From an uncultured Bacteroidales bacterium (lineage in GTDB: Bacteria > Bacteroidota > Bacteroidia > Bacteroidales > Muribaculaceae), in contig CASEAQ010000010.1 of NCBI GenBank assembly GCA_949285735.1, positions 1 to 64,000 on the forward strand: DNA of 64,000 bases. The letters are read 5' to 3'. The position numbers and the translations under genes are program-made. Under the pieces are notes generated by a model. The model had not been told where the DNA came from, searched no databases, and worked only from the letters and a program-made list of their open reading frames with translations. Shown here piece by piece: positions 1 to 64,000 of the stretch (the stretch's first letter is position 1; every line of letters starts with the position of its first letter).

Positions 1-19
1 CGTTCCCCGTTTGCGGTTG

Positions 20-52
20 CAAAGGTACTACCAAATTTCCCCACAAACCAAA
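20..52 (-). promoter_or_regulatory. Promoter reading out of the window to the left
   Basis: On the minus strand the -7 box TACCTTTG (plus 20-27) lies 21 bp from a TTTG -33 box (plus 49-52), matching the Bacteroidetes housekeeping promoter. It reads toward position 1, so its gene is outside the window. Confidence 0.5.
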
Positions 53-225
53 TTTTTTCGCAACTTTTTTCAAACTTTTTTCACCCCGTTTAACCAACCG
101 TCTATCCCACAACAACTTCCACAAATAAAATTTTTCCACAATTTTCTGCCCTAAAACATACACCCAACCCATATCCCACAAAAACACCCCCAATTCCCGA
201 AACAATATTTAACACTCAGCTACTG

Positions 226-246
226 AAAAATTCTCCGAAAAGGAGA
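226..246 (-). terminator. Likely terminator of the AlaX-like gene
   Basis: On the minus strand a TCTCC/GGAGA stem with a short loop is followed by ATTTTT, just downstream of the AlaX-like stop codon. The stem is short, so this is a moderate call. The rest of positions 53-225 is AT-rich with nothing else recognizable. Confidence 0.4.
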
Positions 247-250
247 CCGC

Positions 251-718
251 CTACCTGTCGAGGCGGAAAACGATGCGTTGCACACCACCCTCAAAACGGG
301 TGCTGCTGATGCGGAAATGCCCTATTTGCGACGTGTGCTGCACATGAGCACCTACGCACAGGCACTCGTCATAGTCGCCGATATGCACAATCCGCACCGT
401 CTGCGTGGCATCTTCGGGAAGCCTCGACAAGTCGAACCGCCCCTCGCTAAGGCTTCCAACCTCGGCAAACTCGAAAGTAACGGGCATATCGGCAGCAATC
501 ACTTCGTTTACCGCACGCTCCACTGCCTGCACTTCCTCGGCAGAAAGTTGCCTCGGCAGCGCATAGTCGCACTTCGACTTCTTCCTCTCTACGTGTGACG
601 ACTGTGCGCGCCGGCAACCAAACATCTTTACCATCGTTCCATTCAATATATGTTCTGCTGTGTGCATCGGCGCAATGCCGTCGTCTTTAAATTTATCGCT
701 TGCCTCGTTTATTTCCAT
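251..718 (-). CDS. AlaX-like alanyl-tRNA trans-editing protein
   Basis: This 155-aa protein matches the second additional domain of alanyl- and threonyl-tRNA synthetases, found alone in AlaX proteins that hydrolyse mischarged Ser- or Gly-tRNA(Ala) in the cytoplasm. The zinc ligands are visible: HTAEH near residue 19 (HxxxH) and CVGAH near residue 119 (a CxGxH variant). At 155 aa it is a minimal domain with no synthetase core. It is divergent from the cytidylyltransferase, with only about 33 bp between the starts. Family is clear; the exact substrate is not. Confidence 0.8.
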   Translation of the reverse strand: MEINEASDKFKDDGIAPMHTAEHILNGTMVKMFGCRRAQSSHVERKKSKCDYALPRQLSAEEVQAVERAVNEVIAADMPVTFEFAEVGSLSEGRFDLSRLPEDATQTVRIVHIGDYDECLCVGAHVQHTSQIGHFRISSTRFEGGVQRIVFRLDR

Positions 719-751
719 AAATATTACTACTTTTACAAAAAAACGAAACCG

Positions 752-1441
752 ATGAGCAATATATTATATTTGATACCTGCCCGTGGTGGCAGCAAGGGGA
801 TTCCGGGCAAGAACATCAAGCCGCTTGCCGGGCGGCCGCTGATAGCCTACTCGATAGATGTAGCCCGACAATTGGCAGACACTGCCGACATTTGCATCTC
901 GACCGACGACCCCAAAATCGCAGATGTGGCAAGAGCCGAAGGAATTGATGTGCCATTCATGCGCCCGGCAGCTCTCGCAGCCGACACCAGCGGCACATAC
1001 GAGGTGCTCTTGCACGCCCTCGACTTTTACCAAAGCCGCGGCAAAGAGTATGACACGCTGGTGCTGCTGCAACCAACCTCGCCACTGCGTACTGCCGACG
1101 ACGTGCGCCAGGCGCTGGCATTATATACCCCCGACATCGACATGGTGGTATCGGTAAAAGAAGCGGCAACCAACCCTTATTATAATGCATACGAGGAAGA
1201 CGGAAACGGATTCCTGCACATATCGAAAGGCAACGGCAACTACACCCGACGACAAGATGCCCCACACGTGTGGGAATACAACGGTGCCGTGTATGTGATA
1301 AACGTGGCATCGCTGCGAAAGATGCGGCTCGGCGAGTTCCGCCGCCGGCGTTGCTATGTAATGGACTCTGCCCGCTCGGTCGATCTCGACACTCCGCTTG
1401 ACTGGATGATTGCCGAAACAATAATAAATAACCAAAGATGA
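752..1441 (+). CDS. NeuA-family CMP-acylneuraminate cytidylyltransferase
   Basis: The 229-aa product starts with LIPARGGSKGIPGKN, the nucleotide-binding signature of enzymes that activate sialic-type or other 3-deoxy sugars as CMP-sugars for surface glycans. LLQPTSPLR near residue 100 is the second typical block. I chose the ATG at 752: it places this signature at the N-terminus, whereas the upstream extension from 650 is rich in Lys, Tyr and Phe and looks like leader sequence. Its stop overlaps the next start by 4 bp (ATGA), so the two genes are probably translationally coupled. The sugar substrate (sialic, pseudaminic or legionaminic acid) cannot be told; no synthesis genes for these sugars are nearby. 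Confidence 0.82.
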   Translation: MSNILYLIPARGGSKGIPGKNIKPLAGRPLIAYSIDVARQLADTADICISTDDPKIADVARAEGIDVPFMRPAALAADTSGTYEVLLHALDFYQSRGKEYDTLVLLQPTSPLRTADDVRQALALYTPDIDMVVSVKEAATNPYYNAYEEDGNGFLHISKGNGNYTRRQDAPHVWEYNGAVYVINVASLRKMRLGEFRRRRCYVMDSARSVDLDTPLDWMIAETIINNQR

Positions 1442-2148
1442 AACCTACAATAGTATTTGGCGACATACATGGTATAGGATTCTGGAAATGGGTGGTAGCA
1501 GAACACCCTACCGACCGAATCGTATTCCTCGGCGATTATCTCGACCCATATTTTTACATACCGAGCAGCCAACTGGTTGCAAACCTGCGTAATATCATCG
1601 ACTTAAAGAAGGAGCGCGGCGACGACGTAGTGTTGTTGCTCGGCAACCATGATGTACACTACTTTGACAACGAAGCCCCAAACAGCACAAGGCGAGACGA
1701 ACAGATTGCCTATCGAGCCAAACAATTGTTTGGCGAAAACCGTCACTTGTTTGCATTCGCATTCCAAGACGGCAACACCATATTCACACATGCCGGCATA
1801 TCCCAGCAGTGGTTTGAACAAGATTTCGGAGGAGACATAAACCGAAACATTGCCGACCAACTCAACAATCCAGCCAACGAACAGCAACGAAGAGCGATTT
1901 ACAACATTGGTTACTTGCGAGGCGGCTGCGACAACTATGGCGGCATAGTGTGGGCGGACATAAAAGAACTTACAGACCCGCTGCACGGCTACTCACAAAT
2001 AGTTGGTCACAACCGTGTCAAAGAGATAACCGAGCGCACAAGCACTGTGCCCGATACAAAAATCATCTTCTGCGATAGTCTATACAACCTCAACTACTTG
2101 CAGATAACCAGTGACGACCAGTACATAAAACGCCACCTGACAGCTTAG
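1438..2148 (+). CDS. Calcineurin-type metallophosphoesterase
   Basis: This 236-aa cytosolic protein shows the metallophosphoesterase motifs in order: GDIHG (residue 8), GDYLD (about 32), GNHD (about 68) and GHN near residue 190. These bind two metal ions and hydrolyse phosphoesters. There is no signal peptide. It overlaps the upstream cytidylyltransferase by 4 bp and ends 23 bp before the end of the convergent polA. Coupling to a CMP-sugar enzyme suggests a role in sugar-phosphate metabolism, but the family covers protein phosphatases and nucleotide hydrolases as well. Confidence 0.8.
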   Translation: MKPTIVFGDIHGIGFWKWVVAEHPTDRIVFLGDYLDPYFYIPSSQLVANLRNIIDLKKERGDDVVLLLGNHDVHYFDNEAPNSTRRDEQIAYRAKQLFGENRHLFAFAFQDGNTIFTHAGISQQWFEQDFGGDINRNIADQLNNPANEQQRRAIYNIGYLRGGCDNYGGIVWADIKELTDPLHGYSQIVGHNRVKEITERTSTVPDTKIIFCDSLYNLNYLQITSDDQYIKRHLTA

Positions 2149-2171
2149 CAATAGCCGTTCCCCCCCCGCCA

Positions 2172-4937
2172 TCAATGCGCATCGAGCCAATTGGTTGCCG
2201 CACCACAAGAAGCTGTAAGCGGCACACTGCCCTGATATGCTGCCTCCATCTCAGTCTTCACAATAGTTTCCACGCGGTCGAGCTCTTCGGGAATCACGTC
2301 GAAATTCAATTCATCGTGCACCTGCATAATCATGCGCGAATGCAACCCCTCCTCCTTGAAACGGCGATAGATGCGTATCATGGCAATTTTTATAATATCG
2401 GCAGCAGTGCCTTGTATAGGGGCGTTGATGGCATTACGCTCCGAGAAATTGCGCAAGTTGGCATTGCGCGAATTTATGTCGGGCAACACTCGCCGACGGC
2501 CATACAGCGTTGACACATAACCCATTTCATGGGCTTGCGCTATCGCTTTGTTGATATATTGCTTCACGCCGGGGAAAGTGGCAAAATAGCCGTCGATGAG
2601 CATCGTAGCTTCGGCGCGCGGAATCTCAAGCCGCTCCGAAAGCCCGAAAGCCGATATGCCATACAGTATGCCGAAGTTTGCAGTCTTTGCCTTCCGGCGC
2701 TGGTCGGGGGTGACACTTTCGATTGGCTCGTGATAGATTTTCGCTGCCGTGAGGGCATGAATGTCCTCGCCGTCGCGGAAAGCGTTGACCATCGTCTCGT
2801 CGCCGCTCATGTCGGCTACCAGCCGAAGCTCAATCTGAGAATAATCGGCAGAAAAGAACAGATTGCCACGCGCCGGGATAAAAGCCTTGCGAATCTCCCT
2901 GCCATCTTCGTTCCTCACCGGGATATTCTGGATATTTGGATTGGTCGAAGAGAGCCTGCCTGTGGCAGTCACCGTCTGGTTGTAGGTTGTATGTATCCGC
3001 CCCGTCACAGGGTTGATAAGCAAAGGCAATGCATTGACATAGGTCGAAAGCAACTTGCGGATGCCGCGTAGCTCAAGTATCTTCCCCACTATCGGGTGAC
3101 GGTCTTTCAGCTTGGCCAACACCTCCTCGGTGGTCGAGTATTGCCCTTTGCGCGTCTTTTTCGCTTTCGGGTCGAGTTGCAGGCGGTCGAACAACACCTC
3201 GCCTACCTGCGCCGGAGACGATGTGTTGAACTGCACACCGGCAAGTTCTATGCACTCGGCTTCGAGTATGTTCATCTGCTGCGTCAACTGCTGTGAAAAG
3301 TCATTGAGGGCTTTCACATCAATCCTCACGCCAGCCACTTCCATACTTGCCAACACCTCGATGAGCGGGAACTCGATGTCGAACAGCAACTTTTGCATTC
3401 CCAATTCCTCCACCCGGGCTTGCAACACGGGTTTTAACCGCAGGGCATAGTCGGCTTGCTCGCACACATACGCGCATAATTCCGACGGCGTGAGTTGCGA
3501 TACCTCGCGGTAGTTCTTCCCCTTTGGACCAGTAAGACTATCAAGCGCAGTGGCTTCCACGCCGAGGATTACGTCGGCAAGTCGGGAAATGGTGTGATTG
3601 GTCGTCTCTGGCTGCAACAAATAATGCGCAACCGATGTATCGTAATATTTCCCCGACGGCACTTTCACCCCGATGCTGCCAAGCATGATTATGTCGCGCT
3701 TCACATCACCGCTCGCAATCGTGCCACATTTTGAAAACACCTCTTGCACAGCCGAGGCTACAGCAGCTGAATTTTCCTTGTTGACAGGCACATACACTGC
3801 CTTCCCCTCATCGGTGGCAACCGCCACTCCCATCAAGTGTGAACGCATCGCCTCGTCGCCCGACGGCATTGCAGCAAAGCCGATGTTGCTCCCTTGCCGC
3901 ACCATTGCCGCAAGGTTGCCGGCATCTGCCAACACGCTATAATCGGCTACGACCTGCGATGGCGCAACCTCGTCGTCTTCAGTGTCGAACAGCGACCGTT
4001 GTGCAGGCTGCGGCTTCACTGCTTGGGCAGTGGCAGTCGTTGCCTGTGCGGTGGCAGCAGCCTCCTTGCCCAATATCCTTGTCAGAAGTGTTCTAAACTC
4101 AAGTTTCTCGAAGACTGTCCTCAGCGCATCGGCATCAATCGGACTACGCCTCAACTCTTCTTCGTTGAACTCGACAGGAACGTCGGTCTTTATCGTTGCA
4201 AGGAATTTCGAGAACTTTATTTGCTCAATATTGGCTTCGACCTTGGTTTTCAATGCCCCTTTCAGCATGGCGGTATTGTCAATCACCCCCTCAACCGAAT
4301 GGAACTGCTTGATGAGCTTTATAGCCGTCACCTGCCCCACGCCAGGACAACCAGGAATGTTGTCAACCTTGTCGCCCATCAGAGCAAGAATGTCTATTAC
4401 CTGTTCGGGGCGTTCCAGCTCATACTTGGCGCAAATCTCAGCCACGCCCCTCACCTCGAAGTCGCCACCACGCCAGCCTGGCTTGTATATGAATATGTTA
4501 TCGTCAACAAGTTGCCCGAAGTCCTTGTCGGGGGTCATCATATAGGTAATTATCCCCTCCTTGCCAGCTTTCTTGGCAAGCGTACCTATCACGTCGTCGG
4601 CCTCATAACCGGGCACTTCCACCACTGGAATACGATAGGCTTGCAATATCTCCTTGATGTATGGAACAGCCAACTTTATATCTTCGGGCGTTGCCTCTCT
4701 CTCAGCCTTGTAGCCTTCATACGCCTCGTGGCGGAACGTAGGTCCCGGAGGGTCGAAACACACGGCTATATGCGTGGGATTTTCCTTTGTCAACACCTCT
4801 TGAAGCGTATTGACAAATCCGAAAATCGCCGACGTGTTCATTCCGTTAGATGCAATGCGAGGCGATTGGGCAAGAGCATAATAAGCCCTGAATATCAAAG
4901 CGTATGCGTCGAGCAAGAAAAGACGTTTATGTTCCAT
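2172..4937 (-). CDS. polA: DNA polymerase I
   Basis: The 921-aa protein has the full PolA layout: an N-terminal 5'-3' exonuclease (about 1-290, with YEADDVIGTLA and ALMGDKVDNIPG), a 3'-5' exonuclease-like domain (about 330-520) and the family A polymerase (about 530-921). Polymerase motif A (DYSQIELRL), motif B (RRKAKTANFGILYG) and motif C (QVHDE) are intact. In the proofreading domain the DxE pair is replaced in IGFAAMPSG, where E. coli has FAFDTETDS, and the later YxxxD position reads YVCEQ. Repair synthesis and Okazaki-primer removal should work, but proofreading is probably lost. Confidence 0.97.
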   Translation of the reverse strand: MEHKRLFLLDAYALIFRAYYALAQSPRIASNGMNTSAIFGFVNTLQEVLTKENPTHIAVCFDPPGPTFRHEAYEGYKAEREATPEDIKLAVPYIKEILQAYRIPVVEVPGYEADDVIGTLAKKAGKEGIITYMMTPDKDFGQLVDDNIFIYKPGWRGGDFEVRGVAEICAKYELERPEQVIDILALMGDKVDNIPGCPGVGQVTAIKLIKQFHSVEGVIDNTAMLKGALKTKVEANIEQIKFSKFLATIKTDVPVEFNEEELRRSPIDADALRTVFEKLEFRTLLTRILGKEAAATAQATTATAQAVKPQPAQRSLFDTEDDEVAPSQVVADYSVLADAGNLAAMVRQGSNIGFAAMPSGDEAMRSHLMGVAVATDEGKAVYVPVNKENSAAVASAVQEVFSKCGTIASGDVKRDIIMLGSIGVKVPSGKYYDTSVAHYLLQPETTNHTISRLADVILGVEATALDSLTGPKGKNYREVSQLTPSELCAYVCEQADYALRLKPVLQARVEELGMQKLLFDIEFPLIEVLASMEVAGVRIDVKALNDFSQQLTQQMNILEAECIELAGVQFNTSSPAQVGEVLFDRLQLDPKAKKTRKGQYSTTEEVLAKLKDRHPIVGKILELRGIRKLLSTYVNALPLLINPVTGRIHTTYNQTVTATGRLSSTNPNIQNIPVRNEDGREIRKAFIPARGNLFFSADYSQIELRLVADMSGDETMVNAFRDGEDIHALTAAKIYHEPIESVTPDQRRKAKTANFGILYGISAFGLSERLEIPRAEATMLIDGYFATFPGVKQYINKAIAQAHEMGYVSTLYGRRRVLPDINSRNANLRNFSERNAINAPIQGTAADIIKIAMIRIYRRFKEEGLHSRMIMQVHDELNFDVIPEELDRVETIVKTEMEAAYQGSVPLTASCGAATNWLDAH

Positions 4938-5173
4938 AATAGTGATGCGTTGGCAATTTTTAAGGCACTAAATTAACATATTTCCGCCACACCGCCACCA
5001 CTTGCATCATTTTTTCTCCCAAAAACTCTCGGCATGGTTTCATTTGCCCACTTTTGCCGTTTATCCCCATCCATCCGACATAATCACTACAAAATCACAC
5101 AAAGGCGTAACGATAAAGTCAAAACAGTTTCTTATTTTTGCGCCTCAGATTCAACAATCAACACACTCTGAAA

Positions 5174-6079
5174 ATGTCAACATTAAAACAACGTTGCAAC
5201 ACACTGCGCAATGAGTTCAAAGCCCGGCTTGGCTACTCGCTCATCTCGGCAATCATCATAACCATAATTTTGCTGCTCATCAAGAAGTCGGACATGCCAT
5301 CAGCCGACCAGCACATCAGCCTCGGCATCGTGGCAGCATACGCAGCCATCGCCGTCGCCACCCACATCATATCCGATGCCATAAGCTACATCGTCGCCGG
5401 GTTCTCGATGAGTCTATCAACATCGTGGCAAGGCACATTCAACACCATTTTATCGATAATGCTGATGGGCGCAGCATTCTCATACGTCGAAGCAACGTCG
5501 CCCGGCGGCATTGTCATATTCTTCGATGGCAAGGGAAATTTGCCGCAAATACTGCTTTCCAACTATGTGCTGGCAATTATCGCAGCTACAATCACATCGT
5601 CGTTTGCGCGTAACAGTGAGCGACGGAAAGAAGAGTTGCGAATCAGCGAGGAGTGCTCGGCAATCAACGACTGCATAGCCCGCCGCAATGCCGAGAAGAG
5701 CAACGCCACTTGCCCGATAATCATGGATCAGATAATAAAATTAGACACCGCGGCTGCCAGCCACTCCTCCGAGTTTGCAGTGTGCGACATAATATATGCC
5801 CACAGAACCAGCAACCAGCATATAACGCTCGCCTACAACTGCGGACGGAAAGTGTGCAGGACGTGCATCGACGGCAACATCGCCGACCTGTTGCAGGCTT
5901 TTGCCAACTATAGCCAAATCATGCGCTGCCACAAGGACTACATTGTAAACACCGACCTCGTAAACCACGTCTCCTACAACCGCAACCAATACCTGCTGCA
6001 AATGCGCGGCACCAAGCACATCATTCCAGTGTCGCACAAATACCAGCGCATGATATACGACACTCTGACAGCCGAATAA
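5174..6079 (+). CDS. Membrane-anchored LytTR-family regulator
   Basis: The 301-aa protein has about four hydrophobic segments in its first 150 residues (near 15-35, 50-80, 95-110 and 135-155). Its C-terminus, about 200-300, resembles the LytTR DNA-binding domain, with CHKDYIVNTDLV and the HIIPVSHKY end typical of the family. It is probably a membrane-bound transcription factor. I chose ATG 5174 over an in-frame TTG at 5138, because that TTG lies in a -7-like box (TATTTTTG at 5133). The MATE transporter follows after 8 bp, so the pair is probably an operon, with the transporter a candidate target. Confidence 0.72.
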   Translation: MSTLKQRCNTLRNEFKARLGYSLISAIIITIILLLIKKSDMPSADQHISLGIVAAYAAIAVATHIISDAISYIVAGFSMSLSTSWQGTFNTILSIMLMGAAFSYVEATSPGGIVIFFDGKGNLPQILLSNYVLAIIAATITSSFARNSERRKEELRISEECSAINDCIARRNAEKSNATCPIIMDQIIKLDTAAASHSSEFAVCDIIYAHRTSNQHITLAYNCGRKVCRTCIDGNIADLLQAFANYSQIMRCHKDYIVNTDLVNHVSYNRNQYLLQMRGTKHIIPVSHKYQRMIYDTLTAE

Positions 6080-6087
6080 GTCTCCCA

Positions 6088-7395
6088 ATGAACAAACGCA
6101 TTCTCGCAATAGCACTCCCGTCGATCGTCACCAACATAACGGTGCCGCTGCTCGGGCTTATCGACATCACAATTGCCGGACACCTCGGACACACCGAATA
6201 TATGGGAGCAATAGCCGTCGGGGCTATGATGTTCAACCTCATTTATTGGAACTTCGGCTTCTTGCGAATGGGCACTGCCGGACTGACGGCACAAGCCTAC
6301 GGGCGCGGCGACAAGCAAGCCGCTGCCACAGTGCTCGCCCGTGCAACGGCGTTGGCTGCCACAATTGCAACAGTTATCCTCGTGCTGCAAGTGCCGCTGC
6401 AATGGCTGTTGCTGACGGTGGTAAGCCCGTCGCCCGAGGTGCTTGACTTTGCGCGGCAATACTTCTATATATGCGTCTGGGGTGCGCCAGCCATGCTCAT
6501 CGACATGGCACTGAAGGGGTGGTTCTTGGGTATGCAAGACTCCCGAACACCAATGTTCATGGCAATCGGCATCAACATCGTCAACATCATCACCAGCCTT
6601 GCAGCCGTATTCCTCCTCGACATGGGATTTGCGGGCATACCGATGGGAACGGTTGTCGCCGAATATGCCGGCATGGCTTATGGCATCACCGTCGTCTATC
6701 GCCGCCACAGGCACATATTGCGCAACATCGACTGGCGCAAGACGCTTGTTGCAAGCGAGATGCGGCATTTCTTCGGCATCAATGCCGACATATTCCTGCG
6801 CAGCGCATGCCTGATGGCAGTGAACCTGTTTTTCGTGTCGGTGGGAGCCCGCAGCGGCGATGTCACACTCGCCGTCAACGCGCTGATAATGCAACTGTTC
6901 ACTCTCTTTTCCTACTTCATGGACGGATTTGCATTCTCGGGCGAGGCATTGGCTGGACGCTACACCGGGGCACGCGACCGCACGATGCTGCGCAGTTGCA
7001 TTCGCCACATATTCGGTTGGGGAACGGCAGTGGCAATCATATTCATGCTCGCATATACCTTTGGAGCCGAACCGATTTTCGGCATAATTACCAACGACAC
7101 CACCGTCATCACGGCAGCCATGCACTATCGATGGTGGTGTGTGGCAATTCCTGTTGCCGGCATGGCTGGATTTGTGTGGGATGGAATATACATCGGGCTT
7201 ACTGCCACACGCGAGATGCTGGCAACCATCTTATTGTCGTGCGCCACATATTTTGCCCTATACTTCGCCATGCCAGCCGACATGGGTAACGACCGACTGT
7301 GGCTTGCCTTCATAGCCTACCTTGCCATGCGCGGCGTGAGCCAAACAGCAGTTTACCACTATCGGCTTAAACGCCACATCGAGCAATGGACTTAA
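6088..7395 (+). CDS. MATE-family efflux transporter (DinF-like)
   Basis: This 435-aa polytopic protein has about 12 hydrophobic segments and the MATE N-terminal pattern (PSIVTNITVPLLGLIDITIAG, then a conserved region around AQAYGRGD). MATE proteins export cationic drugs or metabolites in exchange for Na+ or H+. It starts 8 bp after the LytTR regulator gene and should be co-transcribed with it. The substrate is unknown. Downstream lies a large inverted-repeat region. Confidence 0.88.
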   Translation: MNKRILAIALPSIVTNITVPLLGLIDITIAGHLGHTEYMGAIAVGAMMFNLIYWNFGFLRMGTAGLTAQAYGRGDKQAAATVLARATALAATIATVILVLQVPLQWLLLTVVSPSPEVLDFARQYFYICVWGAPAMLIDMALKGWFLGMQDSRTPMFMAIGINIVNIITSLAAVFLLDMGFAGIPMGTVVAEYAGMAYGITVVYRRHRHILRNIDWRKTLVASEMRHFFGINADIFLRSACLMAVNLFFVSVGARSGDVTLAVNALIMQLFTLFSYFMDGFAFSGEALAGRYTGARDRTMLRSCIRHIFGWGTAVAIIFMLAYTFGAEPIFGIITNDTTVITAAMHYRWWCVAIPVAGMAGFVWDGIYIGLTATREMLATILLSCATYFALYFAMPADMGNDRLWLAFIAYLAMRGVSQTAVYHYRLKRHIEQWT

Positions 7396-7452
7396 ATCAT
7401 GCGCATCACGGGCTTTTCGATTGCATGGCTCCAGCAAAAACTGGAATCACTT

Positions 7453-7673
7453 CTTAAACCCAAATCGGTCATTAGACCGCTCAAAGGTCTTTTCTTTCTG
7501 AAAGAAGTGTAATAACAGTGTAACTCGGAATACTGTAGCACAGAGGGCGGCGAAGCCGTCCAACTATGCGCTAACCGACGGCGACGCAGCCCAACGTAGT
7601 GGGCAAGGAACCGTCGGACATCACCACCGCCACCCAATCCAGGGCCTCGAAGAGGTCCAACGGAGCCACTTTG
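7453..7673. repeat. Left copy of an inverted structured repeat
   Basis: This arm of about 220 bp matches the reverse complement of 7744-7923 over most of its length. It contains nested stems: CCGACGG (7575-7581) with CCGTCGG (7611-7617), enclosing GCCCA (7589-7593) with TGGGC (7600-7604). It also holds two small hairpins, CGGC-GAA-GCCG near 7550 and CCTC-GAA-GAGG near 7645, each next to GTCCAAC. Compared with the other arm it has about 35 extra bases (about 7470-7505). These include AGACC/GGTCT followed by TTTTCTTT, possibly the MATE terminator. It shows no protein-like ORF. Confidence 0.85.
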
Positions 7674-7743
7674 TAATTCTTGTGTAAAGAACAACGCACA
7701 TATCCGCCACATATTTGGCGGTTGTAATGCTGTTTAAGCACAG

Positions 7744-7923
7744 TCAAAGCGGCACGTTGGACCTCTTCGAGGCCCTGCTGCGTGGGTGGTTTCATTCCGA
7801 GGGTTCCTTGCCCCGATGGGGCTGCGTCACCACTCGGCTACGACATAGTTGGACGGCTTCGCCGCCCTCTGTGCTACAGTATTCCGAGCTACGCCGTTAT
7901 TACACTTGACCAATTTGGGTTAA
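7744..7923. repeat. Right copy of the inverted structured repeat
   Basis: This arm is the inverted partner of 7453-7673. The same stems are kept with changed bases: CCGAG (7797-7801) with CTCGG (7833-7837), and GCCCC (7810-7814) with GGGGC (7818-7822). The end hairpins CCTC-TTC-GAGG (about 7761-7771) and CGGC-TTC-GCCG (about 7854-7864) are conserved. The roughly 70 bp between the arms carries one more hairpin, CCGCCA/TGGCGG (about 7702-7719). The whole 7453-7923 block could form a large cruciform. Confidence 0.85.
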
Positions 7924-7990
7924 AAAATCTTGTCGCAACACATTTTTAACTTCAAAACTCCTTATATTTGCAGTATTAAACTCTATTTTT

Positions 7991-8374
7991 ATGACAAGCG
8001 GAAAAATAAAGACATATATACTCCTATCCATTTTATCGGTGCTGGCTGTTGTTAACGTGTCGTGCGTTGAAGAAGAGGTATATTATTTCAACGACCCGAT
8101 ATGGGGCAGCTGGATTCTCGCCTACGACAATTACGGCCCCGTATCGCCCGACTATGCCGAAGTGTATTATTTCGGTTCCGACGGTTATGGCTATTTGGAT
8201 TGGTATGACGAGTGGGGCACACGCTATGTTGACGACTTTTCGTGGACTGTCAACGGCGACCACCTTGACATATTCTATGTTGACGGAAGCTATGAATACT
8301 ACAACTACTACTTCCGCAACGGCAACCTCGTTCTCGATGACGGATACAATTATTTTGAATACCGGCGATATTGA
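7991..8374 (+). CDS. Small Tyr-rich lipoprotein
   Basis: The 127-aa product has a lipoprotein signal peptide (hydrophobic core at about 9-22, lipobox VNVSC with Cys25). The mature part of about 100 residues is very rich in Tyr, Asp and Gly and alternates like a small beta-barrel (GSWILAYDNYG, FSWTVNGDHLDIFYVDG). This resembles short lipocalin-like lipoproteins of Bacteroidales. A -7 box TATATTTG (7964-7971) lies 19 bp upstream. It is a single-gene unit closed by a strong terminator. Function unknown. Confidence 0.75.
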   Translation: MTSGKIKTYILLSILSVLAVVNVSCVEEEVYYFNDPIWGSWILAYDNYGPVSPDYAEVYYFGSDGYGYLDWYDEWGTRYVDDFSWTVNGDHLDIFYVDGSYEYYNYYFRNGNLVLDDGYNYFEYRRY

Positions 8375-8394
8375 CACCCGTATAATAAAGGACT

Positions 8395-8450
8395 AAACAA
8401 ATCAGCAGTTGCACAAGGCGGTAAAGCCATGCAACTGCTGATTTGTTTTA
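8395..8450. terminator. Bidirectional terminator
   Basis: A perfect 19-bp stem (8395-8413 with 8430-8448) has AAACAAAT at one base and ATTTGTTTT at the other, so it has a U-run in either direction. It separates the plus-strand lipoprotein from the convergent asparaginase gene. Confidence 0.9.
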
Positions 8451-8464
8451 TCAATAAAACTCCG

Positions 8465-9502
8465 TTACAGCGTCACCTCGCCGCAAAGCGAGTAGCAAAG
8501 ATACTTCTTCACGCTCTCGGGCGGCAACCCCATGCCAAAGAGATACATCATCTTGGTTATGGCAGCTTCGCTGGTAATGTCGTGGCCGCTCACCACGCCA
8601 GCCTGAGCCAAGCGGCTGCCAGTGTCGTAAAGTTTGGCATGTACGCCGCCATTCACGCATTGCGTCACATTCAGAATCACGATACCACGCGCTACAGCCT
8701 CGCTTATGGCATCGATAAACCATGCCGCCTCGGGCGCATTGCCAGCACCATACGTCCGCAAAACGATACCCTTCACATCGGGCGTGTCGAGCAAGTAGCG
8801 CAATGTCTTTTCGGTAATTCCAGGGAAAAGGTCTATGAATATGACATTGGTGTCCATGTTATAACGCACCCTCATCGGACGCCGCGACGACACGCGATAC
8901 AGAGCCTCCTCGTTGAAATGTATGCCCAGCCCAATCTTGGCAAGCGCAGGATAATTGTTGCTCTTGAAGGCATTGAAATTGTCGGCACTCATCTTGGTGC
9001 TGCGGTTGCCACGCCACAAGTAATTTTCAAACAATATGGCAACCTCCCTCACCATCGGTTCGCCTGCCTTGTCGCGGGCGGCAGCCACCTGCAAGGCGGT
9101 AATCAAGTTTTCTTCGCCGTCGGTACGCACCTCTCCTATCGGCAACTGCGACCCTGTAATAATCACCGGCTTGTGCAGGTTCTCAAGCATGAAACTCAAT
9201 GCCGATGCCGTAAAAGCCATCGTGTCGGTACCATGCAGCACCACAAACCCATCGAAGTCGTCATAATTCGACTCGATGGTAATGGCGAGTTCACGCCAGT
9301 GCGACGGCGACATATTGGCACTGTCGATGGGCGGATTGAATTGCGTGTTGGCAATATCATAATCGAGCTTCTTCACCTTGGGAACATTGTCGATGAGATG
9401 TGTGAAATCAAACGGTTGCAACACGCGCGTCTGTGGATTCTCAATCATACCGATTGTGCCACCGGTATAGATTATCAATATTTTAGGTCTCTTTCCGTCC
9501 AT
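8465..9502 (-). CDS. ansA: Type I L-asparaginase
   Basis: The 345-aa protein hydrolyses asparagine to aspartate and ammonia. It shows the two asparaginase signatures, YTGGTIGMI at about 10-18 (catalytic Thr) and HGTDTMAFTAS at about 88 (catalytic Thr-Asp pair). There is no signal peptide, which fits the cytoplasmic type I enzyme. It stands alone on the minus strand, divergent from the small-ORF/DUF6169-like unit. Confidence 0.93.
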   Translation of the reverse strand: MDGKRPKILIIYTGGTIGMIENPQTRVLQPFDFTHLIDNVPKVKKLDYDIANTQFNPPIDSANMSPSHWRELAITIESNYDDFDGFVVLHGTDTMAFTASALSFMLENLHKPVIITGSQLPIGEVRTDGEENLITALQVAAARDKAGEPMVREVAILFENYLWRGNRSTKMSADNFNAFKSNNYPALAKIGLGIHFNEEALYRVSSRRPMRVRYNMDTNVIFIDLFPGITEKTLRYLLDTPDVKGIVLRTYGAGNAPEAAWFIDAISEAVARGIVILNVTQCVNGGVHAKLYDTGSRLAQAGVVSGHDITSEAAITKMMYLFGMGLPPESVKKYLCYSLCGEVTL

Positions 9503-9625
9503 CTGTCGATTATTGTTTCAGAAGCATACAGCACACTTCTTCCAACACAAAAATAGTAATAATTGCATATACTCCAAAAATCCGCAACAACAATATCATT
9601 ATTTGACATTTAAGTTCCTATAAAA

Positions 9626-9657
9626 TTTGTATTTACCGTACCTAATAAGTAATTTTG
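9626..9657 (+). promoter_or_regulatory. Promoter of the small-ORF/DUF6169-like unit
   Basis: TTTG (9626-9629), a 20-bp spacer and TAATTTTG (9650-9657) match the Bacteroidetes consensus. The box is 16 bp before the ATG of the 48-aa ORF, so the leader is very short. Confidence 0.7.
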
Positions 9658-9673
9658 CACAAATTAAACCCTT

Positions 9674-9820
9674 ATGAATAAAAATACGGACAAAAAAACA
9701 AAATCCATATTCCAACGTGTACTTGAAGACAAGCGCGCCATACGTTGCTGCATTCAAAAGGGAGAAGATGTTAAGACAATAGCAAAAGAACGTGGCATCA
9801 AATTCGCAACTCCCCTATGA
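9674..9820 (+). CDS. Small conserved-looking protein (48 aa)
   Basis: An ATG-started 48-codon ORF follows a consensus promoter by 16 bp. The product is basic and predicted helical (IFQRVLEDKRAIR), with a middle block QKGEDVKTIAKERGIKF and the C-terminus FATPL. I recall similar tiny Bacteroides proteins ending FAKPL or FATPL, but could not search. Its last 29 nt overlap the start of the next gene in another frame, which suggests translational coupling. It could be a small partner or regulator of the downstream protein. Confidence 0.6.
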   Translation: MNKNTDKKTKSIFQRVLEDKRAIRCCIQKGEDVKTIAKERGIKFATPL

Positions 9821-10274
9821 TGTAATAGAAGAAGACGATTGGAACTATTCTTTTACCACCAAGCATGGTATAGTATATCATGCCTATTTTTTAGATTTCT
9901 CAACATACCATCCTTCGTTTTCTGATGTATATACATTTAATATCGAACCCGACAACGAAAAGCCACACCCCATAGACAACAGAATTGCACAAACTATTGT
10001 ACACATACTAAAATCATTCTTTACCCATAAAAAGAATTCTATGCTAATGGTTTGTGACAATTTAGATGGAAAAGAAATCAAGCGTAAAAACCTTTTTACC
10101 AGATGGTTTAACCAATATAAAGATGGAAATATTGATAAATATGACGCATCTGCCAATACCGAAGATTATGTATTATATGTGTCAATATACATACACAAAG
10201 AGAACCCCAATAAACGTGAACTCATATCTGCATTTTACGATTTAATAAAAAACAATCTTTATACGATAGATTAA
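9792..10274 (+). CDS. DUF6169-like protein
   Basis: This 160-aa soluble protein starts with GTG at 9792, inside the upstream small ORF; no in-frame ATG exists near the conserved-looking start region. The first 60 residues (PYDVIEEDDWNYSFTTKHG, then the YHAYFLDFS strand) look like DUF6169 proteins of Bacteroidetes. The region is noticeably richer in A and T than its neighbours, with many AAA, ATA and TTA codons, which suggests recent transfer. Function unknown. The small upstream gene plus a medium-sized overlapping gene has the layout of a two-component toxin-antitoxin unit, but no such fold is recognized. Confidence 0.6.
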   Translation: MASNSQLPYDVIEEDDWNYSFTTKHGIVYHAYFLDFSTYHPSFSDVYTFNIEPDNEKPHPIDNRIAQTIVHILKSFFTHKKNSMLMVCDNLDGKEIKRKNLFTRWFNQYKDGNIDKYDASANTEDYVLYVSIYIHKENPNKRELISAFYDLIKNNLYTID

Positions 10275-10314
10275 AAGCGTTATATTTGTGTCAACTTATT
10301 ACAATGGTTGATAC

Positions 10315-11298
10315 ATGAGAATTTTAGCTACCTTGGCAGTTGCGGTATGCTTCGCACTGCTATCCTACGGACAAGAATTGAGATTCGACAACGACGGCAA
10401 GTTCAAGATAGTGCAGTTCACCGACTTGCACATAAAGTGGAACGATGCACGGTCGGACACTGCTTTTACCTGTATGCGCAACACCATCGAGGCAGAACAC
10501 CCCGACCTGATTGTCGTCACCGGCGACATCATTTACAGCACTCCTGCATTGGAAAATTTCACCCGCGTGATGGAGTTCCTCGCCCAGTTCGACACGCCAT
10601 TTGCCATAACGTTTGGCAACCACGACAGGGAATTTGGCGCAAGCAATGCCGAATTGCTTAAAATCGCCATGCAAACGCCCAATTGCGTGGCAAGCGACAC
10701 CGAGGGCTTGTCGGGCGACGGCAACTATGTGCTCGAAGTTCGCGGCAACAACGGCAACGAGGTTAAGTCGGTGCTATACTTCCTCGATTCACACCAACTA
10801 TCCCAACTTGCCGACAAGGGGGTTGACGGATATGCCTACGTCTGCCGCGACCAAATCGAATGGTATGCACAGACAAGCAGCAAATACGCCTCGCTCAACG
10901 GCGGCACTCCCATGCCATCGCTGGCGTTTTTCCACATTCCCCTGCCCGAATACAACCAAGCCGCAAGCTGCGAAACTGCCACACTGCGAGGCATCCGCCG
11001 CGAAAAGGCTTGCGCTCCGCAGCTCAACACCGGGCTTTTTGCCGCCATGAAGGAACAAGGCGATATAATGGGAATCTTCGTCGGCCATGACCACGACAAC
11101 GATTATGCCGTCAACTGGCACGGCATACTGTTGGCTTACGGGCGCTTCACCGGAGGACCCACCGAATATAACCACCTGCCCAACGGCGCACGCGTCATAA
11201 CCCTCACCGAGGGGAGCCGCACCATCGACAGTTACATACGCCTCGCCGACGGCACCATCGAGCAGCGCACGTCGTTTCCCGGCGACTACACAATGTGA
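10315..11298 (+). CDS. Secreted metallophosphoesterase (Dcr2/PhoD-like)
   Basis: The 327-aa protein has an N-terminal signal peptide (hydrophobic residues 3-17, ending SYG). The phosphoesterase motifs are in order: FTDLH (about 36), VTGDI (about 65), FGNHD (about 100) and VGHDHD (about 262). It probably acts in the periplasm on phosphomonoesters or phosphodiesters. It appears monocistronic. Family is clear, substrate unknown. Confidence 0.85.
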   Translation: MRILATLAVAVCFALLSYGQELRFDNDGKFKIVQFTDLHIKWNDARSDTAFTCMRNTIEAEHPDLIVVTGDIIYSTPALENFTRVMEFLAQFDTPFAITFGNHDREFGASNAELLKIAMQTPNCVASDTEGLSGDGNYVLEVRGNNGNEVKSVLYFLDSHQLSQLADKGVDGYAYVCRDQIEWYAQTSSKYASLNGGTPMPSLAFFHIPLPEYNQAASCETATLRGIRREKACAPQLNTGLFAAMKEQGDIMGIFVGHDHDNDYAVNWHGILLAYGRFTGGPTEYNHLPNGARVITLTEGSRTIDSYIRLADGTIEQRTSFPGDYTM

Positions 11299-11479
11299 CA
11301 CCACACCTTCAAGAGAGAGATACATCGCCTGTTATTTTTCACCTCAAAAGATAAAGCCACACTTCTCAAAAGCCACAAAATAAAATTAAAACACGTGTGT
11401 CTCGTTAAATCCATAGGCATGATTTGCAAAAAAATTCTTATTTTTGCAAGTTGACACATATAATCATACAACTTACAAT

Positions 11480-12322
11480 ATGGAAGAGACTGCGACACCA
11501 GTCAAACCAATGGTTCTCGACTATGACGAGATATGCCGCATGGCACCGTTTTTCAAAGGGCGGCCAAAGTTGGTCAACTGGCTATTCCACCTTTTGGCAA
11601 TCGACAAGGTTAACGATATGCACATTCGCAACTGCGACACCCCAGGCGTAGAATTTACCCGGCGTTTGCTCAACGACCTCGAAATAAAATTGCGCATCGA
11701 CAACGAGCAACTGCTCGACCAACTGCCAAAGGGAGCGTTCATCACGGTGTCGAACCACGCCTATGGCGCGCTCGACGGCATCACACTAATCAATATGGTT
11801 GCCTCGCGCCGCCCGCAATTCAAGGTAATGGTGAACATGATACTCAACCACATCGGGGCGATGCGACCCAATTTCATTGCCGTCGATGCTCTGGCTTCGA
11901 CCGACCCTGCCAAGCAAGCGGTGTCGAAACATGGCATACGCGAAGCCTTGATGCAGGTGAAAAAAGGCGAACCGATAGGATTCTTTCCTGCAGGGGCGGT
12001 GTCGAAACTCAACAGGCACTTCCAGCTCGAAGACCGCAAGTGGCAACCGTCGGTGATTCGCATCATAAAGATGCTCAAGGTGCCAGTCATTCCCATCTAT
12101 TTCCACGGTGGCAACAGTGCGTGGTTCAACTTCCTTGGGCTCGTGAGCTGGCAACTGCGCACCTTGCGCCTGCCTGCCGAGGTGTTCAGGAAGAAAGGCG
12201 CTACAATGCACATCTCGGTGGGCGACATCATCTCGCCCGAAACAATTGCCCAATATGACGACATCGACCAATTGGGAGAATTTTTGAAAAAAGAAACTTA
12301 CTCGCTGAGGAGGTATAAATGA
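11480..12322 (+). CDS. PlsC-family lysophospholipid acyltransferase
   Basis: The 280-aa protein has the acyltransferase active-site block VSNHAYGALDG at about 90-100, the NHxxGxLDG variant of the His-Asp motif seen in acyltransferases of lyso-ornithine and glycine lipids. FFPAGAVSKL at about 170 is the later substrate-binding block. ATG 11480 was chosen because the upstream extension has no protein character. It overlaps the sigma-54 activator gene by 4 bp and heads the envelope operon 11480-15265. Either glycerophospholipid or aminolipid acylation is possible. Confidence 0.82.
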   Translation: MEETATPVKPMVLDYDEICRMAPFFKGRPKLVNWLFHLLAIDKVNDMHIRNCDTPGVEFTRRLLNDLEIKLRIDNEQLLDQLPKGAFITVSNHAYGALDGITLINMVASRRPQFKVMVNMILNHIGAMRPNFIAVDALASTDPAKQAVSKHGIREALMQVKKGEPIGFFPAGAVSKLNRHFQLEDRKWQPSVIRIIKMLKVPVIPIYFHGGNSAWFNFLGLVSWQLRTLRLPAEVFRKKGATMHISVGDIISPETIAQYDDIDQLGEFLKKETYSLRRYK

Positions 12323-13611
12323 ACAACAACGACAACAATACACCTGCCAATATCCCCCCCGAGATATTGCGCGTGAAGCAGCGTTACTCAATCATCGGCA
12401 ACGCCCCGTCGCTCATCGGCGCAATACGGCGTGCCATGCAAGTAGCCCCTATCGACCTGTCGGTGCTGATTATCGGCGAGAGCGGTAGCGGAAAGGAGTT
12501 TTTCCCGAACATAATCCACGACTTCAGCTCGCGCAAGCACAACAAGTATATCGCCGTCAACTGCGGTGCAATCCCCGAGGGAACCATCGACTCCGAACTG
12601 TTCGGGCATGAGAAAGGGGCTTTCACCGGTGCCATATCATCGCGCAAGGGCTACTTTGAAGAAGCCGACGGCGGAACGATTTTCCTCGACGAAGTCGCCG
12701 AACTGCCGCTGACCACACAAGCTCGCCTGTTGCGCGTGCTTGAATCGGGCGAATACATCAAGGTAGGCTCGTCGGAGGTGCAAAAGACCAACATACGCGT
12801 CGTTGCCGCCACCAACAAGAATATGCTGCAAGCCGTGAGCGAAGGCAAGTTCCGCGAAGACCTCTACTACCGCCTCTCGACCGTGCAAATCAACATACCG
12901 CCATTGCGCGAACGCGGCAAAGACGTGCTAATGCTCGTGCGCAAGTTCTCCAACGACTTTGCCGAAAAATACGGCACCCCGTCGGTGCAGTTCGACGACT
13001 CTGCCCGCGAAGCCATCATGAACTACCGGTGGCCAGGCAACGTGCGCCAGCTCAAGAACGTAATAGAACAAATATCGCTTTTCGAGGCTGGCAACACAGT
13101 CGATGCCGACAGCATCAAAAAGTATTTGCCGCAATATAGCACCGAGTATAAGCCTACGGTGGCATCTGCCCCGTCGTTCAACTACACCCAGGAGCGTGAA
13201 ATGTTGTTCAAGCTCATCTTCAAGATGCAGCACGAGATAAAAGAACTGCACAACCGCATCGACACACTGTCGAAAAGCGGCAACGAGCTGCACAACCAAG
13301 ACATCGAAGGCCATCGCAACCGTTCGCTTGTGAGATACTCAGGCACAGGAAGCTACAAACCCACCTCCCCGATTAAAGATGTGTATGACATCGAAGATGG
13401 CATCACCGATGACGACGAGATAACCGCCACCGAGGCAACCAATATCGCCGCCGACAGCAACGACACAGCACGCACACTCGAAGACACCGAGCGCGAAACC
13501 ATCAAGCGGTCGCTCGAACGCAACTGCGGTCGCCGCAAAAAGACCGCCGAGGAGCTGAACATTTCCGAACGCACCCTATATCGTAAAATCAAAGAATACG
13601 GGCTTGAATAA
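12319..13611 (+). CDS. Sigma-54-dependent transcriptional activator
   Basis: This 430-aa protein begins directly with an AAA+ domain (about 15-260). It has Walker A GESGSGKE, the sigma-54 contact loop GAFTGA, Walker B GGTIFLDE and an arginine finger region PPLRERGKD. The C-terminus is a Fis-type helix-turn-helix (KKTAEELNISERTLYRKIKEYG). It has no receiver or PAS domain, so control may come from its level or from a partner. A ribosome site AGGAGG lies just before the ATGA overlap with the acyltransferase. Its place ahead of lptE and secG suggests control of envelope genes. Confidence 0.92.
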   Translation: MNNNDNNTPANIPPEILRVKQRYSIIGNAPSLIGAIRRAMQVAPIDLSVLIIGESGSGKEFFPNIIHDFSSRKHNKYIAVNCGAIPEGTIDSELFGHEKGAFTGAISSRKGYFEEADGGTIFLDEVAELPLTTQARLLRVLESGEYIKVGSSEVQKTNIRVVAATNKNMLQAVSEGKFREDLYYRLSTVQINIPPLRERGKDVLMLVRKFSNDFAEKYGTPSVQFDDSAREAIMNYRWPGNVRQLKNVIEQISLFEAGNTVDADSIKKYLPQYSTEYKPTVASAPSFNYTQEREMLFKLIFKMQHEIKELHNRIDTLSKSGNELHNQDIEGHRNRSLVRYSGTGSYKPTSPIKDVYDIEDGITDDDEITATEATNIAADSNDTARTLEDTERETIKRSLERNCGRRKKTAEELNISERTLYRKIKEYGLE

Positions 13612-13617
13612 ACACAA

Positions 13618-14127
13618 ATGATAAAGCGCATATTTCTCATATTAGTCCTTGCCGTGGTGTCGCAGGCTTGCTCCATCAGCTACACGTTCAATGGGGCAAT
13701 ACTCGATTACAGCATATACAAGACAATCTCGGTATCCAATTTCCCCATACGTGCGGCATTGGTATATGCCCCGTTGCAACAGATGTTTGAAAACAAGCTG
13801 CAAGACATCATAACAAGGCAAACACGCCTGAGCATCGTCGATTCGAGCAACACCGACCTGCGGCTTGAGGGAGAAATCACAGGCTACGCTCTGTCGCCGC
13901 AAGCTGTAACCGAAGACGCCTACGCATCGCAGACGCGCCTGACAATCACCGTCAGGATAAGGTACATCAACAGCAAGAACCCCGACATGGATCTCGACCA
14001 GACATTCTCGGCATACCGCGACTTTACCAGCGACCAGCTGCTCATCGACGTGCAAGACTCACTGTGCGATGAGATATGCGACGAGTTGTGCGACCTTATT
14101 TTCAACGCCACATTCGGCAACTGGTAA
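13618..14127 (+). CDS. lptE: LptE-family LPS-assembly lipoprotein
   Basis: The 169-aa lipoprotein has lipobox VSQAC (Cys18) followed by SISYTFNGA, and a central stretch (PLQQMFENKLQDIITRQTRL, then DLRLEGEITGY) that matches Bacteroidetes LptE. LptE plugs the LptD outer-membrane translocon and helps insert LPS. It lies 6 bp after the activator gene in the same operon. Confidence 0.85.
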   Translation: MIKRIFLILVLAVVSQACSISYTFNGAILDYSIYKTISVSNFPIRAALVYAPLQQMFENKLQDIITRQTRLSIVDSSNTDLRLEGEITGYALSPQAVTEDAYASQTRLTITVRIRYINSKNPDMDLDQTFSAYRDFTSDQLLIDVQDSLCDEICDELCDLIFNATFGNW

Positions 14128-14155
14128 TCGCTGCACAGGAGGAGCGCACGCACTT

Positions 14156-14899
14156 ATGACAGCAGACGAAATACGCAACATGGTGAACGGTGGCAGCATC
14201 GACCGCGACACCCTCGATGCGGCAAGGGAGGAATACCCCTACTTTGTCGTTCCATCTATATTGTACCTGCAACAACACAAAGAGCAAATCGACGATGCCG
14301 AGCGTGAACGCGTATTGCCGCCGCTGGCGCTGGCATTCCCCGACCGCACAGTACTCTACGACCTTGTGGGAGAAGATGCCGGCAGGTTCAAGGGATTCTA
14401 CCCTCCACAAGAAGCCAAGCCTACACCCGACACCGACACCACCATCGACTCGTTTCTGAACCGCTACGGCGGCAACGACGACAAAGAGATGCAACTACTC
14501 GACAGGCTGATATTCAACCCCGTGCCCGACGACTACTCGCAAGTGCTCGCCGAGCAACAGGCTGCCGCAGGCGACCAGCAAGCCCCCTCGCCCGACGACC
14601 CGCTGGCACAAGCAGCCAGGGCATTCGACAACATATTGGCACAAGCCAAGCCCGCACCTACCGAAACCAGCCAACCCGAGCCCGAAGAACCCGAAACGGT
14701 GAAAGAGCCAGAAAAAAGCGACGACTCGATGTTGAGCGAAAGTCTTGCCAAAATATTCATCAAACAAGGCAAGTACAATAAGGCTTTGGAAATTATTAAA
14801 AACATAAGTTTGAAATTTCCAGAAAAAAGTATTTACTTTGCAGACCAAATACGTTTCTTACAGAAACTTATACTCAACGAGGAAATAAACAAAAGATAA
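14156..14899 (+). CDS. TPR-like cytoplasmic protein, conserved in Bacteroidales
   Basis: The 247-aa product has no signal peptide or membrane segment. A conserved N-terminus (about 1-100) is followed by an acidic, Pro/Ala/Gln-rich linker (about 100-190). The C-terminal helix-turn-helix repeat of TPR type (SLAKIFIKQGKYNKALEII) is near 200-240. The ATG at 14156 is supported by a GGAGG 14 bp upstream. It sits between lptE and secG, an order I recognise from other Bacteroidales. It is probably an adaptor; the function is unknown. Confidence 0.7.
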   Translation: MTADEIRNMVNGGSIDRDTLDAAREEYPYFVVPSILYLQQHKEQIDDAERERVLPPLALAFPDRTVLYDLVGEDAGRFKGFYPPQEAKPTPDTDTTIDSFLNRYGGNDDKEMQLLDRLIFNPVPDDYSQVLAEQQAAAGDQQAPSPDDPLAQAARAFDNILAQAKPAPTETSQPEPEEPETVKEPEKSDDSMLSESLAKIFIKQGKYNKALEIIKNISLKFPEKSIYFADQIRFLQKLILNEEINKR

Positions 14900-14911
14900 T
14901 ATATATAAATT

Positions 14912-15265
14912 ATGTACGTTTTTTTAACCATTCTGATTTTATTGGCTTCTCTGCTTTTGATAGGCGTGGTACTAATCCAGAAATCTAAAGGCGGGGGGTT
15001 GGCTTCTAATTTCTCAAGTTCCAACCAAATCATGGGTGTACGCAAGACCACCGACTTCATAGAAAAAGCAACATGGACACTTGCCATCGTGATTTGCGTA
15101 TTGAGCATCGTATCGTCGTTTTTTGCTCCACAAAACTTGGTTCAAGGCCGTCAGTCGCGCGTAATCGAGCAACAGGAAGCTCCTCAACAACAAGCTACTC
15201 CGTTTGCTACTCCCGAGGCTGCAACCACTACGACACCTGCCGCTGCTGCCGACACAGCAAAATAA
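14912..15265 (+). CDS. secG: Protein translocase subunit SecG
   Basis: This 117-aa inner-membrane protein has two hydrophobic helices (about 2-23 and 52-70) separated by the SecG loop VLIQKSKGGGLAS. The tail is a low-complexity Gln/Ala/Thr stretch after residue 80, common in Bacteroidetes SecG. SecG assists SecYE and SecA in export. It is the last gene of the operon and is followed by a terminator. Confidence 0.92.
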   Translation: MYVFLTILILLASLLLIGVVLIQKSKGGGLASNFSSSNQIMGVRKTTDFIEKATWTLAIVICVLSIVSSFFAPQNLVQGRQSRVIEQQEAPQQQATPFATPEAATTTTPAAAADTAK

Positions 15266-15295
15266 AAAATCAGAGATTACAAAATACACACTTAG

Positions 15296-15329
15296 CGAAA
15301 CGGCTTCGAGCAAGTCGTTTCGTCTTTTT
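15296..15329 (+). terminator. Terminator of the secG operon
   Basis: CGAAACG (15296-15302) pairs with CGTTTCG (15316-15322) and is followed by TCTTTTT. It lies 30 bp after the secG stop. Positions 15330-15543 hold no gene that I can support. Confidence 0.8.
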
Positions 15330-15543
15330 GCGTCCAAATGGCAAGAGCCTGCCACCGCGAGCTGTGCAGAATGTGATTTTATACGATGCTGTATGGACGC
15401 ACGGCATCACATCAAATCACATGCAGGCATCATACACCGCGGTATCCCTGTGAAAGAGCGATCCTGAGGCACAAAAAATGCCGATTCCCCAAGAAACCGA
15501 CATAATGCCATAATAATTCAACCATCGACCCAATTCCTCACTC

Positions 15544-16188
15544 CTAATTCCTAATTTTATAAATTATCGTCAGCCCGTCACGCAGCGGCAAAATCACCTT
15601 TTCCACACGAGGGTCGCGAGCCACCTTGTCATTAAAGTCGAGTATGCCTTGCGTCTGTGCATCGATTTTCTTGCCCGGTTCCACCACTTTACCATCCCAC
15701 AACGTGTTATCGGCTATTATAAAGCCACCAGGAGAAACATGGTCGAACACAAGGTCGTAGTATTCGCAATACTGCCGCTTGTTGGCATCGATAAACACCA
15801 AGTCAAACATTCCGGCATCTTTGCGGGCAAGCACATCGCGAGCATCACCTATGTGCAACGTAATTCGGTCGCCAAATGGCGACCGAGCCAAATGCTCGCG
15901 AATGAAATCCTCAAGCTCGTCGTCAATCTCTACCGTATGTAACTCTCCGCCGTCGGGCAACCCCTCGGCAAGGCACAGAGCCGAGTAGCCTGTAAACGTG
16001 CCAAGTTCAAGTATGCGGCGCGGCTTGACCATGCGCACAAACATCTTCAACAGCCTCCCCTGCAAATGCCCCGAACACATTCGTGGCCGCAAGTGGAAAA
16101 GATGGGTGTCGCGGTCGAGCCGAGCCAGCATTTCCCCCTCGGGGTCGATGTGGGCAAGTATATAGTCGTCTAACTCTTCGATTTGCAT
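15544..16188 (-). CDS. Class I SAM-dependent O-methyltransferase
   Basis: The 214-aa protein matches the caffeoyl-CoA/catechol O-methyltransferase family: SAM motif ILELGTFTGYSALCLAEGL (about 60-78), acidic motif HTVEIDDE and the metal-binding DLVFIDANKRQYCEYYD block (about 130). Its start overlaps the end of pyk by 19 bp in another frame, so the two are co-transcribed and probably coupled. The substrate is unknown. Confidence 0.87.
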   Translation of the reverse strand: MQIEELDDYILAHIDPEGEMLARLDRDTHLFHLRPRMCSGHLQGRLLKMFVRMVKPRRILELGTFTGYSALCLAEGLPDGGELHTVEIDDELEDFIREHLARSPFGDRITLHIGDARDVLARKDAGMFDLVFIDANKRQYCEYYDLVFDHVSPGGFIIADNTLWDGKVVEPGKKIDAQTQGILDFNDKVARDPRVEKVILPLRDGLTIIYKIRN

Positions 16189-17651
16189 TGTTCGGTCGAT
16201 TCGAGATTGGGCAACAGATATTCGTCATAATTGGCGAGAATGCTACCCACGCAATTTATTTCGAGGAACGAAGTGCCCTTACCCTCGCCATAAGCCCCAC
16301 CTATGTAGGCAATCAGGTATTCCTTATCAAGTAGCCCGAGGTTGATGAGCTGCTTCAGCCCCGAATACAAAAACTCGCGAGACGTAGCCGACCGCTTCAA
16401 GTAGATAGGGAACACGCCGTAGCTCAATGCCAACAGGCGTATCACATGCTGGTAGTAGCACAATGCCAGTGTGGGATTCTTGCCACGGAACGAGGCGATG
16501 TAGCGAGCAGTGCGTCCAGTGTAGCTATCGGTGATGATGGCACGAGTGCCTACGACCTCGGCAGAGTCAACAGCCTGATGCGCCAAGAACGAAGTAACGT
16601 CGTTCTCCATCTTGGGGTGGCGGCTGTCGTCGTGTGGCATCTTGCGCAAAGTCTTTTCAGCCTCGATGGCAATGCGCGACATGGTGGCAATAGCTTCAAC
16701 GGGATATTTGCCATAGGCAGTCTCGCCGCTGAGCATGAGCGCATCGGTGCGCTGGTAAACGGCATTTGCGATGTCCGACACCTCGGCACGCGTCGGGCGC
16801 GGACCGGTAATCATCGAATGCAACATCTGCGTAGCCACAATCACTGGCTTGTGGGCAGCTATACACTTGTTGATAAGGTCGTTCTGTATGCCTGGAATCG
16901 ACTCGGCAGGCACTTCAATGCCCAAATCGCCACGGGCAATCATGATGCCATAGGCCGCATCGAGAATTTCGTCGAAGTTGTCGATACCCTCCTGGTTCTC
17001 AATCTTGGCAATAATCTTGATATGGCTGCCACGAGAGTCCAATATGGCTTGTATGTCGAGCACATCTTGCTTTGAGCGCACAAACGAGTGCGCAATGAAA
17101 TCTATGTCGAGGTCGATTGCCGTGTGTATGTTCACGATGTCGCGCTGCGTGAGCGAAGGCAACTTGATGCTCACGCCTGGAATATTGACACTCTTGCGAG
17201 AGCCGAGCGAACCGTTGTTCATTGCCGTGCAATAAATCACGTCGTCCTCGATGCTGTCGATCAAGAAGTCGAGTTCGCCGTCGTCGATGAGCAAGTGTGC
17301 ACCCACCTTCACGTCGTCAGCAATACGCGGGTAGGACAAGCAGATGGTGTCACTGGTGGTCACGCCCTCGGGAGCACCAATCACTTTCACCTTGTCACCC
17401 TCATTGATGTCGATGTTGGCATCCCCCTCATTGGTTGTAGTACGCACTTCGGGTCCCTTTGTGTCCATCAATATACCTATGCGGTCTGACACGGCGCGCA
17501 CATTGCCAATGATTTTCTCAAACCCCTCGCGATTGAGGTGTGCCGAGTTCATGCGCACGACATTGAGCCCGTTCTCAAATAAGCGTTGGATAAAATCCTT
17601 GTCACAACGCTTGTCAGATATTGTAGCTACAATTTTCGTAAATTTATTCAT
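16170..17651 (-). CDS. pyk: Pyruvate kinase
   Basis: The 493-aa enzyme converts phosphoenolpyruvate and ADP to pyruvate and ATP. Signatures: VVRMNSAH near residue 32, ILMDTKGPEVRT, the catalytic-lysine block IIAKIENQEG (about 220), IMIARGDLGIEVP and the MLSGETAYGKYP block. The N-terminus (TKIVATISDKRCD) is the Bacteroidetes variant of the usual TKIV-TIGP start. It follows aroQ by about 100 bp and overlaps the methyltransferase gene. Confidence 0.96.
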   Translation of the reverse strand: MNKFTKIVATISDKRCDKDFIQRLFENGLNVVRMNSAHLNREGFEKIIGNVRAVSDRIGILMDTKGPEVRTTTNEGDANIDINEGDKVKVIGAPEGVTTSDTICLSYPRIADDVKVGAHLLIDDGELDFLIDSIEDDVIYCTAMNNGSLGSRKSVNIPGVSIKLPSLTQRDIVNIHTAIDLDIDFIAHSFVRSKQDVLDIQAILDSRGSHIKIIAKIENQEGIDNFDEILDAAYGIMIARGDLGIEVPAESIPGIQNDLINKCIAAHKPVIVATQMLHSMITGPRPTRAEVSDIANAVYQRTDALMLSGETAYGKYPVEAIATMSRIAIEAEKTLRKMPHDDSRHPKMENDVTSFLAHQAVDSAEVVGTRAIITDSYTGRTARYIASFRGKNPTLALCYYQHVIRLLALSYGVFPIYLKRSATSREFLYSGLKQLINLGLLDKEYLIAYIGGAYGEGKGTSFLEINCVGSILANYDEYLLPNLESTEQCKSKS

Positions 17652-17752
17652 ATCGATATAACCTAAAACAAAATTCCTATTCTCTGTTTATTCTATGTGT
17701 CTGTGTGAGCAGTTTGCTATTTCCCCTTTTAATCCGCGATACGCCTCGCGTG

Positions 17753-18178
17753 TCACTTCATTCCGAGTATTGCCTCGACGGCAAGGCGATAACTATCGAG
17801 CCCGAAGCCGGCTATCACTCCGGCGCAAGCCGCCGAAATCATGCTGTGGTGGCGCACCTGCTCGCGCTTGTGCACATTGGAAATATGCACTTCCACCACT
17901 GGGGCAGTTATCGAACGTATGGCATCGGCTATGGCAAGCGACGTGTGGGTGTATGCCCCCGCATTCAGCACAATGCCATCGCAATCAAAACCCACGCGGT
18001 GCAGCTCGTCGATGATGAAACCCTCCACATTACTCTGGAAATAATGCAATTCGGCAGCCCCTTCATATCGCTGGCGCAATGCAACAAGATAGTCTTCAAA
18101 ACGTTGCTCGCCATATATGTCGCGCTCGCGAGTGCCAAGCAAGTTCAAATTGGGGCCGTTGATTATAGCTATCTTCAT
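17753..18178 (-). CDS. aroQ: Type II 3-dehydroquinate dehydratase
   Basis: At 141 aa this is the usual size for AroQ, the shikimate-pathway enzyme that dehydrates 3-dehydroquinate. The signatures INGPNLNLLGTRE (residue 6 on, with active-site Arg and the following Tyr) and LNAGAYTHTS (about 75) are intact, as is VHISN near 103. It is first in a minus-strand run with pyk and the methyltransferase, and has its own consensus promoter. Confidence 0.96.
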   Translation of the reverse strand: MKIAIINGPNLNLLGTRERDIYGEQRFEDYLVALRQRYEGAAELHYFQSNVEGFIIDELHRVGFDCDGIVLNAGAYTHTSLAIADAIRSITAPVVEVHISNVHKREQVRHHSMISAACAGVIAGFGLDSYRLAVEAILGMK

Positions 18179-18207
18179 AAGGAAAGGAGTGTTTTACTTC
18201 TTTTTTG

Positions 18208-18239
18208 CAAAATTAGGCACACTTTTCATTTTCGGCAAA
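18208..18239 (-). promoter_or_regulatory. aroQ promoter
   Basis: On the minus strand TTTG (plus 18236-18239), a 20-bp spacer and TAATTTTG (plus 18208-18215) match the consensus exactly, about 30 bp before the aroQ start. Positions 18240-18460 contain no gene; transcripts from the invertible promoter would cross them. Confidence 0.8.
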
Positions 18240-18460
18240 TTAGAACCTGCATAAATTTTACAATGTTTTAAATTTTCGTTGCAGTTCTGCTTTTTATAAC
18301 GATGCCACAAGTTGTATTTTCGTGAATCCTGCCACACCATAAATCTATATTATTATGGCCAATCGACCATGCACCTTCAATCCACACCAAACCTCATATT
18401 TCCCGCCTCAACTCCATTCAATAGCCACCAACCATGACTCGATGGGGCTACAAACAACAA

Positions 18461-18486
18461 TGCCGTTACTTGGCAGGTAACGGCAC
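18461..18486. repeat. Left inverted repeat of the invertible segment
   Basis: This 26-bp sequence is the exact reverse complement of 19690-19715. It is also internally palindromic, TGCCGTTAC-N7-GTAACGGCA, so a recombinase could bind it as two half-sites. It contains GTTAC-N7-GTAAC, which I recall as one of the inverted-repeat classes of invertible promoters in Bacteroides fragilis. Confidence 0.92.
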
Positions 18487-18498
18487 GGTTAGTCGCTG

Positions 18499-18530
18499 CA
18501 AATATAGGCATTTTTTTATTAATGCACAAG
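18499..18530 (-). promoter_or_regulatory. Invertible promoter, now pointing left
   Basis: On the minus strand a -33 CTTG (plus 18527-18530) lies about 20 bp from a perfect -7 box TATATTTG (plus 18499-18506). Transcription would start near 18493, just inside the left repeat, and run toward aroQ. If the segment flipped, the same promoter would sit next to the right repeat and read into the lipoprotein gene at 19788. Confidence 0.8.
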
Positions 18531-18697
18531 ATATTGGATTTTTTTGAGAAAAAACATGAACAGAACGCAAAAAACTGTTTCGATTTCTACTGACACACAG
18601 TTTTAGCACCCGAAATTAAACCGCAACCCTATTGTTCATGCTTTGAGCCCAAAAGAAAACAACTTCTTAAAAACACATAAATAAACGATTCTAAATT

Positions 18698-19630
18698 ATG
18701 AACAAGACATCCATATCGGAAATGATGAGAGTGCTGGTTGACGAATACAAGCTCAACCGCCAATGGGGAACAGCACACGTGTATCAAAGCGCACTCAATG
18801 CCTTTGCGGCATTCGCAGGCAGGCGCAACCTGCACTTCGACGACCTGTCGGCACACATCGTAAAAGACTTTGAGATATTCCTGCGGCAGCGGCAATGCAG
18901 CTGGAACACCGTGGCAACCTACATGAAGGCACTCAAAGCCACCTACAACCGCGCCGTAGAGATGGGCTTGGCAGCATATACGCCACGCCTCTTTGCCAAC
19001 GTGCGCATTGCCGTCACCAACTGCCGCAAACGCGCCCTCGATGCCATCGAGATAGCTCCATTGGTAGCTACCAGTGCCACACCGCCATCGCCCACCCTGC
19101 ACCAGGTGAAACTCGTGTTTGCGCTCATGTTCCTGCTCAGGGGCATACCCTTTGTCGATCTTGCCTTCCTGCGCAAAGACAACATACGCAACGGCTACCT
19201 GTCATACCGCCGCCGCAAGACGGGACGAACACTCACAGTGAAACTCACCGCCGAAGCAACGGCAATCATCAAAACCCTCACCGCCGACACTCCCCGCAAA
19301 TCGCCCTACCTGTTCCCCTTCATAAACAGCCAAGAGGGAAGCCTGCAAGCATACAACGAATACCAACGGGCGTTGCGCAAACTCAACCACCAGTTGCGCA
19401 AACTGTCGGCAGCAATGAATTACGCCCGCCTGAGCACCTACACGGCGCGCCATTCATGGGCGACAATGGCATATTACTGCGAAATACACCAAGGCATAAT
19501 CTCCGAAGCGATGGGCCACTCGTCGATTGCCGTCACCGAGACCTACCTGAAACCCTTCCACAACGACCGCATCGACCAAGCCAACGACACCGTAATCGCA
19601 TACATCAAATCCTCCACCAAAAACAAATAA
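18698..19630 (+). CDS. Tyrosine recombinase (DNA invertase-type integrase)
   Basis: The 310-aa protein has an N-terminal SAM-like core-binding domain (about 1-110) and a C-terminal catalytic domain (about 120-300). The catalytic residues are visible: Arg in FLLRGIPF (about 148), YTARHSW (Arg and His, with Tyr in place of the usual first His), MGH near 275 and the nucleophile Tyr in TETYL. Size and motif match Bacteroides invertases. It lies inside the segment bounded by the 26-bp repeats, so it would flip along with the promoter. No phage or conjugation genes are near. Confidence 0.9.
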   Translation: MNKTSISEMMRVLVDEYKLNRQWGTAHVYQSALNAFAAFAGRRNLHFDDLSAHIVKDFEIFLRQRQCSWNTVATYMKALKATYNRAVEMGLAAYTPRLFANVRIAVTNCRKRALDAIEIAPLVATSATPPSPTLHQVKLVFALMFLLRGIPFVDLAFLRKDNIRNGYLSYRRRKTGRTLTVKLTAEATAIIKTLTADTPRKSPYLFPFINSQEGSLQAYNEYQRALRKLNHQLRKLSAAMNYARLSTYTARHSWATMAYYCEIHQGIISEAMGHSSIAVTETYLKPFHNDRIDQANDTVIAYIKSSTKNK

Positions 19631-19689
19631 AAAATTCCATCCACAAACTACTGCCCACGAAACAATAATCCCTAATTGAAAAACTGCCC

Positions 19690-19715
19690 GTGCCGTTACC
19701 TGCCAAGTAACGGCA
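19690..19715. repeat. Right inverted repeat of the invertible segment
   Basis: This is the 26-bp partner of 18461-18486, identical in reverse complement. It ends 72 bp before the lipoprotein ATG. The segment just inside it (19631-19689) shows no promoter reading right, so the lipoprotein lacks an evident promoter in this orientation. Confidence 0.92.
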
Positions 19716-19787
19716 ACCTATATTAGGAATTTAATAGTAAAATCAAAACAACTCTTTTCATTTTTAATATTTAAAGTTTTTATTATT

Positions 19788-22709
19788 ATGGTTAAAAAGT
19801 TTTTAAGTGCAACCTTGTTTGGATTCCTCATGCTGGGATCAGCAGGGATGTTTGTAGCTTGCGACGACTACGACGACACCGACTTAAGGATGCGCGTTGA
19901 AGCTGTGGAAGGCTCTCTTGCCGATTTGCAAGCACAGATAGAAAATGGAGCTGTGATCCAATCGGTCACCCCATCGGCAGACGGTATCACCATCACAATG
20001 ATGGACGGTACCACCTACAACATCACCAACGGCAAGGACGGTGCTGATGGTGCTACCGGCGCTGACGGAAAACCAGGATCGGTTGTTGAAATCGGTGAAA
20101 ACGGCAACTGGTTTATCGACGGCGTTGACACTGGTATGCCTTCACGTGGTGCCGATGGACAAGACGGTCAGGACGGTGCAGACGGACAAGACGGCACAAC
20201 CCCGACAATCGAAATCATCGACGGCTACTGGTGGATAAACGGTGCCAACACCAATGTTCCTGCAACTGGAGCTAACGGTGCTGATGGCGAAGACGGTACG
20301 GAAATCACTATCGGCGAAAATGGCAACTGGTTCCTCGACGGCGTTGACAGCGGCGTGAAAGCACAAGGCCCGCAAGGTCCTCAGGGCCCTGCCGGTGAAG
20401 AAGGCGCACAAGGACCAGAAGGACCTCAAGGCCCTGCTGGCGAAGATGCCAACTTGGTTTATTACTTCCCGGGCGAAGACGGTTACTGGTATAAGGTGGT
20501 TTGCACACCCGATGAAGTAGAAGTAAGCCGCGACAAAACACAAGCAACTTGGTTGCCCGAAGGCACAATCACAGCCGTTTACGACACCGAGTCGCAAGTA
20601 TTGGCACTCTACAACGTAAAGGGTGGCGAAGGCGAGAACAACGTTATCCGCATCAAGTTGTCGGAACCCCTCGTTGGTTTGCTCTTCGTTCCCGACGCTC
20701 TTAAGGACGGTGTAGGCGTTACCACATATTATTCGCTTTCGGTTGAAACCACTCCTGGCAACTACAAGTTCTTGGCTTCGAGCGACCTCGTAATGGATTA
20801 CCGCATGAACCCAAGCAACGCCGACCTCACCAACCTTAAAGACAAGGCTGCATGGTCGTTCGTAAACCGCACCGTTACAGTGCGCTCTGCCGATGACCAA
20901 GCCGACTTGCTCGAAATCAAGGGTGTTGAATTTGAAAACGGCAAAGCCACTGTTACCGCTGTCACCAAGCGTCAAGACAACTCTGCCACCTACGATGACA
21001 AAGACAACAAGGAAATTTTGGTGGCTCTGCAAGCAACCGACAAAACTCAGTCGGGCACAGAGCGCGTCATAACTTCTGACTATTCTATCATCGACTTCCA
21101 GACACTCAATGACTTCAGAATCGCCAAGAAGCATGAATTGCCAATTAGCTCTGAAACGCAACGCTACTATCCCGAAACTTGGAGCGGCAACGTAACAGAC
21201 GCTACAGCCTCCGATTATTCGTTTGTTTACACCGAGCAATGCAACCTCAATGCTCTTGCCGAGGCTTGGGCAACTTCCTACGCACACATCAGCCTCGTTG
21301 AAGCCGGCTTTGAGGAATATCTCACCTACACATTCGAGGAAACCAAGATAAAGGGTAGCGATGGTACCGAACAAGACTACTACACCTCAATCTCGGAAAA
21401 TGAAGATGGCGAATACGTGATGACAGTTGACAACGGCCCCAACGGAACTCCTACGGAAGCTGCTATCGGCCGCAAGCCAGTGGTTAAGGTTTCGGCATTC
21501 ATCAACGGAACTCAAATCGCTACTGGATATATCGTTATCGAAGTAAGGAGAACACCCGACGTGGTATTGCCAGTTTACAATGTACCCGATAAGAACATCG
21601 AAATTGAATACACTACATTGGCTGATGCCAACAGCTGGACGAAGGGTTACGCATTCGACTGGGCTACTGTAAACGATGAAATATACAAGGCACTCGGCAT
21701 TCCAGCCGAAGACTTCTCGAAACTCTACGACTACAGCAATGTTTCGTTCAACACTGCTACTGGCGTTAACGTAGTGATAAATCCGTTCAACAGCGATCCT
21801 ACGTTGACCGACGGTCTCGTTGAAGTTTCGTTCAACGACCAAGTTAACATCCCGACAGGCTCGATGTCGAGCAACGGCACAATAAAGGTTACAATTCCAG
21901 CCGTTGACAACACTGCCAACCGTGACATTGTAATCACTATCAATTACACTGTTAACGATAAGTGTGTAGCACCCGACTTCAACCCGCAATATGTTTCTAA
22001 CGGCACTCAAGTAGTTCGCGGTACGCTCGACAGCAACACTGGCAAGTGGATTATGCAGACTACGTTGTCTGAAGCATATATTGACTACCTTGAAGGCTAT
22101 GGCTACGGCAACCACACTTATGAGTTTGAGCTTGCACCAAATGCACCTGCCGGCGTTACCATCACCGATGCAGCCACAGCAGGAGGCTTCCAGAAGCAAA
22201 CAATACAACTCACCACCGAACTCGGCACAAACGAAGTTCGCAGAGTACCGGTTCGCTTGGTTGCTAAGCGTGACAATGGTTCGGAACACTACTTCAACCA
22301 CATTGTAGAGTTCAGGTCGCCGATTGCAGTAATTGTAAACGAAGGTCAACCTTTCGTTCTTGAAACTCCGCTCGCATTGCCGCAGACCGAAGATGTAGCA
22401 GAAGACGTTGACGTTTCGCTCATCGTAGGCAACGTACTGCTGTGGGACAACAAGGCTGTAACCGCCAATGCTGCTCTTTATGGTTTGACTACCAACGACT
22501 TCATATTCAGTTATGCTATAAAGGCTGGCGAAGACCAAAACGGTCGCTTGACAATCGACAAGACTACTGGTATGCTCACTTGGGACAACGACGGCACCGA
22601 ATTGAGGGAAGACATCACAGCCCACGTCATAGTAACGTTGCGCATTCCAAACATCGGTACTATGGAAGTTGAAGTGCCTGTAATCTTAAAAGCGACTCAG
22701 GGTGTATGA
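19788..22709 (+). CDS. Collagen-like surface lipoprotein (DUF4988-type), phase-variable candidate
   Basis: The 973-aa protein has a lipoprotein signal (hydrophobic 5-21, lipobox FVAC, Cys25) followed by an acidic, coiled-coil-like stretch (RMRVEAVEGSLADLQAQIE) as in DUF4988 proteins. Residues 81-220 contain Gly-rich stretches, ending in nine Gly-X-Y triplets (about 194-220). Between them are repeats of the ENGNWFIDGVDTG type, seen at about 104, 144 and 176. The long C-terminus (about 230-973) looks like tandem beta-sandwich domains. It is probably an outer-surface adhesin or structural protein. Codon use is richer in T-ending codons (GGT, GTT, GCT) than most neighbours. Its only apparent promoter is the invertible one. 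Confidence 0.85.
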   Translation: MVKKFLSATLFGFLMLGSAGMFVACDDYDDTDLRMRVEAVEGSLADLQAQIENGAVIQSVTPSADGITITMMDGTTYNITNGKDGADGATGADGKPGSVVEIGENGNWFIDGVDTGMPSRGADGQDGQDGADGQDGTTPTIEIIDGYWWINGANTNVPATGANGADGEDGTEITIGENGNWFLDGVDSGVKAQGPQGPQGPAGEEGAQGPEGPQGPAGEDANLVYYFPGEDGYWYKVVCTPDEVEVSRDKTQATWLPEGTITAVYDTESQVLALYNVKGGEGENNVIRIKLSEPLVGLLFVPDALKDGVGVTTYYSLSVETTPGNYKFLASSDLVMDYRMNPSNADLTNLKDKAAWSFVNRTVTVRSADDQADLLEIKGVEFENGKATVTAVTKRQDNSATYDDKDNKEILVALQATDKTQSGTERVITSDYSIIDFQTLNDFRIAKKHELPISSETQRYYPETWSGNVTDATASDYSFVYTEQCNLNALAEAWATSYAHISLVEAGFEEYLTYTFEETKIKGSDGTEQDYYTSISENEDGEYVMTVDNGPNGTPTEAAIGRKPVVKVSAFINGTQIATGYIVIEVRRTPDVVLPVYNVPDKNIEIEYTTLADANSWTKGYAFDWATVNDEIYKALGIPAEDFSKLYDYSNVSFNTATGVNVVINPFNSDPTLTDGLVEVSFNDQVNIPTGSMSSNGTIKVTIPAVDNTANRDIVITINYTVNDKCVAPDFNPQYVSNGTQVVRGTLDSNTGKWIMQTTLSEAYIDYLEGYGYGNHTYEFELAPNAPAGVTITDAATAGGFQKQTIQLTTELGTNEVRRVPVRLVAKRDNGSEHYFNHIVEFRSPIAVIVNEGQPFVLETPLALPQTEDVAEDVDVSLIVGNVLLWDNKAVTANAALYGLTTNDFIFSYAIKAGEDQNGRLTIDKTTGMLTWDNDGTELREDITAHVIVTLRIPNIGTMEVEVPVILKATQGV

Positions 22710-22766
22710 TATTGTATAGTAGGATCATATAACAATAAAAACTGAAGTCCTTAATAATGATGGATG

Positions 22767-22799
22767 GGGCAGCCGTGAGGTTGCCCTTTCCTGTTTTTA
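22767..22799 (+). terminator. Terminator of the surface lipoprotein
   Basis: GGGCAGCC (22767-22774) and GGTTGCCC (22779-22786) form an 8-bp stem with a GTGA tetraloop, followed by a T-rich run. Confidence 0.85.
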
Positions 22800-22897
22800 T
22801 ATAGCCAAAACAGAAACTAACCTACAAGACCCGAACCAAGGATTATTCACGTCAGCCGCAAAAAAGTTTTTCGTTAAAAGAAAACAACTTCCGATAT

Positions 22898-22928
22898 TTT
22901 GCACTATTCAGGCAATATGCTAAATTTG
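22898..22928 (+). promoter_or_regulatory. pyrH-frr promoter
   Basis: TTTG (22898-22901), 19 bp, and TAAATTTG (22921-22928) match the consensus. An in-frame GTG at 22928 overlaps the -7 box and cannot be the start codon, which fixes the pyrH start at 22955. Confidence 0.8.
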
Positions 22929-22954
22929 TGAAATATTCATATAAACATCATGTC

Positions 22955-23665
22955 ATGAGAACCAAGTACAACAGAATATTGCTGAAGTTGAGCGGCGAAT
23001 CGCTCATGGGCAATCAAGGTTATGGCATCGACCCACAACGCGTGGGCGACTATGCACGGCAAATAAAAGAAGCTGCCCAGAGCGGCGTGGAAATAGCAAT
23101 CGTGATTGGCGGCGGCAACATCTTCCGCGGCTTGGCTGGTGCTGCTCGTGGCGTTGACCGCGTGAAAGGCGACCAGATGGGAATGCTCGCCACCGTCATC
23201 AATTCGCTTGCGCTCAGCTCAGCACTCGAAAGCATTGGGCAACCTGCACAAGTGTTTACTGCCGTCAATATGTTCCCAATAGGCGAGCATTACAGCAAGT
23301 GGCGCGCCATCGATGCCATGAAAGCTGGCAAGGTGGCAATCATAGCCGGTGGCACAGGCAACCCGTTCTTCACCACCGACACGGGTTCGGCTCTGCGCGG
23401 CATTGAAGTCGAAGCCGATGTGATGTTGAAGGGTACTCGCGTCGATGGCATATACACTGCCGACCCCGAAAAAGACCCGACAGCTACCAAGTTTACCGAA
23501 ATCAGCTACGACGAGATATACACCCGCGGCTTGAAAGTGATGGATCTCACTGCCACAACATTGTGCAAGGAAAACAAGCTGCCAATTATCGTTTTCGACA
23601 TGGACACCGTGGGCAATCTTGCCAAGGTGCTCGACGGGCAGCCGATAGGCACACTGGTGTACTGA
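22955..23665 (+). CDS. pyrH: UMP kinase
   Basis: The 236-aa amino-acid-kinase-fold enzyme phosphorylates UMP to UDP. Signatures: [12 protein letters not shown] at the N-terminus (nucleotide-binding Lys and Gly), [10 protein letters not shown] (about 50), [11 protein letters not shown] (about 140) and KVMDLTA near 200. The start is set by the promoter position. frr follows after 70 bp, the usual bacterial pairing. Confidence 0.96.
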
Positions 23666-23735
23666 TTCATGCCTCACCAGCCGCAGCATAATCATTTGTA
23701 ATGCAATATATTCCAAAATTATATACGACACTATT

Positions 23736-24296
23736 ATGAACGACGTTAATCATTACCTGAATCCAGCCGAGGAGAAAATGGAACTTGCCGTTGCCTACCT
23801 CGAAGAGACCCTCGCACGGATACGTGCCGGCAAGGCCAACCCGAAAATCCTCGACGGAATACGTGTTGACTACTATGGCAGCCAAGCACCCATCAGCAAC
23901 GTAGCAAACGTGGCTGTGCCTGATGCCCGCACCATCACAATTACCCCGTGGGAAAAGTCGATGTTCAAGGTTATCGAAAAGGCTATCATCGACTCCGACC
24001 TCGGCATCATGCCCGAAAACAACGGCGAAATAATACGCATCTCCATACCGCCTCTCACCGAGGAACGCCGCAAGTCGCTCGTAAAGCAATCTAAAAACGA
24101 GGCAGAACAAGCTAAAATATCGGTACGCAACGCTCGCCGCGAAGCAATCGACGGTTTGAAAAAGGCTGTCAAGGAAGGCATGGCTGAAGATGTGGAAAAA
24201 GATGCCGAAGACAAGCTGCAAAAGGCTCACGACCGCTACATGAAGAAAATCGATGAATTGTTTGCTTTGAAAGAGAAAGAAATTCTCACTGTATAA
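23736..24296 (+). CDS. frr: Ribosome recycling factor
   Basis: At 186 aa this is standard RRF length. The protein has the long-helix pattern with [31 protein letters not shown] and the C-terminal [21 protein letters not shown] region. RRF with EF-G splits post-termination ribosomes. It is co-transcribed with pyrH. Confidence 0.97.
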
Positions 24297-24324
24297 TCTT
24301 TTCGAGCTTACGCAAAAAAATCAT

Positions 24325-24369
24325 GGCAGGAACGGGAAGCTGGCTTCAGCTCCACCTCCTGCCTTTTTT
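24325..24369 (+). terminator. Terminator after frr
   Basis: GGCAGG (24325-24330) pairs with CCTGCC (24358-24363), with an inner AGCTG/CAGCT stem, followed by TTTTTT. Confidence 0.85.
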
Positions 24370-24520
24370 GATTACCTTGCTTCCAGCTTGTAACATTTTG
24401 AGCCATACTGACTTCCTCAATTGCTTCTCAAGGCACGAAAAAACAATCGATTCCGTTTCTTTTTACACTCGTTTTGTACTATCTTTGCCACTGTAGCATC
24501 CACATAATCCATAATATATT

Positions 24521-25196
24521 ATGAGGTATCTTAATCCTAAAGCCGATTTGACTTTCAAGAAAGTGTTTGGTGAGCATCCCGACCTCATCATCAGCTTTCT
24601 CAATGCCCTGCTACCCTTCGAGAAGCCTGAGGAGGAAATTACTTGGGTAGAGTACCTTAACCCCGAACTGGTACCCTTCAACCCCCTGCGCAAGGACAGC
24701 GTCGTTGACGTTAGGTGCAAGGACCGACTCGGGAGGCAGTTCATAGTGGAAATGCAGATGATGTGGACTTCCGCATACAAGCAACGCGTGCTATTCAACG
24801 CCTCAAAGGCATACGTCAGCCAGCTCCCGTTTACTCGCTGAACCTCGTGAACGACACTTTCTCGACAAGCAACAGGTATTACCACGACTACCGTATTGTC
24901 GAGGTGGAGGAAACCGGAGAAGTCATCGAGGGCTTGCGGTTCATTTTCATCGAGTTGCCGAAATTCACTCCAAGGAACTACGGCGACAAGAAGATGCAGG
25001 TGCTGTGGCTGCGATACCTGACCGAAATCGGGGAAGACACATTAGCACACAAAAGATGCAAATCAGCAGCTCACGACGAGAAGGTGTCGAAGAGGGTATC
25101 AAAAAAACAGCCCGAGGCATGAAAGAGGCTGGCATAAGCCTCGACCTGATTGCCAAGATTACTGGCTTGAGTAACGATGAAATAAAAAAACTGTAA
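24521..25196 (+). pseudogene. Rpn-family (PD-(D/E)XK) nuclease gene, broken
   Basis: The N-terminal frame from 24521 encodes the start of an Rpn-type nuclease, once annotated as a transposase: LNPKADLTFKKVFG, then the nuclease core VVDVRCKDRLGRQFIVEMQM. It stops at 24841. The next part (PVYSLNLVNDTF to WLRYLTEI) continues in another frame up to about 25030. The C-terminal tail (EGIKKTARGMKEAG, ending LSNDEIKKL) lies in a third frame up to 25196. Compared with intact relatives as I remember them, about 10 and about 70 residues are missing at the two junctions. A -7 box TATCTTTG (24480-24487) is still present. The gene is decayed. Confidence 0.82.
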
Positions 25197-25212
25197 TCCA
25201 TTGAACACATAA

Positions 25213-25240
25213 AGGGCGCACAATAAAGATTGTACGCCCT
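25213..25240. terminator. Hairpin between the pseudogene and the cupin gene
   Basis: AGGGCG and CGCCCT flank ACAAT/ATTGT in a near-perfect stem. Flanking A- and T-tracts are short, so termination is possible in both directions but not certain. Confidence 0.5.
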
Positions 25241-25266
25241 AAAAATGTGTTTATGCTGCACATATA

Positions 25267-25716
25267 TCACCACTTCACAGGCTCACCCAATATCACGCCA
25301 TCAGCAGCATCTTCGGCAGTAAATGTTGCACCACGATACTGCACACACAGCATGATGAGCGGCGATGCCCCATTGTTGCGCACCGAACGGCGACCATCGG
25401 GAGCCACACGCACAACACTACCTTCCTTGACAGGAATAATTTGCCCGTCAACCTGAAACTCTCCCTCACCACCGAGGAAGAAGTAAAGTTCCTCGTGCTG
25501 CTTGTGGGTGTGCAGGAAACCTGTTTCTGTACCTGGTTGGAAAATTTGGAACGAGAAATCAGCCCCCGTTGCGCCAAGTGCAGCTCCTCCAAACACCTTG
25601 CCAGGTATTTTCACTTCAGGTCCGAGTTCAAGAACATACTCACCCAGTTCGCCCAATTTGCCAACGTTGATTGCACTGAAATTTTCAGCCGATGCAATTT
25701 TTTCAATCTGTTTCAT
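25267..25716 (-). CDS. Single-domain cupin protein
   Basis: The 149-aa protein has one cupin barrel with a metal-binding His cluster HTHKQHEELYFFLGGEGEF at about 71-89 and a second motif near RVAPDGRRSVRN. It binds a metal and may act as an isomerase, dioxygenase or sugar-binding protein. It is a single gene with its own promoter. Function unknown. Confidence 0.8.
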   Translation of the reverse strand: MKQIEKIASAENFSAINVGKLGELGEYVLELGPEVKIPGKVFGGAALGATGADFSFQIFQPGTETGFLHTHKQHEELYFFLGGEGEFQVDGQIIPVKEGSVVRVAPDGRRSVRNNGASPLIMLCVQYRGATFTAEDAADGVILGEPVKW

Positions 25717-25787
25717 AGCTTTATTATTTTACAGTAAAAACTTTAATACAAACCTTGCAACATAAAGTTGCTCTCTTTTTCTCACCA

Positions 25788-25819
25788 CAAAATTAAGCAC
25801 CATTTAACTATAAAACAAG
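25788..25819 (-). promoter_or_regulatory. Promoter of the cupin gene
   Basis: On the minus strand CTTG (plus 25816-25819), 20 bp and TAATTTTG (plus 25788-25795) fit the consensus, about 70 bp before the cupin start. Positions 25820-25947 show nothing else that I can support. Confidence 0.6.
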
Positions 25820-25947
25820 AAGTTACCTACAAGTAAGCAAGTTACCGCAACCTCACCGTTGCTCACTTCCAGCCGCTTTCATAACTCATTTTTCTTAAAA
25901 AAATTGACCACATAAAAATGGAGAACTGCCAAATTCCACCAAGACAA

Positions 25948-25980
25948 ATAAAAAAAGCAGTTAAGCGCGTGCTTAACTGC
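25948..25980 (-). terminator. Terminator of the tRNA gene
   Basis: A perfect 10-bp stem, GCAGTTAAGC (25957-25966) with GCTTAACTGC (25971-25980), is followed on the minus strand by a T run. It sits 7 bp beyond the tRNA 3' end. Confidence 0.9.
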
Positions 25981-25987
25981 TTGGGAG

Positions 25988-26061
25988 TGGTCCCACTTGG
26001 GCTTGAACCAAGGACCCCCTGATTATGAGTCAGATGCTCTAACCAACTGAGCTATGGGACC
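25988..26061 (-). tRNA. tRNA-Met (anticodon CAT), elongator-like
   Basis: On the minus strand a 74-nt cloverleaf is visible. The acceptor GGTCCCA pairs with TGGGACC, the D arm reads AGCTCAGTTGGTTAGAGC, and the anticodon loop CTCATAA sits in a CTGA/TCAG stem. The T arm is CTTGG-TTCAAGC-CCAAG, and the discriminator is A. CCA is not encoded. CAT could also be tRNA-Ile read after lysidine modification; the fully paired acceptor argues against the initiator. Confidence 0.9.
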
Positions 26062-26088
26062 TGCTTATTGATTGTTCAAAAGCGATTG

Positions 26089-26120
26089 CAAAGTTATGCA
26101 TTTATTTTTAATAATGCAAC
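26089..26120 (-). promoter_or_regulatory. Promoter of the tRNA gene
   Basis: On the minus strand GTTG (plus 26117-26120), 20 bp and TAACTTTG (plus 26089-26096) precede the tRNA by about 28 bp. Confidence 0.6.
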
Positions 26121-26203
26121 ACATCAACCCATTTTTCTGCAAAAAATCTATTCAAAAAGATTCTATACGCCGCATCATACGAAGCAAACCATTCCCCTGC
26201 GAA

Positions 26204-28153
26204 TTAAGGCACAAGCCCATTGCCATTCATGCGCTGCATGTATTGCTGAATTATAGCTTTCAGTTCCCGTTCCATGTGGGCGATTGTGTCGCCACTGGCA
26301 TCATTGTCGCCAAGCACATTATGCTTGAGCATCGGGTCTTCGCGGAACTTATAGGCAGCACACGTCTTGCTGCCATCGAATTGCAGCAAATAGTCGCCCT
26401 TGACATATTGATATAAGCCATTGTAGTTGACAGCATAGGTATCGGCTGGTGACGTAGCCAGCAAGTCGCAGCCAAACGCAACATACGGATTGTCATAGCC
26501 AAGGTAGCCGAGGACGGTGGGCATGATGTCGATTTGTTGCGCTATGGCATCGCTGCGCACCCCGGCAATCGTGCTGTCGCCTGGGGCATAAAAGATAATC
26601 GGCACTTCAAACAGCCCGAGGTCGGTCTGGTAACGCGGCAGGCACGACTGGTTGGTGTGGTCGGCAGTGATTACAAAAAGCGTATTGGCAAACCAATCCT
26701 CGCGGCTTGCCGACTCGAAGAAGCGGCACAAGGCATGGTCGGTGTAACGTATGCACTTGTGTATCGGCACCTGCCCTTCGGGGAAAGTGTCGCGATATTG
26801 CTCGGGAATCACAAACGGGTGGTGAGAAGTCGCAGTGAAAATAGCTGTCATGAACGGCTGCGGCATACGGCTCATCACGCTGCAATAATATTGCATGAAC
26901 GGCTCGTCCCACACAGCCCAAGTACCGTCGAAGTCGCCCGTTCCCACTTCGTTCTCATACTCGTCTTTGCCGAAATATTGCTTGAACCCAGTCGAGCGGG
27001 CAAAAGCCTGAAATCCCATCGACCCATTTGGTGCGCCATGAAAGAATGCCGTGGAATAGCCTTTCTTGTCGAGCTCGCCGGCAATACCCGACACGTCGTT
27101 GAGCGATGCCGGGGTGAGGAAAAATGGCTCGACAAACATCGGGATACCCGACAACACCGACGGCATACCGTCGATGCTCTTGCGTCCGTTGGAATAGCTG
27201 TGGTCGAACGTGAGCGAACGCGTCACAAGTTCATCGGTAAACGGCGTAAATCCTTCATATCCCTCTTCTCCTCGATTGAGACTGCCAATATATTCTTTCC
27301 CAAAGCTCTCAATGATGATTACCACCACATTCTTCGCACTGAACTCGGTTGAGTCGGCAGGCTCGTGGACAGGATTGAACAGCTTCACCATCTCCTCATC
27401 GGGCATATAGTGCGGCGTTTCAAAGGGCTTCTTGCCAATGGTGCGAATAACCGAAAACGGAGTGTTAAGCACCACAGCCGCCTCCACCGGGCGATTGACA
27501 TACTGATTGGCATTGCTGATTGTGATGGGGCGCACAGTGGGGCCTATGCCACCACGCATTCCAAACACGCATAGCGGAATAGCGACCACGAATGCAACCG
27601 CCTGCATTGCATAGTAGCGCACCTTGCGCAACGGCTGTTCGACTTGCGGCTTGCGATAAAGCCGAGCAACCGCCCACACAAGCAAGACGAAAACCACCAA
27701 CAACCACCAGTGCATGGCAAGCTCTTCCAACATAATCGACAACAAATTATCCTCGTTGCCAAACTCATTGAACACAGTCGCCGTAGTACGACGGCCTGTA
27801 AAGCGAAAATAAACTGTGTCGGCAAGATTGGCGGCAAGCGCCACTGAATTAAATATCACATATGTCCACTTGGTGGCACGGTAATATGCCGCATTCTCTT
27901 TATAATGGAACGGCAATAACACCATGACAATGTAAAGCAGGTTGCAATAAACCACTGCCGAGGTGTCGAACAATAACGCCCCTTCAAACATATCGCCCAA
28001 CAACTGCCACGACATATAGTCGATGAAAAAGTTGCTGTTGACAATAAAAAACACTACACGCGCAACAAAAAAGATGAAATATGACAACACTATGTTGCAT
28101 ACCAAACTGCCAAGCAACGTGTGTGAAAATTTTTTTAACAAAAAAAATGTCAT
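26204..28153 (-). CDS. LTA-synthase-like membrane sulfatase-fold transferase
   Basis: The 649-aa protein has about five N-terminal membrane helices (first 190 residues) and a large periplasmic alkaline-phosphatase-superfamily domain (about 255-630). Metal and nucleophile regions are visible: VVVIIIESFGKEY, SYSNGRKSIDGMPS (probable Ser nucleophile), TATSHHPF and FVITADHTN. Such proteins move phosphoglycerol or phosphoethanolamine groups onto surface glycans. It is downstream of an LPS-core-like gene group on the same strand, so LPS decoration is a reasonable guess. Confidence 0.83.
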   Translation of the reverse strand: MTFFLLKKFSHTLLGSLVCNIVLSYFIFFVARVVFFIVNSNFFIDYMSWQLLGDMFEGALLFDTSAVVYCNLLYIVMVLLPFHYKENAAYYRATKWTYVIFNSVALAANLADTVYFRFTGRRTTATVFNEFGNEDNLLSIMLEELAMHWWLLVVFVLLVWAVARLYRKPQVEQPLRKVRYYAMQAVAFVVAIPLCVFGMRGGIGPTVRPITISNANQYVNRPVEAAVVLNTPFSVIRTIGKKPFETPHYMPDEEMVKLFNPVHEPADSTEFSAKNVVVIIIESFGKEYIGSLNRGEEGYEGFTPFTDELVTRSLTFDHSYSNGRKSIDGMPSVLSGIPMFVEPFFLTPASLNDVSGIAGELDKKGYSTAFFHGAPNGSMGFQAFARSTGFKQYFGKDEYENEVGTGDFDGTWAVWDEPFMQYYCSVMSRMPQPFMTAIFTATSHHPFVIPEQYRDTFPEGQVPIHKCIRYTDHALCRFFESASREDWFANTLFVITADHTNQSCLPRYQTDLGLFEVPIIFYAPGDSTIAGVRSDAIAQQIDIMPTVLGYLGYDNPYVAFGCDLLATSPADTYAVNYNGLYQYVKGDYLLQFDGSKTCAAYKFREDPMLKHNVLGDNDASGDTIAHMERELKAIIQQYMQRMNGNGLVP

Positions 28154-28191
28154 GACCTACCTCTAATCGTCAAATTGGATAATACGAGCCA

Positions 28192-28222
28192 ACAAAATTA
28201 TCAAAAGATAGGCAAACGGCAA
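28192..28222 (-). promoter_or_regulatory. Promoter of the LTA-synthase-like gene
   Basis: On the minus strand GTTG (plus 28219-28222), 19 bp and TAATTTTG (plus 28192-28199) lie about 40 bp before the gene. This suggests it can be transcribed apart from the kinase gene upstream. Confidence 0.55.
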
Positions 28223-28227
28223 CTCTT

Positions 28228-29001
28228 TTATCTGCCAAAGAACTTTAATAGTTTTTCTTTCATGACTTTTATACGAAACTTGCGGAAATTATGGCGATGC
28301 CTGTGTTCCCACCAACGGGCGGCAGAGGCTGCCATCTCGTCGGCAAAGTGGTCGGCATCGGCAATGCCTGTGATGCTGGCATAGCACAATGCCAGACGGC
28401 GCACTGCCGCATTGTCCTCGTTTATCCCGTTGAAGTTTTCCAGCATTTTCTTATAGGACACACCACTAAGCGACATTCGGTTGATATCAATCAGGTAGAA
28501 CCTGTAATCCTTGTCATACAATATATTGCCAGGAGTGAAATCGCGGTGAAACACCCCTGCGGCATGAAGCCGTGCCATAACCTGTGCCGTGCCTTCCTCA
28601 ATCTTGCTGCTGTCGGGTCTTTGTTCCCAATGCCTTATGTCATGCGCACCAACCAGCATTAGGCACACATAATAGCTCCTGTGCAACAAGCCGTGGCGGT
28701 AGGTCTCGACGTATGCCACCGGGGCAGGCGTGTCTATGCCAAGTTTCATCAGCTCGACAGCATATTCATACGAACGGCGGGCTTTGCTCTTGCGAAAATA
28801 AGTATATGCTATGCGATTAAACAACGGCGGCACTTTGAAACTCTTGATTGACAGGTCGATGCCATTCTCATTGGTATGGTATATGATATTACGGCCAGTG
28901 TATATAACCTCGCCCAACTGCTCGTTGCGGCTGGGAATAGTGAGCACATAGCTGCCCAACTTGTCGGCATACAACTCATCTACGACAGCTTTCACTCTCA
29001 T
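28228..29001 (-). CDS. InaA/WaaP-type lipopolysaccharide kinase
   Basis: The 257-aa protein has the minimal kinase fold of LPS-core kinases: HRDFTPGNILYD near residue 152 (catalytic Asp and Asn) followed by YLIDINRM (metal-binding Asp). Such enzymes phosphorylate Kdo or heptose of the inner core at the cytoplasmic face. Its start overlaps the end of the glycosyltransferase gene by 4 bp, and the pair lies downstream of a WaaE-like glycosyltransferase. The acceptor sugar is inferred only. Confidence 0.82.
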   Translation of the reverse strand: MRVKAVVDELYADKLGSYVLTIPSRNEQLGEVIYTGRNIIYHTNENGIDLSIKSFKVPPLFNRIAYTYFRKSKARRSYEYAVELMKLGIDTPAPVAYVETYRHGLLHRSYYVCLMLVGAHDIRHWEQRPDSSKIEEGTAQVMARLHAAGVFHRDFTPGNILYDKDYRFYLIDINRMSLSGVSYKKMLENFNGINEDNAAVRRLALCYASITGIADADHFADEMAASAARWWEHRHRHNFRKFRIKVMKEKLLKFFGR

Positions 29002-30086
29002 TTCTTAAAAGCCTTGTTTATTCGTTCCATGAAATGGCTGTAGTCGAGATTGGCATCAAACTCCCGCTTGGCTGCATCGCCCATTTCTGCCATCATCTGG
29101 TCGTTGTCGAGCAACAGTTCTATTGCACCGGCAAGAGCCTTGTAGTCGCCAGGCGGTACAAGCAAGCCTGTGCGGCGATCCTCTATATACTCGGGTTGCG
29201 CCCCGTTGTCGGTGGTGATGTGGGCTTTGCCAAGCATCATATATTCGATATTGGTTATGCCAAACGCTTCCCTCACTATCGACGGCAACACACCGAAGTC
29301 GCATTGTGCCACAAGCGGCTGCACATGGTCTTGGTAGGGGATAAACGACACGTTATGCAACAATTGGTTGGCTATGATAAACGCCTTTATCTCTCCCAAA
29401 TACTTCACCTCGCCGCGCCCCATTATAACGAGGTGGAAACGCTCCTTGTCGAGTTGCGTGATTGCCCTCAGCAACACCGATATACCCTTTTCCTCGCATA
29501 TTCTGCCGTGAAACATTATCAACTTCTTGCCCGGCGCAATATTGTAGCGGCTGCGTATGTCAAAAGCTGCAGTTTCAACAGGGTCGCGCTTTACACTGTC
29601 ATACACCACGGCAGTCTTCGACAGGTCGAGCGACGGCATATTCAGCATAAACTCGTTTCGCGCCAGTTCCGAAACGAAGATTATTCCGTCAAGGTCGTTA
29701 TAAATCATGCGATGAACGAAACCCTTCTTCGCCTTCTCCACCGTATGGCACGTGAGCACCACCCGCGTGTTGCGGTTTTCCGATATGCGCCGCGCTATCA
29801 ATGCCATGCGCGCGTCTTTCACATTGTGTACATGCACCACGTTGCGGCCACGCTTTATGAGACGGGCAAAGCGTATGGGGCTTTCGATATCGGCTTTTCG
29901 GCGCAATGGCAATATTGAAATGGGTATTTCGAGCGGACGAAAACGGTTGAGAATGCTCTCGCGCTTCGTAGCTACTATTTCCACATAGTTGCCACACTTT
30001 TTCAATTCCGAGGCAAGGTCATACACATATTGCTCTACACCACTCCACTTCTTCCCCGATACTATATGAAATATGTTCAAGCCCAT
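28998..30086 (-). CDS. Family 4 glycosyltransferase
   Basis: The 362-aa GT-B enzyme has an N-terminal acceptor domain starting NIFHIVSGKKWSGVEQYVYDL and a C-terminal nucleotide-sugar domain. Blocks include KKLIMFHGRICEEKG, and the region SIVREAFGITNIEYMMLGKAHI is the ExxxxxxxE-type motif of GT4. It is 10 bp downstream of the GT2 gene and overlaps the kinase gene. It probably builds LPS core or capsule. Confidence 0.85.
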   Translation of the reverse strand: MGLNIFHIVSGKKWSGVEQYVYDLASELKKCGNYVEIVATKRESILNRFRPLEIPISILPLRRKADIESPIRFARLIKRGRNVVHVHNVKDARMALIARRISENRNTRVVLTCHTVEKAKKGFVHRMIYNDLDGIIFVSELARNEFMLNMPSLDLSKTAVVYDSVKRDPVETAAFDIRSRYNIAPGKKLIMFHGRICEEKGISVLLRAITQLDKERFHLVIMGRGEVKYLGEIKAFIIANQLLHNVSFIPYQDHVQPLVAQCDFGVLPSIVREAFGITNIEYMMLGKAHITTDNGAQPEYIEDRRTGLLVPPGDYKALAGAIELLLDNDQMMAEMGDAAKREFDANLDYSHFMERINKAFKK

Positions 30087-30096
30087 AGTATTTTAT

Positions 30097-30873
30097 TCAG
30101 GTTTCTTTGGTTATCGTCGTTTTCTTCCGGGATTTCTTTGCCATTCTGTAAGTAACGAGCCGTGCCGAAGCCGCAGTGCGTGCAATCTCACGCCCTTCTG
30201 CCCCATCGAGAAATCCGAACTTGAAGATATACAGCCGCACATACTCGGTCGTGGCCCTCAAGTAGGCACCGAAACGCGACGGGCGCACCCCTGCTTCGAC
30301 CAGCATACGTGCCTCAAGCACGGCATACTCGGTCTCTTTGCGGCGATGCTCAGCCACCGATGCCCGGCGGTTGTGCATCAACAATCCTTCAACAGGTGCA
30401 GGCCACAACGTCGATGGGAAAGTCACACGCTCGTGTACACTACGCAGGTTCCAACTGGCATAACGCTTGTCAAACAGGCGCGTCTGCCTGTCGGGCCACC
30501 AGCCACTGTGCCTTATGGGCTTGCCAGCAAAGAAGTTAAGCCTCGACAAGCTATAAATGCGGTGCTCAAACCCGTCTTGCTTCAGTCGCAATATGGATTG
30601 CCGCAAGTCATGGTCGAGATACTCGTCGGCATCGAGCGACAGCACATAGCTGTTTGTGGCAAGCGACACGGCATATTGCTTTTGCGCTCCATAACCGTCA
30701 AACTGGCGTTGCCTTACCTTGCAACCGTGCTGGCGGCACACGTCAACCGTGCCGTCGTTCGAAAAGGCATCCACAACAATCACCTCGTCGGCAATGCCGT
30801 CGAGCGATTCAAGGCACTTGCCTATGGTCGCAATATTGTTGTTAGTGATGATTGTTGCAGAAATCTTTGCCAT
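30097..30873 (-). CDS. Family 2 glycosyltransferase (WaaE/KdtX-like)
   Basis: The 258-aa cytosolic enzyme starts MAKISATIITNNN, the GT2 N-terminal strand. EVIVVDAFSNDGT (about 32), VLSLDADEYL (the DxD metal site, about 83) and a WWPDRQTRLF block follow, the pattern of core glucosyltransferases such as WaaE. The start is placed at 30873, since the upstream extension crosses the presumed promoter (-7 TATTTTTG, plus 30893-30900). It heads the minus-strand LPS-like group. Confidence 0.86.
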   Translation of the reverse strand: MAKISATIITNNNIATIGKCLESLDGIADEVIVVDAFSNDGTVDVCRQHGCKVRQRQFDGYGAQKQYAVSLATNSYVLSLDADEYLDHDLRQSILRLKQDGFEHRIYSLSRLNFFAGKPIRHSGWWPDRQTRLFDKRYASWNLRSVHERVTFPSTLWPAPVEGLLMHNRRASVAEHRRKETEYAVLEARMLVEAGVRPSRFGAYLRATTEYVRLYIFKFGFLDGAEGREIARTAASARLVTYRMAKKSRKKTTITKET

Positions 30874-31184
30874 GACAGTATATTTTATTTCACAAAAATA
30901 GCAATTATGTGCGAATTTACACAATGCACAGCCAATTATAACAAGCGTTTTTGCCATTATTTACAGCAAAAGGAGAAAAACAGAATGCACTACGACCGCT
31001 GGCTGCGTAGTCCGTCAAGCATCCGGGCATTCAATAATCTGCCTTGCAAAATATTACCGAAATGTTACAAGGGTTATGGCGCAAAAAATGTACCTTTGCA
31101 TGGTAAGAACCTGTTTTATCCACCTGCGCCAAGCCGCTTGTGGCAATATCTTAAACAGGCTTTTTAAGGAAAATCTTGTAAACG

Positions 31185-32702
31185 ATGTTGAACTTCACTC
31201 CATTAGTAAAGCCACTGTTTGAAAGCCGCATACGCAAGTCTTTGAGATTTATCGACTATGGCGATGTGGTGCAACGCGAACAGCTCTATTCACTAATAGG
31301 CAAGGCGAGCTTTACAGAAATTGGGCAAAGATACAAATTCATCGACAGCCTCACCTACGACCAGTTCCGAGAACGGGTACCGCTGCACAGCTACGAAGAC
31401 CTGCGACCGGCAATAATGCGCATGGTGGCTGGCGAGAAAAATGTGTTGTGGCGAGGGGTAACGACACGTTTCGCCCAGTCGTCGGGCACAAGCGGAGGCA
31501 AAAGCAAGTATATACCCATCACCGACGAATCGCTGCAGCAATGCCACTACCAAGGCGGCTTCGATGTGGTTGCACACTACCTCAACCTCAACCCCGACAG
31601 CCGCATATTTGCCGGTAAGAGCTTCATTCTCGGCGGCAGCTTTGCCAACGAGCTAAAGTTGAAGCCGGGCGTGAAAGTGGGCGACCTGTCAGCCAACTTG
31701 ATAGAAAACATCAGCCCTCTCGCCAACTTAGTGCGCGTGCCGAGCAAGCAAATCGCCCTCATGGAAGACTGGGAGAAGAAGTTGCCGGCACTGGTGGAAA
31801 GCAGCATGGACGAAGATATTACCAACATCTCGGGAGTTCCATCGTGGTTCTTGACTGTGCTTGAAGAGGTGCTCAAGCGCAAGGGGGCAAGCTGCATACA
31901 CGAAGTATGGCCGCATCTCGAAGTATTCTTCCACGGAGGCATCAGCTTTGAGCCATACCGCGACCAATATGCGCGCCTGTGCGACACGTCTCGAATGCAC
32001 TATCTCGAAACTTACAACGCATCGGAGGGATTCTTTGCCGTGCAAACCTCGTGGGAAAACAACGCCATGATGCTACTGCTCGACGTAGGCGTGTTTTACG
32101 AATTTATCCCCATCGAAGATATCGACAGCGACAATCCTCGCACACTCCCGTTGTGGGAAGTGGAGAAAGGTAAAACCTATGCCCTCGTCATCACTGCCAA
32201 CAACGGGCTTTGGCGATACAAGATAGGCGACACAGTGAGAATCGAGCAGACGGCACCTGTCAAAATTAAAATCGCGGGGCGCACGCAGCACTTCATCAAC
32301 GCATTCGGCGAAGAGCTGATGGTGCACAATGCCGACGAGGCAATGAAACGCACCTGCCGCGAAACTGGCGCATCGGTCAAAGACTACACCGCCGCACCGG
32401 TATATGCCGCCGAGGGGAAACATGGACACCATCAATGGCTTGTAGAGTTCTCAACGCCCCCCAGCGACCTGCAACAGTTTGCCACAAGGCTCGACTTCCA
32501 CCTGAAAGAGCTTAACAGCGACTACGAGGCAAAGCGTTACAAGGACTTGTTTCTCGATGCTCCCCAAATAACGGTTGCCCGCAACGGCGTGTTTGAACTG
32601 TGGCTCGGATCTACCGGCAAACTCGGTGGACAGCGAAAAGTGCCACGCTTGAGCAACGACCGCGCAATCATCTCGCAAATACTTGAAATAAATAACAACT
32701 AA
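31185..32702 (+). CDS. GH3-family acyl-adenylate/amido synthetase-like protein
   Basis: The 505-aa protein matches the GH3 family, ANL-type enzymes that adenylate a carboxylic acid and join it to an amine. Visible signatures: the phosphate-binding loop SSGTSGGKSKYIPIT (about 104), YNASEGFF (about 275) and GLWRYKIGDTVRI (about 340). GH3 proteins of Bacteroidetes have no established substrate. It is followed by the alkaline phosphatase gene after 17 bp, so the two are probably co-transcribed. A -7 box TACCTTTG is at 31091-31098. Confidence 0.85.
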   Translation: MLNFTPLVKPLFESRIRKSLRFIDYGDVVQREQLYSLIGKASFTEIGQRYKFIDSLTYDQFRERVPLHSYEDLRPAIMRMVAGEKNVLWRGVTTRFAQSSGTSGGKSKYIPITDESLQQCHYQGGFDVVAHYLNLNPDSRIFAGKSFILGGSFANELKLKPGVKVGDLSANLIENISPLANLVRVPSKQIALMEDWEKKLPALVESSMDEDITNISGVPSWFLTVLEEVLKRKGASCIHEVWPHLEVFFHGGISFEPYRDQYARLCDTSRMHYLETYNASEGFFAVQTSWENNAMMLLLDVGVFYEFIPIEDIDSDNPRTLPLWEVEKGKTYALVITANNGLWRYKIGDTVRIEQTAPVKIKIAGRTQHFINAFGEELMVHNADEAMKRTCRETGASVKDYTAAPVYAAEGKHGHHQWLVEFSTPPSDLQQFATRLDFHLKELNSDYEAKRYKDLFLDAPQITVARNGVFELWLGSTGKLGGQRKVPRLSNDRAIISQILEINNN

Positions 32703-32719
32703 TAAATACACTAACAGCA

Positions 32720-34117
32720 ATGTTCTCAAAACTTATTTCACTACTTGCCTGCCTGTCAATTGCTTTCGGCTCGTGGGCGGCACAAGCACCCAAATACATC
32801 TTTTTCTTCATCGGAGATGGCATGGGAATGGGGCATGTAATAACAACACAGACCTACAACCGAACCGTATTGGGTAACGGCAACTTACTGACTATGATGC
32901 AATTCCCAGTGGCTTCGCTTGCAATGACCTACTCGGCAAGCAGCAAGATTACCGACTCGGCTGCTGCCGGCACCGCACTTGCCACTGGCAACAAGACCAA
33001 TAACAGCATGCTCGGTGTAACTCCCGACGGCACACCTGTTTACAGCATAGCCAGCGAACTACAGAAGCGCGGCTACGGCATAGCCATAGGCACTTCTGTT
33101 CCGCCCGACGATGCCACCCCCGGCGCATTTTATGCCCACGTGCCATCCCGCAGCATGTATTACGAAATAGGTCTCGATATGGCACACAGCGGATACGACA
33201 TGTTTGTGGGTTCAAAACTGCGTGGATTGAAAGACTCGAATGGCAAGGAAACAGGACTTGTCGATTCGCTGCAAAATCATGGCTACACCGTGGTGGCAGG
33301 ACGAGAGGCTTTTGAAAAAAACAAGAACAACGACAAGATAGTATTGCTCAACAACGACCCATCGCTCGAACACTTCGGATACACCATCGACAGCATCGAG
33401 AGCAACCTGCACCTCCCCTACATCACCCAAGCCTGCCTCGACCACTTGCAGAGGGTGTCGCCCGACAAATTTTTCATGATGATTGAAGGCGGCAACATCG
33501 ACTGGGCTGCACATGCCAACGACGGCGGCGCAGTGGTGAAGGAAATCCTCAATTTCAACCAAGCCATCAAGATAGCATACGACTTCTATCTCCAGCACCC
33601 CGACGAAACACTCATCGTGGTCACTGCCGACCACAACACCGGAGGAATGCAAATGGGCGTGGAAAACGGACCCAAGGAAGTCAATCTCAAAAACATGGAT
33701 TACCAACGTGTGTCGATTGAGAAATTCCAGCAATATTGCAAAGGCTTGATTAACTCGGGCAAGGCTGTCAACTGGAACGACATGAAAGCCTACTTGCAAG
33801 CCAACCTCGGACTGTATGGCGCAATCCCCGTGAACGAGGAGCAGGACGAAGAGATTCGCGACAAGTTTGAAAAAACCTTCATCGAGCACGACAGCGATGA
33901 CACCGAGACGCTATACACGACCTACAACGAATTTGTATATGAAGTGTTCGCTACCCTCGACCACATCAACGGAATCGGCTGGACTACAACCAACCACACC
34001 GGCGACTTCGTGCCAGTGTTTGCCGTGGGCGTAGGTTGCGAACTCTTCGGCAACGTCAACAACAACATCGAAATTCCAGCCAAGATACGCGCTATTGCAG
34101 GCATCACAGCCCAATAA
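32720..34117 (+). CDS. Alkaline phosphatase
   Basis: The 465-aa protein has a signal peptide (about 1-20, ending SWAAQA) and a PhoA-type fold. Signatures: FFIGDGMGMGH (metal Asp), DSAAAGTALATG (nucleophile Ser), MIEGGNIDWAAH (metal site) and VTADHNTGG (metal Asp-His). It releases phosphate from monoesters in the periplasm. It follows the GH3 gene and ends at a strong terminator. Confidence 0.93.
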   Translation: MFSKLISLLACLSIAFGSWAAQAPKYIFFFIGDGMGMGHVITTQTYNRTVLGNGNLLTMMQFPVASLAMTYSASSKITDSAAAGTALATGNKTNNSMLGVTPDGTPVYSIASELQKRGYGIAIGTSVPPDDATPGAFYAHVPSRSMYYEIGLDMAHSGYDMFVGSKLRGLKDSNGKETGLVDSLQNHGYTVVAGREAFEKNKNNDKIVLLNNDPSLEHFGYTIDSIESNLHLPYITQACLDHLQRVSPDKFFMMIEGGNIDWAAHANDGGAVVKEILNFNQAIKIAYDFYLQHPDETLIVVTADHNTGGMQMGVENGPKEVNLKNMDYQRVSIEKFQQYCKGLINSGKAVNWNDMKAYLQANLGLYGAIPVNEEQDEEIRDKFEKTFIEHDSDDTETLYTTYNEFVYEVFATLDHINGIGWTTTNHTGDFVPVFAVGVGCELFGNVNNNIEIPAKIRAIAGITAQ

Positions 34118-34140
34118 TGCGCCATACAAGGCTTTTACCG

Positions 34141-34182
34141 AAAACTGCTTGCAGGAAACACACACCCTGCAAGCAGTTTTTT
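34141..34182 (+). terminator. Terminator after the alkaline phosphatase
   Basis: A perfect 15-bp stem (34141-34155 with 34166-34180) with an A-rich left base and TTTTTT right base lies 23 bp after the stop codon. Confidence 0.92.
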
Positions 34183-34290
34183 CCATTTGTAAAGACACAC
34201 CACTCCCCTATCCATCATTTATTATCCCGCCAATTAGGCTATAATGTGGTGTTATTGTTGTAACTTTGCACCCAAGAATTGGAGTCATAT

Positions 34291-35670
34291 ATGGAAAACA
34301 GAGGGAAAACAGACAGATTGTATGAGTTGAAAACACTTTCAGTGGGCAAATTGCTTTGGAAATACAGCCTCCCTGCCATTGTAGGCATCGTGGTTATGTC
34401 GCTCTACAACATCGTTGACCGCATATTCATCGGTCAGGGTGTGGGGCCCGATGCAATAGCCGGACTTGCCGTTACTTTCCCCGTCATGAACCTTGCCACC
34501 GCACTCGGTATGCTCATCGGTGCAGGTGCATCGACGCGAGTGTCTATCGTACTCGGACAAAACAATAAGGAAATGGCATTCAAGATACTCGGCAACAGCA
34601 TTGTAATGACTGTGACATTGGGTATATGCTACATCACCGTCTTCGCCATCTTCATGGACGACATTCTGCGGCTGTTTGGCGCAAGCGACAAGACGCTGCC
34701 CTATGCCCACGACTTCATGATGTATATCTTGCCTGGTATGCTTCTCATGAACCTGTGCTACTCTTACAACAACATCATGCGCGCATCGGGCTACCCCACG
34801 CGGGCTATGGTGACAATGTTTATCGGTGCCGGGATAAATGTAATCCTTGCCCCAACATTTATTTTTGTTCTCGACTGGGGCATAAAGGGCGCGGCAATAG
34901 CCTCCGACATTGCAATGGCAATCTCCGCAGCCTTTGTGATGATGCACTTCATGTCGAAGAAGAGCGAAGTTCACTTCAAGAAGGGAATTTACAAGCTCGA
35001 AAAGCCCATATTGATGTCAATCGTGTCGATTGGTGCCGCTCCGTTCCTCATCAACTGTGCCGGCTGCGTAATCAACGCCATTGTCAACAATATGCTTTTC
35101 AAGTATGGTGGCGACTCGGCTGTTGCCGCAATGGGCATCTTCACTACCTATTCACAATTGCTCGTGATGGTCGTTATCGGCATCTGCCAAGGAATGCAGC
35201 CCATCGTAGGATTCAACTACGGCGCGCGCCGCTTCGACCGCCTGCGCCGCACTTATTTCCTTGCCGTGGGGTCGGCTTCGATATTGTGCATTCTCGGCAC
35301 AATCTTGTCGCTCACTTGCCCGCAATACATTGCCCGCGTCTTCACGACCGATGCCGAATTGATAAAAGCCATCGTCGAAAGTTTGACAATTACCACCATA
35401 ATGTTCTGGGGCGTAGGGTTCCAAATCGTATCGACCAACTTCTTCCAGTCGCTTGGAATGGCAAACAAGTCGATATTCCTCAGCCTCACACGTCAAATCA
35501 TCTTTCTCATTCCCTTGTTGCTCATCCTGCCTCCCCACTTTGGGCTGACTGGCGTATGGGCGGCATTCCCCACAGCCGATGCCATGGCAATCTTAATCAC
35601 TGCCCTGCTCATCTTGCACCAATTCAGGACACTGAAGCGCATGGAAATGAATGAGAAAATCTTCGCATAA
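34291..35670 (+). CDS. MATE-family efflux transporter (NorM-like)
   Basis: The 459-aa polytopic protein has about 12 membrane helices. It shows the MATE patterns SLPAIVGIVVMSLYNIVDRIFIG and PVMNLATALGMLIGAGAS in the first half and GMQPIVGFNYGA in the second. I chose ATG 34291 over the in-frame TTG at 34279, since a -7 box TAACTTTG (34261-34268) is only 10 bp before that TTG. The DUF486 gene follows 21 bp later. Confidence 0.9.
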   Translation: MENRGKTDRLYELKTLSVGKLLWKYSLPAIVGIVVMSLYNIVDRIFIGQGVGPDAIAGLAVTFPVMNLATALGMLIGAGASTRVSIVLGQNNKEMAFKILGNSIVMTVTLGICYITVFAIFMDDILRLFGASDKTLPYAHDFMMYILPGMLLMNLCYSYNNIMRASGYPTRAMVTMFIGAGINVILAPTFIFVLDWGIKGAAIASDIAMAISAAFVMMHFMSKKSEVHFKKGIYKLEKPILMSIVSIGAAPFLINCAGCVINAIVNNMLFKYGGDSAVAAMGIFTTYSQLLVMVVIGICQGMQPIVGFNYGARRFDRLRRTYFLAVGSASILCILGTILSLTCPQYIARVFTTDAELIKAIVESLTITTIMFWGVGFQIVSTNFFQSLGMANKSIFLSLTRQIIFLIPLLLILPPHFGLTGVWAAFPTADAMAILITALLILHQFRTLKRMEMNEKIFA

Positions 35671-35691
35671 GAAAACAACCACACCAACAAG

Positions 35692-36063
35692 ATGAAATCA
35701 TTTTATACAATAGGATTGCTAATTATTTCAAATATGTTCATGACCTTTGCATGGTATGGACACTTGAAGATGAAGCAAGAGTTTAGCTGGTTTGCCGAAT
35801 TGCCACTGATAGGAGTTGTCGTATTTGGCTGGGCAATAGCCTTTTTTGAATATCTTTTCCAAGTTCCAGCCAACAGGATTGGGTTTGTCGAAAATGGAGG
35901 CCCCTTCACGTTGATGCAGCTCAAGGTGATACAAGAGGTTATAACCCTCATAATATTCACTCTGTTCACAACGGTCTTTTTCAAGGGCGAAGCACTGCAT
36001 TGGAACCACTTTGCGGCATTCCTCTGTCTGGTCCTTGCAGTTTATTTTGTTTTTATGAAATAA
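35692..36063 (+). CDS. DUF486 small DMT-like membrane protein
   Basis: The 123-aa protein has four hydrophobic helices and the DUF486 pattern: TFAWYGHL, then AFFEYLFQVPANRIG, and an end LAVYFVF. DUF486 is placed with the drug/metabolite transporter clan; no substrate is known. It lies 21 bp after the MATE gene, likely in one transcript. Confidence 0.88.
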   Translation: MKSFYTIGLLIISNMFMTFAWYGHLKMKQEFSWFAELPLIGVVVFGWAIAFFEYLFQVPANRIGFVENGGPFTLMQLKVIQEVITLIIFTLFTTVFFKGEALHWNHFAAFLCLVLAVYFVFMK

Positions 36064-36109
36064 TTTGACTATTATTGCATAAAATATATAAACTGTAAAA
36101 GTCATTTAC

Positions 36110-37147
36110 ATGGCAAAAAGTTCTGTTATATTTGATTGTGAACGAATGAAGCATCTCCATTCGGGATTTTTCTACTTTTGCGGACAACTTGGAAAAGCAT
36201 TGCTGGAAGAAGCTACCAAGAGTGACGACATTTCGTTCTTCATACCAAAGAAGTTAGAAGGTTACTTCGGTGAGAATGTTGCCTACAAGAGGGTTAACCC
36301 TCTCTACAAACTATATCTGCCTACTTGTGGCGCGAAGGTGTGGCACGCCGCCTACCAAACGACTCCATACCTGCCCCTCCGGGCAAAAGTGGTACTCACC
36401 GTGCACGACCTCAATTTCCTATATGAGCGGAACGAAGAAGACCAGAAAAAATACCGCAAAAGGCTGCAATACAACGTTGACCATTCCGACGTGATTGTCA
36501 CAATCTCGCAGTATGTGCGTAAAGACCTCGAAGAGCACATCGATACCCACGGAAAAGAAATACACGTCATATACAACGGGCGAAACACGTTTACGGGCGA
36601 CATAACCATACCGAAAGAGGCTCCCAAACGCCCGTTCCTGTTCTCGATAGGCATGATGCTGCCAAAGAAGAATTTCCACGTGCTGCCGCAACTGCTCATC
36701 GACAACGACATGGAACTTGTCATTGCAGGCAAGCAACTCGAATATATCGACCGCATCAGGCAAGCAGCAAGCCAATGTGGCGTTGCCGACCGTCTGCACC
36801 TTGTGGGAACAATTTCCGATGGTGAAAAATATTGGTACATGAAGAATTGTACCGCCTTTGTATTTCCTTCAATCGCCGAGGGCTTCGGACTCCCGGTAAT
36901 CGAGGCTATGTCTTGCGGGAAGCCCGTTTTCATTTCCCAATACACATCACTGCCAGAAATTGGCGGCGACATGGCATATTACTTCAACAAAGACTTTGAC
37001 GGGGCTGCTATGCGGCAGGAATTGGAAGAGGGATTGGCTGACTTCCACAACAACAACAAAGCAGAGGCTTCGCGCCAATATGCCAACCGTTTTTCGTGGA
37101 CTAATGCCGCAAAAGCCTACTGGGAGATATACAAATCCTTGATGTGA
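36110..37147 (+). CDS. Family 4 glycosyltransferase
   Basis: The 345-aa GT-B enzyme ends with the GT4 nucleotide-sugar domain. LFSIGMMLPKKNFHVL (about 180) and FPSIAEGFGLPVIEAMSCGKPV (about 255, the ExxxxxxxE motif) are visible. It resembles mannosyltransferase-type GT4 enzymes. It follows DUF486 by 46 bp on the same strand. The substrate is unknown. Confidence 0.87.
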   Translation: MAKSSVIFDCERMKHLHSGFFYFCGQLGKALLEEATKSDDISFFIPKKLEGYFGENVAYKRVNPLYKLYLPTCGAKVWHAAYQTTPYLPLRAKVVLTVHDLNFLYERNEEDQKKYRKRLQYNVDHSDVIVTISQYVRKDLEEHIDTHGKEIHVIYNGRNTFTGDITIPKEAPKRPFLFSIGMMLPKKNFHVLPQLLIDNDMELVIAGKQLEYIDRIRQAASQCGVADRLHLVGTISDGEKYWYMKNCTAFVFPSIAEGFGLPVIEAMSCGKPVFISQYTSLPEIGGDMAYYFNKDFDGAAMRQELEEGLADFHNNNKAEASRQYANRFSWTNAAKAYWEIYKSLM

Positions 37148-37217
37148 CAGGAAGAATCTGCATATTTAGAATCTGTTTAAATAAAGAATCTGTGCATTCA
37201 TCAACACCATGCGAGTC

Positions 37218-37805
37218 TTACAAGGCTGATATATTGAACGGTGTTATTTCAAAATAGATTTTATCGTGGCTGTAATTATCGGTTGGCTTAACCGAAAAAC
37301 TGTCGTATGAACGCATTCCCTCGACCACAAGTTGCTGGTTGCCGATTTCTGTAATTTCGAGTGCCGCTTTCATCAACATATACTCGTCTTGCACACAAAT
37401 AACGCAGAATGCCGATTCGGGCGAAGTGCCGTCGCCTGTCGATGCTATTGCCTTGAGCAAGCGTGAGAAACGCCACGCTGCAACAGTCCATATATCATGC
37501 TCTTGCGGCACTATGCGCAACAAGGCATCGAGTGCGTCGAGGTTAAACGGGTGCCGGCAAGCTGTGTCCCATGCCAGCCGCAAAGCACCTTCCAAGTCGC
37601 CGGTCTTCATCATGCAATCGATACCTATGCGGTTGAAGTCGAGATCGGAATATCCGTCGCCGATATACGCTTGAGCAACATACGTCCTTGCTATATCATC
37701 GAGCGTCAAGGTGCTGTCGAGCTGTTCAAAACGAGCCACCAAGCCAGCCACCTCCTTGGGCTCTTCACTTGCCCACTTCTCTATTTCAAGGCAATCAATC
37801 GACAT
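37218..37805 (-). CDS. DUF4919-like protein
   Basis: The 195-aa protein has no signal peptide. A helical N-terminal half (about 1-115) is followed by the block STGDGTSPESAFCVICVQDEYMLM, which I associate with DUF4919 of Bacteroidetes. It lies 25 bp after the tonB-like gene and is the last gene of the pdxJ-exbBD-tonB run. Function unknown. Confidence 0.65.
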   Translation of the reverse strand: MSIDCLEIEKWASEEPKEVAGLVARFEQLDSTLTLDDIARTYVAQAYIGDGYSDLDFNRIGIDCMMKTGDLEGALRLAWDTACRHPFNLDALDALLRIVPQEHDIWTVAAWRFSRLLKAIASTGDGTSPESAFCVICVQDEYMLMKAALEITEIGNQQLVVEGMRSYDSFSVKPTDNYSHDKIYFEITPFNISAL

Positions 37806-37830
37806 TGTATCCTTTTTCCCTGTGCTGTTT

Positions 37831-38628
37831 TTATTGGAACCTCCAAGTTATGTAACCAATGGCTTCGCTCACTGTTCCAGTAGGCACCTTAAACTGCGAT
37901 TGCAACGAAGCCTGCTCGCAACTGCGGCGCACACTCATGTTGCTTGCGGCAGTGCCGCTGCCGCTATTGTAATTGGCAGCAATCACCTGTCCGCGAGAAT
38001 TGACGCGCACCCTTATCACCACCGTGCCCTCTACCGGGCTGCTTGGGTTGCCCCAATGCTCAAGTGTGTAGCCAGCCGACAACCCCGACACTCCCGGTGA
38101 CCCCGAACGAACGCCAGTAGGACTGTTGCCGTCGGGCTGGCCATCGTTGCCGTGTCCACCCTTGCTCGATGAGTTGTTGAACGCACCCTTAATCAACTTG
38201 TTTGTACGCTGTTCGGCTTCCTTGCGGCGGCGAATACGTTCCTGCTCTGCAAGTTCCTCCTTGGTGGGTCCAGCCTGTTCAGCTTCCTTAGTCACTTGCA
38301 TGGGCGACTCTTCATCGGTTGACAAAGCCGGCGTTGCCGACTCCCCCATCACACCGGCATCGTCGCTGTTGTCGCCACTGTTGGCTCGCTGCTCGTCGGC
38401 AGCCGAGGTTGCCGCACTGTTGTCGATGGGTTGCTGCAATGCATTGCCCAACATCACATATTCGCCTCCAAAGAATGTAATATCCTGTTGCGTGGTATCA
38501 TCGGGCATCGGTATGTCGGTATAATGCAGATAAGACAGCACAAGAATAAGCAACACTGCGATGTGGAACACCACAGTTGCCGCCAATGCCATTTTTTTAT
38601 TCTTGTCAGAGCCCTTCATTCGTGTCAA
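37831..38628 (-). CDS. TonB-like energy transducer
   Basis: The 265-aa protein has one N-terminal membrane helix (about 14-33), a long periplasmic linker rich in Ala, Glu and Ser with a charged helix (KEELAEQERIRRRKEAEQR), and a TonB-type C-terminal domain (about 185-265, GTVVIRVRVNSRGQV). Such proteins carry proton-motive energy from ExbB/ExbD to outer-membrane receptors. The classic Pro-rich linker is absent, so a TolA-like role is also possible. It follows exbD after 6 bp. Confidence 0.82.
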   Translation of the reverse strand: MTRMKGSDKNKKMALAATVVFHIAVLLILVLSYLHYTDIPMPDDTTQQDITFFGGEYVMLGNALQQPIDNSAATSAADEQRANSGDNSDDAGVMGESATPALSTDEESPMQVTKEAEQAGPTKEELAEQERIRRRKEAEQRTNKLIKGAFNNSSSKGGHGNDGQPDGNSPTGVRSGSPGVSGLSAGYTLEHWGNPSSPVEGTVVIRVRVNSRGQVIAANYNSGSGTAASNMSVRRSCEQASLQSQFKVPTGTVSEAIGYITWRFQ

Positions 38629-38634
38629 TAGTGA

Positions 38635-39081
38635 TTATATCTGTTTTTCTTTGCCCGGAGTCGCATAATTGGGCGATGCAGGAGTAGTGGCAAGCACTAT
38701 CTTCAAGTTGTTGCGCGCACCCTTGTCGAGCACCTCCACAATCTTGCCATAGGGCACCGACGCATCGGCATACAAGGCAATGAATTGCTCGGGATTGTTG
38801 TGCTGTGCAAGACGCAAGAAAGTGAGCAACTGGTCTTCGGGCAGTGCCTTTGGTTCTTCGTCGCCAAAAGCTCCATACATTACCAAGTCCTTGTCGATAT
38901 ATATGCGTGTGCCAGGTTTCAACGCCGTCTGCTGGCTCGATTGAGGCAAATCCACTTCAAGAGCCGAAGGATAGACAAATGTCGATGTCACCATGAAGAA
39001 TATGAGCAACAGGAATATGACATCGGTCATCGATGCCATGCTGAATATCGACATCATGTCGTGCTGCCGTTTTAGTGCCAT
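38635..39081 (-). CDS. ExbD/TolR-type biopolymer transport protein
   Basis: The 148-aa protein has one membrane helix (about 16-36) in the MASMTDVIFLLLIFFMVTS pattern, with the Asp of the proton path, and a small periplasmic domain. It works with the ExbB protein encoded 19 bp upstream and the TonB-like protein encoded downstream. Confidence 0.92.
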   Translation of the reverse strand: MALKRQHDMMSIFSMASMTDVIFLLLIFFMVTSTFVYPSALEVDLPQSSQQTALKPGTRIYIDKDLVMYGAFGDEEPKALPEDQLLTFLRLAQHNNPEQFIALYADASVPYGKIVEVLDKGARNNLKIVLATTPASPNYATPGKEKQI

Positions 39082-39100
39082 AGTCGTGCCTCCTCTCTAT

Positions 39101-39835
39101 TTATTTTGCTGCCGGCTCGTTAAGCAAGTCCATAAATTCCATGGTCTTGGCTTCGAGCTGGTTCATCACCTTGTTGAGCCTCGACACAAGGAAGTTGTAG
39201 GCAAACAGGGCTATGATGCCCACTATCAACCCGGCAACAGTCGTCACAAGGGCCTCATAGATGCCGCTTGCAAGAATGGCAATGTTGGCATTGTTGCCTG
39301 CGCTTGCCAATGCAAAAAACGCCTTTACCATACCTGTCACAGTGCCAAGGAAACCAAGCATAGGAGCACCGGCAGCCGTCGTGGCAAGCCAGCTGAAGCC
39401 CTTGCCGAGGGCGGTTATCTCCATATTGCCAGTGTTCTCTATGGCTACAAGCACGTCGTTCATAGGGCGGCCTATGCGCGAAATACCTTTCATGATAAGG
39501 CGCGAATAGGGCGTGTCGGTCTTTTTGCACAAGTTCATCGCGCTCTCTATCTCGCCATCGTGTATGTAGTCCTTGATGCGCTTCATAAATGTCTTGTCCT
39601 CCTTGGCGGCGGCATTTATGGCAAGGAATCGCTCGATGAGGATATAAATGCTGATAATCGACAATATGGCAAGCGGAATCATGATGATACCGCCCTTGAG
39701 CGTGAGCTCCCACACCGAGATTTCTTGAGTTGCGGCTGTTTCAACTGCCTGTTGCACAGCACCGAGGGTGTCGATAGGCAGCACGTCGGCACTTTGTAGC
39801 GACAAGGCTGCCATGATGGAATTAAGGATAGCCAT
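39101..39835 (-). CDS. ExbB/TolQ/MotA-type proton channel
   Basis: The 244-aa inner-membrane protein has helices at about 45-65, 135-160 and 185-210. It shows the ExbB family blocks AAGAPMLGFLGTVTGMVKAF and TTVAGLIVGIIALFAYN. It forms the proton channel with ExbD to energize TonB. It lies 26 bp after pdxJ on the minus strand. Confidence 0.92.
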   Translation of the reverse strand: MAILNSIMAALSLQSADVLPIDTLGAVQQAVETAATQEISVWELTLKGGIIMIPLAILSIISIYILIERFLAINAAAKEDKTFMKRIKDYIHDGEIESAMNLCKKTDTPYSRLIMKGISRIGRPMNDVLVAIENTGNMEITALGKGFSWLATTAAGAPMLGFLGTVTGMVKAFFALASAGNNANIAILASGIYEALVTTVAGLIVGIIALFAYNFLVSRLNKVMNQLEAKTMEFMDLLNEPAAK

Positions 39836-39861
39836 GATTGGTATTTATGCGTTTTTTTTCG

Positions 39862-40575
39862 TTAACGTAAACAATTTTTATAAGCAGCGATTGTCTTTTC
39901 CAGACCCATGTAAAGGGCATCGGAAATGAGCGAGTGACCTATCGACACTTCGTTGAGGTGGGGCAGATTTTCATAGAAATACCTCAAGTTCTCAAGGTTC
40001 AGGTCGTGACCGGCATTCACACCAAGCCCCACGTTGTGGGCAGCCTCCGATGCTATCACGAAGGGGGCAACGGCGGCAGCCGGGTCTTTGGGGTATGCCA
40101 CGGCATAAGGCTCGGTATATAACTCTATGCGGTCGGCACCGGTCTTGGCTGCGAGTTTTATGTTTTCAACATCTGTTCCCACAAAGATGCTTGTGCGTAT
40201 TCCGGCATCCTTGAGGCGGTCAACGACAGCCGACAGGAAATCGAGGTTGCTGCCAACATCCCAACCAGCCGTCGAAGTGAGCGCATCGGGGGCGTCGGGA
40301 ACAAGCGTAGCCTGCTCGGGCTTCACCTTGAGCAGCAAGTCAACGAAATCATCGGAAGGATAACCTTCAATGTTGAATTCGGTGCGGATAATAGGGCGCA
40401 AGGCATACACGTCGCTGCGGCGTATGTGCCGCTCGTCGGGGCGCGGATGCACCGTTATGCCATCGGCTCCAAAGCGTTCACAATCGATTGCCACTTTCAC
40501 CACATCGGGGATATTGCCACCGCGAGCATTGCGCAAAGTGGCCACTTTGTTGATATTTACACTTAAATTTGTCAT
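39862..40575 (-). CDS. pdxJ: Pyridoxine 5'-phosphate synthase
   Basis: The 237-aa TIM-barrel enzyme makes pyridoxine phosphate from 1-deoxyxylulose phosphate and 3-amino-2-oxopropyl phosphate. Signatures: [50 protein letters not shown] and [15 protein letters not shown] chose the start at 40575, where the conserved N-terminus begins. It heads a minus-strand run with exbB, exbD and tonB and is divergent from nadK. Confidence 0.95.
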
Positions 40576-40785
40576 TTTTTCTATATCTCCTCTTAGAAAA
40601 TATACACTTCTCAAATCTTATCTCTCTAAGGTGAAAATATCGTATATTTGCAAGTGCATAATTTGTTGCAAAAATAATATGAAATAATAATATAATAAAG
40701 CGAAAGGCGCAGTTTGTGTCACCAAAGACATTTTTTGACCAACTGCCAAACAACTATTTTGGCTTTATCACAAGTTATCGGAACA

Positions 40786-41646
40786 ATGAAGATACTACTT
40801 TTCGGAAACGAATACCAACGGCACTACGCCGACGAACTGCGGCATCTTGTTGAAGTATTGGGCAATAGCGGTGCCGACATAGTGGCAGAAACCGACTTCC
40901 ACAGCTATTTGCACAATGCGCTCGACATCGATGTCGGCAACATCAGGAGTTGCCCGGCGTGCGACATGGAGGGCGATGTAGCACTCAGCATCGGGGGCGA
41001 CGGCACTTTCCTGCGCACAGCACGCGTGATGGCAAGGAAAGATGTTCCGATACTCGGCATCAACACGGGTCATCTTGGCTACCTTGCCGATGCAAATGTT
41101 TCTGAAATCGAGCAAGTGGTTGACGAGCTATACAAAGGGCTTTTTAAGATAGGACGGAGGACCATGCTTGAAATAAGCAACAATTGCGGAGTGAACATAC
41201 GCAACACCCTTGCACTCAACGAAGTGGCAATATCAAGGCAAGACAATTGCTCGATGCTCGGTATGCGCACGTGGGTCAACGGAATCGACCTTACCACTTA
41301 CCGCGGCGACGGACTGGTGATTTCCACTCCCACTGGCTCGACTGCCTACAACCTGAGCGTGGGCGGACCCTTGGTCGAACCCACTTCCCACGTACTGGTG
41401 CTGTCGCCCATATCAGCCCATTCGCTCAACATGCGGCCGCTCGTGCTGCGCGACGACTCGGTGATAGTGGTGGAAACCAGTTCCAGAACACAACAATACC
41501 TCGTCAGCCTCGACGGCGAGGTCTATTCATTCCCGACGGGGTCGGCAATTACAGTACGCAAGTCCGACATTTTCGTAAAAGTCATCGAACCGCTCAACCA
41601 CAACTTTGCCGACACGCTGCGCCGCAAACTCATGTGGGGGCAATAA
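40786..41646 (+). CDS. nadK: NAD kinase
   Basis: The 286-aa enzyme phosphorylates NAD to NADP. It shows LSIGGDGTFLRTAR (catalytic GGDGT, about 68), the LNEVAISR block (about 145) and STPTGSTAYNLSVGGPLV (about 180). The start at 40786 puts MKILLFGNEY at the N-terminus. The 210-bp divergent region to pdxJ has a -7 box TATATTTG at 40643-40650. Confidence 0.95.
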   Translation: MKILLFGNEYQRHYADELRHLVEVLGNSGADIVAETDFHSYLHNALDIDVGNIRSCPACDMEGDVALSIGGDGTFLRTARVMARKDVPILGINTGHLGYLADANVSEIEQVVDELYKGLFKIGRRTMLEISNNCGVNIRNTLALNEVAISRQDNCSMLGMRTWVNGIDLTTYRGDGLVISTPTGSTAYNLSVGGPLVEPTSHVLVLSPISAHSLNMRPLVLRDDSVIVVETSSRTQQYLVSLDGEVYSFPTGSAITVRKSDIFVKVIEPLNHNFADTLRRKLMWGQ

Positions 41647-41663
41647 CTCACAACACATGCGCT

Positions 41664-42389
41664 ATGGGACAATACAGGCTTGAAGACAAGGAATTTGGAA
41701 CAATGATAGTCGCCACTCGCAAGGGCATGAGGAGTGTGAAGACTTGCGTGAAAAATGGCATCATTGTGCTGCACGTGCCAGAGGGCATAGGATATGCCAA
41801 CTTGCTTAAAATTCTCGACGACAATAGGGTATGGCTTCGGCAATTGTTGGCGAAGAACGAAGCCACACGCCTGCGCTACCACGCCGGACAGTCATTCAAG
41901 TGCCTTGGCGGCTACAACATCACCATTGGAACGCAGCACACGCTGCCGGGCAAAGTGGTGTTTGGCAACAGCGAGACGGGAAATATGTATATCAACCTGC
42001 CGCAAGATGCCGATTTCGACAGCGAACGCACCACGTCGCTAATTTCCCGATGCCTGAAAATGCTTGCCAAGCGCATTGCCCCACAGGTGCTTATCCCCTA
42101 TGCCGAAGAAGTGGCAACCGAAGTGGGCGCAAAGCCATGGCGTTTTGTCATCGGCAGCGGGCTACACAAGTTGGGGCATTGCACACCAAAGGGGGAGATA
42201 CAACTATCGTTCAACCTCATGTTCCTGCCCGACCATCTCGCCCGTTTCATAATCCTGCACGAACTCGCCCACCTCACCCACTTCAACCACAGCCCGCAAT
42301 TCCACGCCCTGCTCAACCGCTATTGCAACGGCGAAGAAAAGCGGCTCGACACCGAACTAAAACACTTCCCCTGGCCCGTGAAGCTATAA
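41664..42389 (+). CDS. YgjP/SprT-like metallopeptidase (DUF45)
   Basis: The 241-aa protein carries the zinc-peptidase motif HELAHLTHFNH near residue 200 (HExxH plus a third His), as in YgjP-like DUF45 proteins. The N-terminal domain (VWLRQLLAKN, near 50) matches the same family. The start codon at 41664 is 17 bp after nadK, so they may be co-transcribed. Targets are unknown. Its last 6 bp overlap the convergent Y-family polymerase gene. Confidence 0.8.
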   Translation: MGQYRLEDKEFGTMIVATRKGMRSVKTCVKNGIIVLHVPEGIGYANLLKILDDNRVWLRQLLAKNEATRLRYHAGQSFKCLGGYNITIGTQHTLPGKVVFGNSETGNMYINLPQDADFDSERTTSLISRCLKMLAKRIAPQVLIPYAEEVATEVGAKPWRFVIGSGLHKLGHCTPKGEIQLSFNLMFLPDHLARFIILHELAHLTHFNHSPQFHALLNRYCNGEEKRLDTELKHFPWPVKL

Positions 42390-43619
42390 AAGCGACTCGT
42401 CGTCGAAGGGCTTGATTGTCGGGGTGGGGGCGTTGCCTTGCACGGTGAGCCTGACGGTGTTGCGCCCATACTTGGTGTTGAGGCGGTCGGCTGCTTCCAT
42501 CAGCCTGCGGTTTTCCGAGGTGTTGATTTTGTCAAACAAGTCGAGTTGTTGCCCGTAATCCTCAACCAAGCCGCCAAGCACTATCCCCATTCGTTTATAT
42601 TTATACCCCTTGACAAACAGCTTGTCGAGCAACTGCAATGCCACGCGCACGATTTCCTGCGTGTTGGCTGTTGCCGTGGGCAACTTGGCTATGTCGGAGT
42701 TGGAATATTGCGGCAAGTCGGTGCGGTGGGGGTTGGTGCAGATAAACACCGTCACATTGCGACACAGGCAATGGTCGCTGCGCAAGCTCATGGCGGCATC
42801 GGCAGCATAGTTACTAAGCAGCTCGTGTAGCCGCCCAAGTTCGGTTTCCATAAACGGAAAGGTGCGGCTGTGCATAATCGATTGCTGGTGGGCTGGGGCT
42901 GACAAGTCGATTGACGGCACTCCATGCAACTCGCGCCATGTGCGCACACCTGCCGTAGTCATCATATAGCTCACGAGCGACTCGCTCAATTGCGCAAAAT
43001 CGTGTGCCGTGGCAATGCCCATCTGCCTCAACCGTGGCACACTGCGGCGACCTATTCCCCACACATTCTCGATGGGAATGCTTTTCAGTGCCTTTTCCCT
43101 CGTTTCGGGCGTGATGACACAGATGCCTCCATAAGCCTTGTACCGCTTGGCAAACCATGTCGCAGTCTTTGCCAAGGTGTAAGTGCTCGAACAGCCGCAA
43201 CTGACTGGCACGCCACAACTATTGGTTATGACATCCACCACCTGCTCCATGCACTGCCTCACGCCGACAGGGTCGTCAACGGGAATGCAGCCGAAAAACT
43301 CATCGACGCTATATTGTAAAAAATCGAGCACAATCTCCTGCTCCACAACTGCTTTCATGATGAGCCTCGACACGCTGCGATATTTGTGCAAGTCGGCGGC
43401 AAACAGCTTCACGCCGTTGTCGCGCAATACCTTTTTCACTTTGAAGATAGGGTCGCCACGACGCAAACCCAGCGACTTGGCTTCTTGCGTCAGGGCAAGG
43501 ATTATGCCGCCGCCAGCCTCGTTGTTGCTGGCAACTACGACGGGCTTGCCTGCCAACTCGGGATGGGCAGCAATCTCCACCGATGCATAAAAAGAGTTGC
43601 AGTCAATGTGTATAATCAT
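42384..43619 (-). CDS. Y-family DNA polymerase (UmuC-like)
   Basis: The 411-aa translesion polymerase begins IIHIDCNSFYASVE (catalytic Asp) and has YSVDEFFG (catalytic Asp-Glu, about 105). HhH-type NVWGIGRRSVPRLRQMGI follows near 185, then a little-finger domain. The gene is of UmuC rather than DinB type by length and order; no umuD is adjacent. It may be a damage-response gene, but I see no clear operator. Confidence 0.9.
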   Translation of the reverse strand: MIIHIDCNSFYASVEIAAHPELAGKPVVVASNNEAGGGIILALTQEAKSLGLRRGDPIFKVKKVLRDNGVKLFAADLHKYRSVSRLIMKAVVEQEIVLDFLQYSVDEFFGCIPVDDPVGVRQCMEQVVDVITNSCGVPVSCGCSSTYTLAKTATWFAKRYKAYGGICVITPETREKALKSIPIENVWGIGRRSVPRLRQMGIATAHDFAQLSESLVSYMMTTAGVRTWRELHGVPSIDLSAPAHQQSIMHSRTFPFMETELGRLHELLSNYAADAAMSLRSDHCLCRNVTVFICTNPHRTDLPQYSNSDIAKLPTATANTQEIVRVALQLLDKLFVKGYKYKRMGIVLGGLVEDYGQQLDLFDKINTSENRRLMEAADRLNTKYGRNTVRLTVQGNAPTPTIKPFDDESLL

Positions 43620-43706
43620 GGAACAAGTGTGCTTTCATTGCTGCAAATATATAGTTTTTGCCACAGCCAGGCAATAGGGTGGGAGTGCTGCCCCCATTTG
43701 TTTTTG

Positions 43707-44420
43707 CTATTCGTCGATTCGCGAGCGCAGGCGTTTCCATGCGGCAGTGCCGAAAAGGCTGCTTTGGCGCATGGTTGCACACATCTCCTTGAAACGCGAC
43801 ATGGGAACAGACAATCCTATAATATCCTTCTCGAAGTAGGGACGCACCGACAAGTCAAACAGTGCCAAGAATGTGCGCTGCCCGCCACGGCGATTCTCGT
43901 TGATGGCTTGAGTGATGGCAGAGCTGCATCCTGAACCGAAAGGAGCCGTTACCGCCTCGGGTGAATTGTTGTCAAAGAATATCCACGACAGCAACCCCGA
44001 CAGCACATCGGGAGCTGCAAGAAACAAAACGCCTTCACACCACGGCTCGATGTCGGCGATACGGTCAACTCGGGCAAAACAAAGAAATTCCTTGTCGGCT
44101 GGCATCACATTGACTTGCCGCACGTAGTCGCGCACCATTTCGGGCGATAGCTTATAATGCTCCTTATGTGACACAAAATCGGGCACATACTCGGGCATCG
44201 GCGCAAACCCCGTGTAGAACTTGCCGCCACCGCAGCCCACCGTTTGCGCATTGTAGCAAATCGCTTCGCCAGCCCTCAACCGATTAAATGCCTTGAACAT
44301 ACACCCCTGCGTCTTAACCAACTCGCCCACCTCGTGGTCGGAGTAGCCAAACACATAAGGAAGCTCCACCTTCTCGCCAAAAGCCTCCTTGTAATCGTTC
44401 ACAAATGCTTTCAAATCCAT
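43707..44420 (-). CDS. DUF169 protein
   Basis: The 237-aa soluble protein matches DUF169: an N-terminal region with ELPYVFGYSD, a CxxG-rich middle (GCGGGKFYTGF, about 62) and the SGCSSAITQAINENRRGG block (about 165). The function of the family is not established; several members lie beside redox or metal-uptake genes. It is monocistronic. Confidence 0.8.
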   Translation of the reverse strand: MDLKAFVNDYKEAFGEKVELPYVFGYSDHEVGELVKTQGCMFKAFNRLRAGEAICYNAQTVGCGGGKFYTGFAPMPEYVPDFVSHKEHYKLSPEMVRDYVRQVNVMPADKEFLCFARVDRIADIEPWCEGVLFLAAPDVLSGLLSWIFFDNNSPEAVTAPFGSGCSSAITQAINENRRGGQRTFLALFDLSVRPYFEKDIIGLSVPMSRFKEMCATMRQSSLFGTAAWKRLRSRIDE

Positions 44421-44741
44421 ATCACCTCCCTTTTAATTTAGCACCTCCAATTTACAAAAAAACTTCCACTCCCCCAAAAAGTGCAACAACGCATTCCCAC
44501 CCAACCTGTTCAAGAATTTTTATCAGACAGCAATAGTTATATTTATTCATATTGACAATGCCGCGGATGATGTTGAAAACCTATTTGCTGCAAAGCCATG
44601 TGCATTCACACAAACAACTTGTAACAGCGATAAGCAAAAATAGGTGAATTGATTGCGCTAATTTGTGTTTTTTGTGAGGTTATTCCACAGATTTGTCGTA
44701 AGTTTGCAGTTGCATAACAATTTTAAATTTTTATTCATTCG
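44421..44741. other. Intergenic region between DUF169 and tyrS
   Basis: This 321-bp AT-rich divergent region holds a -7 box TAAGTTTG (44699-44706), 35 bp before tyrS, without a clear -33 box. I see no terminator, repeat or small gene. Confidence 0.5.
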
Positions 44742-46034
44742 ATGAATTTTATTGAAGAGCTGAAATGGCGCGGCATGATCAACAACATGATGCCGGGCAC
44801 TGAAGAACAACTCAACAAGGAAATGACCACGGCATACCTGGGCATCGACCCCACTGCCGACTCGTTGCACATCGGCCACTTGGTGGGCGTGATGATGCTC
44901 AAGCACTTGCAACGCTCGGGTCACCGTCCTATTGCACTTGTTGGCGGTGCTACGGGCATGATTGGCGACCCTTCGATGAAGTCGCAGGAGCGTGTGCTCA
45001 TCGACGAAACCACATTGCGCCACAACCAAGAATGCATCAAACGGCAACTTGCCAAGTTCCTCGACTTTGACAGCGATGCGCCCAACCACGCCATCCTTGT
45101 CAACAACTATGATTGGATGAAGGATTATGGATTCCTAAACTTCATTCGCGACATAGGCAAGCACATCACTGTTAACTATATGATGGCCAAGGATTCGGTG
45201 AAGAAACGCCTTGGCAGCGACACGCAGCACGGAATGTCGTTTACCGAATTTTCCTACCAGCTCTTGCAGGGCTACGACTTCTTGCACCTGTATGAAACTA
45301 TGGGGTGCAAGCTGCAAATGGGCGGTTCCGACCAATGGGGCAACATGACTACCGGAACCGAGCTGATACGCCGCATGAACGGCGGCGAGGCGTATGCCCT
45401 AACTTGTCCGCTCATCACTAAAGCCGACGGTGGCAAATTCGGCAAAACCGAGTCGGGCAACGTGTGGCTCGACCCGAAGCGCACATCGCCCTACAAGTTC
45501 TACCAGTTCTGGCTCAACGTGAGCGATGCCGACGCAGCCAAATACATAAGGATATTCACCGACCTCCCGAAGGAGGAAATCGAGGCACTCGAAGCCGAGC
45601 AGGAGAAAGACCCGGGACAACGTCCGTTGCAAAAACGCCTTGCACGCGAAATCACCATAATGGTACACTCGCAACAAGACTACGAGGCAGCCGTCGAAGC
45701 ATCGCAAATACTCTTCTCCAACAAGGCAAACGACATCTTGCACCGCATCGACGAAGACACGTTGCTGTCGGTGTTTGAGGGCGTTCCCACATTCGAAGTA
45801 CCTATGAGTGTTATCGAGGCTGGAGTGCCTGCCGTGGAACTGTTCACCACCCATGCAGCAATATTCCCATCGAAAGGCGAGATGCGCAAGCTCACCCAGG
45901 GCGGCGGCGTGTCGGTCAACAAGGAAAAAGTAGCTGATGCCAACATGACAATCGACAACTCGATGCTGCTCAACGGGAAATACATACTCGTGCAACGCGG
46001 CAAGAAAAACTATTACTTGATAATAGCGAAATAA
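44742..46034 (+). CDS. tyrS: Tyrosyl-tRNA synthetase
   Basis: The 430-aa class I synthetase charges tRNA(Tyr). The HIGH-type motif is LHIGHLVG (about 45), the tyrosine site is [12 protein letters not shown] (about 193), and the KMSKS-type loop is KFGKTESG (about 232). The C-terminal S4 RNA-binding domain is near 365-430. It stands alone and ends at a strong terminator. Confidence 0.97.
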
Positions 46035-46058
46035 TATCGACTCAGATACTAACTCGAT

Positions 46059-46092
46059 GTGCATAGTGCTGCGGCACTATGCACGTCTTTTT
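46059..46092 (+). terminator. tyrS terminator
   Basis: GTGCATAGTGC (46059-46069) pairs with GCACTATGCAC (46074-46084) around a TGCG loop, then GTCTTTTT. An upstream in-frame ATG of the next gene (46079) falls inside this stem, so the start at 46103 is preferred. Confidence 0.92.
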
Positions 46093-46102
46093 ATACAACA
46101 AG

Positions 46103-47128
46103 ATGAATTTCAACGACATAATCAAGGAGGCACGCACTGCACTTGGCGGAAAGCTGTGCAAGGCTTGCGATGAGTGCAACGGCAAGGCTTGCCGCAACAT
46201 GATCCCAGGTCCCGGGGCAAAAGGGGTAGGCGACACCGCCATACGCAACTATGATGCATGGAGGCAAGTGAGGGTAAAAATGGACACCATCTGCACCAAG
46301 CAGGCTGTTGACACGAGCGTCGAGATGTTTGGACATCGGTTCAAATATCCATTTTTTGCCGCACCCGTCGGTGCCGTCAATATTCACTTCGGCGAAAAAT
46401 ACGACGACAAGCAATATAACGACATCATGGTGAAGGCTTGCGCCGAAGCTGGCATTGCTGCATTCACGGGCGACGGCGTGCTCGAACAAGTGGTACCTAT
46501 GGCTTGCGAATCAATAAGCCGAAACGGTGGCATAGGCATACCTACAATAAAGCCATGGGATGCCGAAACCATCAAAAGGAAGATGAAACATGCCACCGAC
46601 TGCGGCGCGATAGCCATAGCAATGGACATCGACGCTGCCGGACTCCCGTTCCTGCGCAACAGCAATCCGCCTGCAGGTAGCAAGAATGTGGCAGAACTCG
46701 CCGAAATAATCAAGGCAGCAGGCAAACCGTTCATAGTGAAAGGCATAATGACAGCCCGAGGCGCAGAAAAAGCCATTGAGGCTGGTGCAGCCGCAATTGT
46801 GGTGTCGAACCATGGCGGCCGAGTACTCGACCAGTGCCAAGCCACAGCCGAAGTGCTCGAAGAGATTGCCACAGCCGTCGCCGGACGTTGCAAGGTACTT
46901 GTCGATGGCGGAATACGCTCAGGTATCGACGTGTTCAAGGCACTTGCCCTCGGAGCCGACGGGGTGCTTATATGCCGCCCGATGGTGGTTGCCGCCTTTG
47001 GCGGTGCCGAGGATGGAGTGAAATGCTACATACAGAAAATAGCCGACGAGCTGCAAGACACCATGGAGATGTGTGGAGCAACGAGCCTTGCACAAATCAC
47101 ACGCGATATGGTGGCAAGCCCATTCTGA
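46103..47128 (+). CDS. FMN-dependent alpha-hydroxy-acid dehydrogenase-like protein
   Basis: The 341-aa TIM-barrel flavoprotein has the active-site block VVSNHGGRVLDQ (about 232) and the FMN phosphate site VDGGIRSGIDVFKAL (about 270), as in lactate and glycolate oxidases. The N-terminus has a Cys cluster (CKACDECNGKAC, about 19-30) absent from the classic enzymes, perhaps for a metal or Fe-S center. Substrate unknown. Confidence 0.85.
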   Translation: MNFNDIIKEARTALGGKLCKACDECNGKACRNMIPGPGAKGVGDTAIRNYDAWRQVRVKMDTICTKQAVDTSVEMFGHRFKYPFFAAPVGAVNIHFGEKYDDKQYNDIMVKACAEAGIAAFTGDGVLEQVVPMACESISRNGGIGIPTIKPWDAETIKRKMKHATDCGAIAIAMDIDAAGLPFLRNSNPPAGSKNVAELAEIIKAAGKPFIVKGIMTARGAEKAIEAGAAAIVVSNHGGRVLDQCQATAEVLEEIATAVAGRCKVLVDGGIRSGIDVFKALALGADGVLICRPMVVAAFGGAEDGVKCYIQKIADELQDTMEMCGATSLAQITRDMVASPF

Positions 47129-47271
47129 TGTCGGCTGCAAGCTTATGACAAACACAAAAAGAAACAAGGTGAAGCAATCACTGCTTTACCTTGCCCAACT
47201 AATGAGAATTGTTAGTTAATGATAAATCAGATTTAAGGTGTTATTTTTCTAATATCCCTACTCTTGTCATG

Positions 47272-47300
47272 CAGCCAGACAAAACTGGCTGTTTCTGTTT
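47272..47300 (+). terminator. Probable terminator of the FMN dehydrogenase
   Basis: CAGCCAG (47272-47278) pairs with CTGGCTG (47285-47291), followed by TTTCTGTTT. A second hairpin, CAAGGT/ACCTTG (47165-47193), lies nearer the gene but lacks a T-run. Confidence 0.65.
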
Positions 47301-47515
47301 GCAAATATAGCTATATTTTCGGTAAAAATCATGATACGATGTGGAAAATTAGCCTATACGGCTTATTAACCACACATTTTTTATTCAGTTGCTCCTTCAA
47401 CCAGCAACCATGCGAAAAAAGCCTCCAAAAGTGGGAAATGCCTTTGGCTTGGTTAAATAATATTAAACGGCTTGATTTTCTTGTTCAAAAATTATGTTGG
47501 ATAACACTAATAATA

Positions 47516-47593
47516 TATCTTTGCATCGTGTTTTTCATGGTATTAGATTTAAGGTTAACAAAGTTGATTGTCGTGAGACAATCAATTTTTTTT
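47516..47593 (+). ncRNA. Short promoter-to-terminator unit, possible sRNA
   Basis: A -7 box TATCTTTG (47516-47523) is followed within 70 bp by a perfect terminator: TTGATTGTC (47564-47572), loop GTGA, GACAATCAA (47577-47585), then eight Ts. A transcript would be about 60-65 nt. No clear -33 box is seen. It could also be a terminator/attenuator ahead of the GSCFA gene, which has its own -7 box TAAATTTG near 47655. Confidence 0.4.
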
Positions 47594-47691
47594 ATGCCTG
47601 CCCCAGAAAAAATCAAAAAACAGGCAGAAGTGCTGTAAAATCAAAACTGTTGCTTAAATTTGCATATACCATAAAGTGGGGGAGGAATATT

Positions 47692-48681
47692 ATGCAATTC
47701 AGGACAATCATAGATGTATCGAAGAGCTTGATGCCGCCGTTGAAACATGATGACAGCGTCCTGTTGCTTGGTTCTTGTTTCTCCGACAATATGGGCGGCA
47801 AGCTACGCAACGCCATGATAGATGCCACAATCAACCCGTTCGGCACCACCTACAATCCACTGTCGTTGCTCAAGAGCATAGAATTCCTCAGCGGCAACCG
47901 CGATGTAGAAAGTTGCGACCTGTTTCAAGCCAATGGAATGTGGAACCACTTCATGTTCCATTCACGTTTCTCATGCCCCGACAAGCCAGCAGCATTACAG
48001 GAGATGAATGCAAGCGTGGAACGCGGGCGAAAGCAACTGAGGCGGTGCAGCCACCTGTTTGTCACACTCGGCACTTCGTTTGTTTACAAGTTCGACGGCA
48101 ACGATGTCGTCAACAATTGCCACAAGCTCCCTTCGGGCCGCTTCACGCGCACGCTGTGCAGCATGGGCGAGATAGAGGAGGCTCTCGGCAAGATAGCAAC
48201 ACTGGTGCATGGGGTGAACCAGTCGGCACATGTAATCTTCACCGTAAGCCCAATACGCCACCTTGCCGATGGACTTGCAATGAACCACCTGAGCAAAAGC
48301 CTGTTGACAGTAGCCGCACACAACACCATTGCATCCCGCAGCGAATATTGCCACTACTTCCCGGCATACGAAATACTTAACGACGACTTGCGCGACTATC
48401 GCTTCTATGCCGCCGACATGGCACACCCGTCGGAGGTTGCAATCGACTACGTGTGGGAACAGTTCAAGACAGCATTCTTCGAGCCTGCCGAAAGAGATAA
48501 AGCCGAGCAGTGTGAACGCCTGTCGAAGATGCTCGCACACCGCCCCTTGAGCCGCGACCCCGAGACCGTAGAACAATTCAGGCAAAAACAGGCAAAAGCA
48601 CTCGCCGACATGGCAGCGCGTTTTCCGCATATAGCAAAATTAGATTATTTAACCAGCTACATAACCAGACAGGAATCATGA
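47692..48681 (+). CDS. GSCFA-domain SGNH-like protein
   Basis: The 329-aa protein carries the namesake motif VLLLGSCFSDNMG near residue 25, then TTYNPLS, VTLGTSFVY (about 125) and the late Asp-x-x-His block DMAHPSE. GSCFA proteins are SGNH-hydrolase relatives. GGAGG lies 7 bp before the ATG. It overlaps murF-alr by 4 bp (ATGA), a pairing that points to cell-wall metabolism. Activity unknown. Confidence 0.87.
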   Translation: MQFRTIIDVSKSLMPPLKHDDSVLLLGSCFSDNMGGKLRNAMIDATINPFGTTYNPLSLLKSIEFLSGNRDVESCDLFQANGMWNHFMFHSRFSCPDKPAALQEMNASVERGRKQLRRCSHLFVTLGTSFVYKFDGNDVVNNCHKLPSGRFTRTLCSMGEIEEALGKIATLVHGVNQSAHVIFTVSPIRHLADGLAMNHLSKSLLTVAAHNTIASRSEYCHYFPAYEILNDDLRDYRFYAADMAHPSEVAIDYVWEQFKTAFFEPAERDKAEQCERLSKMLAHRPLSRDPETVEQFRQKQAKALADMAARFPHIAKLDYLTSYITRQES

Positions 48682-51155
48682 AGTATCCTATTAAAGAAAT
48701 AGCATCGATATTGCGAATACCGCAAGACTCGCTCAGCGATAAAAGTGCCGAGATAAGCCATTTGCTGACCGACTCTCGGTCGTTGACCTATCCAGCCGAA
48801 ACGTTGTTTTTTGCCATACGCACCAACAACAACGACGGACACCGCTACATAGCCCAGCTCTACGAGCGCGGGGTGAGAAACTTTGTCGTTGACAACATAA
48901 CTTACGTGCCCACCGAGCTACTCGACGATGCCAATTTCCTCGTGGTGCCAAATGCCCGCGCCGCCTTGCAGTCGATTGCCACCTACCACCGCCGCCGTTT
49001 CGACATTCCTGTCATAGCCATAACGGGCAGCAAGGGGAAAACCACAGTGAAAGAGTGGCTATACCAGTTGCTGAAAGACGATTTCAACATCGTGCGCAGC
49101 CCACGCAGCTACAATTCGCAGATAGGCGTTCCGCTATCGCTGTGGGAGATTGACGACAACACCGACTTGGCAATAATCGAAGCCGGCATTTCACAACCAG
49201 GAGAAATGGTGTCGCTGCAGGCAATGATACGCCCCACCATAGGCATAATCACAAACCTTGGCGACGAGCATAACGAGGGATTCGAATCGAAACAACAGAA
49301 AATACACGAAAAGACGCAACTGCTCACAGCTTGCGACTGCATAATATACTGTGCCGACTACCAACTCATACGCGAGGCTGTGATGCCAATCCTCGCCATT
49401 GCCCAAGAGATTGCATGGTCGAAGTATGATGCCGACCGTCCATTTGCCGTTACCTCAATCACAAAAGGTGAGAAGGGTACAGATGTCACATACTCGTTCC
49501 TCGGGCTCGAAAACAAGGTTCACATTTCTTTTACCAAAGACGGCGACATAGAGAATGTTATAAACTGCATCGCCACGATGACCTACCTGCGCATAAAGCC
49601 CGAAGTAATTGCCCAGCGCGTGGCACGCCTCACCCCAGTGGGTACCCGCCTCAACGTGATGGAAGGCATCAACAACTGCCTGGTGATAGTTGACAGCTAC
49701 ACAAGCGACTTCAATTCGCTCGCCCCGGCTGTCGATTTCATGACACGCCGCGCCAAGCCCGACATGTCGATGACGGTGATACTCTCCGACGTGTTACACG
49801 AGGCATACAGCCGCGACGAGCTGTATGGGCTGGTTGCCGAGTTACTGCAACAGAAAAAGGTGAACCGCGTCATCGGCATCGGTCCCGAGATGTGCCGCAA
49901 TTCACGATATTTCGACGTAAATTCACGCTTCTTCGAGTCAACAGCCGACTTCCTGCAAAACGTGTCGCAAAGCGACTTTGAAGACGAACTGATACTGATA
50001 AAGGGAGCACCAGAATTTGACTTCAAGCAGATTGCCGACCTGCTCGAAGCCAAGCAGCACCAGACCGTGCTCGAAGTAAACCTCGACGCCGTCACACACA
50101 ACTACAAATTCTTCCGCTCAAAACTGAAACCCGAGACCAAGGTTGTATGCATGGTCAAGGCTTCGGGCTACGGGGCAGGCTGCTCCTACGCCCTCGCCAA
50201 GACACTACAAGATGCCGGGGCAAGCTACCTTGCCGTGGCTGTACACGACGAGGGGGTTGACTTGCGCAAAGCCGGCATCACAATGCCGATAATGGTGCTC
50301 AACCCAACGGTAGTCAACTACAAGGCAATGTTCTCCTACCGTCTCGAACCCGAGGTGTTCAGCCTTGCCGAATGCCGTAAAATAATACGCGAAGCCGAGA
50401 AATTCGGCATCACCGACTATCCAGTGCACATCAAATTAGACACCGGAATGCACCGCCTCGGATTTGTCAAGGAAGAGTTGCCCGAACTTATTACCATGCT
50501 GCACAAGCAGACCGCCATACGCCCCACATCGGTATTCTCGCACCTGTGCGTTGCCGACGACCCGGCACAAGACGACTACTCGCTCCAGCAATTTGCATAT
50601 TTCGACGAATGCTGCGACATGCTGCAATCGGCATTCCCGCACCACATCATGCGCCACATTCTCAACACGGCAGGCATATTGCGCTTCCCCGAGCATCAAT
50701 ACGACCTCGTCCGCTTGGGCATAGGGCTTTATGGAATGTCGCCCATTGCCGACAAGGTTGACGTGGTTCCTGTTTCCTCGCTCTACTCGGTGATTATTTC
50801 CATCAAGGAATGGCAAGCAGGCACCACAATAGGCTACGGGCGCAACGGAGTGTTGCAACGCAAGTCGCGCATAGCCACAATCCCTGTCGGGTATGCCGAC
50901 GGCATCGACCGCCACTTTGGCAACGGCAACATAAGCATGTATGTCAACGGTACACTGTGCCCCACAATAGGCAATATATGCATGGACGTGTGCATGATTG
51001 ATGTCACCGATGCCGAGTGTGCCGTGGGTGACCAAATTGAAATATTCGGCAGGCACATTCCCGTTGATGACCTTGCCAAGGTGCGCGGCACCATATCGTA
51101 TGAGGTACTCACATCGATTTCCGAGAGAGTGAAACGCGTTTACTTCCGCGAATAA
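48678..51155 (+). CDS. Bifunctional MurF ligase-alanine racemase
   Basis: The 825-aa fusion joins MurF (about 1-450), which adds D-Ala-D-Ala to UDP-MurNAc-tripeptide, to alanine racemase (about 460-825), which makes D-Ala. MurF has the ATP loop AITGSKGKTTVKEW (about 115) and NYNSQIGVPLS-like SYNSQIGVPLS (about 150). Alr has the PLP lysine in CMVKASGYGAG, the HIKLDTGMHRLG block, the catalytic Tyr in TIGYGRNG and NICMDVCMIDVTD. This fusion is known from Bacteroidetes. It overlaps the GSCFA gene. Confidence 0.96.
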   Translation: MKYPIKEIASILRIPQDSLSDKSAEISHLLTDSRSLTYPAETLFFAIRTNNNDGHRYIAQLYERGVRNFVVDNITYVPTELLDDANFLVVPNARAALQSIATYHRRRFDIPVIAITGSKGKTTVKEWLYQLLKDDFNIVRSPRSYNSQIGVPLSLWEIDDNTDLAIIEAGISQPGEMVSLQAMIRPTIGIITNLGDEHNEGFESKQQKIHEKTQLLTACDCIIYCADYQLIREAVMPILAIAQEIAWSKYDADRPFAVTSITKGEKGTDVTYSFLGLENKVHISFTKDGDIENVINCIATMTYLRIKPEVIAQRVARLTPVGTRLNVMEGINNCLVIVDSYTSDFNSLAPAVDFMTRRAKPDMSMTVILSDVLHEAYSRDELYGLVAELLQQKKVNRVIGIGPEMCRNSRYFDVNSRFFESTADFLQNVSQSDFEDELILIKGAPEFDFKQIADLLEAKQHQTVLEVNLDAVTHNYKFFRSKLKPETKVVCMVKASGYGAGCSYALAKTLQDAGASYLAVAVHDEGVDLRKAGITMPIMVLNPTVVNYKAMFSYRLEPEVFSLAECRKIIREAEKFGITDYPVHIKLDTGMHRLGFVKEELPELITMLHKQTAIRPTSVFSHLCVADDPAQDDYSLQQFAYFDECCDMLQSAFPHHIMRHILNTAGILRFPEHQYDLVRLGIGLYGMSPIADKVDVVPVSSLYSVIISIKEWQAGTTIGYGRNGVLQRKSRIATIPVGYADGIDRHFGNGNISMYVNGTLCPTIGNICMDVCMIDVTDAECAVGDQIEIFGRHIPVDDLAKVRGTISYEVLTSISERVKRVYFRE

Positions 51156-51175
51156 CAACCATTTACAACAATCTT

Positions 51176-51730
51176 ATGAAACATCTACTGACAATACTGA
51201 CAATCGCAACCATGACACTCATTGCATCGTGCAAGACGCAACAAAGCGACATTCAGCCAACCGAAACGACTACTGCCCCGGCATTCAGGGGCGGTGGCAA
51301 TGCCGCTCCACCCATGGCAATGGTTGCCCCCACCATCATATACAAGACCCACGGAGACTACGACAACCTCGTGCCAATCACGCTCGATGACACGGGAACA
51401 CGCATAGTGTCGTATCCCGCACCGAGCGACCTAAGGCGTGGAGAAAATTTTTCAACCCCTGTCACACTCGATGGAGGCTACCTGCTCGACCGCCGGGGCT
51501 TGACAGCCAACTCGGTATTTACCGACTACACCTATGAGCAGTATTCCATTTTACCCACTGCCCCGACGACGGCAGAACTAATGAAACATATCAAATACCG
51601 CAAGCCATTTGCCGAGATGTATGTCATCGATGGAACGAGCCAGTTATCTGTGAAGCAACTAAATGACATCATTGCAAGTGGTTTTGAGGGGTGCAGGACA
51701 ATCATACGTGACAAAGCCGAAACTAAATGA
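51176..51730 (+). CDS. Lipoprotein, conserved-looking, unknown function
   Basis: The 184-aa product has a lipoprotein signal (lipobox LIASC, Cys19), a short Thr/Gln/Gly-rich linker (about 24-45) and a compact domain (about 50-184) with YKTHGDYDNLVPITLDDTG and TPVTLDGGYLLDRRGL. It lies 20 bp after murF-alr and may be co-transcribed. I do not recognise a named family. Confidence 0.7.
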   Translation: MKHLLTILTIATMTLIASCKTQQSDIQPTETTTAPAFRGGGNAAPPMAMVAPTIIYKTHGDYDNLVPITLDDTGTRIVSYPAPSDLRRGENFSTPVTLDGGYLLDRRGLTANSVFTDYTYEQYSILPTAPTTAELMKHIKYRKPFAEMYVIDGTSQLSVKQLNDIIASGFEGCRTIIRDKAETK

Positions 51731-51856
51731 TGTTCAAAAACATACAACTCTCATAAAGACTAAGAAATCAACGTGTTAAACAAAGATTTCTTTTAACGTT
51801 TTTGCATTTAAGTTTCATTTTATCACTTTAAATTCCTTTTTTGAGGAAAATATCAC

Positions 51857-52065
51857 TATATTTGCAATATGTTCGCGTGTGAACGCGTACTTGTAACAAG
51901 CGTGTAAAAGCGTTGTTCTCAAATCATCTAGTCTAAATTTCCCTATGTCGTGAGTAAAGCGGACACATGTGAATGTAGAACCGATACAAACCGACAAAAC
52001 ACCGTATTTCCCCATTGGGAACTATGGTGACGAGCATCTGCCTCTTCAGGTAGATGCTTTTAATA
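51857..52065 (+). ncRNA. Candidate structured small RNA (about 190 nt)
   Basis: A perfect -7 box TATATTTG (51857-51864) is followed by about 165 nt without an ORF of note. It ends in a strong terminator: GCATCT-G-CCT (52034-52043), loop CTTC, AGG-T-AGATGC (52048-52057), then TTTT. The body has local hairpins (GTTC/GAAC at 51871; CTTG/CAAG at 51890) and a long-range TTCCC/GGGAA pairing. Size and isolation would suit a 6S-type or Bacteroidales-1-type RNA, but I cannot confirm identity. The -33 region is weak. The segment 51901-51934 recurs at 55562-55599. Confidence 0.6.
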
Positions 52066-52168
52066 TTGCCCATGCCCGATTTAAAAACATTTATTTTGCT
52101 TTCAGTCTTTTTGTATTATTTTTTAACAAGACAGGCTCCATCTCGGCATAAAAAACAAACGAGTTTGT

Positions 52169-52199
52169 TTTGTTCTGCTCTCGATTTACGCTATCTTTG
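52169..52199 (+). promoter_or_regulatory. dapB promoter
   Basis: TTTG (52169-52172), 19 bp and TATCTTTG (52192-52199) match the consensus. An in-frame GTG at 52199 overlaps the -7 box, so ATG 52226 is the start. Confidence 0.78.
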
Positions 52200-52225
52200 T
52201 GGCTATTAATCTTGTACAAGACACA

Positions 52226-52945
52226 ATGAAAATAGCATTAATAGGATATGGGAAAATGGGCCACGCCATCGAGAAGTTTGCATTGCAACGTGGCCACGAG
52301 ATAGTGAGTATCATCGATGTTAACAACCAAGGTGATTTTGAAAGCAACCAATTCAAAAGTGCTGACGTGGCTATTGAATTTACCACACCATCAACGGCTT
52401 ATGACAATTGCCTGCGGGCTTTGAAAGCTGGCGTGAAAGTGGTTTCGGGCAGCACCGGATGGACCGACCGCATACCGCAACTGCGCAAGGATGTGGAAAG
52501 CAACAAGCAAGCTACATTCTTCTACTCGTCAAACTACAGCATCGGTGTCAACATCTTGTTTGCCGTCAACAAGTACCTTGCCAAGCTAATGAACGACTTC
52601 GGGCAATATGACGTGGAGATGGACGAAATCCACCACATTCACAAGCTCGACCACCCAAGCGGAACAGCCATCACCCTTGCCAACGGCATCATCGACAACA
52701 TCGACCGAAAAACGGCTTGGACCGAAAACGAGAACCACCACGACAACGAAATTCTCATCAAGCACGAACGCATAGGCGAAGTACCTGGAACTCACATTAT
52801 TAAATACACTTCGCCCGTTGACCAGATTACAATCTCGCACGAGGCATTCAGCCGCGACGGGTTTGCATTGGGCGCAGTGGTGGCAGCCGAATGGCTTCGC
52901 GACAAAACGGGATTCCTCGGCATGAACGATATGCTTAATTTCTAA
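52226..52945 (+). CDS. dapB: 4-hydroxy-tetrahydrodipicolinate reductase
   Basis: The 239-aa enzyme of lysine and diaminopimelate synthesis begins IALIGYGKMGHAIE (NAD(P)-binding glycine loop). It contains the catalytic block EIHHIHKLDHPSGTAI (His and Lys, about 140-155). At 239 residues it is slightly short, as in other Bacteroidetes. It is followed by lepB after 26 bp, so the three genes dapB-lepB-wbqC-like look like an operon. Confidence 0.95.
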   Translation: MKIALIGYGKMGHAIEKFALQRGHEIVSIIDVNNQGDFESNQFKSADVAIEFTTPSTAYDNCLRALKAGVKVVSGSTGWTDRIPQLRKDVESNKQATFFYSSNYSIGVNILFAVNKYLAKLMNDFGQYDVEMDEIHHIHKLDHPSGTAITLANGIIDNIDRKTAWTENENHHDNEILIKHERIGEVPGTHIIKYTSPVDQITISHEAFSRDGFALGAVVAAEWLRDKTGFLGMNDMLNF

Positions 52946-52971
52946 TCACACGTCATTTCATTATCGCTATA

Positions 52972-54426
52972 ATGAGCAATAATCTCTCTAACAATACCGC
53001 CGCCGAGCAAGGCGGCTCGCTGCGGCAACGCCTCGCACGCGTTAAACGCACACGGTGGATACGCTTTGGCATCGTTGCCGCAATCTACATAGCATGGGTC
53101 ATTTGGCTTGGCTCGTGGTGGGTGATACTGTTCCTGCCACTGCTTGCCGATATCTACCTCACACAATATATCCCATGGACATGGTGGAAACGGAGCAAAA
53201 ACCGCACACTACGTTACATAATGGGGTGGGTCGATGCCATTGTGTATGCTCTCGTGCTTGTTTACTTCATATTCATCTTCATCGGGCAAAACTACCAGAT
53301 ACCATCGTCGTCGCTCGAAAAGACGTTGCTCGTGGGCGACTACCTGTGGGTCAACAAGATGATATACGGACCCCGCGTTCCCAACACCCCGTTGCATTTC
53401 CCATTGGCACAACACACCATCCCGGTGCTGAATTGCAAGTCCTATATCGACTGGCCTCAATGGGATTACCACAGGCTCAAGGGTTTCCGCAACGTCGAAC
53501 TCTACGACATAGTAGTTTTCAACTATCCTGCCGGCGACACCGTGGCGCTGAAGATGCAAAACCCCGACTACTACACACTGTGTGAAATAGAGCCAGGCGG
53601 ACGGGCTGCAATATGGGCAAACAAGGAAAAATATGGCGATGTCATATACCGTCCAGTTGACCGTCGTGAAAACTACGTGAAACGTTGCGTGGGGCTTCCC
53701 GGAAACACGTTGCAGATAAAAGACAACATAATCTATCTCGACGGCAAACCGCTCCAAGAGCCTAAAAACGTGCAATATAACTACTATGTGCAGACCGATG
53801 GGCGAGCCATCGACCAAGCTACTTGGGAACTGTTAGGAATAAGCCGCGACGACCAGATGATTGTGCCAATAACCATGCCCGAAGAGAAATTGGGGGCTAT
53901 GAGCATGGGGCTGACGGTGAAATCCGACGGAACTGTTCCGCCCGTTTACCAACTGCCGTTGACAGCCGAGATGCGCGAGAAAATGAAAAAAATCTCGTGG
54001 ATTACAAATATCATACCCACCCCGACAAGGGAACTTATCAACGTTTACCCAATCAACCACGACTATGGTTGGACGCGTGCCGATTATGGTCCCATCTGGA
54101 TTCCCAAAAAAGGCGAAAGCATCGACCTCTCGCTCGACAATCTTCCTATTTATGAACGCGTGATAAGGAATTACGAGGGCAACAAGCTCGAAGTGCGCAA
54201 TGGCAAAATCTATATAAACGACACGCCGTCAACAAGCTACACTTTCAAGATGGACTACTATTGGATGATGGGCGACAATCGCGACATGTCGGCTGACTCT
54301 CGCTATTGGGGCTTCGTGCCCGAAGACCATATCGTGGGTTCACCAATGTTTGTCATTCTCTCTATCGACAAAGACAAAGGCATACGCTGGAACCGATTCT
54401 TTACCGATGCCAATCCCGACAAGTAA
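52972..54426 (+). CDS. lepB: Signal peptidase I
   Basis: The 484-aa membrane protease removes signal peptides of exported proteins. Three hydrophobic segments (about 25-45, 45-62 and 82-105) precede the catalytic Ser in QIPSSSLEKTL (Leu for the common Met). The Lys lies in NYVKRCVGLPGN (about 238), and GDNRDMSADSRYWGFVP is near the C-terminus. It is longer than the E. coli enzyme, with a large insertion between the Lys box and the GDNRD box, as in other Bacteroidetes. Confidence 0.94.
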   Translation: MSNNLSNNTAAEQGGSLRQRLARVKRTRWIRFGIVAAIYIAWVIWLGSWWVILFLPLLADIYLTQYIPWTWWKRSKNRTLRYIMGWVDAIVYALVLVYFIFIFIGQNYQIPSSSLEKTLLVGDYLWVNKMIYGPRVPNTPLHFPLAQHTIPVLNCKSYIDWPQWDYHRLKGFRNVELYDIVVFNYPAGDTVALKMQNPDYYTLCEIEPGGRAAIWANKEKYGDVIYRPVDRRENYVKRCVGLPGNTLQIKDNIIYLDGKPLQEPKNVQYNYYVQTDGRAIDQATWELLGISRDDQMIVPITMPEEKLGAMSMGLTVKSDGTVPPVYQLPLTAEMREKMKKISWITNIIPTPTRELINVYPINHDYGWTRADYGPIWIPKKGESIDLSLDNLPIYERVIRNYEGNKLEVRNGKIYINDTPSTSYTFKMDYYWMMGDNRDMSADSRYWGFVPEDHIVGSPMFVILSIDKDKGIRWNRFFTDANPDK

Positions 54427-55075
54427 CATCGACGCACCAAGCGTGACAGCCGTTTTCAGTTCGGCATACCTTGGAAATGTACGCTACTATGCCGCCATGC
54501 TATCTAATGGCGGCATGGTTTCTATCGACCCTCATGAAAGGATTACCAAGCAATCGTGGATGCACAACCATTGCCGCATCGTGGGTGCCAACGGAGTGCA
54601 GGTGCTGACGGTGCCTGTCGAGCATCTCGGCACTGCCCCCATCTTGATGCGCGACTTGCGCATAGCCAAGCATGGCAACTGGCAACGCGTGCATTGGGGC
54701 GCACTCTTTTCGGCATACGGCAAGACACCATTTTTTGAGTATGCCGAAGACGACCTGCGCGCCATTTACGACCGTCAGTTTGATTGGCTCATCGACTTCA
54801 ACATGGCACTGCACGAGATGGTTGTGGAGTTTCTCGACCTGCCTCTATGCACCACATTCAACTCCATAGATGGCAACTATGGCATCGACTGGCGTGGATT
54901 CATAGGAGGCAAGAAAGCCTATACGGTAAAAGAGATTACCAATATTCCATATTACAACATTTGGAGCGAACGGCACGGGTTTATCCCCTCGCTCAGCATT
55001 ATCGACCTTATGATGAATTGCGGCAGGGAATCGATATTCATACTCAATAATATGTTAAATTCAATATTAATTTAA
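54407..55075 (+). CDS. WbqC-family protein
   Basis: The 222-aa protein matches WbqC, with the N-terminal SSAYLGNVRYYAAML and KQSWMHNHCRIVGANG blocks. WbqC proteins are often found in O-antigen or other glycan loci; the reaction is unclear. The start at 54407 lies 20 bp inside the end of lepB, which implies translational coupling. Confidence 0.82.
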   Translation: MPIPTSNIDAPSVTAVFSSAYLGNVRYYAAMLSNGGMVSIDPHERITKQSWMHNHCRIVGANGVQVLTVPVEHLGTAPILMRDLRIAKHGNWQRVHWGALFSAYGKTPFFEYAEDDLRAIYDRQFDWLIDFNMALHEMVVEFLDLPLCTTFNSIDGNYGIDWRGFIGGKKAYTVKEITNIPYYNIWSERHGFIPSLSIIDLMMNCGRESIFILNNMLNSILI

Positions 55076-55149
55076 AGAAATTCAAGTTAAAATTTAGACT
55101 TGTTTTAAATTACTTTCCATTTTATTTCCCCACCCACTTCACACACAAG

Positions 55150-55323
55150 TATATTTGCACAGGGTTTTTCCTAATGTATGTCTATTTCCTATACAATATA
55201 AAGACATATAGTGCAAATATTTTCATGCTATACGATCGCACTTTTTTATAAAAGAAGCGAGATAACATTTAATTGGTAGATGAAAATTATAGTGTGTGAT
55301 ACACTATAATTTTCTGTTTTTAT
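55150..55323 (+). ncRNA. Possible short transcript with strong terminator
   Basis: A -7 box TATATTTG (55150-55157) precedes a perfect 14-bp terminator stem (55282-55295 with 55301-55314, loop GTGAT) followed by TGTTTTT. A second stem, AGTGC/GCACT followed by TTTTTT, ends near 55247. The RNA would be about 85 or 160 nt. The stem may simply terminate the WbqC-like gene, whose own end is at 55075. No good -33 box. Confidence 0.35.
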
Positions 55324-55361
55324 TTACTCTGTTTCATTTATAATCAAGTTTCTCAGACATT

Positions 55362-55406
55362 AAAAAAGGATTGCGAAGCCTCCATCCAATGCGGGCTATG
55401 CAATCC
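55362..55406 (-). terminator. Minus-strand terminator of the 55.5-kb unit
   Basis: On the minus strand GGATTGC (plus 55400-55406) pairs with GCAATCC (plus 55368-55374), followed by TTTTTT. It closes a transcript from the promoter at 55616-55647. Confidence 0.8.
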
Positions 55407-55457
55407 AATTATTAGTGAATTTCAGTATGAGTCTCGTTTGCCTAATTCATCAAAGGC

Positions 55458-55523
55458 TTATTTGTAAGCCTCAGCGGACGTGTGGAAATACCACAAAAAC
55501 GCCCGTAAAAAGAACTTTTTCAT
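55458..55523 (-). CDS. Candidate 21-aa protein in a structured transcript
   Basis: A 22-codon ATG-to-TAA ORF lies in the middle of a minus-strand transcript unit with its own promoter and terminator. The peptide starts MKKFF, has a Trp-Tyr-Phe-His core and ends SAEAYK, an amphipathic, protein-like composition. Its codons run through several hairpins (TGTGG/CCACA; AGGCTTA/TAAGCCT at the stop; AAAAACGC/GCGTTTTT around the start). No Shine-Dalgarno is visible, which is common in this phylum. It may be a tiny protein gene or a chance ORF in a structured RNA. Confidence 0.45.
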   Translation of the reverse strand: MKKFFLRAFLWYFHTSAEAYK

Positions 55524-55561
55524 AACAATAAGCGTTTTTAAAGTTTAACATTAATATAAAT

Positions 55562-55599
55562 CGCGTTTAAGCGTGTGTTCTCAAACAATTATCTAATCT
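55562..55599. repeat. Segment shared with the 51.9-kb candidate RNA
   Basis: On the plus strand this segment aligns with 51901-51934. Both contain AAGCGT, then TGTTCTCAAA with one extra base here, then ATCTA and TCT. In the minus-strand transcript of this locus it is the antisense of the 51.9-kb RNA, near the 5' end. Confidence 0.6.
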
Positions 55600-55615
55600 C
55601 GTATTTTTAGTTGTG

Positions 55616-55647
55616 CAAATATCATGCTAAAAAATGAATCTGCCAAA
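55616..55647 (-). promoter_or_regulatory. Minus-strand promoter of the 55.5-kb unit
   Basis: On the minus strand TTTG (plus 55644-55647), 20 bp and GATATTTG (plus 55616-55623, one mismatch in the -7 box) predict a start near 55609 and a transcript of about 250 nt ending at 55362. Confidence 0.6.
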
Positions 55648-55799
55648 TTTTATGTCTAAAAAATATGTTATACGACATATTTTACAATTTTAATGCCATT
55701 GTTTTCGGCTTTATACTGACAAAATAAATCACATTTTCGATGCAAGCAAACAGTCAAATTATATTTCTACTACACCCGATTTGCATTATCTTTGCCTTT

Positions 55800-56579
55800 A
55801 TGAAAACAGTAAAGATAAACGGTTCTCTCGGGCAACAAATGTTTCAATACGCCTTTTTCCTCGCCGTCGATGCCGCCTATCCCGGCGAGACACGCATGAC
55901 GGGAAAAAAACTGCTGCCACAAGAAATTTTCACGCTCGCTCACGGCAACAAGTTCGACCCACAGGGCAACAGCAACTGGCTGCCGTGGAAAAACAACCAG
56001 TATAAAAACTTTGCGACTATATCAGAACCAGCCAACGGTGCATTCGATGCCGACATAATAAAGAACGCACCCCAAAATGCCGTCTTCGATGGAAATTGGA
56101 CAAGTTACCGATACTTCGACGATATTGAAGAAGAAGTGTGCCGGCAATTCAACTTCATCTCGCCAGTAGCACAACAGGCAGCTGTCGAAACGGTGGCTAT
56201 GCACGTCATCAATCCTTCGTCACGGCTTAACCCTTGCACCCGCGACTATTATAATTGGGCTGTCGCCAACATCAATACATTTTTGCCCGAAACCAAGTTC
56301 CAAGTAATAACCGACGACCCAAAATGGGTGCAACGCAACATAGTGGGGCTGCCATCCAACACCACAATGCTAAATAGCAAAAACATGACGCTGCCCACAT
56401 TGATGCAATTAATGTCAACTGCCAGCCACAACATAATATCTTCGACCCTCACCGACTGGTGGGCTGCCTACCTGAACCGAACCCCCGACAAGATAATAAT
56501 CGCGCCGCAGCGTTGGAACATCGAAACTGCCGTCACCGACCTGCTGCCGATGCACTGGACTATTATTCCCGTCACTTGA
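55800..56579 (+). CDS. GT11-like fucosyltransferase, divergent
   Basis: The 259-aa protein aligns in outline with bacterial alpha-1,2-fucosyltransferases: N-terminal GSLGQQMFQYAFF (usually GGLGNQMFQYA) and C-terminal MSTASHNIISSTLTDWWAAYLN, then IIAPQRW. The GDP-fucose-binding block, usually HxRRxDY, reads HVINPSSR here, so the key Arg residues are missing. It is first of a plus-strand run. A -7 box TATCTTTG (55787-55794) sits 6 bp before the ATG. It may be inactive or have another donor. Confidence 0.7.
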   Translation: MKTVKINGSLGQQMFQYAFFLAVDAAYPGETRMTGKKLLPQEIFTLAHGNKFDPQGNSNWLPWKNNQYKNFATISEPANGAFDADIIKNAPQNAVFDGNWTSYRYFDDIEEEVCRQFNFISPVAQQAAVETVAMHVINPSSRLNPCTRDYYNWAVANINTFLPETKFQVITDDPKWVQRNIVGLPSNTTMLNSKNMTLPTLMQLMSTASHNIISSTLTDWWAAYLNRTPDKIIIAPQRWNIETAVTDLLPMHWTIIPVT

Positions 56580-56609
56580 CCCTCAAAAAATATGCACACT
56601 TTTATCCAC

Positions 56610-57413
56610 ATGAAACAAACACTGTCGTTAATATTGCTGTTGATTGCAGCAACAGCCACCACTGCATTGGCAAACGACAGCTATGCTAAGCGCGAAGTGA
56701 AAGCCGAACGCCACTTCAAATATAAAGAATGGAGCAGCGCACTCGCCATGTATATGCTCATGCTCGACCAGCAACCTGACAAGGTAGAACCATACTACAA
56801 GGCAATAGTGGCTGGAGCAATGATTGGCGACAGCATCACACAAATCGACATGCTGCAACGCACACAAAAGCGTGGCATTCCACTCGACTCACTATTCTCT
56901 GGAGTACGCTCTGTGTCATTTTCAATAGGCGAAAGCAATGCCTACAAAAATTTTCTGCTACTTGTAAAGAACCATCAACCGTGGCTCAAGCGAAGAATCA
57001 ACATCTATCTGCTCAACTACTACGATTTTTGCAACGACTATCACAACGCCATAGCGATAGGGGAACAACTCCTTGCTCAAACACCCACCAACACCGACTA
57101 CATGAAAGTAATAGCACAGGCATATACCGACATGAGTGATTTCGACAATGCAATGGCATATTACCGCCGCATTCTGACAGTCAAACGCAACGACTACGAT
57201 GCCTTGCTGGCACTCGGCAACTATTATGCAATGCTGTTACTATATCCAGCCGACACATCAACTTGCAGCAATGCACTAAGTCGAGACGACCTTGCCGCTC
57301 TGTCACAAACCTACCTTAGCGAAGCCTACAACATCTATCCTACCCCCTACGTTGCACAACTCATCGACAAGGTACGTAAAATATTGTTTAACAACCGTAA
57401 GGTTTATAATTAA
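56610..57413 (+). CDS. Exported TPR-like protein
   Basis: The 267-aa product has a signal peptide (hydrophobic 4-14, ending ATTALA). TPR-like helical repeats follow, for example FKYKEWSSALAMYMLMLDQQP and DFDNAMAYYRRILTVKRND (about 185). An alternative ATG 18 bp upstream would lengthen the signal peptide by six residues. It is probably periplasmic. It lies 30 bp after the GT11-like gene. Function unknown. Confidence 0.65.
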   Translation: MKQTLSLILLLIAATATTALANDSYAKREVKAERHFKYKEWSSALAMYMLMLDQQPDKVEPYYKAIVAGAMIGDSITQIDMLQRTQKRGIPLDSLFSGVRSVSFSIGESNAYKNFLLLVKNHQPWLKRRINIYLLNYYDFCNDYHNAIAIGEQLLAQTPTNTDYMKVIAQAYTDMSDFDNAMAYYRRILTVKRNDYDALLALGNYYAMLLLYPADTSTCSNALSRDDLAALSQTYLSEAYNIYPTPYVAQLIDKVRKILFNNRKVYN

Positions 57414-57458
57414 CAGCGAAAATGGTATTTCAACCTAAAATTTAAACAAGTCTGAAAA

Positions 57459-57490
57459 TTTGCAACTTTGCCAAAACATTACTATGTTTG
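57459..57490 (+). promoter_or_regulatory. Promoter of the DUF4254-GT9 pair
   Basis: TTTG (57459-57462), 20 bp and TATGTTTG (57483-57490) fit the consensus, 20 bp before the DUF4254 start at 57511. Confidence 0.75.
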
Positions 57491-57510
57491 TGATAAATAA
57501 CATTGCGATT

Positions 57511-58122
57511 ATGACATTTGCAGAAAAGTGCAACAACATCTTTGATGGCGCAACGATTGAATACCATCGCCACGATAATATCGATGCCACAGCCATAAAT
57601 CCATACAAGGCAGGAAGCATCGAACATGAATTGTTTGTTAAAAACTGGATAGATGCTGTGCAATGGCACATGGAAGACATTATCCGCGACCCCAACATCG
57701 ACCCCGTAGAGGCTCTGAAACTGAAACGTCGCATCGACCGTTCCAACCAAGACCGCACCGACCTTGTGGAACGTATTGACAGCTATTTCCGCACAAAATA
57801 TAGCGATATTAAACCTATGCCCGATGCAAAAATCAACACCGAAAGCCCTGCATGGGCAATCGACCGCCTGTCGATTCTTGCATTGAAAATATACCACATG
57901 AGACAAGAAGTGGAACGCGACGACGCACAAGACGAACACAAGAAGAAGTGTGCCGCCAAGCTCGCCGTGCTGCTCGAACAACGCAACGACTTGACGACAG
58001 CTATCGACCAACTGCTCGATGATATTGCCGCCGGACGAAAATACATGAAAGTGTATTGCCAGATGAAAATGTACAACGACCCGGCAACCAATCCCGTTCT
58101 GTATGCAAAAAAACAGGGGTAG
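57511..58122 (+). CDS. DUF4254 protein
   Basis: The 203-aa helical cytosolic protein matches DUF4254 (LFVKNWIDAVQWHMEDIIRDP, then RSNQDRTDLVERID). It overlaps the following GT9 gene by 20 bp, and this pairing is seen in other Bacteroidales as I recall. That suggests a role in LPS-core or glycan assembly. Activity unknown. Confidence 0.8.
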   Translation: MTFAEKCNNIFDGATIEYHRHDNIDATAINPYKAGSIEHELFVKNWIDAVQWHMEDIIRDPNIDPVEALKLKRRIDRSNQDRTDLVERIDSYFRTKYSDIKPMPDAKINTESPAWAIDRLSILALKIYHMRQEVERDDAQDEHKKKCAAKLAVLLEQRNDLTTAIDQLLDDIAAGRKYMKVYCQMKMYNDPATNPVLYAKKQG

Positions 58123-59194
58123 CAACAAATACCACAACGTTCTCATAGCCCGCTTTTCGGCTCTTGGCGACGTGGCGATGACTATTCCGGTAGTCTATTC
58201 TGTGTGCATTGGCAATCCAGGCACACGGTTCATCATTATTACGCAAAAAGTTGCTTCCACACTGTTCATAAACACCCCTAAAAACCTCGTAGTGCTCGGC
58301 ATCGACACCAAGACCGACTACCACGGCGTGAAGGGCATGTACAAGCTCAAGCGCGAACTCGTAAAGAAATACGACATCGACCTCTTTATCGACCTGCACG
58401 ACGTGTTGCGCACGTGGATTCTCGGGTCGGCGTTCCTCTTCGGCGGCATCAAGGTGATGCGGTTCAAGAAAGGCAGGCAAGGCAAGCACGAACTCACACG
58501 CAAACACAACAAGCACATGCTGCCGCTCATCTCTTCGAGGGCGCGTTACCGCGAAGTATTCTATCGTGCAGGATTTTCAACCGATGACCTTTTCATGTCG
58601 ATTTTCGGCAACAAGAAAGCCACACCCGAGCAATATGCCACCATTTCGACACCCAAACAAGAGGGTGAAATATGGATTGCAATAGCACCTTTTGCAAAGC
58701 ATCAGGGTAAGATTTACCCGCTGCAATCAATGCGCAAAGTGGTGGAAACTGTCGCAAAATGGCCAGGCACAACCATCTTTCTCATGGGGGCAGGAAAAGA
58801 GGAATGCGAGGTGTTTGAACGCTGGGCAGAAAACTTCGATAATGTAAAAAACCTTGCCACACGCCGAAATGGTTTCCCGAGCGAATTGGCACTGCTGAGC
58901 AATTGCGACGTGATGGTGTCGATGGATTCAGCCAATATGCACCTTGCCTCACTCGTTAGGCTCACGGTGGTCTCGGTGTGGGGAGCAACGCACCCCTATT
59001 GCGGTTTCCTCGGCTGGCACCAAGAAGAGCGCAACGCCGTCCAGCTCAACCTTTCGTGCCGCCCCTGCTCGGTATTCGGCAGCAAGCCATGTATGCGTGG
59101 CGACTACTTTTGCCTGACAGGCATACAACCGCAAATGATTATCGACCACATACGCCAAGCCCTTGCCGAAAAAGGCATTTATCCCACTTATTGA
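58103..59194 (+). CDS. Family 9 glycosyltransferase (heptosyltransferase-like)
   Basis: The 363-aa GT-B enzyme starts VLIARFSALGDVAMTIPV, the heptosyltransferase acceptor motif. Later blocks are IAIAPFAKHQGKIYPL (about 190), FLMGAGKEE and VSMDSANMHLASL, VVSVWGATHPYCGF (about 290). It transfers heptose or a related sugar to LPS core. The end has a Cys-rich SCRPCSVFGSKPC block common in this family. It overlaps the DUF4254 gene. Confidence 0.88.
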   Translation: MQKNRGSNKYHNVLIARFSALGDVAMTIPVVYSVCIGNPGTRFIIITQKVASTLFINTPKNLVVLGIDTKTDYHGVKGMYKLKRELVKKYDIDLFIDLHDVLRTWILGSAFLFGGIKVMRFKKGRQGKHELTRKHNKHMLPLISSRARYREVFYRAGFSTDDLFMSIFGNKKATPEQYATISTPKQEGEIWIAIAPFAKHQGKIYPLQSMRKVVETVAKWPGTTIFLMGAGKEECEVFERWAENFDNVKNLATRRNGFPSELALLSNCDVMVSMDSANMHLASLVRLTVVSVWGATHPYCGFLGWHQEERNAVQLNLSCRPCSVFGSKPCMRGDYFCLTGIQPQMIIDHIRQALAEKGIYPTY

Positions 59195-59617
59195 CATTTG
59201 TCGATAATAACCGCAATAATCTCTTTTCACACGTTATCAACATCAACTGTCAACATAGCTTGCACACAATGCAGGTTATGTTTTCTTTTTATACTTTTTT
59301 CTTTATAAATAAACCCATTAGCCGATATTAACACCATGTTTATTTTATTGTCAACAATATGTTGAAATAGCAATAATGCACAACCATATAAATCTGAAAT
59401 ACAACAATTTAACAATATACAAACAAGTTAATAACCTTGTTAGGAACAGCAAATAAACCTATTTTGACTATGCTTCTCTTGCTACTCTGACATTATTAAC
59501 ACTAATCAACACATGTTCATAACCTTGTTTTCAACATAATGTTGATTAGTGTTAGTATCGTAGTTGATATTTTTATAAACTATTGAAAACAATTATTTTA
59601 ACAATATGATTAATTGT
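59195..59617. other. AT-rich region with DnaA-box-like repeats
   Basis: This 423-bp gene-free stretch has several 9-mers one or two bases from TTATCCACA: TTATCAACA (59234), TTGTCAACA (59348), TTATTAACA (59493), TAATCAACA (59503; inverted at 59540) and TTTTCAACA (59528). ATAACCTTGTT occurs twice (about 59431 and 59519). A 15-bp inverted repeat, TAACACTAATCAACA with TGTTGATTAGTGTTA, spans about 59497-59552. See the origin finding. Confidence 0.6.
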
Positions 59618-60160
59618 TTATAACTCTGTAAATAAAGCCATCTTTTTAAAGAAGTGCCATATCACTATTCCAGCACTTATTGACACGTTTAGCGAATGCT
59701 TGGTGCCATATTGGGGGATTTCCAAACAATAATCACTCATGTCAATAACTTGCTGGCAAACCCCCTTTACTTCATTGCCAAGCACCACGGCATAGCGTTT
59801 TCCTTCCTCCACAGTAAAGTCGTTGAGAGAAACACTGCCATTGACTTGTTCTATTGAACAAACAACATATCCCTCGCCACGCAATTGCTCTATTGCATCG
59901 GTAACTTGCCCGAAGTAAATCCACTCTACCGAGTCCTCGGCACCAAGTGCTGTCTTGTGAATATCGGGGTGGGGTGGAGTTGCCGATATGCCACACAGCA
60001 CAATGCGCTCTACCACAAAGGCATCGCTCGTGCGGAATATCGAACCTATGTTGTTGAGACTGCGCACATCGTCGAGCACCACTACGAGCGGAATCTTGCG
60101 CGTATGCTTGAACTGCTCGCACGAAATGCGATGCAACTCCATCATTGTTTTCTTCTTCAT
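59618..60160 (-). CDS. SpoU/TrmH-family RNA 2'-O-methyltransferase
   Basis: The 180-aa SPOUT enzyme methylates RNA ribose using SAM. Signatures: VVLDDVRSLNNIGSIFRTSDAF (about 26-47), YAVVLGNEVKGV (about 128) and LEIPQYGTKHSLNVSISAGI (about 146), the knot region that binds SAM. It lacks an extra N-terminal domain. It lies alone between two AT-rich gene-free regions. Confidence 0.93.
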   Translation of the reverse strand: MKKKTMMELHRISCEQFKHTRKIPLVVVLDDVRSLNNIGSIFRTSDAFVVERIVLCGISATPPHPDIHKTALGAEDSVEWIYFGQVTDAIEQLRGEGYVVCSIEQVNGSVSLNDFTVEEGKRYAVVLGNEVKGVCQQVIDMSDYCLEIPQYGTKHSLNVSISAGIVIWHFFKKMALFTEL

Positions 60161-60592
60161 GACCGTTGTTTATATTGATGATAAATCTATGACAATAACC
60201 TGTTAGAAACTGGTGAAAACCCAAAAGACAAAAAATAACAATTTTATTTTCATTTCACGGGAATTTGTATAAGCCAGCAACCGTAACCAAACTCCAAAAT
60301 TGTTATTGTTTTGTTTTATCGATGTTTTCACCAAGCATTTTGGTAGGTTATTAATACTTTTTACTCGCAAATTTATTAACTTTGCACGATACTAACAAAG
60401 TGTTTATAAAATGCTTAAATGATTGATGCGTAGCCTACAAAGATGTGCATAACATATTAATTATGCCCTCTGGCGACATTAATAACTTGTTATGCAAGGA
60501 AAATGAGAATAATTTATTTCCATTATTAACGCACAATAAGCATAATCATAAAAAGAAGTTTTTAAAAATAAAAAAAGAAAATATTTATAGTT
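60161..60592. other. Candidate replication-origin region
   Basis: This 432-bp AT-rich stretch lies between trmH-like (minus) and nadA (plus). TGTGCATAA at 60444-60452 is an exact DnaA-box consensus (TTATNCACA) on the minus strand. TGTTTATAA at about 60401 and ATAACTTGTTATGCAAGG near 60483 are related. Strand composition changes here: plus strand C-rich in trmH and leftward, G/T-rich in nadA and leuS. A -7 box TAACTTTG (60377-60384) may start nadA with a leader of about 200 nt. Confidence 0.55.
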
Positions 60593-61561
60593 ATGAATGT
60601 TGACAACGGTTATGTCGATGCTCCAATCATGGAAGGAACAGACCTCAAGAAAGAGATTCTGCGCTTGAAGCAGGAAAAGAATGCCGTGATTCTTGCCCAC
60701 TATTACCAGCGGCCCGAAATACAGGATATAGCCGATTTCATTGGCGACAGCCTTGCCCTTGCCCAGATTGCCTCGAAGAGCACTGCCGACATCATTGTGA
60801 TGTGTGGTGTGCAATTCATGGGCGAAACCGCAAAGGTGCTTTGCATGGACAAGAAAGTGATTGTTCCCGACATGAATGCCGAATGCAGCCTTGCCGACAG
60901 TTGCCCTGCCGACGAGTTTGAAAAGTTTGTGAAAGCACATCCGGGATATACCGTTATCAGCTATGTCAACACGACGGCTGCCGTGAAGGCGTTTACCGAC
61001 ATCGTTGTCACCAGCAGCAATGCACGGCAGATTGTTGACAGCTTGCCTGCCGACGAGAAAATCATCTTCGGTCCCGACCGCAACCTTGGCAACTATATAA
61101 ATATGCAGACGGGCAGGAATATGCTCCTGTGGGATGGTGCCTGCCATGTGCATGAGCAATTCTCGATTGAAAAGATTCTGAAGTTGAAGGAGGAGAACCC
61201 GGGGGCAAAGGTGCTTGTACACCCCGAATGCCGCCGACCGGTGCAGATGGTTGCCGACAAGGTGGGTTCGACCAAGGCGTTGCTCGACTATGCTGTGAAT
61301 AGCGACTGCGACACCTTCATCGTTGCCACCGAGAGCGGGATATTGCACGAGATGGAAAAGAAGTGCCCCGACAAGAAGTTCATACCTGCGCCTCCCGAAG
61401 ATGGCACTTGCAGTTGCAACGAATGCAGCTTCATGAAGCTCGTCACGCTCGAAAAGCTGTATAACTCGCTCAAATATGAGTTGCCGGTGGTGGAAGTTTC
61501 TGCCGAACTTGCCGAGAAAGCAATCCGCCCTATAAAGAGAATGCTTGAAATGTCGAAATAA
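60593..61561 (+). CDS. nadA: Quinolinate synthase A
   Basis: The 322-aa Fe-S enzyme makes quinolinate from iminoaspartate and dihydroxyacetone phosphate in NAD synthesis. Blocks: [39 protein letters not shown] (first cluster Cys, about 83), [21 protein letters not shown] (second Cys) and [11 protein letters not shown] (third Cys region). No nadB or nadC is adjacent here. leuS follows 29 bp later. Confidence 0.96.
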
Positions 61562-61590
61562 TAAACAACTCAACACATACGCACACACTC

Positions 61591-64000
61591 ATGGAATATA
61601 ATTTTAGAGAAATAGAACAACGTTGGCAAAAATATTGGAAGGAACATAATACCTACAAGGTAGAGATTGACAATTCTCGTCCGAAGTATTATGTGCTCGA
61701 TATGTTTCCTTATCCGTCGGGTGCCGGACTTCATGTGGGGCATCCGCTCGGATATATAGCCTCTGACATATATTCGCGCTACAAACGCTTGCAAGGCTTC
61801 AATGTGCTACACCCGATGGGGTATGATGCCTATGGGTTGCCTGCCGAGCAATATGCTATATTGACTGGACAGCATCCCGAAATCACCACGTTCCAGAATA
61901 TCAACCGCTATCGCGAACAGCTCGACAAGATAGGTTTCTGCTACGACTGGAACCGCGAAATTCGCACTTGCGACCCCAACTATTACAAATGGACGCAATG
62001 GGCGTTTATAAAGATGTTTAAGAGCTATTACGACAACGATGCACAGAAGGCTTGCCCCATTGACAACCTTGTTGAAAAGTTTTCGACAAGTGGTACCGAG
62101 GGCGTGAACGCAGCTTGCAGCGAGCAATTGTCGTTTACTGCCGAGGAGTGGAACAGCAAGAGCGAGCATGAGAAGGAAGTGGTGTTGATGAACTACCGTA
62201 TCGCCTACCTTGGTAATACGATGGTAAACTGGTGTCCAAAACTTGGTACAGTGCTTGCCAACGACGAGGTGAGCGAGGGTGTGTCGATTCGCGGCGGCTA
62301 TCCCGTGGAGCAAAAGATGATGCGCCAATGGTGCTTGCGTGTGTCGGCTTATGCACAACGCTTGCTCGACGGACTTGATACTATCGACTGGACCGATTCA
62401 CTTAAGGAGACGCAACGCAACTGGATTGGGCGTTCGGAAGGTGCCGAGATGAGGTTTAAGGTGGCTGGCAAGGATATTGAACTTGAAATATTCACTACTC
62501 GCGCCGATACCATATTTGGTGTAACTTTTATGGTGCTTGCGCCCGAAAGCGAGTATGTAGAGTTGCTTGTCACCGACGAACAGCGCGAAGCCGTTGACAA
62601 ATATATCGACGAGGTTAAGCACAAGACCGAGCGCGAACGTCTTATCGAAAAGCAGGTGTCGGGTGTGTTCAGCGGCAGCTATGCCATCAATCCTGTCACT
62701 GGCAAGGAGATTCCTGTTTACATCAGCGACTACGTTCTTGCCGGGTATGGCACGGGTGCCATCATGGCAGTTCCTGCACACGACAGCCGCGACTATGCTT
62801 TTGCTCGTCACTTCGATTTGCCCATCATTCCGCTTATCGAGGGTGCCGACGTGAGCGAGGAGAGCTTCGATGCCAAGGAGGGCAAGATGATAAACTCGTC
62901 GAACGAACGTCTCCAGCTCAACGGGCTCGACGTGAAGGAAGCCATCGCCAAGACCAAGGAATACATCAAGGAGGCAGGAATAGGTTTCGTAAAGGTTAAC
63001 TACCGCTTGCGCGATGCCATCTTCAGCCGCCAGCGTTATTGGGGCGAACCGTTCCCTGTTTACTATGACGAGGAAAATATGCCTCACGTGTTGAGCGAAG
63101 ACGAACTTCCGCTCGAATTGCCCGAGGTTGACAAGTTCTTGCCCACCGAGACTGGTGAACCACCACTGGGTCGCGCCAAGAACTGGGTTGCCAAGAATGG
63201 CCGTCCGCTTGAATTGTGCACCATGCCGGGATTTGCAGGTTCGTCGGCTTATTACTTGCGTTACATGGATCCGCACAACGACAATGCACTTGTGTCGAAA
63301 CAAGCCGATGAGTATTGGCGCAATGTTGACTTGTATGTAGGCGGAACGGAACATGCCACCGGGCACTTGATTTATAGCCGTTTCTGGAACAAATTCCTTT
63401 ATGACCTTGGCTATGTGTGTGAACCCGAGCCGTTCAAGAAGCTAATCAACCAAGGCATGATTCAGGGACGTTCAAACTTCGTATATCGCATAAAAGATAC
63501 CAACACGTTTGTTTCTTACAACTTGCGCAAGGATTATGACGTAACCGAGATACACGTTGACGTTAACATTGTCAACAACGATATTCTCGACTTGGAACGT
63601 TTCAAGGCTTGGCGGCCTGAATTTGCCACTGCCGAGTTTATCCTCGAAAATGGCAAATATGTGTGTGGTTTCAGCATCGAGAAGATGTCGAAGTCGATGT
63701 TTAATGTTGTCAACCCCGACGACATTGTTGAACGTTACGGTGCCGACACATTGCGCCTGTATGAAATGTTCCTCGGTCCTATCGAGCAGAGCAAGCCATG
63801 GGATACCAATGGCATCGATGGTGTGCATCGTTTCTTGAAACGCTTGTGGTCGCTGTTCTACAAGGGCGACGAATTGCAATTGACCGACGACCAACCTACT
63901 GCCGATGCCTTGAAGTCGCTTCACAAGCTCATCAAGAAGATAACTTTCGACATCGAGCATTTCTCCTACAATACCTCGGTGAGCGCATTCATGATATGCG
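61591..64000 (+). CDS. leuS: Leucyl-tRNA synthetase, 3' end beyond the window
   Basis: The open frame from ATG 61591 runs past the window edge, giving about 803 residues. The HIGH-type motif is LHVGHPLGY (about 47). The editing domain lies in the middle ([12 protein letters not shown], then [14 protein letters not shown]). The KMSKS motif is EKMSKSMFN (about 695). The anticodon-binding domain begins at the edge. The gene's plus strand is rich in G and T, unlike plus-strand genes left of 59 kb. It charges tRNA(Leu). Confidence 0.97.

Follow-up and report, generated by a model that had tools for sequence, protein, structure and literature searches.

The window analysed here, a stretch of 64,000 nucleotides from an uncultured member of the Muribaculaceae (order Bacteroidales), lies on contig C10 of a genome (G000) of 2.6 Mb which is 80% complete. 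It contains a tyrosine recombinase gene between two inverted repeats, upstream of a gene coding for a predicted surface lipoprotein, which is followed by pyrH and frr. The features of the locus are:

17753–18178, minus strand: aroQ (3-dehydroquinate dehydratase), the left neighbour, co-directional with the invertible promoter in the present orientation
18208–18239, minus strand: promoter-like TTTG-N20-TAATTTTG of aroQ, 29 bp before the aroQ ATG
18461–19715, no strand: putative invertible segment, 1255 bp counting both 25-bp sites
18461–18488, plus strand: left recombination site, the 25-bp palindromic TGCCGTTAC-N7-GTAACGGCA plus 3 bp, N7 core TTGGCAG
18499–18530, minus strand: outward promoter-like CTTG-N20-TATATTTG, pointing left, the OFF orientation for the lipoprotein
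18698–19630, plus strand: tyrosine recombinase, 310 aa
19688–19715, minus strand: right recombination site, an exact inverted copy of the left one, N7 core CTGCCAA on the plus strand
19716–19787, plus strand: leader of the lipoprotein gene, 72 bp, consensus promoter absent
19788–22709, plus strand: predicted switched gene, a 973-aa surface lipoprotein with N-terminal signal, Cys25, DUF4988, short Gly-x-y stretches and a beta-rich body

A preliminary description of this DNA had noted identical inverted repeats of 26 bp. The repeats are indeed exact inverted copies, but they extend over 28 bp (18461–18488 and 19688–19715). Both palindromes (18461–18485 and 19691–19715) agree with TGCCGTTAC-N7-GTAACGGCA at zero mismatches. 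This motif has on average 0.03 matches in the shuffled window, and two copies were obtained in none of 100 shuffles. With the looser GTTAC-N7-GTAAC and one mismatch allowed, 28 of 100 shuffles reach two matches, so that the short pattern alone is not significant in the window. Thus, it is because the arms are longer than GTTAC/GTAAC that chance is a very unlikely source of these repeats.

That the enclosed gene codes for a tyrosine recombinase, as had been proposed, agrees with the Pfam domains of the intact open reading frame (SAM-like, 9e-19; Phage_integrase, 1.7e-10) and with its catalytic residues. R148, K174, Y248-x-x-R251-H252, H274 and Y283 are all present and invariant in the 16 aligned homologues (16/16). 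We take R148, K174, Y248, R251, H252, H274 and Y283 to be the expected tyrosine recombinase set, with roles assigned from knowledge of the family. The reading frame (18698–19630) is fully enclosed by the sites, and the statement that the recombinase gene rides inside a segment of about 1.25 kb therefore holds (1255 bp).

The only strong promoter of the segment had been placed 12 bp inside the left repeat and described as directed leftward. The promoter-like element is indeed found there on the minus strand, with its TATATTTG box 13 bp away from the left 25-bp palindrome. It contains the sole outward-facing TAnnTTTG of the segment's two intergenic stretches, to which the scan was confined. When the 212-bp interval was resampled with a first-order Markov model, a promoter of this kind at 10–13 bp from the site arose in only 10 of 50,000 cases, which makes a chance placement very unlikely. 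After inversion the end of the box would come to lie 13 bp from the right palindrome, not 5–7 bp inside the right repeat as previously estimated, and 110 bp before the ATG of the lipoprotein gene. This geometry fits the spacing of 72–87 bp between site and ATG which we found for 14 lipoprotein genes of the genus (13 of the 16 loci searched gave them). The ATG of the lipoprotein gene (19788) follows the right palindrome at a distance of 72 bp, and the gene has, as claimed, no other visible promoter: the gap between the recombinase and the lipoprotein gene is free of TAnnTTTG on the plus strand, including positions 19716–19788, where such a promoter would have spoken against a switch. A consensus scan of the window also gave no TAnnTTTG facing the recombinase gene, and a generic sigma-70 scan found three promoter-like sites with 2.6 expected. 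If the segment were turned to ON, the site would form a hairpin in the leader of the transcript according to the predicted fold.

The lipoprotein had been called collagen-like. This is true for a short part of the protein only, as the Pfam Collagen domain is recognized at residues 82–136 with 28.1 bits (cut-off 27.2); further Gly-x-y stretches are found near residues 193–220. DUF4988 scores 32.7 bits (cut-off 30), and the signal cysteine Cys25 is invariant in the alignment. Among 16 aligned lipoprotein targets, DUF4988 is present in nine and Collagen in six. Several congeners show far higher conservation in the N-terminal part than in the remainder (86% vs 40% in G001), as expected for variable surface proteins. 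The fold model is of modest confidence (mean pLDDT 72, pTM 0.39) and suggests a beta-rich body. The 50 Foldseek matches listed are mostly cadherin-type chains with TM-scores of only 0.09–0.14 over the model, so that we claim nothing more specific. A sequence search of the PDB with the lipoprotein returned nothing below E 0.24. The protein may be a variable surface or S-layer-like protein, the putative S-layer role being an analogy with BT1927 of B. thetaiotaomicron. The latter is an S-layer lipoprotein of about 100 kDa whose invertible promoter has the same site class, as stated in excerpts of PMC12548429, PMC12578637 and PMC12118408; the analogy is drawn from size, surface location and type of promoter. 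In these excerpts the BT1927 locus has a putative barrel partner, Bt1926, whereas the next genes in the window are pyrH and frr.

How widespread is the recombinase? With a subfamily threshold of E at most 1e-70, the own family has it in eight of its 397 genomes; these eight belong without exception to the own genus, which comprises nine genomes. A sample of 393 genomes from the whole order, the own one among them, has it in 6. It is further present in 21 of 399 genomes of a second family (f59, taken to be the Bacteroidaceae) and in 5 of 268 of a third (f113, taken to be the Rikenellaceae). One scan of contigs yielded 26 recombinase loci, some of them in records titled Bacteroides, Mediterranea, Tidjanibacter or Odoribacter. 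Each species is represented by a single genome in the two collections used. For several loci these seem to share assemblies (e.g. G003:C42 and CALUMJ010000042.1, both of 24520 bases), so that no second strain was obtained from them.

A recombinase tree was built with 58 rows after five shorter duplicates had been dropped; two rows are identical and no row has a stop. Site pairs were called by matching cores. In 17 rows the recombinase is inside a pair, in 24 a pair starts within 400 bp downstream, and 17 rows have none, a class into which loci truncated at a contig end and loci with imperfect sites also fall. In all of the 17 recombinase-inside loci an outward promoter is located 10–13 bp inside the site at the upstream end of the recombinase, and none of them has a box within 30 bp of the opposite site. 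In a hand-picked set of 15 loci, which overlaps the 17, the promoter is at the expected end in 14. In the exception (L091, CASFQC010000091.1) the recombinase frame is split and the second site degenerate; the promoter is at the opposite end of the segment, and a flanking lipoprotein gene is duplicated. The strict pair pattern missed L079, where one arm reads GTACC, yet this locus has the recombinase-inside layout; at L085 the region beyond the left site cannot be seen. On the tree the recombinase-inside label (IN) requires 10 changes compared with 14.8 for shuffled labels, and one of 500 shuffles was as low. The layout is thus clustered, but it does not form one clade; within the own genus, OUT rows branch among IN rows. 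Judged from record titles or tree labels, the layout occurs in loci of four families, namely the own family, the Bacteroidaceae, the Rikenellaceae and, with one Odoribacter MAG, a fourth.

We considered whether another recombinase of the genome inverts the segment, the enclosed gene being a passenger or acting mainly elsewhere. The host genome has five further, weaker recombinase matches. Furthermore, G001 and G005 lack a site of this kind next to their orthologous recombinase gene, although GTTAC-class pairs are present on other contigs. The enzyme could thus plausibly act at a distance; a B. fragilis recombinase acting on a distant site has been published (PMC4747536, in the passages available). 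On the other hand, in 41 of the 58 rows of the tree the recombinase gene is either enclosed by a matched pair (17) or followed by one whose start is at most 400 bp downstream (24), and the enclosed recombinase has intact catalytic residues and a gene that is kept in eight of the nine genomes of the genus. We therefore regard an inversion by another enzyme as rather unlikely. One further recombinase-like match of the host genome (G000:C2:28639-29520) shows 38% identity and an internal TAA.

Promoter-only segments are also found at further lipoprotein genes in G001, G003, G006 and G007, and the same recombinase may drive such scattered segments in trans. One of them (L131, G001:C4:33000-44000, at 5396–5757) is located between a lipoprotein gene and a gene for a 715-aa protein which by eye resembles an outer-membrane receptor. 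Its promoter now faces the 715-aa gene, and the segment may alternate between two targets. A lipoprotein gene of G004 (L066, G004:C13:3000-16000) has a single site at 6457–6481, 85 bp upstream; no partner site was found nearby and no TAnnTTTG points toward the gene within 600 bp. This gene is perhaps silent unless its site is recombined with another one.

A unit of 1.25 kb in which perfect inverted repeats at the ends enclose an enzyme gene also resembles an insertion sequence, and the subfamily is patchy over the families (8/397, 21/399 and 5/268 genomes). The segment could accordingly be a transposable element, that is, a recombinase gene with terminal inverted repeats which has inserted upstream of the lipoprotein gene. 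Each end of the segment, however, is a complete palindromic site, unlike a simple terminal repeat, and just outside 18461 and 19715 no target-site duplication is visible by eye. The position of the segment relative to the lipoprotein gene is fixed. Parts of the order aroQ-recombinase-lipoprotein-pyrH-frr are common to G001, G003, G004, G006 and G007; G006 has the same layout as the window, the lipoprotein gene is missing at the aroQ-pyrH locus of G001, and G002 and G005 carry the recombinase at another place than this locus. In two sister species, G003 and G007, the recombinase is outside, and a promoter-only segment of 252–253 bp with the same sites is located at the same place, between the recombinase and the lipoprotein gene; orthologous copies are inverted in place. 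We consider a transposable element highly improbable.

Evidence for inversion itself comes first from the 7-bp cores, since core identity is what strand exchange requires. For this analysis 26 regions were hand-picked where pairs had already been seen, and the sites were located by their arms alone. The cores match as inverted copies in all 24 scored pairs (24/24), with 13 distinct cores, and none of 20,000 re-pairings was as good; as related loci are not independent, this figure is not a probability. L032 and L072, each with more than two site-like matches, were left unscored; each has an N7-matched pair in the pair-calling scan. L072 also has a second, outer matched pair without promoter.

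The second line of evidence are opposite orientations in related genomes, which the preliminary description had proposed to look for and which we found in orthologous loci of different species. Between L075 and L129 the recombinase-bearing segment is inverted at 75.5% identity while the collinear flanks are direct at 73–82%, and between L071 and L130 it is inverted at 79% with direct flanks at 86–98.5%. These four loci represent two different loci of one genus (g142), outside the genus of the window. Within the genus of the window, the orthologous locus of G003 (L031) and G007 (L032) has the small promoter segment inverted at 73% and the main flank direct at 86%; the promoter faces the lipoprotein gene in G003 (ON) and away from it in G007 (OFF). 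In the inverted ortholog pairs the breaks fall at the sites. Between L071 and L130 the distal 5.2-kb flank is 98.5% identical and the switch region only 79–89%, which suggests fast change or exchange around the switch.

For the host species one orientation is known. In addition, from the stop codon of the recombinase gene to the right site the window has no hairpin of at least 7 pairs, so that leaky read-through into the lipoprotein gene is possible in the OFF state; 13 of the 16 loci examined have such a terminator-like hairpin, a raw count over intervals of unequal length. Both observations would suit a locked relic, in which inversion has ceased in the host species and the lipoprotein gene stays OFF or is expressed weakly through the transcript of the recombinase gene. 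But the sites are exact over 28 bp, the reading frames of the recombinase and of the 973-aa lipoprotein are open and the promoter-like element is intact, and the sole relic seen in the genus, in G004, has lost both the right site and the promoter box. We judge a locked state to be very unlikely. In the G004 relic (L036, G004:C11:62000-80000) the lipoprotein gene and the right site are gone, and the left site and the recombinase are kept; no promoter box is present at the kept site and a half-site is found just outside. We count it in favour of a working switch that the promoter box has vanished together with the right site and the lipoprotein gene while the recombinase was kept.

The present orientation of the segment, OFF, is the more frequent one among the loci resolved here. 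In the 17 recombinase-inside loci the lipoprotein gene is on the side away from the promoter (OFF) in 11, on the promoter side (ON) in two and on both sides in four. The congeners with the recombinase-inside layout, G006 and G002, are likewise OFF and have the same orientation as the window. In the own genus only two of the 12 lipoprotein genes with a site pair and a resolved promoter direction are ON, a count which omits L064 (contig ends at the site), the single-site genes L061 (contig end) and L066, and the second gene of L037. The OFF state of G006 and G002 and the low number of ON genes speak against a working switch.

It might be asked whether the present orientation is functional too, in that the outward promoter raises aroQ-pyk expression while the lipoprotein is off. 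The promoter does aim at the co-directional aroQ, 283 bp away, and likewise in G006. If the recombinase-inside set is taken together with L079, 11 OFF loci have a visible gene on that side, and in four of them (the window, L070, L090 and L129) this gene is co-directional. The nearest gene opposes the promoter in the other seven of 11, and aroQ has its own promoter-like element and hence need not depend on the invertible one. We consider such a second function unlikely.

Some loci have more than one potential target. In B. muris (L077) and in a Mediterranea (L083), differing lipoproteins are encoded on the two sides of the switch. B. oleiciplenus (L072, NZ_JH992944.1, about 4.7–12.4 kb of the locus) has two identical 964-aa lipoproteins, encoded within a near-perfect inverted repeat of 3.2 kb around the switch, which may be a real duplication or an assembly product of mixed orientations. 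In the Odoribacter MAG (L081, CALUKE010000011.1, 7756–13242) a site-flanked segment of 5.4 kb encloses the recombinase and a 997-aa lipoprotein, and further lipoproteins are encoded outside both segment ends. Finally, G002 (L037, G002:C1:109000-128000) has sites at 395, 9038 and 10242 with two lipoprotein genes and one recombinase. The third site lies 76 bp before the second lipoprotein gene, and judged from geometry only, inversion of the 8.6 kb from the outer-left to the left site would place the promoter 113 bp before the second ATG. In the loci with a lipoprotein on either side (B. muris and the Mediterranea, and perhaps also B. oleiciplenus and the Odoribacter) the switch would be a choice between two surface proteins and not an ON/OFF decision. 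Whether all these loci constitute a distinct class of portable Hin-like Bacteroidales cassettes, in which two sites enclose a recombinase gene and, back to back with it, an outward promoter, the whole inverting as one unit beside DUF4988-type lipoprotein genes, including the choice between two proteins, the third site of G002 and the action in trans, is in our opinion evenly balanced.

The switch belongs to the known Bacteroidales GTTAC-N7-GTAAC class and is arranged like Hin with the recombinase inside. The preliminary description had named GTTAC-N7-GTAAC as an invertible-promoter class of B. fragilis, and in passages of PMC12118408 such sites flank invertible promoters in Bacteroides. The locus has an inverted site pair with matching cores, a linked tyrosine recombinase with its catalytic residues and a Bacteroides-type promoter (TTTG/TTG, 19–21 bp, TAnnTTTG) which is directed outward inside one end, and both orientations occur between orthologous loci of different species. 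The same passages describe GTTAC-GTAAC repeats beside invertase/integrase genes at capsule and S-layer loci, the cases being the S-layer gene BT1927 and CPS1/3/5/6 of B. thetaiotaomicron and a CPS of B. xylanisolvens. Palindromic sites, the promoter between them, an invertase/integrase gene at the locus and a surface protein or capsule as target are thus shared with the window. The 19-bp inverted repeat given there, CCGTTACCTABVRAGTAAC, differs from the site of the window, CCGTTACCTGCCAAGTAAC, at one position. In B. xylanisolvens, however, the invertible piece measures 280–290 bp and the invertase gene precedes it, whereas in the window the gene is inside the 1.25 kb with the promoter fixed 5′ of the gene.

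Salmonella Hin is alike in that an invertible segment of about 1 kb holds the recombinase gene and a direction-switched promoter (excerpts of PMC5903667 and PMC3798978). Hin is a serine recombinase and works with Fis and an enhancer according to the same excerpts; the enzyme of the window is a tyrosine recombinase and hence of another family. The switch of the window works like Hin but is not a member of the Hin family. Tsr19 (BF2766) of B. fragilis is described in parts of PMC4747536 as a tyrosine recombinase which inverts TAnnTTTG promoters of surface structures, both local and distant, and one of its target clusters contains a lipoprotein gene. In this description the tsr19 gene is near, not in, its own invertible promoter.

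In the passages seen of PMC12118408, PMC4747536 and PMC13114119, the invertase gene of the Bacteroides cases is beside the promoter segment. PMC5903667 mentions, in the part available, recombinases close to the switch and, occasionally, inside it, with Hin as the example. According to excerpts of PMC11892184, the promoter of an inverton can generally not drive the invertase nearby, and of 1837 invertons 952 intersect coding sequence. Among the titles, abstract openings and passages that our literature search covered, we recognized none describing a Bacteroidales recombinase inside its own invertible promoter segment; a prior description is possible.

We suggest that the switch operates as follows. 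The tyrosine recombinase would bind to the two 25-bp sites and exchange strands within the identical 7-bp cores. This exchange would invert the 1.25-kb segment, and with it the gene of the enzyme and the outward promoter next to that gene. As sequenced, the segment would have its promoter firing to the left toward aroQ, and the lipoprotein would be OFF; in the inverted orientation the promoter would be 110 bp before the ATG and the lipoprotein would be ON. As recombinase and promoter are back to back in both states, the switch would be reversible. The sites, the promoter-like element, the recombinase, the matching of the cores and the opposite orientations in orthologous loci of relatives can be read from the sequences; that the recombinase acts on its flanking sites, that the promoter is active and that inversion takes place in the host species we infer. 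Taken together, the locus is very probably a self-contained phase-variation switch, in which the enclosed recombinase inverts the 1.25-kb segment and thereby toggles the lipoprotein.

Our findings suggest that surveys of invertons should also seek longer, gene-carrying segments. The ON/OFF switch can be tested in named isolates of B. rodentium and B. stercorirosoris, and the versions with two lipoproteins allow a direct test of an alternate choice of surface proteins in a named isolate, B. muris. Phase variation of surface proteins shapes the encounters of gut Bacteroidales with phages and immunity, and with the recombinase gene inside the putative invertible segment in loci of four families, this arrangement probably represents a natural self-contained genetic switch.
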